Positions 1 to 20,656 of a stretch of DNA of 20,656 nucleotides are shown here, piece after piece. Position 1 is the stretch's first letter; every line of letters starts with the position of its first letter. The notes below the pieces were generated by a model. The model was not told the origin of the DNA, did not search any database, and saw only the letters and a list, made by a program, of their open reading frames with translations. Location: positions 1 through 20,656 of the IMG/VR virus record IMGVR_UViG_3300012147_000112, one strand, 5' to 3'. The position numbers and the translations under genes are program-made. The DNA comes from a virus.

Positions 1-921
1 CAAATTGACTTGTTTGAATAAGAACTCCAGATGAGGGTTCAAAACTTTTCTAGTAACAGACGAAACCTGCCCGCTAATGTCCTGACCCAAAAGATTGATC
101 GCTCCACCACCAAGACGGATACCGGCAGACTGAGCGTATTTTTGCACATCCCGGACGGCGGACTCACTGTTGTTTCTACCACTGGGATTGTTCATCCAAT
201 CCACAACACTTCTAACACCAGAAGAAAGTAGAGTTTCTTCTTCTGAATAATTAAACGAATAAGAAGCACTTAAAGAATCTGGCATATAAAGAGCAATCGT
301 ATCAACTAAAGTTTTTCTTTTACCGAGAAGATCCTTCTTAGTCTGTAGGGATTCATCAGATACGGAGTTAACTCTATTTGTAAGAGAATTGATTTTATTA
401 AAATCTGTTAGACTTTCCCTTTGATCTGCGATACCATCATTCTCAGGTCTGTTGACTGGAAAATTAAAGAAATTCTCTGATTCTATTTGACCCGCACTGG
501 CAGAACCATCTTCATCATTACCATTACCATCACCACCAAAAAATTCACCGAATCCTGTTTTTGTATCTGAGAATAATCGCCTTGCTCTGTTAGCGGTGGC
601 GTTGCCTACACTATTTGCTCCAATGGAAGCAATATTTTTTACGGCGAGTGCTGCATCTAATACGCTAATTCCCTCTACTTTAAACATCTGAAACATGACG
701 AAGTGACCGGGATTTTGAACATTGGTCAGATCTTCCGGGTAGGCATGGAAATTTGGAGTTTTATTGTCGAAAAGAAGTTTAAGAGTCGGGTCTTTTTGAG
801 CCCCGGGATGGTCGTCCGTAGTGAATGCGGCATCGCCCGCGAACCCGTTACCGTTTAAAATGCGAAACGATTCGTCCGAGGACATAGTTTGTCCAAAACC
901 AAAGTCAGCAAAGTCAGGCAT
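1..921 (-). CDS. 48: Baseplate tail-tube cap protein, T4 gp48-like (3' end outside window)
   Basis: The 307 visible residues run from ATG at 921 to the window edge with no stop, so the C-terminus is missing. T4 gp48 caps the baseplate and, with gp54, starts tail-tube polymerisation. What is seen: an N-terminal Gly/Asp-rich segment, then a YPEDL...NPGHFVMFQ block (about residues 61-80) typical of this family, a low-complexity Gly/Asn/Asp linker (about 128-140), and at the edge NPHLEFLFKQVNL, which matches the conserved NP-x-(L/M)-E...F stretch that precedes the last tube-like beta strands. T4 gp48 is about 364 residues, so roughly 50-60 residues are probably lost. The start follows the tape-measure stop directly (TAAATG) with GGGGAG just upstream. 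Position right after the tape measure matches T4 order 29-48. The family call is from recalled motifs; gp54 is the alternative. Confidence 0.75.
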   Translation of the reverse strand, partial: MPDFADFGFGQTMSSDESFRILNGNGFAGDAAFTTDDHPGAQKDPTLKLLFDNKTPNFHAYPEDLTNVQNPGHFVMFQMFKVEGISVLDAALAVKNIASIGANSVGNATANRARRLFSDTKTGFGEFFGGDGNGNDEDGSASAGQIESENFFNFPVNRPENDGIADQRESLTDFNKINSLTNRVNSVSDESLQTKKDLLGKRKTLVDTIALYMPDSLSASYSFNYSEEETLLSSGVRSVVDWMNNPSGRNNSESAVRDVQKYAQSAGIRLGGGAINLLGQDISGQVSSVTRKVLNPHLEFLFKQVNL

Positions 922-3081
922 TTATCTACTCCCCGCGTTCATACTCATTAGGTTATATTGTCGATCAACATATTCCGTACTGCCAACTATGGTGGTGCTA
1001 TTACCACCACCTGAATTCTGTTTCTGTCCAAGCATTTTCGTTATTGCATTTAAAGCAGTCATACCCTGAATATGTTGCGCTTCAAGAGTAGCAGCGTTAG
1101 ATTCGGCATTTCTTGTCTTATTAGCCTGTAATATCCGAACGGCCTCTTCACTAAACCCTGCTTCTGTCATATTTTTGTACTTGTCAGCACCCGAACCCTT
1201 AATAAATTTCTTTACCCTATTATATTCGGGCATATCAATACCATGACCTTCTAAAAAAGAATTTCTTTCATTAATCGCGGCCTTTTCGAAAGGATTTATT
1301 CCTTTCGCAAGATCGAGTGCAGTTTGGACTGGATTTTTACCTATTTCTATCAGTACGCCAAACATGCTTGCCATCATAGAAAAGAAGTCTCTAACTCCAA
1401 AAATAAATTTTGGAATCTCCGTGGATATTTTATCGAAGATCGGACTTACGATGTCCATAACATGTTTGGAAAGCCACATGACACCCTTTACTATAAGTTT
1501 GTAGGGAAGAATAGAGTAGTAAAGCATTTGACCTAAAAGACCAGTTTCTTCAGAGACAGAACCGTCCTCCGTAAGTCCTAACATGGAAAATATCTTATTT
1601 ACTAGCCATTTAATTCCTGAAACGATTCCATCAATTGGAGCCGATATCGCTAGAAGAACACCATCAAGGAATCTTCCGTCCTTGAAAGCGGCGACGGCAT
1701 CCTTGGCAACATTCAGGAATGTCTCCATGTCAAAGATACCGAGAGTCACAAATTCCATAAGACCGCCGAAAATACCGATTAATATACCCGGGAGGCCACC
1801 TATTTCTTTGTATCCCTTAAAGGCCCCTCGTATGGCTTCAAAACCGGCTACTAAGATATTTAAAAAGGGAACAAATTTCATCACAGCCAGTGCAATTTTT
1901 CCAATCCGACCAACGAAAGGAAGTCCTTTAAGCATATTTTTGATTGCTGCACCTATTTGAGTCATAACTTTACTTTGGAAGAAAACTGCTGTATGAAGTC
2001 TAATCGCAAAGAAAATATGGCTTATTTTCTTCAAAATCCCAGGAACTGTGCTATCCAAAGATCCAACTAATTTTGATATCATAGGAAAATATGCAGAAAA
2101 TTTAAAAACAGATCCTAATCCCCTGTGTATGATATTATCTATTACTCCTACGGATCTTCTCACAACATTAAGGAAATCTTCAGATCTAAAAAATTTATTA
2201 AATGTTTTGAATATGTCCTTTACAGTCGATTTTATCGCTTTACCCACCGGACCTTTAATAAGAAAATCAATATAAATTTTCTTCGCTCTCATTACAAATT
2301 CAACCATAGTTGCAAAAGCAAGTGTAAAGGATGACATAAGCATGGGACCGATGGAAGCCAAAAATAGACCTCCGCCCGGAATCGCATCAAAGAATCTTTG
2401 AATTCCACTACCTCCACCTAAGTTATTTCGATCTCGATCGTTAAACTTAGATCCGTCTTCCCTGCCAAGAATTCCATCCAATAGTAATGATAAGAATCTT
2501 TTGTTTTCTTCTTTACCTTCGGTCGTTCCTTTAGCAATACGAACCAGAGCCTCTATACCTTTGGCCGCTTTAGTCTCTTGAATAAAGGATAGACGAAGTA
2601 ACTTTGATCTTGCCATTTCCGCACGATCGCTCTGCTTCTCTCTAACTCTTCTCTGACGCTCTGACGAGAATGGTCTGAAAGATCTTAGGAACGCATTAAA
2701 TTTTCCCCAAAGTCCTTCTCGACCACCCAACTGAATTTCGACCAATGTGTCTAGATTCGTTTTAGACTTCAACGAACTAAGTAACAACTGGTAATTGATA
2801 TCTACTAGTTCACCCGATTGACCGCTGCCTTTTGCGATGGTATGCTCTAATTGACTTGCATTATTTCTGAGCGTATCAACAATCATCTTAGCATTTTGGA
2901 CAGATCCATCTTGCACTTTATCAACAGAGATACGGACATCATCAGTCTTTTTGTTAAGATCTGTTATATTCTTTTTTAACAATGCAACATTTGAGTTGGA
3001 AGAATTTTGCTTTCGCAGTTCATTAATGAACTTGCTAAAGTCTCCGTTAAAATCGCCGGGTTGTGATTGTTTTGATATCAT
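922..3081 (-). CDS. Tail tape-measure / baseplate hub protein, gp29-like
   Basis: 719 residues. Tape-measure proteins fill the tail tube, set its length and help DNA pass into the cell. Residues 1-120 are polar and predicted helical/coiled-coil; 140-200 are very basic and charged; a glycine-rich turn (221-238) leads into strong hydrophobic stretches at about 238-262, 354-365 and 385-450, the last Gly-rich and able to span a membrane; the C-terminal third is amphipathic. This pattern (coiled coil, hydrophobic centre, no Cys) and the place between the gp26-like chaperone-type genes and gp48 are the basis of the call; T4 gp29 is 590 residues. The start ATG overlaps the stop of the 56-residue gene as ATGA, implying translational coupling. 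No obvious enzymatic domain or lysozyme motif was recognised. The identity rests mostly on context and composition. Confidence 0.65.
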   Translation of the reverse strand: MISKQSQPGDFNGDFSKFINELRKQNSSNSNVALLKKNITDLNKKTDDVRISVDKVQDGSVQNAKMIVDTLRNNASQLEHTIAKGSGQSGELVDINYQLLLSSLKSKTNLDTLVEIQLGGREGLWGKFNAFLRSFRPFSSERQRRVREKQSDRAEMARSKLLRLSFIQETKAAKGIEALVRIAKGTTEGKEENKRFLSLLLDGILGREDGSKFNDRDRNNLGGGSGIQRFFDAIPGGGLFLASIGPMLMSSFTLAFATMVEFVMRAKKIYIDFLIKGPVGKAIKSTVKDIFKTFNKFFRSEDFLNVVRRSVGVIDNIIHRGLGSVFKFSAYFPMISKLVGSLDSTVPGILKKISHIFFAIRLHTAVFFQSKVMTQIGAAIKNMLKGLPFVGRIGKIALAVMKFVPFLNILVAGFEAIRGAFKGYKEIGGLPGILIGIFGGLMEFVTLGIFDMETFLNVAKDAVAAFKDGRFLDGVLLAISAPIDGIVSGIKWLVNKIFSMLGLTEDGSVSEETGLLGQMLYYSILPYKLIVKGVMWLSKHVMDIVSPIFDKISTEIPKFIFGVRDFFSMMASMFGVLIEIGKNPVQTALDLAKGINPFEKAAINERNSFLEGHGIDMPEYNRVKKFIKGSGADKYKNMTEAGFSEEAVRILQANKTRNAESNAATLEAQHIQGMTALNAITKMLGQKQNSGGGNSTTIVGSTEYVDRQYNLMSMNAGSR

Positions 3082-3248
3082 TTATTTTTCAACTGCTCTT
3101 CTTGATTTGTTAAGTGCTGGTCTAGTAGGTTTAAGTAACTTTCTCGCTCCCAAGGTATCATATTTTCCAGTTCTTCTATTAGAAATCCATTCATTTTCAT
3201 TGAAAAGTTTATTCTCATATGATTTTCAACCGAATCATATAAGTTCAT
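3078..3248 (-). CDS. Small tail-assembly protein, likely second half of a gp26 frameshift fusion
   Basis: A 56-residue reading frame starting MNLYDSVENHM and ending ...EEQLKNK. It contains IPWERESYLNLL, which resembles the (M/I)P-(F/W)-E-x-E-x-Y-x-x-L motif common in small proteins encoded just before phage tape-measure genes. Its ATG shares a base with the gp26 stop (TAATG) and its TGA overlaps the tape-measure ATG (ATGA), so it bridges the two genes exactly. No good ribosome binding site lies close to its ATG; the only SD-like run, GGAGGG, is 21 bases away. It can be read as a free protein by stop-restart, or as the C-terminal extension of gp26 by -1 frameshift (see the regulatory entry). 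Likely a tail-assembly chaperone role, analogous to the T part of lambda gpGT or to T4 gp51/gp28; unproven. Confidence 0.8.
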   Translation of the reverse strand: MNLYDSVENHMRINFSMKMNGFLIEELENMIPWERESYLNLLDQHLTNQEEQLKNK

Positions 3249-3275
3249 TAGGAGAAAAAATTTAGCAGTCCCTCC
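3214..3275 (-). promoter_or_regulatory. Candidate programmed -1 ribosomal frameshift site
   Basis: On the minus strand, in order: GGAGGG (3275-3270), a 9-base gap, the heptamer TTTTTTC (3260-3254) read in the gp26 frame as T TTT TTC, a 10-base spacer, then an 11-bp hairpin with arms CTTATATGATT (3243-3233) and AATCATATGAG (3224-3214), one G-T pair, 8-base loop. AAATTTT immediately before is also a slippery heptamer in frame. A -1 slip would read CTC CTA ATG and continue into the 56-residue gene, giving about 293 residues. All three elements are in the known arrangement of bacterial -1 sites such as dnaX. The stem is AT-rich, so strength is uncertain. Confidence 0.6.
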
Positions 3276-3958
3276 ACAGTAATTTCTTCTGATTCTTTAC
3301 ATTTCGGACATTTCATTACAAGTTGATGAGATATTTTTGGCGCATTTGAAAATGTTGCTTCCAAAATTTTATTGAATGTAATTTGATCTAACTGTTCTAT
3401 AAACTCAGAAACCTCTTGCAGTGTGATATCCATTCCAACTTTGTAGACCGTATCGCCGTCCCAAATGTGAGTAACACACTGTTCTACGATATGAAAGAAC
3501 TGAGCGATGTCACTCTTTTCCTCCTGATTGATCGCCATTTCAGCGGTCGGAAGTTTGAAGCGCATTCCGACAGTCTCGTTGACCAAATGCTCTAGAACAT
3601 GACCATCTTTGAATAGCGGTTTGATGCTGGAAATGTCGATCTCGACAGAAAATTCATTGGAACATGCCTTACATGTGTGACCAATTTTAGTAGTTTCACC
3701 AACAGAAATTGCTCTGATTTGAAGGAACATCCACTCTAGGTCGGCCTGAGCAATTTTCTTACAATCTATATTTTCTGTTACAATGCAAGAATTTACCATG
3801 TTGAAAACTGCCAACATTTGCTCGGCTGGCTTTTCGGACTGACTTGCCATGAGCATTGCTTTTTCTTCTTTAACAGTGTACGCTCTGTATTCAACGGTTT
3901 GTTTCGTAGTGGGAAGTTGCGTTGAATATGTTTTGATTGCTAGTTTTGGTAACGCCAT
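3248..3958 (-). CDS. 26: Baseplate hub assembly protein, T4 gp26-like (T4_baseplate family)
   Basis: 236 residues. The N-terminus MALPKLAIKTYSTQLP followed by VEYRAYTVKEEKAML is the hallmark opening of the T4 gp26 / T4 baseplate family. Family members are needed for baseplate hub assembly; in many phages the gene pair at this position acts as a tail-assembly chaperone. Two CxxC pairs, C96/C99 and C217/C220, would make a zinc ribbon. T4 gp26 is about 208 residues. The start has GAGGAAATAGAGTACA before the ATG. The gene sits just upstream of a 56-residue gene and the tape measure, and its last codons contain a slippery TTTTTTC, so two products (236 and about 293 residues) are possible. The family call is from recognition of the N-terminal motif; the chaperone role is inference. 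Confidence 0.8.
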   Translation of the reverse strand: MALPKLAIKTYSTQLPTTKQTVEYRAYTVKEEKAMLMASQSEKPAEQMLAVFNMVNSCIVTENIDCKKIAQADLEWMFLQIRAISVGETTKIGHTCKACSNEFSVEIDISSIKPLFKDGHVLEHLVNETVGMRFKLPTAEMAINQEEKSDIAQFFHIVEQCVTHIWDGDTVYKVGMDITLQEVSEFIEQLDQITFNKILEATFSNAPKISHQLVMKCPKCKESEEITVEGLLNFFS

Positions 3959-3981
3959 TGTACTCTATTTCCTCATAAAAT

Positions 3982-4812
3982 TTAAAATGATATTATGTTT
4001 CCACCCGAACCACGACCGAAAATTTTACCGTATATCTGACCACCTCTTGTGGCAACATCCACGACCTTGCCTCCGGAGGCTCTCTTTTCGCTCGCGTAGA
4101 TCGCGTCATTGATTGCCGTATCAGAATTACCTATAGCCAATTCAAGATCCGAATCCTTTATTAGCGGCAGTGGTTGCCAGTCTCTAAAGGTAAATGTAAT
4201 GCCTATTCGATGGTATGTATCCCTATTACTGTGCGCAAGGGGAAGTTCCATCATTCCTATCGGGTACGCTCTTTTTAACATACATTGATATACGATAGTT
4301 TCTTCGCCGATCATAATGTTTGGCATTGGGTTCGGATTGCCACCCAGACCAATATTATTCTTGATAGATTCTTTAAATCTATCAAACATATCTCCCAATA
4401 TAGAACCTGATCCTTCTTTTTGCTCGGTGTAATCAGCGAATTGAGCAATATAAATATCCCTAGCATAATTGTCGTAATATTCATGATTATGATTATCATA
4501 CGAAACCATTAAGTCCATCCACTCTTCAAAAATTCTTTTTTCGTACATGTCACTACCCACTCTAAAAATCATGGTCATTTCATTCATGTACTCTCGACTG
4601 TATGGGAATTTGAAAGCATTTCCATAGTGCCTCACATCAGCCGTGAAGATGTTCATACCCGGAAAGAAGCATTCTTCGCAGGAGATCGACAGTCTGCGAG
4701 ATGTTTCTATCGGAGATATTATTCCGGTCGGTTCGCTAAAAAATAGCCCGTACTGATTGCTTTTTGCGATACCAGTAGTATAAACTTGTGACTTTGCTTC
4801 GATGAAACTCAT
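3982..4812 (-). CDS. Tail-tube-fold protein, probable baseplate tube initiator (gp54-like)
   Basis: 276 residues. T4 gp19, gp48 and gp54 share a tube fold in which a bent beta sandwich forms a six-fold ring. Here residues 20-75 (YGLFFSEPTG ... SCEECFFPG) and the C-terminal part (MLKRAYPIGMMELPLAHSN ... ITFTFRDWQPL) match the first and last strands of that fold, including the aromatic-rich strand ending in a W. Between them is an insertion (about 120-190) rich in Tyr, Asn and Gly with a GSGSILGDMFDRF stretch. The length suits gp54 (320 in T4) better than the gp19 tube protein (163). Its ATG overlaps the stop of the gp2-like gene by 4 bases, and it lies directly before gp26. The choice between gp54 and another tube-like component cannot be settled by reading alone. 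Confidence 0.6.
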   Translation of the reverse strand: MSFIEAKSQVYTTGIAKSNQYGLFFSEPTGIISPIETSRRLSISCEECFFPGMNIFTADVRHYGNAFKFPYSREYMNEMTMIFRVGSDMYEKRIFEEWMDLMVSYDNHNHEYYDNYARDIYIAQFADYTEQKEGSGSILGDMFDRFKESIKNNIGLGGNPNPMPNIMIGEETIVYQCMLKRAYPIGMMELPLAHSNRDTYHRIGITFTFRDWQPLPLIKDSDLELAIGNSDTAINDAIYASEKRASGGKVVDVATRGGQIYGKIFGRGSGGNIISF

Positions 4813-5465
4813 AGCCAGTACCTTTGCTTTCCTTTGCGGACTTGCTTGCGGGAGTCATTCCAGACCACTTCCTTGATTGTCTTTCGGAAGGATTCGGTCG
4901 GTAGAAAAATAGCGATTTCCCAAAACTCTGGCTCGACCTCTCTTAGATTTGATCGAATGTGATCTGTCAAGTAACGCTTGACACATGGAGCGGCGAACTT
5001 AAATCTTCCAAATCTTTTGATTACTCTGTAACTAAGTTTTAATTTTGTACTATCATCAAATCTTCTATTATTTCTCAATTTCAATAATTTTTTAAACAGA
5101 ACGACTCTTAGTTGGGGTGGAAGATAATGTAAATTTAGACCTAAAAATCCGTCGTCGTATATCTCCATGACGAAAACCAGTGGAAAAATATCGTAATACG
5201 GGAGTTCTTTTTTGGTTTTGGGGTCGTAGTAGTACATGTACATTTTGCCCGGCCACAACTTATTATTTTTAGTAATAAGACTCTGTGGATCACCCTTTAG
5301 GATATTCATTCTTTTTGATGGGTTGTACTTCCCATATAAATCTATGATATTATCTCTCAGCCACTTCTGAGCCTTGCGACCGCGAAGCCTGACTCCAGCA
5401 TTTGACTTGGCATCTTGAACTGCCCGCATGAAGTCATTTTCTATTTGGAATGCCGATTTTGTCAT
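4809..5465 (-). CDS. T4-like conserved virion protein, possibly gp2 DNA end protector
   Basis: 218 residues, very basic (many Arg/Lys), no Cys-rich motif or membrane segment. The core block GKMYMYYYDPKTKKELPYYDIFP, then FLGLNLHYLPP, KLKLSYRVIK, and the final EFWEIAIFLPTESF are strongly patterned and match a family widespread in T4-like phages that I recall being annotated as DNA end protector (gp2), which binds the ends of packaged DNA and blocks RecBCD. That name is from memory and is uncertain; the conserved family itself is much more certain. The start has GGAAGATAA before ATG. It is the first gene after the gp32 terminator and follows a candidate late promoter, fitting a virion protein. 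Confidence 0.55.
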   Translation of the reverse strand: MTKSAFQIENDFMRAVQDAKSNAGVRLRGRKAQKWLRDNIIDLYGKYNPSKRMNILKGDPQSLITKNNKLWPGKMYMYYYDPKTKKELPYYDIFPLVFVMEIYDDGFLGLNLHYLPPQLRVVLFKKLLKLRNNRRFDDSTKLKLSYRVIKRFGRFKFAAPCVKRYLTDHIRSNLREVEPEFWEIAIFLPTESFRKTIKEVVWNDSRKQVRKGKQRYWL

Positions 5466-5497
5466 TTATCTTCCATATTTGGTGATTTACCTACTAC

Positions 5498-5505
5498 TAT
5501 GTATA
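5498..5505 (-). promoter_or_regulatory. Candidate T4-type late promoter (TATACATA)
   Basis: On the minus strand the sequence TATACATA differs by one base from the T4 late consensus TATAAATA. It lies about 33 bases upstream of the first structural gene's ATG (5465) and downstream of the gp32 terminator. A gp33-like coactivator is encoded in the same window, so late promoters of this kind are expected. An eight-base site with one mismatch is weak evidence on its own. Confidence 0.4.
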
Positions 5506-5520
5506 CGCGACCAAAATAAA

Positions 5521-5545
5521 ATGTTGGAGATTTAATCTCCAACAT
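5521..5545 (-). terminator. Intrinsic terminator downstream of gene 32
   Basis: A perfect 11-bp inverted repeat, ATGTTGGAGAT / ATCTCCAACAT, with a 3-base loop. On the minus strand it is followed by TTTTATTTT, and two further A-T pairs extend the stem. It begins 24 bases after the gene 32 stop. The orientation of the T-tract assigns it to the leftward gp59-gp32 transcript. It separates replication genes from structural genes. Confidence 0.85.
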
Positions 5546-5569
5546 TTCTAAATTTTCTATTAAATTATG

Positions 5570-6535
5570 TTAATTTGCAAGGGTTTTGAAGAAACTCAAT
5601 GGATTATCATCATCCTCGTCGTCATCACCTGTTTTGAATGGAGCATTCTCCACTTCTACTGGCAGGGTTGCCGATGATGTATCCGGGCGTGACGGAGACT
5701 TGGACTTGGGCAGAACCGGAGCCGGATCGGGAGTATTATCCCCATTCAAAGAATTGATGTCCATTTCTGTTGACTTGGTGTGTTCGGACGAGCCGGTTCG
5801 ACCGTACGCAATCTTATCAAACTTTTCCTTCAATTCATTGTATTCGATGAATTCAGATGGATCAATAATTTTCTGGAGAGAGTACAATCCATTCCACAAT
5901 GCTTCGATCTTCTCATCGTCGCCACCAAAAAGGTCGCTCGGGTTTCTGAATACCGAGTCATCGTAATTGGGGTATCCTTTGTCCTCTCTGATCTTGATTG
6001 CAAAATCAGCACCTCCCCAGAACTTCTGAACATCGACACCCTCCATGTCAATCACTGGGTTGTCCTTTGCTGCCTCCAAGATCTTTCCCATGATCTTGCT
6101 TCCAAACCGGTAGAGAAAGTGCTTGCCATTGTTTTCTGGTGATGTTGGATCCTTGATGACCAGAATATTGCAATACCAAGATTCTTTTCTCTTTCGATCT
6201 CTTGCAATGACCTTATCGGATTCTAGTCCGGAATTCCACAATTCTCCGTTGGCCTCGCACACGGGACATGGAAGTCCTAGCGTCGTCGGGCAATTCTCAA
6301 TGAACCACCGGCCACCTACTTTGAATCCGTGGTTGTATCTGCGAACGAATGGGGCTTGTTCGCCCCGTGGAGCGTCTAGGAATCTGATGATCCCCGCATA
6401 GTTACCGGCTGCATCTCGCTGCGGCTCCCACAATCTCTCGTCCTTGAACGACTTCTTTGCCGTCAGGGACTCCATCTTTTCAGAAAGATTTCTGATTGAC
6501 TTCTGCTTCTTTAAATCTGAAAATGAATTTGGCAT
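5570..6535 (-). CDS. 32: Single-stranded DNA-binding protein gp32
   Basis: 321 residues from the ATG at 6535. gp32 coats single-stranded DNA in replication, recombination and repair and binds gp59, the primase-helicase and RNase H. Visible parts: an N-terminal basic KQKSIRNL (9-17) like the cooperativity/LAST motif, then the zinc-binding set H69, C82, C90, C93 with the same spacing pattern as T4 (H64, C77, C87, C90), an OB-type core (about 35-230), and an acidic C-terminal tail (GDDDEDDDNP) used for protein contacts. T4 gp32 is 301 residues. An in-frame ATG at 6595 exists but overlaps the gp59 stop and has no ribosome site, while AAGGAAGC precedes 6535; I chose 6535. The A-rich, unstructured leader could be an autoregulatory gp32 binding site as in T4 (inference). 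Confidence 0.96.
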   Translation of the reverse strand: MPNSFSDLKKQKSIRNLSEKMESLTAKKSFKDERLWEPQRDAAGNYAGIIRFLDAPRGEQAPFVRRYNHGFKVGGRWFIENCPTTLGLPCPVCEANGELWNSGLESDKVIARDRKRKESWYCNILVIKDPTSPENNGKHFLYRFGSKIMGKILEAAKDNPVIDMEGVDVQKFWGGADFAIKIREDKGYPNYDDSVFRNPSDLFGGDDEKIEALWNGLYSLQKIIDPSEFIEYNELKEKFDKIAYGRTGSSEHTKSTEMDINSLNGDNTPDPAPVLPKSKSPSRPDTSSATLPVEVENAPFKTGDDDEDDDNPLSFFKTLAN

Positions 6536-6581
6536 ATTTGTACTGCTTCCTTTTGTTTGAACTGTGTTTACTGAATGTACC

Positions 6582-7214
6582 TTATGTAGAGACATCTGAG
6601 AACATATTTACGGTATCTTCTTTCATTTTTTTGGTGGTCTGTATGAATCCTTTCGTTTTGTTCATCTTTACAGATGCAGCCTTCCATATCGGATCTGACG
6701 GAATCTGTGAGTCAACCACTCTGGAAAAGTTTATCATGCTATCAAATATTACCATGGTGCAATAATGTATATGGTTCTGTTTTTCTATAATGAATATTGG
6801 AGGATGTTTTCCGCCATCAGAAGTAAACAGATCATCAAACTTAAGTGATTTTTCGTCACAAATAGTTCTTAGTTGCGTTAGGTCACTTTTGAAAGAATTC
6901 TCTTTTGCATCAATATACCGCACCCAGTTATGGTAAACCTTGTGGGTTGACTCTTTATTCCACGAGCCGACCCAATATTTTTTATCGTTCACTAAGTTTG
7001 ATAGAAGGTATGGGAAGAATTGAGCATCATACTTTTTTGCGATCTTTTCATAATGCCATCTATCTTTTCTTGAATGAAATGCGTCAAGGGTGCATACTGA
7101 AGATTTTCCGCCATACTTATGATAATCGTATGCATCCTGATTGAAATGTGTCTTTAGAGCGTTGTATCCCTTGTACACATCATAACCAGATACGCATTTT
7201 ACTTCACCTGTCAT
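6582..7214 (-). CDS. 59: Helicase loader gp59
   Basis: 210 residues (T4 gp59: 217). gp59 loads the gp41 replicative helicase on gp32-covered forks. The sequence follows the T4 protein block by block: YDVYKGYNALKTHFN (11-25), then YDYHKYGGK (29-37), SRKDRWHYEKIAKKY (48-62), LLSNLVNDKKYWVGSW (70-85), YHNWVRYI, and a C-terminal helical half with FIIEKQNHIHY and MINFSRVVDS. The gene is immediately upstream of gene 32, as in T4 (33-59-32). Its ATG overlaps the stop of the receiver-domain gene as ATGA. Composition is helical and mixed-charge with no enzyme motif, as expected for a loader. Confidence 0.85.
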   Translation of the reverse strand: MTGEVKCVSGYDVYKGYNALKTHFNQDAYDYHKYGGKSSVCTLDAFHSRKDRWHYEKIAKKYDAQFFPYLLSNLVNDKKYWVGSWNKESTHKVYHNWVRYIDAKENSFKSDLTQLRTICDEKSLKFDDLFTSDGGKHPPIFIIEKQNHIHYCTMVIFDSMINFSRVVDSQIPSDPIWKAASVKMNKTKGFIQTTKKMKEDTVNMFSDVST

Positions 7215-7594
7215 TCTAATCCAATACTTTCACTGAAACCAAGAGGCGCAATAATGACATTACTGTACCTACCCATTTTAAGCGTGTCGTACATTTCTTT
7301 CGCCCCCTTGGGGTTCAAAGAGTGTAGGATGACAGTTGCTTCTCTGTTGTGCCTAAAAATATGATCATTAAAAATCATCATTCCAGCAACATATGTACCA
7401 TCTAATCGCGAGGGTCTACTATTTGCATAATTTTCACTGAGGTCGTGATCTAAAAAGATAAGATCATATGAATTATTGGCCATTTTGTCAATTGCTTCTT
7501 CTGCTCCAAAACATCTAGTATTTTCAAACTGTCCGTAATGAGTGAGAAATACTTGGTGTCGTGTTTTGTCATCATCTAAAAATAGTATCTTCAT
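7211..7594 (-). CDS. Cyclic-phosphate-processing receiver-domain protein (cPPR-like)
   Basis: 127 residues with a receiver (CheY-like) fold: MKILFLDDD at the N-terminus gives the acidic pocket (D7-D9), and DLIFLDHDLS places D49, H50, D51 at the end of the third strand. HSLNPKG (91-97) follows. The LDHDLS plus H-S-x-N-P signature is that of the cPPR family (cyclic-phosphate processing receiver), proposed from comparative genomics to act on 2',3'-cyclic phosphate ends in RNA repair, rather than a phosphotransfer receiver. No output domain and no histidine kinase are nearby. The start has AAGGAAAGTGCGGA. It lies between the glycosyltransferase gene and gp59, inside what looks like a cargo block. 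The precise substrate is unknown. Confidence 0.7.
   Translation of the reverse strand: MKILFLDDDKTRHQVFLTHYGQFENTRCFGAEEAIDKMANNSYDLIFLDHDLSENYANSRPSRLDGTYVAGMMIFNDHIFRHNREATVILHSLNPKGAKEMYDTLKMGRYSNVIIAPLGFSESIGLE
7463..7491 (-). promoter_or_regulatory. Internal sigma70-type promoter ahead of genes 59 and 32
   Basis: On the minus strand TTGACA (7491-7486), a 17-base spacer and TATGAT (7468-7463), 11 of 12 consensus bases. It lies within the receiver gene about 250 bases before gene 59, so it could give separate expression of 59-32. It is inside coding sequence, so chance similarity is possible. Confidence 0.4.
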
Positions 7595-7615
7595 TCCGCA
7601 CTTTCCTTAATTTGA

Positions 7616-8431
7616 TCATACATTTTGTAAATTCATTTCTTTCAATATTTTAATCGTGGTGTTGAATGATCCAGCAGCACTACAATTTTCTTCGTACCAT
7701 GCATAGTTATTTTTCTGTATGAACTCCAATTCATCGTTTGGAGTGTCATATATTTTTTCAAAATCATCTTCTGTTTTCAGCAAGAGATAATTTTTTCCCT
7801 CGACCCATTTGTTATAGTAGTTTGTACACACACCGGGCGTGACAATAGGAATCGCACCGCACGCCATCGCCTCGATATCCCTGCTACATTTTGGCCCATT
7901 TCCGGGAAGTAGCAGAGCAAATTTTGATCTTTGCATATTATAAAGGTAGTCGGCGGATGAGTAATGATGCGGGGTTTGAATTCCTCTAGACACCCAAAAA
8001 TTTTGTATATTAGCCGACCAATCTATTCCAGTCTGAAACCTATTTTTGAATTGAGTTTGGTTTTCCACTCTTCCCATGAAAATAGACTTCCACATTCTTA
8101 GTCTAGGAATAATTTTCGGACTTTCGGTGTAGTACTTTTCCATAAGGGTTGGGTGACGCGGCCATAGGATCCACGGAGAGGCGTTCGGGATATCAGATGG
8201 GATCTCGTTGCCGTACAGGGCAAATTTAAACGGTGGTGTGGATTCATGCTCTAGAACAAGATGATAGTCATACAGAAGAGTATGGCCCGGACTGAACATC
8301 CAAACATATCCATCCGGGGATTCTTCGATATCAATAAATCCTTCTTTGTTCCAAATACGGACCAATTCCCTAAAACTATGGCCGGGATGTCCGTATTGCG
8401 CACAAGGAAAAAATACTTTTGTTTTACTCAT
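7616..8431 (-). CDS. Exostosin-like glycosyltransferase
   Basis: 271 residues from ATG at 8431. The C-terminal region SKFALLLPGNGPKCSRDIEAMACGAIPIVTPG (about 169-200) is the nucleotide-sugar-binding motif of exostosin/GT47-like and related GT-B enzymes, with the acidic E187 in IEAMACG. The N-terminal half (FFPCAQYGHPGHSF, YHLVLEHEST, FKFALYGNE) is less typical. Such enzymes transfer a sugar to a polysaccharide, protein or modified base; the acceptor here is unknown, and candidates are DNA base modification or host surface glycan change. In-frame upstream starts (TTG 8449, GTG 8446, ATG 8443) exist, but GGATGATATA before 8431 is the better ribosome site. The gene is in the block between gp33 and gp59, not part of the T4 core. 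Confidence 0.7.
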   Translation of the reverse strand: MSKTKVFFPCAQYGHPGHSFRELVRIWNKEGFIDIEESPDGYVWMFSPGHTLLYDYHLVLEHESTPPFKFALYGNEIPSDIPNASPWILWPRHPTLMEKYYTESPKIIPRLRMWKSIFMGRVENQTQFKNRFQTGIDWSANIQNFWVSRGIQTPHHYSSADYLYNMQRSKFALLLPGNGPKCSRDIEAMACGAIPIVTPGVCTNYYNKWVEGKNYLLLKTEDDFEKIYDTPNDELEFIQKNNYAWYEENCSAAGSFNTTIKILKEMNLQNV

Positions 8432-8455
8432 TATATCATCCATCACCAAAGTTTT

Positions 8456-8848
8456 TTAGTTTACGGGGAAATAAACCGGTTCATCTGATCCATTGTACCA
8501 AGTGTATACGAAGAATAAGACATCTTCAACTTCTGTGAATACATCCTTCATACGATTTGAAAGTTGATTAATGTTTTCTACAGAGATTGATATCGACACA
8601 TGATCAGAAGCATCCTGTGCGTCGTCGTGCAATTCGATGAAGTCAATGAACCATCGTTGTGTCTCGCTATCGTAGATCGGTACAAACTCTCCGGTATACC
8701 GAAAATATTCTACGACTCCATTCCACCTTTCGATCTCAAAAGGTTCTCCCAAAATTGGCATAAAATACAGTAGGGCAGTATCCTTCGATGCCCCATCAAG
8801 ACTTGGTATCAAGGCTCTTAGGCCCGCCTTTAGTTCCGTGTGACTCAT
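8456..8848 (-). CDS. Hypothetical acidic protein
   Basis: 130 residues, acidic, rich in Asp/Glu and aromatic residues, no Cys and no membrane segment. Two blocks stand out: LYFMPILGEPFEIERWNGV (about 27-45) and the C-terminal VLFFVYTWYNGSDEPVYFPVN. The pattern looks like a small alpha/beta domain but I recognise no family. AAAGGATTGTCGAA precedes the ATG. It is followed 7 bases before the glycosyltransferase TTG and lies in the same leftward transcript as the Cys-rich 55-residue gene. Real coding is supported by tight packing with its neighbours and a good ribosome site; function unknown. Confidence 0.8.
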   Translation of the reverse strand: MSHTELKAGLRALIPSLDGASKDTALLYFMPILGEPFEIERWNGVVEYFRYTGEFVPIYDSETQRWFIDFIELHDDAQDASDHVSISISVENINQLSNRMKDVFTEVEDVLFFVYTWYNGSDEPVYFPVN

Positions 8849-8879
8849 TTCGACAATCCTTTCGGTGATATCATTTGAT

Positions 8880-9047
8880 TCAGGTTAAATTATCAAACAT
8901 TTTTTCTGCCTTCTCGCAGCACTCAAAACTGCATACCCACTGTCCATTAACGAGTTCACATCCCTCTGATCCAAAAAAATCATCATCTAGATCCGTGGTA
9001 TCGACCGGAGTCTGACATACTACGCAGGGTTGCTTTTCATCAGTCAT
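8880..9047 (-). CDS. Small Cys-rich zinc-ribbon-like protein
   Basis: A 55-residue protein beginning MTDEKQPCVVCQTPVD and ending KAEKMFDNLT. Cysteines are at 8, 11, 30, 39, 43 and 44: CVVC, then C30 and the CSFECC cluster, enough to bind one zinc. This resembles short treble-clef or MYM-type zinc fingers (C-x2-C ... C-x3-C), but no family is assigned. GGAGTAGAGAAA precedes the ATG, a good site, and the start overlaps the upstream gene's stop by 8 bases. The domain is acidic, so nucleic acid binding is not obvious; protein contact is as likely. Confidence 0.75.
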   Translation of the reverse strand: MTDEKQPCVVCQTPVDTTDLDDDFFGSEGCELVNGQWVCSFECCEKAEKMFDNLT

Positions 9048-9423
9048 TTTCTCTACTCCGGAGCATCATGTAAAGATCATCTTGGGGGATGAACCACCCC
9101 ATATCATTTTCCTCGACAACAGACTCGTAACCGTCGTGATCTTCGATTCTGAATCTGCTACCCTTACTAATCTCTGCTACTCGGAGATCCCGACATCCGA
9201 GGATACAAAGATAATCTTCAGGGCTCAGACCTATGATTTGTCGAACTTCTTTAAGTATCTCGATGTTAATCTTATCATCGACAATAATCTTCTGTAGTTC
9301 TCCATACTCTACCATTTCAATGATCCGAGGGTGTGTGATCATTCTGTACTGCTGGGCTTTAGTCAGGACTCTATTCCAACTTTGCCATCCACTCCCGTAC
9401 TCTGGAGAATATACGATTTTCAT
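9040..9423 (-). CDS. Hypothetical protein, first gene of the cargo block
   Basis: 127 residues. N-terminal MKIVYSPEYGSGWQSWN, then a helical part with HPRIIEMVEYGE, a LCILGCRDLRVAEI segment and an acidic C-terminus. The GSGWQSW opening and the position-specific aromatic residues look like a defined phage domain, but I do not recognise it. The ribosome site is the strongest in the region (GGAGGTACATAGAC before ATG) and a sigma70-type promoter lies 23 bases further upstream, so this gene heads its own transcript. Function unknown. Confidence 0.85.
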   Translation of the reverse strand: MKIVYSPEYGSGWQSWNRVLTKAQQYRMITHPRIIEMVEYGELQKIIVDDKINIEILKEVRQIIGLSPEDYLCILGCRDLRVAEISKGSRFRIEDHDGYESVVEENDMGWFIPQDDLYMMLRSREND

Positions 9424-9445
9424 GTCTATGTACCTCCGTTCTGCT

Positions 9446-9473
9446 ATTATACACTCAAAAATTCAAAAGTCAA
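9446..9473 (-). promoter_or_regulatory. Sigma70-type promoter with overlapping palindrome
   Basis: On the minus strand TTGACT (9473-9468), a 16-base spacer and TATAAT (9451-9446), in a 68-base gap between gp33 and the 127-residue gene. The perfect palindrome AAGTCA-AG-TGACTT (9467-9480) covers the -35 element and could be an operator or just a chance repeat. It would drive the cargo genes and on to gp59-gp32. Confidence 0.65.
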
Positions 9474-9491
9474 GTGACTTACATAAAAATT

Positions 9492-9752
9492 TTACTCAAT
9501 CGGAAGAACGGTTTCGTATTTCCGAGGAAGTAGATTTCTCACCCGGGCTTCTGTTTCAATTTTAGCCTTTATCGTGTCTGGAATCATTCCGGCGGCGGCT
9601 TCGGGTTCGATATCGTGCTTTTCGCACAGTACTAGAAGAGTTTCAATATATTCTGGGGTTTCTCCCGTCGTAGCAATTTGAATCAGATTGCTTTCAAGTT
9701 CGTGAATAAATCTTCTTCTAAATTCTGGATCTAGATGTTTGGTCTTAATCAT
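9492..9752 (-). CDS. 33: Late-transcription coactivator, gp33-like
   Basis: 86 residues. In T4, gp33 binds the RNA polymerase beta flap and the gp45 sliding clamp to activate late promoters read by gp55. The helix pattern FIHELESNLIQIA ... YIETLLVLCEKHDIEPE ... IPDTIKAKIETEARVRNLL matches the short gp33/late-coactivator family seen in marine T4-like phages, with the YIE-x-LL-x-LCE block central. The C-terminal TVLPIE could be the clamp-contact tail. T4 gp33 is 112 residues, so this is a short version. It overlaps the end of the membrane-protein gene by 8 bases. As in T4 it is on the gp59-gp32 side, though with other genes between. Family recognition is by motif memory, not alignment. Confidence 0.65.
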   Translation of the reverse strand: MIKTKHLDPEFRRRFIHELESNLIQIATTGETPEYIETLLVLCEKHDIEPEAAAGMIPDTIKAKIETEARVRNLLPRKYETVLPIE

Positions 9753-10191
9753 TCTTTATGGTATCCTGTACGCAAGGGCCACCGTCGGCGCATTTTCCAC
9801 ATTTTTTGTTCATAGATCCCGGAACATCTTCCGGATTCTTTTCTGCTCGCTTGCGAGCGGACTCTAGTGCGGCCCGAGTAAACAGGTAGGGTGTGGGCTC
9901 ACCGGTTTCCTCATCCCGTAGGGAGACTGCGTAATACTCAGTAGACGCAGCGGATTCCTTGTTTTCGTTAGTAACAAGTATGGCGGTCCCGGTCGTGTAA
10001 TTAAATGCTCTACCGTGTCGCAGAGTAGTGCATTCAATCAGTTCCGGATCATCTCCGTCCGCACCTCTGGCGTAAGGGAGATCACCAGTCACTTTGCCGA
10101 TCTGATTAATGAGACACAAAGATATGGATAGGAAAAACCCATAGACAAAAGTTGACACACTCAACAACACATTCAAAACAAACTTATACAT
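9745..10191 (-). CDS. Small membrane-anchored protein of unknown function
   Basis: 148 residues from ATG at 10191. Residues about 3-30 (VLNVLLSVSTFVYGFFLSISLCL) form one hydrophobic segment after a short basic start, a signal anchor rather than a clear cleavable peptide. The rest is soluble: a small beta-rich part (FNYTTGTAILV, YYAVSLRDEETGE), a basic helix with RKRAEKNPED and a Cys-containing end, KKCGKCADGGPC. An in-frame TTG at 10206 exists, but AAAGGATCCAAA precedes ATG 10191. It overlaps both neighbours. Phage proteins of this shape can act in the host membrane (lysis control, superinfection exclusion), but nothing specific shows which. Confidence 0.8.
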   Translation of the reverse strand: MYKFVLNVLLSVSTFVYGFFLSISLCLINQIGKVTGDLPYARGADGDDPELIECTTLRHGRAFNYTTGTAILVTNENKESAASTEYYAVSLRDEETGEPTPYLFTRAALESARKRAEKNPEDVPGSMNKKCGKCADGGPCVQDTIKND

Positions 10192-10396
10192 TTTGGATCC
10201 TTTCAATAAGATCTTTTCTAATTAAACTTCTACACCATTTTTCTTCTGATTGTATGCCCGGGTTCTCATAGTAAACCCAATCGTAATTTGGAACCGGAGA
10301 AGGAACACAGTAACCCTCATGACCAGCAATTCTGACTCTATGACCTATTTCTTTTACATCTTTAACAATATCAATCTCGGTTTTAACTGTGTTCAT
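10184..10396 (-). CDS. Hypothetical small protein
   Basis: 70 residues from ATG at 10396. Mixed charge, with a central RVRIAGHEGYCVPSPVPNYDWVYYENPG and a basic C-terminal helix (SLIRKDLIERIQ). An ATG five codons earlier (10411) is in frame, but the GAGCGAG before 10396 is the better start site. It overlaps the exonuclease stop by 14 bases and the next gene by 8. No family recognised. Confidence 0.7.
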   Translation of the reverse strand: MNTVKTEIDIVKDVKEIGHRVRIAGHEGYCVPSPVPNYDWVYYENPGIQSEEKWCRSLIRKDLIERIQNV

Positions 10397-11078
10397 TATT
10401 CTCGCTCTCATTCATCTGATAGTATCTATTGATGGTTTTAAACAGTGATGGGACATGATCTGTTACCTTTTCTCGGAAAACCTGACAAAATCCTTGTTCG
10501 TTTCCCATGATGATAACAATATTTCGGATAGGAATTCCAGTCATTTCTTGCCACATGATCGAATACGCAGCACCCTGTGCGAAATAGTTTTGAATCCATT
10601 TAGATTGCTTGATCTTATTTGATCCCTTAAAATCTATGATGGATAGGCTTCCCTCATACTCTGCAACACAATCGACTCGACCGGCCATTTTTAATGTGTG
10701 GGAGTAGAGCGGGACTTCAAGGGCCCGAACATTATCTATTTTGTTGAGATACAAATTCATAAAATTAAAGATATTTTTGTGTCGTATCTCTACAAGATCC
10801 TTATCGTAATCATTTTGATTTTTGAGATATTTTTCAATAGCATCGTGAATGATGTTTCCTCTTTCGGCTGCATCATTAGAAATTTTTTCGTTTCCGGGAA
10901 CCTTTTTCCATTCTTCGAAAAATTTCTTTTTATCATGTCCTAGAACGGTCGTCACGGAAGGATACCAGACATAACCATCAACAGAGGGTACTTTGTACTT
11001 TCTACCATTTTCAGTAGTTTCTGCTTCTACATCTTCAAAAATGTAATCTGAATCAATATGAGTAAAAACTTTTTTCAT
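10383..11078 (-). CDS. PD-(D/E)XK exonuclease (RecB/MGME1-like)
   Basis: 231 residues. The fold is that of the RecB/Cas4/MGME1 nuclease superfamily. Motifs in order: YPSVTTVLG (39-47), the GNIIHDAIE motif with H78, E121 in ALEVPLYS, the catalytic D136 in GRVDCVAEY, D149-x-K151 in SIIDFKGS, and Q168 with Y172 (motif of the type Q-x3-Y). All catalytic residues are present, so it should be an active metal-dependent exonuclease on DNA ends. Similar small exonucleases are common in T4-like marine phages; likely roles are host DNA breakdown, recombination or end processing. No clear ribosome site before the ATG: it starts 2 bases after the stop of the zinc-ribbon gene, so translation is probably coupled. 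Confidence 0.85.
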   Translation of the reverse strand: MKKVFTHIDSDYIFEDVEAETTENGRKYKVPSVDGYVWYPSVTTVLGHDKKKFFEEWKKVPGNEKISNDAAERGNIIHDAIEKYLKNQNDYDKDLVEIRHKNIFNFMNLYLNKIDNVRALEVPLYSHTLKMAGRVDCVAEYEGSLSIIDFKGSNKIKQSKWIQNYFAQGAAYSIMWQEMTGIPIRNIVIIMGNEQGFCQVFREKVTDHVPSLFKTINRYYQMNESENNEHS

Positions 11079-11080
11079 AA

Positions 11081-11359
11081 TTAGAACTTTTGATTGAGCG
11101 TGCTTCCGGGCGAGCCCTCATGAATTTTCTGAAGAACTTCTTTGAATCCGTTATCTGGTTTTCTGATTCCCAGACGAACAGGATCACCGATGGAGGGCAC
11201 GAGGCTTCCGTTTGGATTCGGTACCCATTTTTCAACATGGCCTACCGCACCGCAAGATGGGCATGGATTATCGTAAACATCGAAAACATCATGTTTGCTT
11301 ATGTTTAAAGTCCACTCACTTTTACACTTTTTGCATCTAAAATCATATGATGAAGTCAT
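11081..11359 (-). CDS. FmdB-like zinc-ribbon protein
   Basis: 92 residues. YDFRCKKCKSEWTL near the N-terminus and CPSCGAVG at about 33-40 give two CxxC pairs, the pattern of the FmdB/putative regulatory zinc-ribbon family (YxFxCxxC ... CPxCG). The remainder is Gly/Pro-rich with little predicted structure. It may bind nucleic acid or protein; family members are small and mostly uncharacterised. GGGAG precedes the ATG at a somewhat long spacing. It lies between the first gene of the arm and the exonuclease gene. Confidence 0.75.
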   Translation of the reverse strand: MTSSYDFRCKKCKSEWTLNISKHDVFDVYDNPCPSCGAVGHVEKWVPNPNGSLVPSIGDPVRLGIRKPDNGFKEVLQKIHEGSPGSTLNQKF

Positions 11360-11378
11360 TACCGCATATCTCCCATAG

Positions 11379-11756
11379 TTAAGATCTACTTATGTAGGCT
11401 AGATTTGGCAGTCTAGATATACTGACTTCAAGGTCTGACGCACTCTGAATCGTAGTCGTTTCCAGAAACAAAGTGTTTACTTCCTCAAATTGTTCTGTAA
11501 TTTCTTTTAGATCATCAATGTAATTGTCAGCAATTTCCCATGCATCCCTAATGTAGTTTGCATACTTTTTGCTGAAAAGAGATCGAATTTTAGATTCGCT
11601 TTGTCCAATTTCTTGAAATTTTGCAATCCTCCGCTCAATTTTGGTCTTTTGATCATCCAATAGAGTCAAATATTTTACATGATCATCGACCATATTAATG
11701 TTGAACAGAGCGACATCTACGAAAATTTGCAATGTGGTTCTCTTGGGAAATTCCAT
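11379..11756 (-). CDS. Hypothetical helical protein, first gene of the leftward arm
   Basis: 125 residues from ATG at 11756. Mostly alpha-helical and charged: residues about 15-50 (VDVALFNINMVDDHVKYLTLLDDQKTK...) and 60-100 are heptad-like, a possible coiled coil or helical bundle. An upstream in-frame ATG (11789) exists, but AAAAGGAATAATTTT gives a good ribosome site for 11756. It is nearest the strong leftward promoter, so it would be the first protein made from this arm. The size is close to T4 UvsY (137), but the sequence does not follow UvsY motifs I know, so I do not name it. Confidence 0.8.
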   Translation of the reverse strand: MEFPKRTTLQIFVDVALFNINMVDDHVKYLTLLDDQKTKIERRIAKFQEIGQSESKIRSLFSKKYANYIRDAWEIADNYIDDLKEITEQFEEVNTLFLETTTIQSASDLEVSISRLPNLAYISRS

Positions 11757-11837
11757 AAAATTATTCCTTTTGTGAGGATTTATGCCCATGTATATCTAGT
11801 GTATTTAATAAACTAATATCATGCTAAGACACTGTAC

Positions 11838-11866
11838 ATTATACCAAAGTTTTCCGGACCTGTCAA
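11838..11866 (-). promoter_or_regulatory. Consensus sigma70 promoter, leftward
   Basis: TTGACA (11866-11861), exactly 17 bases, TATAAT (11843-11838): a perfect match to the sigma70 consensus. Start of transcription is expected near 11831, giving a leader of about 75 bases before the first leftward gene (11756). Drives the leftward regulatory and replication arm. Confidence 0.9.
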
Positions 11867-11969
11867 TAGGGCAAACACCCAAAAATAAAACAGAGCCATC
11901 GACCGAGAAACGAGTATACCCAAGTCAGGGGTGGAAGTCAAACAAAAGCACAATTTTTTTTATTTTGGC

Positions 11970-11998
11970 TTGACAAGCGGATATTTCGAGCCTATAAT
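11970..11998 (+). promoter_or_regulatory. Consensus sigma70 promoter, rightward
   Basis: TTGACA (11970-11975), exactly 17 bases, TATAAT (11993-11998): a perfect match. A T-rich tract (ATTTTTTTTATTTT) directly upstream of the -35 can act as an UP element. Start of transcription is expected near 12005, about 27 bases before the first rightward ATG (12032), which is preceded by GAAGG at a rather long spacing. Confidence 0.9.
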
Positions 11999-12031
11999 CC
12001 CTAGGGAGCGTTAGAAGGCTAGATATATTTT

Positions 12032-12547
12032 ATGACTATACCCGCAGAAAATCCTACAGCAAACAATGCCGAATTAATTTTAAAAGAATTAAAGAAAGTT
12101 CGTGAGTTGGCCCGACACATTCAAAATGTGCAAAATGCATGTTTTCGAATGGGGGAGAAACTGATCGAAGATGGCGAAGTTGAATTTGGCAGAAATCTGA
12201 TCGCAAATTCTTTTATTCACGATCAGACAAAATTCCGAGGAATTGAATGGGTTTTTCTGGTGGGTAGAAATTGCGAAAATTCGCACGACTTACCGAATGC
12301 AGTGATGAACCATGTATCCTCAAATCCTCACCACCCAGAGTACTGGGGTGACATACACAAAATGCCTGAAATTTATGTCGCGGAGATGGTAGCAGATTGG
12401 TGGTCGCGCTCGATCGAGTTCGGGACCGATCTTCGGGACTGGGTTTCCGATACGGCGACGAAAAAATTTAATTTCACGATGCAGCAAAACATCGGGCGGC
12501 AAATTAAAAAATATATGAATTTAATCTTAGATCAACCTTTCAAATGA
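12032..12547 (+). CDS. DUF5662-like protein with HD/His-rich core
   Basis: 171 residues. The pattern SFIHDQTKF (61-69, with H63-D64), then MNHVSSNPHHPEYWG (92-106), and MPEIYVAEMVADWWSRSI (111-128) is the DUF5662 signature, with H63, D64, H94, H100 and H101 and acidic residues E113, E118, D122 spaced as in a metal-binding HD-like helical domain. Family function is not established; a phosphohydrolase activity is a reasonable guess because of the HD pair. First gene of the rightward arm and closest to the strong promoter, so it is likely made immediately on infection. The ATG of the next gene overlaps its stop (ATGA). Confidence 0.75.
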   Translation: MTIPAENPTANNAELILKELKKVRELARHIQNVQNACFRMGEKLIEDGEVEFGRNLIANSFIHDQTKFRGIEWVFLVGRNCENSHDLPNAVMNHVSSNPHHPEYWGDIHKMPEIYVAEMVADWWSRSIEFGTDLRDWVSDTATKKFNFTMQQNIGRQIKKYMNLILDQPFK

Positions 12548-12864
12548 AAAAAATTCTAAAATACCGCTTGGAGCGTGGATTGATCCTGTACGGCACTCCC
12601 GGGGATCATGGGGTAGTGATTCACCGCACGCCCAGAACTATAGCAAAAATTTCTACGAAAATAGTTGACAGCGGAATTCTTAACGGGTATGATGACGATG
12701 AAGATCATGGTGAAAAGTATGAGCGTGAGTACCATGTCGATCTGGTTCTTGTCATGGAAGATAATGAATGCTTCTATGATTTTATGTCCAGAGTAGAAAA
12801 ATGTTGGAACAATGTAAAGTGTACAGATACTTACGAAGTACTAGAAAAGTATGACAATTATTAG
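12544..12864 (+). CDS. Hypothetical small protein
   Basis: 106 residues. Basic N-terminus (MKKILKYRLERG), a GTPGDHGVVIHRTPRTIAK loop, then a strongly acidic middle (NGYDDDEDHGEKYEREYHVD) and a C-terminal helical part with CFYDF and WNNVKC. The split of basic and acidic ends is distinctive, but no family is recognised. Starts by ATGA overlap with the previous gene and has no ribosome site of its own, so coupled translation is likely. Contains an internal promoter-like sequence. Confidence 0.8.
   Translation: MKKILKYRLERGLILYGTPGDHGVVIHRTPRTIAKISTKIVDSGILNGYDDDEDHGEKYEREYHVDLVLVMEDNECFYDFMSRVEKCWNNVKCTDTYEVLEKYDNY
12665..12693 (+). promoter_or_regulatory. Internal sigma70-type promoter
   Basis: TTGACA (12665-12670), 17 bases, TATGAT (12688-12693), 11 of 12 consensus bases, about 195 bases before the next gene's start. 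It is inside a coding region, so it may be chance, but it could raise expression of the 393-residue gene and RNase H. Confidence 0.4.
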
Positions 12865-12888
12865 AAATGAAAAACGGAAGGATTCATG

Positions 12889-14070
12889 ATGGCACGACGA
12901 GGATCTAGTGGGCCTACATCTAAAGCAGTTTTAGATATGATCGACCGGAAGATGGCTGCAAAGAGCCATGTGTTCAACGAGAATCACAGAAACGATCCGG
13001 TGGCTACTGATGTCGCAATTATTCATGCGCTCAACTCGCACGAGAATCTAGCCACACCAGCAAAAGAGCGATCATGGTTTTGCGAATACATGATTGCAGA
13101 GAGGACACTGACTAAAAAAGAACTTGAATACGCAAAGAATATTGATCCAAAAAACTACTACAGGGTCGGTAGATATTGTCGCATGATTCTGGACGGCTAC
13201 CCGATTCAGGAGTGGGCCAGTCCAAAGATTTCTGCGTTTGTAGAAACTAATATCAGGAAAAAGTTAAAGAAGCCAAGTAAAAAATCTGCCGTTGTCACGA
13301 ACGCACCTACTCTGACTATTCAAGATAAAATCAGCGAAAAAGCAAAGACACTTGCGGCAACAATTCAGAATTCTATAGATGACTACATCCTTAACATTAA
13401 AAACATCAAAAAGTCCGATGACCTAACTGTCTTTGATATTCAGTCATTTATCAATGTCAATGAAATAAAGCCGATGATGTCGGCTAGGATCATTCCGTAC
13501 ATTGTAGAACAAAAGGCTGAATGGGATCTAGCCCAAGAGCAGGTGAATGACCCAGAGGTCAAAGAGGCGTACTCAATCTACAGTAATACAGAGGTAAAAA
13601 GAATCATACGCTTTTACATAGAAATAATTCAGACGCTGGAAGCAAAGGGGGCTCAGAAAGTCTCTAGAAATCCCAGAAAGAAGAAGATCAAGTCCCCGTC
13701 TGAAATAGTAAAATCTATGCAGTACATGGCAGAGACAAAAGATTTTGGGGGTCTGAAATCAATTAGTCCAGAAAAAATCATTGGTGCGACGAAACTCATT
13801 ATCTTCAGCACTAAGTATAGGGAACTGACCATCCTAGAAGCCGAAAACGAAAAGATCGGGTTCGGCGTGAAGGGAACAACAATTCAGGGGTTCGCACCAG
13901 AAAGATCCACATCGAAGAGGATCAGAGCAAAATATGTCGATGATGTCCTGAAAGTAGTTCAATCGCAGGGAATAAGAGCCATTAGAAAGTCGTTTGGAGA
14001 GATAAAGTCCAAAGAGACTCCTGCAAACGGAAGAATCAATAAAGAATGTATCATTATGAAAGTAATGTAA
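12889..14070 (+). CDS. Hypothetical Lys-rich protein
   Basis: 393 residues from the second of two adjacent ATGs; AAGGA lies 6 bases before 12889 but only 3 before 12886, so 12889 is the better start. Region 1-105 is a compact part (ARRGSSGPTSKAVLDMIDRKM ... ERSWFCEYMIAERTLTKKELEYAKN ... YYRVGRYCRMILDGYPIQEW). Two basic linkers follow: RKKLKKPSKKS (about 127-137) and RNPRKKKIKSP (about 262-272), typical of nucleic-acid-binding flexible joints, with helical domains between and after. The last part (RSTSKRIRAKYVDDVLKVVQSQGIRAIRKSF) is basic and helical. No enzymatic motif or named family recognised. It is next to RNase H and the primase, so a replication role is plausible but not shown. Confidence 0.85.
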   Translation: MARRGSSGPTSKAVLDMIDRKMAAKSHVFNENHRNDPVATDVAIIHALNSHENLATPAKERSWFCEYMIAERTLTKKELEYAKNIDPKNYYRVGRYCRMILDGYPIQEWASPKISAFVETNIRKKLKKPSKKSAVVTNAPTLTIQDKISEKAKTLAATIQNSIDDYILNIKNIKKSDDLTVFDIQSFINVNEIKPMMSARIIPYIVEQKAEWDLAQEQVNDPEVKEAYSIYSNTEVKRIIRFYIEIIQTLEAKGAQKVSRNPRKKKIKSPSEIVKSMQYMAETKDFGGLKSISPEKIIGATKLIIFSTKYRELTILEAENEKIGFGVKGTTIQGFAPERSTSKRIRAKYVDDVLKVVQSQGIRAIRKSFGEIKSKETPANGRINKECIIMKVM

Positions 14071-14082
14071 AAGAAAGTAAAA

Positions 14083-14850
14083 ATGATTTTAATTGATTTC
14101 AATCAAATTGTAGTGACCAGAATCTACATGTTTATCATCAAAGATAAGAAAAATCTATCCATATACCAGAACCCACTCTTTGAAAGTTCCCTAGAGAATG
14201 ACATCTTTACATTCCTAAGAGGGATCCACTCCGATTACGGATCGACATATGGGAATATCATTATTTGCTGTGACGGTAAGTACCCTTGGAGACGAGAAAT
14301 TTTCCCCCACTATAAACACTCCAGAAAAAAGAATAAGGACTCGAACAGAGAAATGTGGAATTTTATTCATAAGTTTATCAACGGATTCATTCAAAAGCAT
14401 AAGTACGATAATCTAGTACAGATAATGTTCCATGACCGAGTTGAAGCGGATGATATCATCGCCCGGATGATCAGTAACAACCCGGATGAGAGGCATATGA
14501 TTGTCTCCAAGGATAAGGATTTCTTTCAGATTCAATCTCCTACGGTCGTTCAGTATGACTACAGTAAAAGAAAATTCATATATCCAAGTCCAAATGAGTA
14601 CCACATAACAGAGCATATTATCAGAGGTGATTCCTCGGACGGCATCCCGAACATCCTCAGCGATGCTGACACATTCACAGTAGAGGGAAAGCGACAGGTT
14701 CCTATGAATAAATCTAGGTTCTCTAGTCTGATTGAAGAATTTCCCGAAAACTATGAAGTTAATGTCCGAAAGCGGTACAATCAGAATAAATTGCTGATAT
14801 CCTTGGGTGATATACCAGATGAAATTTGTGAATTGATAGATACTCTATAA
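14083..14850 (+). CDS. rnh: T4-type RNase H (5'-3' exonuclease)
   Basis: 255 residues. This FEN-family nuclease removes RNA primers from lagging-strand fragments. Metal-binding acids are all in place: D5 in ILIDFNQI, D64 in ICCDGKYPWRR, E121-A-D123-D124 in VEADDIIA, D144 and D146 in SKDKDF, and D183/D186 in RGDSSDGIPN. The rest follows T4 order: FTVEGKRQVP, then KLLISLGDIPDEI. T4 RNase H is 305 residues; here the protein stops about where T4 has NIVNYYNSY, so the last 30-35 residues (which in T4 contribute to gp32 contact) are absent. There is no strong ribosome site; AAAGAAAGTAAAA precedes the ATG. Lies 12 bases after the Lys-rich protein. Confidence 0.92.
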   Translation: MILIDFNQIVVTRIYMFIIKDKKNLSIYQNPLFESSLENDIFTFLRGIHSDYGSTYGNIIICCDGKYPWRREIFPHYKHSRKKNKDSNREMWNFIHKFINGFIQKHKYDNLVQIMFHDRVEADDIIARMISNNPDERHMIVSKDKDFFQIQSPTVVQYDYSKRKFIYPSPNEYHITEHIIRGDSSDGIPNILSDADTFTVEGKRQVPMNKSRFSSLIEEFPENYEVNVRKRYNQNKLLISLGDIPDEICELIDTL

Positions 14851-14865
14851 AGAAGGAATGTTTAA

Positions 14866-15285
14866 ATGAATACTATTGGTGAAATCTTGGCCGCGTTGGA
14901 TCTAGAAGAAAATGAAGATGCTAGAATTAAGATCCTAAAAAATGATGAAACTGCAAAAATGAGAGAGTTCTCAGGATTGTATTTTAGTAAAAATACTAAT
15001 TGGACATACAAACATCGTCCAGTTCCGCAGAATCTTTCTTTTGATGACCCTCCGTACGGACACTCTGATAGCACTCTGTCACAGGAACTCCGAAGAATGT
15101 ACATATTTGTTCATGGATCTCACAATGAAAATACGCAGGATAAGATTCTCCACCAGATGGTGAATGCCCTTCCAAAGTTTGAAGCAGAGGTTCTGGTTCA
15201 AATGTTACAGGGAAAGACTTCCGATATAGATGGATTCGATATCGCACTAATGGAAAAGATGGGATGGTTGCAAAGTAAGCCGTAA
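14866..15285 (+). CDS. Hypothetical phage protein, DUF6433-like
   Basis: 139 residues. N-terminal helix (MNTIGEILAALDLEENEDARIKILKN), then the block REFSGLYFSKNTNWTYKHRPVPQ, a short Pro-rich piece and a helical C-terminus ending WLQSKP. The middle block is similar to the T4-like DUF6433 family as I remember it; no activity is known. GAAGGA with 8 bases before the ATG is a good ribosome site. It lies just after RNase H in the replication arm. Confidence 0.65.
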   Translation: MNTIGEILAALDLEENEDARIKILKNDETAKMREFSGLYFSKNTNWTYKHRPVPQNLSFDDPPYGHSDSTLSQELRRMYIFVHGSHNENTQDKILHQMVNALPKFEAEVLVQMLQGKTSDIDGFDIALMEKMGWLQSKP

Positions 15286-15288
15286 GAT

Positions 15289-15471
15289 ATGAAAAACAAA
15301 CAATATCAAAACAACGACTCAGAATTTTTTCATAACGATAAATGTATTAATGAAAGTCAGAAAAGATCTAAGAAAAAGGGAGTAAAGAAAACTCTTCAGG
15401 ATCTTAGAGACTCCATTGAATCTGGAAACATGGAAGATTTAGATGGCTGGGAGGATAGACTCGATGAGTAG
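15289..15471 (+). CDS. Hypothetical small charged protein
   Basis: 60 residues. Strongly polar: N-terminus MKNKQYQNNDSEFFHNDKC, a basic middle (QKRSKKKGVKKTLQDL) and an acidic C-terminus (GNMEDLDGWEDRLDE). No hydrophobic core is evident, so it may be disordered or bind a partner. The start is 3 bases after the previous stop, with no clear ribosome site, and its end overlaps the next gene by 8 bases. Short and low-complexity, so coding status is a little less certain than its neighbours. Confidence 0.6.
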   Translation: MKNKQYQNNDSEFFHNDKCINESQKRSKKKGVKKTLQDLRDSIESGNMEDLDGWEDRLDE

Positions 15472-15643
15472 CATACTAGGATCTTGCTCTAATTGTGGCG
15501 GTAATGTGATTTCTGGTACTGGTACGCCCGAGATGGGTCCGAGGTGCGACCGGTGCGGATACCATGCAGCACCAAAGAAACTTCCAGAAATAAAGACAGT
15601 TCCACCCAAGCAGATTATAAAAGAGACTTTTCTGCAAGAATAA
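15464..15643 (+). CDS. Small zinc-ribbon protein
   Basis: 59 residues from ATG at 15464. C-S-N-C-G at about 8-12 and C-D-R-C-G-Y at about 30-35 form a two-knuckle zinc ribbon; the tail is Lys/Pro-rich. GGGAGGATAGACTCG precedes the ATG. An in-frame upstream start (15443) would add seven residues but lacks a ribosome site. Function unknown. Its 3' end overlaps the end of the opposing RuvC-like gene by 29 bases. Confidence 0.7.
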   Translation: MSSILGSCSNCGGNVISGTGTPEMGPRCDRCGYHAAPKKLPEIKTVPPKQIIKETFLQE

Positions 15644-16199
15644 TGTTTTCCAGTCCGTACTTACAGATGTAGTATGCGTCTATAATGTCAGAAACTGGGT
15701 TGGTAATGTTTTTTCTTTTTGGAGTGAGTAAATTATGTAAATCAGTATTGGTTTCAGATAGGAAAGCCTCATACATTTTTTCCTTATCTGCATTACCCTT
15801 CTGACACGCAAACTTTTTGATAACAGTGGGCGGAATGCTTGTAAGAGGTATGTTCATTACATGTATTCCCACTTTTAATATGGCAGTATTCTCAGCAATA
15901 TCAAAAACCTTACCGCGACTTCCCATCGAGTATCCTTCGAGAAAAATATGGGAAACGGTTTCTGATTGAATAATTTTGTTTGCCCATGCTGATATGAGTA
16001 TGAATCTTTCCATACTTGTTTTGTAATCTTCAAAGTTTGGGTATCCGCGAATGTTTCCATACACTCCCACGAGGCTAGGTGTCATCGTCAGATAGTGAAA
16101 ATTACAGTTTTTGAATGTGAATTTTTTTTGTAAATCAAAGGTACAAATACACGGGCAAGTCATAGAATAGTCGATTCCGAGGATAAATTTTCTTGACAT
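15615..16199 (-). CDS. RuvC-like (RNase H fold) nuclease, probable Holliday junction resolvase
   Basis: 194 residues. The four acids of the RuvC family are in place: D10 in ILGIDYSMTC, E88 in IFLEGYSMG, and D171/D174 in NPVSDIIDAYY. The stretch YSMGSRGKVFDIAENTAIL (90-108) and IPPTVIKKFACQKGNADK (122-139) complete the fold, with the Lys-rich loop typical of DNA-binding. T4 itself uses endonuclease VII (gp49), so this is a different solution. It may resolve recombination junctions or trim branches before packaging. It is the only leftward gene in the right arm, AGGGGATCAG precedes the ATG, and no good leftward promoter is visible upstream. Its start codon lies within the -35 of the rightward primase promoter. 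Confidence 0.8.
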   Translation of the reverse strand: MSRKFILGIDYSMTCPCICTFDLQKKFTFKNCNFHYLTMTPSLVGVYGNIRGYPNFEDYKTSMERFILISAWANKIIQSETVSHIFLEGYSMGSRGKVFDIAENTAILKVGIHVMNIPLTSIPPTVIKKFACQKGNADKEKMYEAFLSETNTDLHNLLTPKRKNITNPVSDIIDAYYICKYGLENIILAEKSLL

Positions 16200-16221
16200 C
16201 TGATCCCCTGCGGTGTATAAT
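16193..16221 (+). promoter_or_regulatory. Consensus sigma70 promoter for the primase-thyA-nrdBA genes
   Basis: TTGACA (16193-16198), exactly 17 bases, TATAAT (16216-16221), a perfect consensus match 29 bases before the primase ATG (16251). The -10 region reads GTATAATAC, a near palindrome. The -35 overlaps the start codon of the opposing RuvC-like gene (16199-16197), so activity here could interfere with that gene. Confidence 0.9.
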
Positions 16222-16250
16222 ACGCAAGTATCTATAAGGAATAGTTTAAT

Positions 16251-17285
16251 ATGATTTCCACCTCACTAGAAAAAGATTTTGTTAATAAAGTTGGTAGCGA
16301 CCTGCTTCTGTTCAAATGGAAGTCGGACACCGTTGCGACATGCAGGTGCCCATATTGTGGTGACTCCAAGAAGAATAAGACAAAGACTAGAGGGCACTTC
16401 TTCGTCACAAAAAACGGAGGGTATCGGTTCAAATGCTTTAATTGCGATGTCAACGACTCGCTGTACGATTTCTTGAAGCAGCATAATTCATCACTTGCAG
16501 ATCAGATGAAGATGGAGTTTATCAAGGAAAAAAGATTCGAAGATTCCTTTGGTGGTTTTACTCCAAAGATAGTAGAGAAAGTGGCACCGTTACAAGTAAA
16601 GAGTGTTACGGATATCATCTCTCAAAAATGCCAAAAAATATCCGAATTAGATTCAAGCCACCGGGCCAGATACTACATGGAATCAATAAGAATGATGCCG
16701 AAGAAAAGCCTCGACATCATCTACTATTGTGATAATTTTTGTGAATTGGCAACTCAGATAGATTCCTCAAAGACTAATCTGATCAAGGAACCTAGGATTG
16801 TATTTCCACTCAGGACCGCCTCGGGTGACCTTTTTGGGGTATCTGGCCGGTGCATCGGAACAGAATCGGATCTCCGTTACATCACTATCAGAAATAAAGA
16901 CTACGACGGCCTCAAAGTGTACGGAATGGAAAGATATGATCCAAATAAAGAAGGGTTCTTGGTCGAAGGTGCATTAGATTCTCACTTCCTCCCCAACTGC
17001 ATCGCGCAGGTGGGCGCAGGCTCATTCCCAGCAAAAAATATGAATTTGACTGTGGTGTATGACAACGAACCGAGAAGTGTAGAAATAACAAAATTCATGA
17101 AACGCTGTTTGAATTCTGGAATGAAGGTTTGCATATGGGGAGATGAATTCTCCAATTTTAAAGACATAAATTCGGCAATTCAAGCCGGGTGGAGCGAAAC
17201 AAATATAATAAATCACATACGAAAAAATTCTTATTTTGGTTTGAAGGGTATCGTAAAAATGGCATCGTGGAAGGTTTGTGTTTGA
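16251..17285 (+). CDS. 61: DNA primase, T4 gp61-like
   Basis: 344 residues (T4 gp61: 342). Makes RNA primers for lagging-strand synthesis with the gp41 helicase. The N-terminal zinc-binding domain has C33-P-Y-C36 and C62-F-N-C65 with CPYCGDSKKNK, the T4 type. The TOPRIM part carries EG in FLVEGALDSH (E239, D243) and the D271-N-E pair in VVYDNEPRS, the expected metal-binding positions. GVSGRCIG at about 196-203 is a family motif. Start chosen by AAGGAATAG before ATG. It is first in the transcript from the promoter at 16193-16221, followed by thyA, nrdB, nrdA. Confidence 0.93.
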   Translation: MISTSLEKDFVNKVGSDLLLFKWKSDTVATCRCPYCGDSKKNKTKTRGHFFVTKNGGYRFKCFNCDVNDSLYDFLKQHNSSLADQMKMEFIKEKRFEDSFGGFTPKIVEKVAPLQVKSVTDIISQKCQKISELDSSHRARYYMESIRMMPKKSLDIIYYCDNFCELATQIDSSKTNLIKEPRIVFPLRTASGDLFGVSGRCIGTESDLRYITIRNKDYDGLKVYGMERYDPNKEGFLVEGALDSHFLPNCIAQVGAGSFPAKNMNLTVVYDNEPRSVEITKFMKRCLNSGMKVCIWGDEFSNFKDINSAIQAGWSETNIINHIRKNSYFGLKGIVKMASWKVCV

Positions 17286-17327
17286 TACATAACTCTACCA
17301 CCCAGACAATGAAAAGCGGAGTTTAAT

Positions 17328-18206
17328 TTGACACACGAAGAGTATCAGTATATTAATTTGATGAAAGACTGCATCGAGACGGGAACGCAGAGCGAAGATA
17401 GAACGGGTGTCGGGACAAAAGGAATATACGGGGCTATGATGAAATTTGATCTGTCAGATGGACAGATTCCCCTATTCACCACGAAAAAGGTTTTCTGGAG
17501 AGCAGTCGTAGAAGAACTTTTATGGTTTATTTCCGGAGAAACAGATTCGTATGTCCTAGAAGATTCCGGTATTAATATCTGGCAAGGAAACACATCCAGA
17601 GAGTTTCTAGACCGCGTGGGCCTGCACGATGTCCCGGAGGGAGATATCGGAACGGGATACGGATTCCAGTGGAGAAATTGGAACGGTGACTACAGGGCGT
17701 GGATAGAGCAGGGAGAAAGAACCGGCGTAGACCAGTTCGCAAATCTTTTGGATGGTTTGAAATCTGATCCAAATTCCCGCAGGCATGTCCTCACTGCATG
17801 GAATGTTTCACAAATAAAAGGTGCAGCACTTCCTCCATGTCATGCGATGTCAACTTTTAAGGTTCTCGGTGGAAAACTCCATTGCACAGTCCTGTGCCGC
17901 AGTCAAGACCTATTTCTAGGAACTCCCTTTAATGTTGCGTCATACGCTTTGCTAACGCATATGATTGCTAAACTTCACCTTGGAATAGAAGCCGGTAGTC
18001 TTACTTGGTTCGGGTCTGATGTCCATGTATACAATACTCATTTCGAGCAGTGTAGAGAGCAGATGACCAGAGAGCCGTATAAGTTCCCTACAGTTGATTT
18101 TGAATTTGGTGATTCCGAACCAAACATTTTTAGTATGACAAATAAAAACATCGTATTAAAAGATTACAAATCATATTCATCAATCAAAGCAGAAATGGCA
18201 ATTTAA
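17328..18206 (+). CDS. thyA: Thymidylate synthase (ThyA family)
   Basis: 292 residues. Converts dUMP to dTMP with methylenetetrahydrofolate. R25 in EDRTGVGTKG, the catalytic C171 in LPPCHAMSTF, R191 and D194 in LCRSQDLFLG, N202 in GTPFNVASYA and the dUMP-binding H-V-Y block VHVYNTHFEQ are all visible; length is normal. The start codon is TTG (17328) with GGAG six bases upstream; the next ATG is at residue 12, inside the family's first helix, so TTG is preferred. In T4 the homologue is td. It leads into nrdB after 14 bases, coordinating dTTP and other dNTP supply. Confidence 0.95.
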   Translation: MTHEEYQYINLMKDCIETGTQSEDRTGVGTKGIYGAMMKFDLSDGQIPLFTTKKVFWRAVVEELLWFISGETDSYVLEDSGINIWQGNTSREFLDRVGLHDVPEGDIGTGYGFQWRNWNGDYRAWIEQGERTGVDQFANLLDGLKSDPNSRRHVLTAWNVSQIKGAALPPCHAMSTFKVLGGKLHCTVLCRSQDLFLGTPFNVASYALLTHMIAKLHLGIEAGSLTWFGSDVHVYNTHFEQCREQMTREPYKFPTVDFEFGDSEPNIFSMTNKNIVLKDYKSYSSIKAEMAI

Positions 18207-18220
18207 GGGAGTTGTAGTAA

Positions 18221-19189
18221 ATGGGAATTTTCGATAAAAGAATAGAATTCAAGCCTTATCAGTACCCAGACGCAATCAAATTTAAAGAAGCAATACAGCA
18301 CAGTTATTGGCTTCATAGCGAATGGAATTTTATTAGTGACATACAGGATTTCAATGTTCGGTTGAGTAATACAGAACGAAATGCGATCAAAAATACACTA
18401 TTGGCAATTTCTCAGATAGAAGTATCTGTGAAAAAATTCTGGGGCAAGTTGGGTGACCGTCTCCCAAAGTCCGAATTTGAGCAGGTCGGTGCCGTGTATG
18501 CAGAATCAGAAGTCCGTCATGCTGACGCATACTCACACCTGCTAGAAATATTGAATCTCAATGACGATTTTGAACAACTGTTGAAGGTTCCTGCCATCAA
18601 GGGGCGAATCGACTATCTGACAAAATATCTTTCACCGTCAAAGAATGACGAACAATACGCCTTATCTTTGGCCCTATTCTCAATCTTCGTAGAAAACATT
18701 AGTCTCTTCAGTCAATTTGCTATTATAAAGTCTTTTGATAAACACAAAAACATGCTCAAAGATATTGATAATGTTGTTCAGGCGACCATGAAAGAGGAAA
18801 GTGTTCATGCGCTTTTTGGTGTGTACTTGATCAACATTATCAAAGAGGAAAACCCCGAATGGTTCGGAGAAGAATTTTATGATAAACTCCGAACTGCATG
18901 TATGAAGTCGTGGAAGGCAGAAAGCGAAATCATAGACTGGATCTTTGAATCTGGAGAACTGGAATTTCTCCCCAAGGATGTTGTCAAAGAATATATGAAG
19001 AAAAGATTTAATGACAGTATGGAAATGTTAGGTGCCGAACCAATGTTCGAAATTAATTATGAATTATCGTCTCAATTAGATTGGTTTGATGACGAAATTT
19101 ATGCAGAAGTAAATCTAGACTTCTTCAATAAAAAATCAGTTGCTTATAATAAGTTTTCAAAATCATACAACGCTGGAGATCTTTTCTAA
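18221..19189 (+). CDS. nrdB: Ribonucleotide reductase small (beta) subunit, class I
   Basis: 322 residues. Holds the metal-radical cofactor for dNTP synthesis. Ligands: E67 (QIEVSVK), E97 and H100 in ESEVRH, E158 in FVENI, E193 and H196 in EESVH; radical tyrosine Y104 follows four residues after H100. The first ligand is Glu instead of the Asp of E. coli NrdB, a variant seen in the Bacteroidetes-like branch, to which WLHSEWNFISDIQDF and QIEVSVKKFWG are also close. AGGGAG precedes the ATG. Its stop overlaps nrdA's start by one base (TAATG). Confidence 0.95.
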   Translation: MGIFDKRIEFKPYQYPDAIKFKEAIQHSYWLHSEWNFISDIQDFNVRLSNTERNAIKNTLLAISQIEVSVKKFWGKLGDRLPKSEFEQVGAVYAESEVRHADAYSHLLEILNLNDDFEQLLKVPAIKGRIDYLTKYLSPSKNDEQYALSLALFSIFVENISLFSQFAIIKSFDKHKNMLKDIDNVVQATMKEESVHALFGVYLINIIKEENPEWFGEEFYDKLRTACMKSWKAESEIIDWIFESGELEFLPKDVVKEYMKKRFNDSMEMLGAEPMFEINYELSSQLDWFDDEIYAEVNLDFFNKKSVAYNKFSKSYNAGDLF

Positions 19190-20656
19190 TGTCCGAGTCA
19201 TCTTCCTATCGCTGGTTAAACGAACTCTCTCAAAAATTTTTGAGTAGAGACTATCTTCTTCCGGATCAGACGGTAGATCAAAGAGTCGATATCATATGCA
19301 ATAAAGCAGAGCAAATACTGGGAAAACCCGGTTTTGCAAAGAGGTTTAAGGAAAATATTCAAAAGGGTTGGTACTCCCTATCAACTCCTATATGGTCCAA
19401 TTTTGGAACAGAAAGAGGTCTACCGATCTCATGTTTCGGATCGTACATTGATGATAGCATGGAGTCAATACTTCTGACACAATCTGAAGTCGGTATGATG
19501 ACGAAGTTCGGCGGTGGCACATCCGCTTATTTTGGAAAGTTGCGGCCTAGAGGTGCGGTGATTAACCAGAACGGAGAGAGTTCGGGATCGGTTCACTTCA
19601 TGCGCCTATTTGACGGAATAATCAATATCATATCACAGGGAAAACTTCGCAGAGGAAGTTTCGCGGCTTATCTAGATGTTGATCATCCAGACATTTTGGA
19701 GTTTTTGACTATTCGTTCCGAAGGTAGCCCCCTTCAGGACATTTCATTCGGAGTTTGCGTATCTGATGCGTGGATGGAAGGAATGATATCTGGTGACTCG
19801 GACAAGAGAAAAATTTGGGCAAGAGTCTTGGAGGTCAGATCGAACACCGGCTATCCGTACATCTTCTTTACAGATAATGTAAACAATAATACGGTGGATG
19901 TGTACAAAGATAAGGGAATGAAGATTCATGCCTCAAATCTTTGTTCTGAGATTCTTCTACCGTCAAAGAGCGATGAATCATTTGTATGCGATCTTTCCAG
20001 TATGAATATTCTTTATTATGATGAATGGAAAGATACGGATGCAGTTCAATTGCTCGTGTATTTCTTGGATGCCGTTATGACCGAGTTCATAAATAAAGCA
20101 TCAAAAATTCAGTTCATGGAGCGAACCGTTAAGTTTGCAGAGCAGCACCGAGCCCTCGGAGTCGGTTGGTTGGGATGGCACAGTTACCTACAAAGTAAAA
20201 TGATTCCATTCGAAAGCATGGACGCAAAACTTCATAATACGATGATCGCAAGGTTTATTAAAGACGAGGCGTACGCGGCCTCTAAAGCACTTGCGGTTGA
20301 ATACGGTGAGCCACCCGCTCTATTGGGCTATGGTAGAAGAAATACTACCCTACTCGCAATCGCACCGACCAAATCTTCGGCGTTTATTCTGGGGCAGGTT
20401 TCAGAGGGCATCGAACCGCATCGAACCAACTTCTACATTAAGGATCTCCAAAAGGGTAAGTACACAATAAAAAATCAGCACCTTACGGACCTTCTGAAAT
20501 CGAAGGGTGCTGACACTGAATCCGTCTGGAAATCTATCATGATCAATGGCGGAAGTGTTCATCACCTTGAAATATTGACGGACCATGAAAAGATGGTATT
20601 CAAAACTTTTGCTGAAATATCACCAAAGGAAATAATAATTCAAGCCGCTTCGAGAC
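19189..20656 (+). CDS. nrdA: Ribonucleotide reductase large (alpha) subunit, class I (3' end outside window)
   Basis: 489 residues visible, from an ATG sharing one base with the nrdB stop to the window edge. Catalytic features: C82 in PISCFGS and C267 in SFVCDLSS as the redox pair, N250-L-C252-S-E254 as the active-site NLCxE motif. The expected C-terminal cysteine pair lies beyond the window. The N-terminus lacks an ATP-cone, so the protein is the short form (expected about 550 residues), without the usual dATP overall-activity control. GGAGATC precedes the start. Same Bacteroidetes/marine-phage style as nrdB. Confidence 0.95.
   Translation, partial: MSESSSYRWLNELSQKFLSRDYLLPDQTVDQRVDIICNKAEQILGKPGFAKRFKENIQKGWYSLSTPIWSNFGTERGLPISCFGSYIDDSMESILLTQSEVGMMTKFGGGTSAYFGKLRPRGAVINQNGESSGSVHFMRLFDGIINIISQGKLRRGSFAAYLDVDHPDILEFLTIRSEGSPLQDISFGVCVSDAWMEGMISGDSDKRKIWARVLEVRSNTGYPYIFFTDNVNNNTVDVYKDKGMKIHASNLCSEILLPSKSDESFVCDLSSMNILYYDEWKDTDAVQLLVYFLDAVMTEFINKASKIQFMERTVKFAEQHRALGVGWLGWHSYLQSKMIPFESMDAKLHNTMIARFIKDEAYAASKALAVEYGEPPALLGYGRRNTTLLAIAPTKSSAFILGQVSEGIEPHRTNFYIKDLQKGKYTIKNQHLTDLLKSKGADTESVWKSIMINGGSVHHLEILTDHEKMVFKTFAEISPKEIIIQAASR

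Follow-up and report, generated by a model that had tools for sequence, protein, structure and literature searches.

Sequence evidence for a probable programmed -1 frameshift joining gp26 and gp51, a proposed tail-assembly chaperone pair, in the T4 superfamily

In lambda, as in P2 (E/E') and similar phages, a short chaperone gene directly 5' of the tape measure gene is extended in the -1 frame at low abundance, and the products (gpG and gpGT in lambda) serve assembly, not the virion. In E. coli dnaX, an element resembling a Shine-Dalgarno (SD) motif is located about 10 nt 5' of the slippery heptamer, and a stem-loop follows downstream. In T4, gene 29 precedes gene 48. A 2016 review describes the G-T frameshift as widely conserved among phages with long tails, "except T4" (PMC5009743). 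Even in T4, the contractile phage studied most thoroughly, the chaperones of tail length are unsettled: gp26 and gp51 are listed as hub assembly chaperones, with conflicting older data on gp26 standing beside that listing, and gp51 is essential, absent from the particle and of function not known (PMC3004832).

Here, a junction of two genes is analysed in a 20,656-base IMG/VR record, the whole of which is called the window. We conclude with high confidence that a programmed -1 ribosomal frameshift produces gp26 and a gp26-gp51 fusion, which would form the tail-assembly chaperone pair of the T4 superfamily, and that T4-type phages use two paralogous genes for the short and long forms. The arrangement resembles that of lambda in being a -1 extension of a short gene in front of the presumed tape measure gene. 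It differs in that no sequence homology between the lambda proteins and gp26 was detected, gp26 has about 236 residues and a zinc-ribbon-like CxxC pair, the tail comprises only about 60 residues, and the stimulator is SD-like as in dnaX. The window shares with dnaX the upstream SD-like element and the downstream stem-loop, whereas the heptamer is T TTT TTC instead of A AAA AAG, and frameshifting would yield the longer product here and the shorter one in dnaX. With T4, the likeness is one of homology, the window's gp26 being homologous to T4 gp26 and its -1 tail to residues 200-249 of T4 gp51; the difference is that T4 has two divergent genes without a slip site and the window has one gene and a putative frameshift.

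The junction in the window

The junction region is on the minus strand, where the tail tube gene, the gp26-like gene, a 56-codon open reading frame, a gene for a 719-residue protein and a gp48-like gene follow each other in this order (Table 1). The gp26-like protein matches the profile PF12322 with 170 bits, against a curated cut-off of 24.5. The 56-codon frame matches, in addition to its own family, the last approximately 40 positions of the gp26 profile phrog_150, which implies that some members of the family carry the gp26 and gp51 parts in one chain.

Table 1. Features of the gp26-gp51 junction and neighbouring genes in the window
Feature	Position	Strand	Basis
Tail tube gene	3982..4812	-	
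gp26-like gene, 236 aa, 0-frame short form (G-like)	3248..3958	-	PF12322 T4_baseplate, E 6.5e-50; phrog_150 baseplate hub, E 7e-51; AF2 model, pLDDT 93
GGAGGG, putative internal SD-like stimulator, 9 nt 5' of the slip site	3270..3275	-	Sequence; anti-SD duplex -9.8 kcal/mol in the window
Slippery heptamer T TTT TTC, X XXY YYZ phase of gp26	3254..3260	-	Sequence; TTTTTTN in phase in relatives (counts in the text)
gp26 0-frame stop codon TAA	3248..3250	-	Shares one base with the ATG (3248-3246) of the 56-codon gene (TAATG)
11-bp stem-loop 3' of the slip site, 10-nt spacer	3214..3243	-	-10.2 kcal/mol, z -2.8 versus dinucleotide shuffles; family-wide excess structure at that place
Putative -1 frame extension (slip site and gp51-like tail), long form (GT-like)	3078..3260	-	Open frame; -1 protein constraint from the heptamer on; tail profile versus T4 gp51
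56-codon open reading frame, gp51 homologue, if read from its own ATG	3078..3248	-	phrog_634 "baseplate hub assembly catalyst", E 1.5e-13
719-aa gene, candidate tape measure protein, ATGA overlap with the gp51-like gene	922..3081	-	Position only, between gp51-like and gp48-like genes
gp48-like baseplate tail tube cap, incomplete (runs off the window)	1..921	-	phrog_230, E 3e-13

An earlier note on this DNA had described an in-phase heptamer in the last codons of the gp26-like gene, a GGAGGG ending nine bases before it, an 11-bp hairpin ten bases after it, and a -1 frame open into the 56-residue gene that would give a fusion of about 293 residues. All of these elements were found on the minus strand. 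The gene ends with GTG GAG GGA CTG CTA AAT TTT TTC TCC TAA, so that the heptamer lies just 5' of the stop codon; the stem of the hairpin is formed by 3243-3233 pairing with 3224-3214 around an 8-nt loop; and the fusion comprises 235 residues, LL and 56 further residues, that is, 293 in total. The hairpin of the window by itself reaches only z -0.8 when compared with a synonymous-codon null. Among the 6,205 codons in the genes of the window, T TTT TTY occurs in phase only twice. The second occurrence is at codon 22 of a gene for a CxxC-containing protein of 55 residues (8880-9047, minus strand).

Very probably, as judged from these sequence features, the ribosome slips back by one base at the end of gp26. 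Most ribosomes would read gp26 up to the TAA and release the 236-residue protein. A fraction would pause, with the anti-SD of the 16S rRNA paired to GGAGGG and the hairpin ahead, and the two tRNA-Phe on TTT TTC would shift back by one base to pair with TTT TTT, so that the ribosome would go on in the -1 frame, read the gp51-like part and release the fusion protein. Both the slippage and its rate are inferred. In addition, coupled re-initiation at the overlapping ATG may add some free gp51 in the window.

Conservation of the junction among relatives

The junction was compared in two sets of loci. The first set comprised 99 analysed loci, namely 12 named phages, 80 viral contigs found with the gp26 profile, 6 distant phages and the window; the second comprised 80 contigs picked by the gp51-like part alone, and 4 of its loci are identical to loci of the first. 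The groups covered include Kyanoviridae, Pootjesviridae, Schizotequatrovirus and Ceceduovirus (both Straboviridae), Menderavirus, Emdodecavirus and unclassified phages. A search for closer relatives of the window via its gp26 or tail tube gene retrieved only one near-identical contig, which ends before the junction.

A T TTT TTN heptamer is in phase at the equivalent place in 98 of 99 loci of the first set and in all 80 of the second, or 174 of the 175 loci outside the Ackermannviridae when both sets, including the window, are taken together. The lone exception, contig L055, reads TCG TTT TTT TAA. The codon before the heptamer is AGT, TCT, GAT, AAT, GGT or CGT, always with T at the third position. 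The conservation of a Phe-Phe end of gp26 could, in principle, produce such a sequence by chance or through the amino acid constraint, as FF is indeed conserved, Phe is encoded by TTT in 72% of cases, and 59-81% of the Ser, Asp and Asn codons end in T. However, the joint frequency expected from such usage is about one half and thus far from the observed counts, the SD, structure and frame-switch signals described below are independent of the coding of FF, and in phages with two genes FF is coded TTC TTT or has been lost, so that we consider this explanation hardly credible.

The same run of T could also be a site of transcriptional slippage, a known alternative in bacteria, in which case a fraction of the mRNAs would have an altered number of U and would encode the fusion directly; the length of the run, six to eight T, would be compatible with this. 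Yet it is the phase that is conserved and not the length of the run, which usually consists of six T closed by C: TTTTTTC is found in 75 of 98 heptamers of the first set, next to 21 TTTTTTT, one TTTTTTG and one TTTTTTA, and in 70 of the 80 loci of the second set. The variants ending in G and A fit slippage of tandem tRNAs, and an SD-like element together with a downstream structure is typical of ribosomal slippage, which makes a transcriptional origin of the fusion very improbable.

Constraint on the encoded proteins was analysed for 73 junctions dereplicated at 80% identity, using a column-shuffle null at the protein level. In frame 0, constraint is present up to the heptamer (z 4-12) and absent beyond it, and in frame -1 it is about zero before the heptamer and mostly z 5-12 directly after it; these z-scores and those given below rank signals and are not probabilities, because the loci share ancestry and were selected as best hits, and the shuffles leave the relatedness in. 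Arg, encoded by CGN, follows FF in the -1 frame at 69 of 98 loci, and the 0-frame residue at this place varies among Ala, Gly, Glu, Val and Asp. A +1 frameshift was rejected, as the +1 frame is without constraint after the site.

Both stimulators recur at the family level. The free energy of the duplex with the anti-SD has a minimum at -11/-12, with a mean of -7.2 kcal/mol and z -11 versus synonymous recoding. RNA folding in excess of a synonymous null is confined to about +7 to +65 (z about -10.7) and is not seen at most other offsets on either side. A single consensus hairpin for the family was considered and dropped, as RNAalifold returned no consensus fold across the family and the best covarying register after the heptamer, i+j=42, differs from that of the window's hairpin; therefore, only a localised excess of folding is claimed. 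The earlier note had named, as the outcome that would speak against its reading, relatives that keep both genes and lose the phase of the heptamer and the hairpin. The opposite was observed outside the Ackermannviridae, where the phase is kept and the SD-like and downstream-structure signals are localised around the heptamer. As for the hairpin, the excess folding just 3' of the slip site is retained, but the exact register seen in the window is not.

Translational coupling would explain the junction without any frameshift: ribosomes terminating at the gp26 TAA would restart at the overlapping ATG and produce a free gp51 of 56 residues, and the heptamer would be incidental. The TAATG of the window, the ATG that some relatives have at +2, +5 or +14 after the stop, and the annotation of gp51 as a separate gene in most databases are all consistent with such a mechanism. 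However, 25 of 98 loci of the first set and 26 of 80 of the second, or about 29% of loci, have no ATG, GTG or TTG among codons 1-13 of the -1 frame, despite the fact that this stretch encodes conserved protein, and in several records the tail carries no annotation or is given a late start. The window itself has an ATG for the 56-codon gene, and the closest relative of its gp51 part (L144) has T TTT TTG and lacks a start codon near the junction. Thus, independent initiation cannot be the general mechanism, and at the startless loci the -1 extension would depend on frameshifting rather than on a start of its own. Furthermore, the -1 frame is constrained ahead of any start, and the SD-like element, located about 22 nt from the window's ATG and thus too distant for initiation, keeps a fixed distance to the heptamer. 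Coupling as the sole origin of gp51 is therefore very improbable. Taken together, the in-phase heptamer, the upstream SD-like element, the downstream structure and the switch of the constrained frame support the frameshift proposed in the earlier note, and programmed -1 frameshifting is by a wide margin the best explanation that these sequence signals support.

Three Ackermannviridae (YC, SKML-39 and PM10) have no heptamer and have kept the gp51-like tail in the -1 frame. A T TTC tetramer is present at the place of the heptamer, and PM10 lacks an ATG for the tail. These phages may use another mode of recoding or initiation for the gp51-like tail.

Relation to the T4 genes 26 and 51

T4 gp26 (208 residues) and T4 gp51 (249 residues) both belong to PF12322; the match extends to profile position 235 for gp26 and to 280 for gp51. 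The profile of the -1 tail aligns without gaps to residues 200-249 of T4 gp51 (probability 97.2, E 2.9e-11) and yielded no alignment to gp26. T4 gp26 ends where the slip site lies, and T4 gp51 is a continuous chain of the gp26 domain and the tail. T4 gp51 thus corresponds, in a single frame, to the fusion, and T4 gp26 corresponds to the short form.

The number of PF12322 copies agrees with this view. In 20 genomes, a single copy was found in 17 (14 with the slip site and the 3 Ackermannviridae without it), and two copies were found in T4, Aeromonas phage 31 and RB43. No gp26 end that could be read in the two-gene phages carries T TTT TTN (in L132 the gene is cut off). In an unrooted tree of PF12322, the proteins of the frameshift type and of the Ackermannviridae are separated from gp26 and gp51 (support 96/95), and gp51 forms one clade (100/99), the long-branched gp26 of RB43 being placed apart. 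A single duplication in the T4-type lineage would be expected to produce this split and the gp51 clade. In RB43, gp51 and gp26 are arranged in tandem on one strand with an 8-nt overlap (L104, 1501-2794), which is possibly an intermediate between a single frameshifted gene and the divergent pair of T4.

The earlier note had read the device as that of a T4-like phage using a frameshift for gp26. This reading holds, with the refinement that, as far as can be judged from sequence comparison, the frameshift appears to be the normal state in most of the T4 superfamily sampled and not a peculiarity of one phage, T4-type phages having two paralogous genes instead. Likewise, the 56-residue gene would be joined to gp26 as had been suggested and can now be named a gp51 homologue. 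It is likely that T4 is no true exception: gp26 would be the chaperone of the superfamily, the frameshift would be ancestral, and after a duplication in the T4-type lineage the short and the long form would come from separate genes, gp26 and gp51. The production of both forms from two genes may explain why T4 has seemed to be an exception to a rule that is widespread among phages. If so, the superfamily would offer a clear-cut example in which gene duplication took the place of a recoding signal.

Chaperone role, tape measure gene and annotation

By analogy, gp26/gp26-gp51 would play in the T4 superfamily the part that gpG/gpGT play in lambda, and both forms would chaperone the tape measure protein encoded next door. 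If gp26 and gp51 are indeed the short and long forms of the chaperone, their roles can be tested by analogy to lambda, for example with respect to their ratio and their binding to the tape measure protein. The earlier note had located the junction just before the tape measure gene. The next gene does occupy the position of gene 29 in front of a gp48-like gene, and is a candidate tape measure gene by that position; homology to tape measure proteins was dropped as an argument, as the 719-residue protein had no homologue or family among phages or viral contigs or among PHROG or Pfam-type profiles. Its neighbours have hundreds of detectable relatives. In phiM12, a tape-measure-like gene is located one gene further downstream.

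Two structures named as tail assembly chaperones, 3FGX and 2OB9 (PMC9603447), were compared with the AF2 model of gp26. The similarity is weak, with probabilities of 0.66 for 2OB9 (HK97 gp13) and 0.89 for 3FGX (E 0.95 and 0.76, respectively) over about 60 residues. The same folds gave no match to a model of a T4-type gp51, which stood in for the trans-frame fusion, and a PDB sequence search with gp26 and gp51 gave none either.

In 5.39 million open-access papers, with subscription journals mostly outside the scope of the search, no description of a gp26/gp51 frameshift or of their paralogy was found. The GenBank records that were opened list two separate genes or omit the second one. The proposed frameshift would correct the gp51 entry in hundreds of genomes of cyanophages and other T4-like phages, where the protein is at present absent, given a start that is too late, or entered as a free protein. 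The public records of Syn1, P-SSM7, S-PRM1 and Asswx_1 are examples, as gp51 is misannotated in all four, being started too late or left out, because there is no start codon near the junction.
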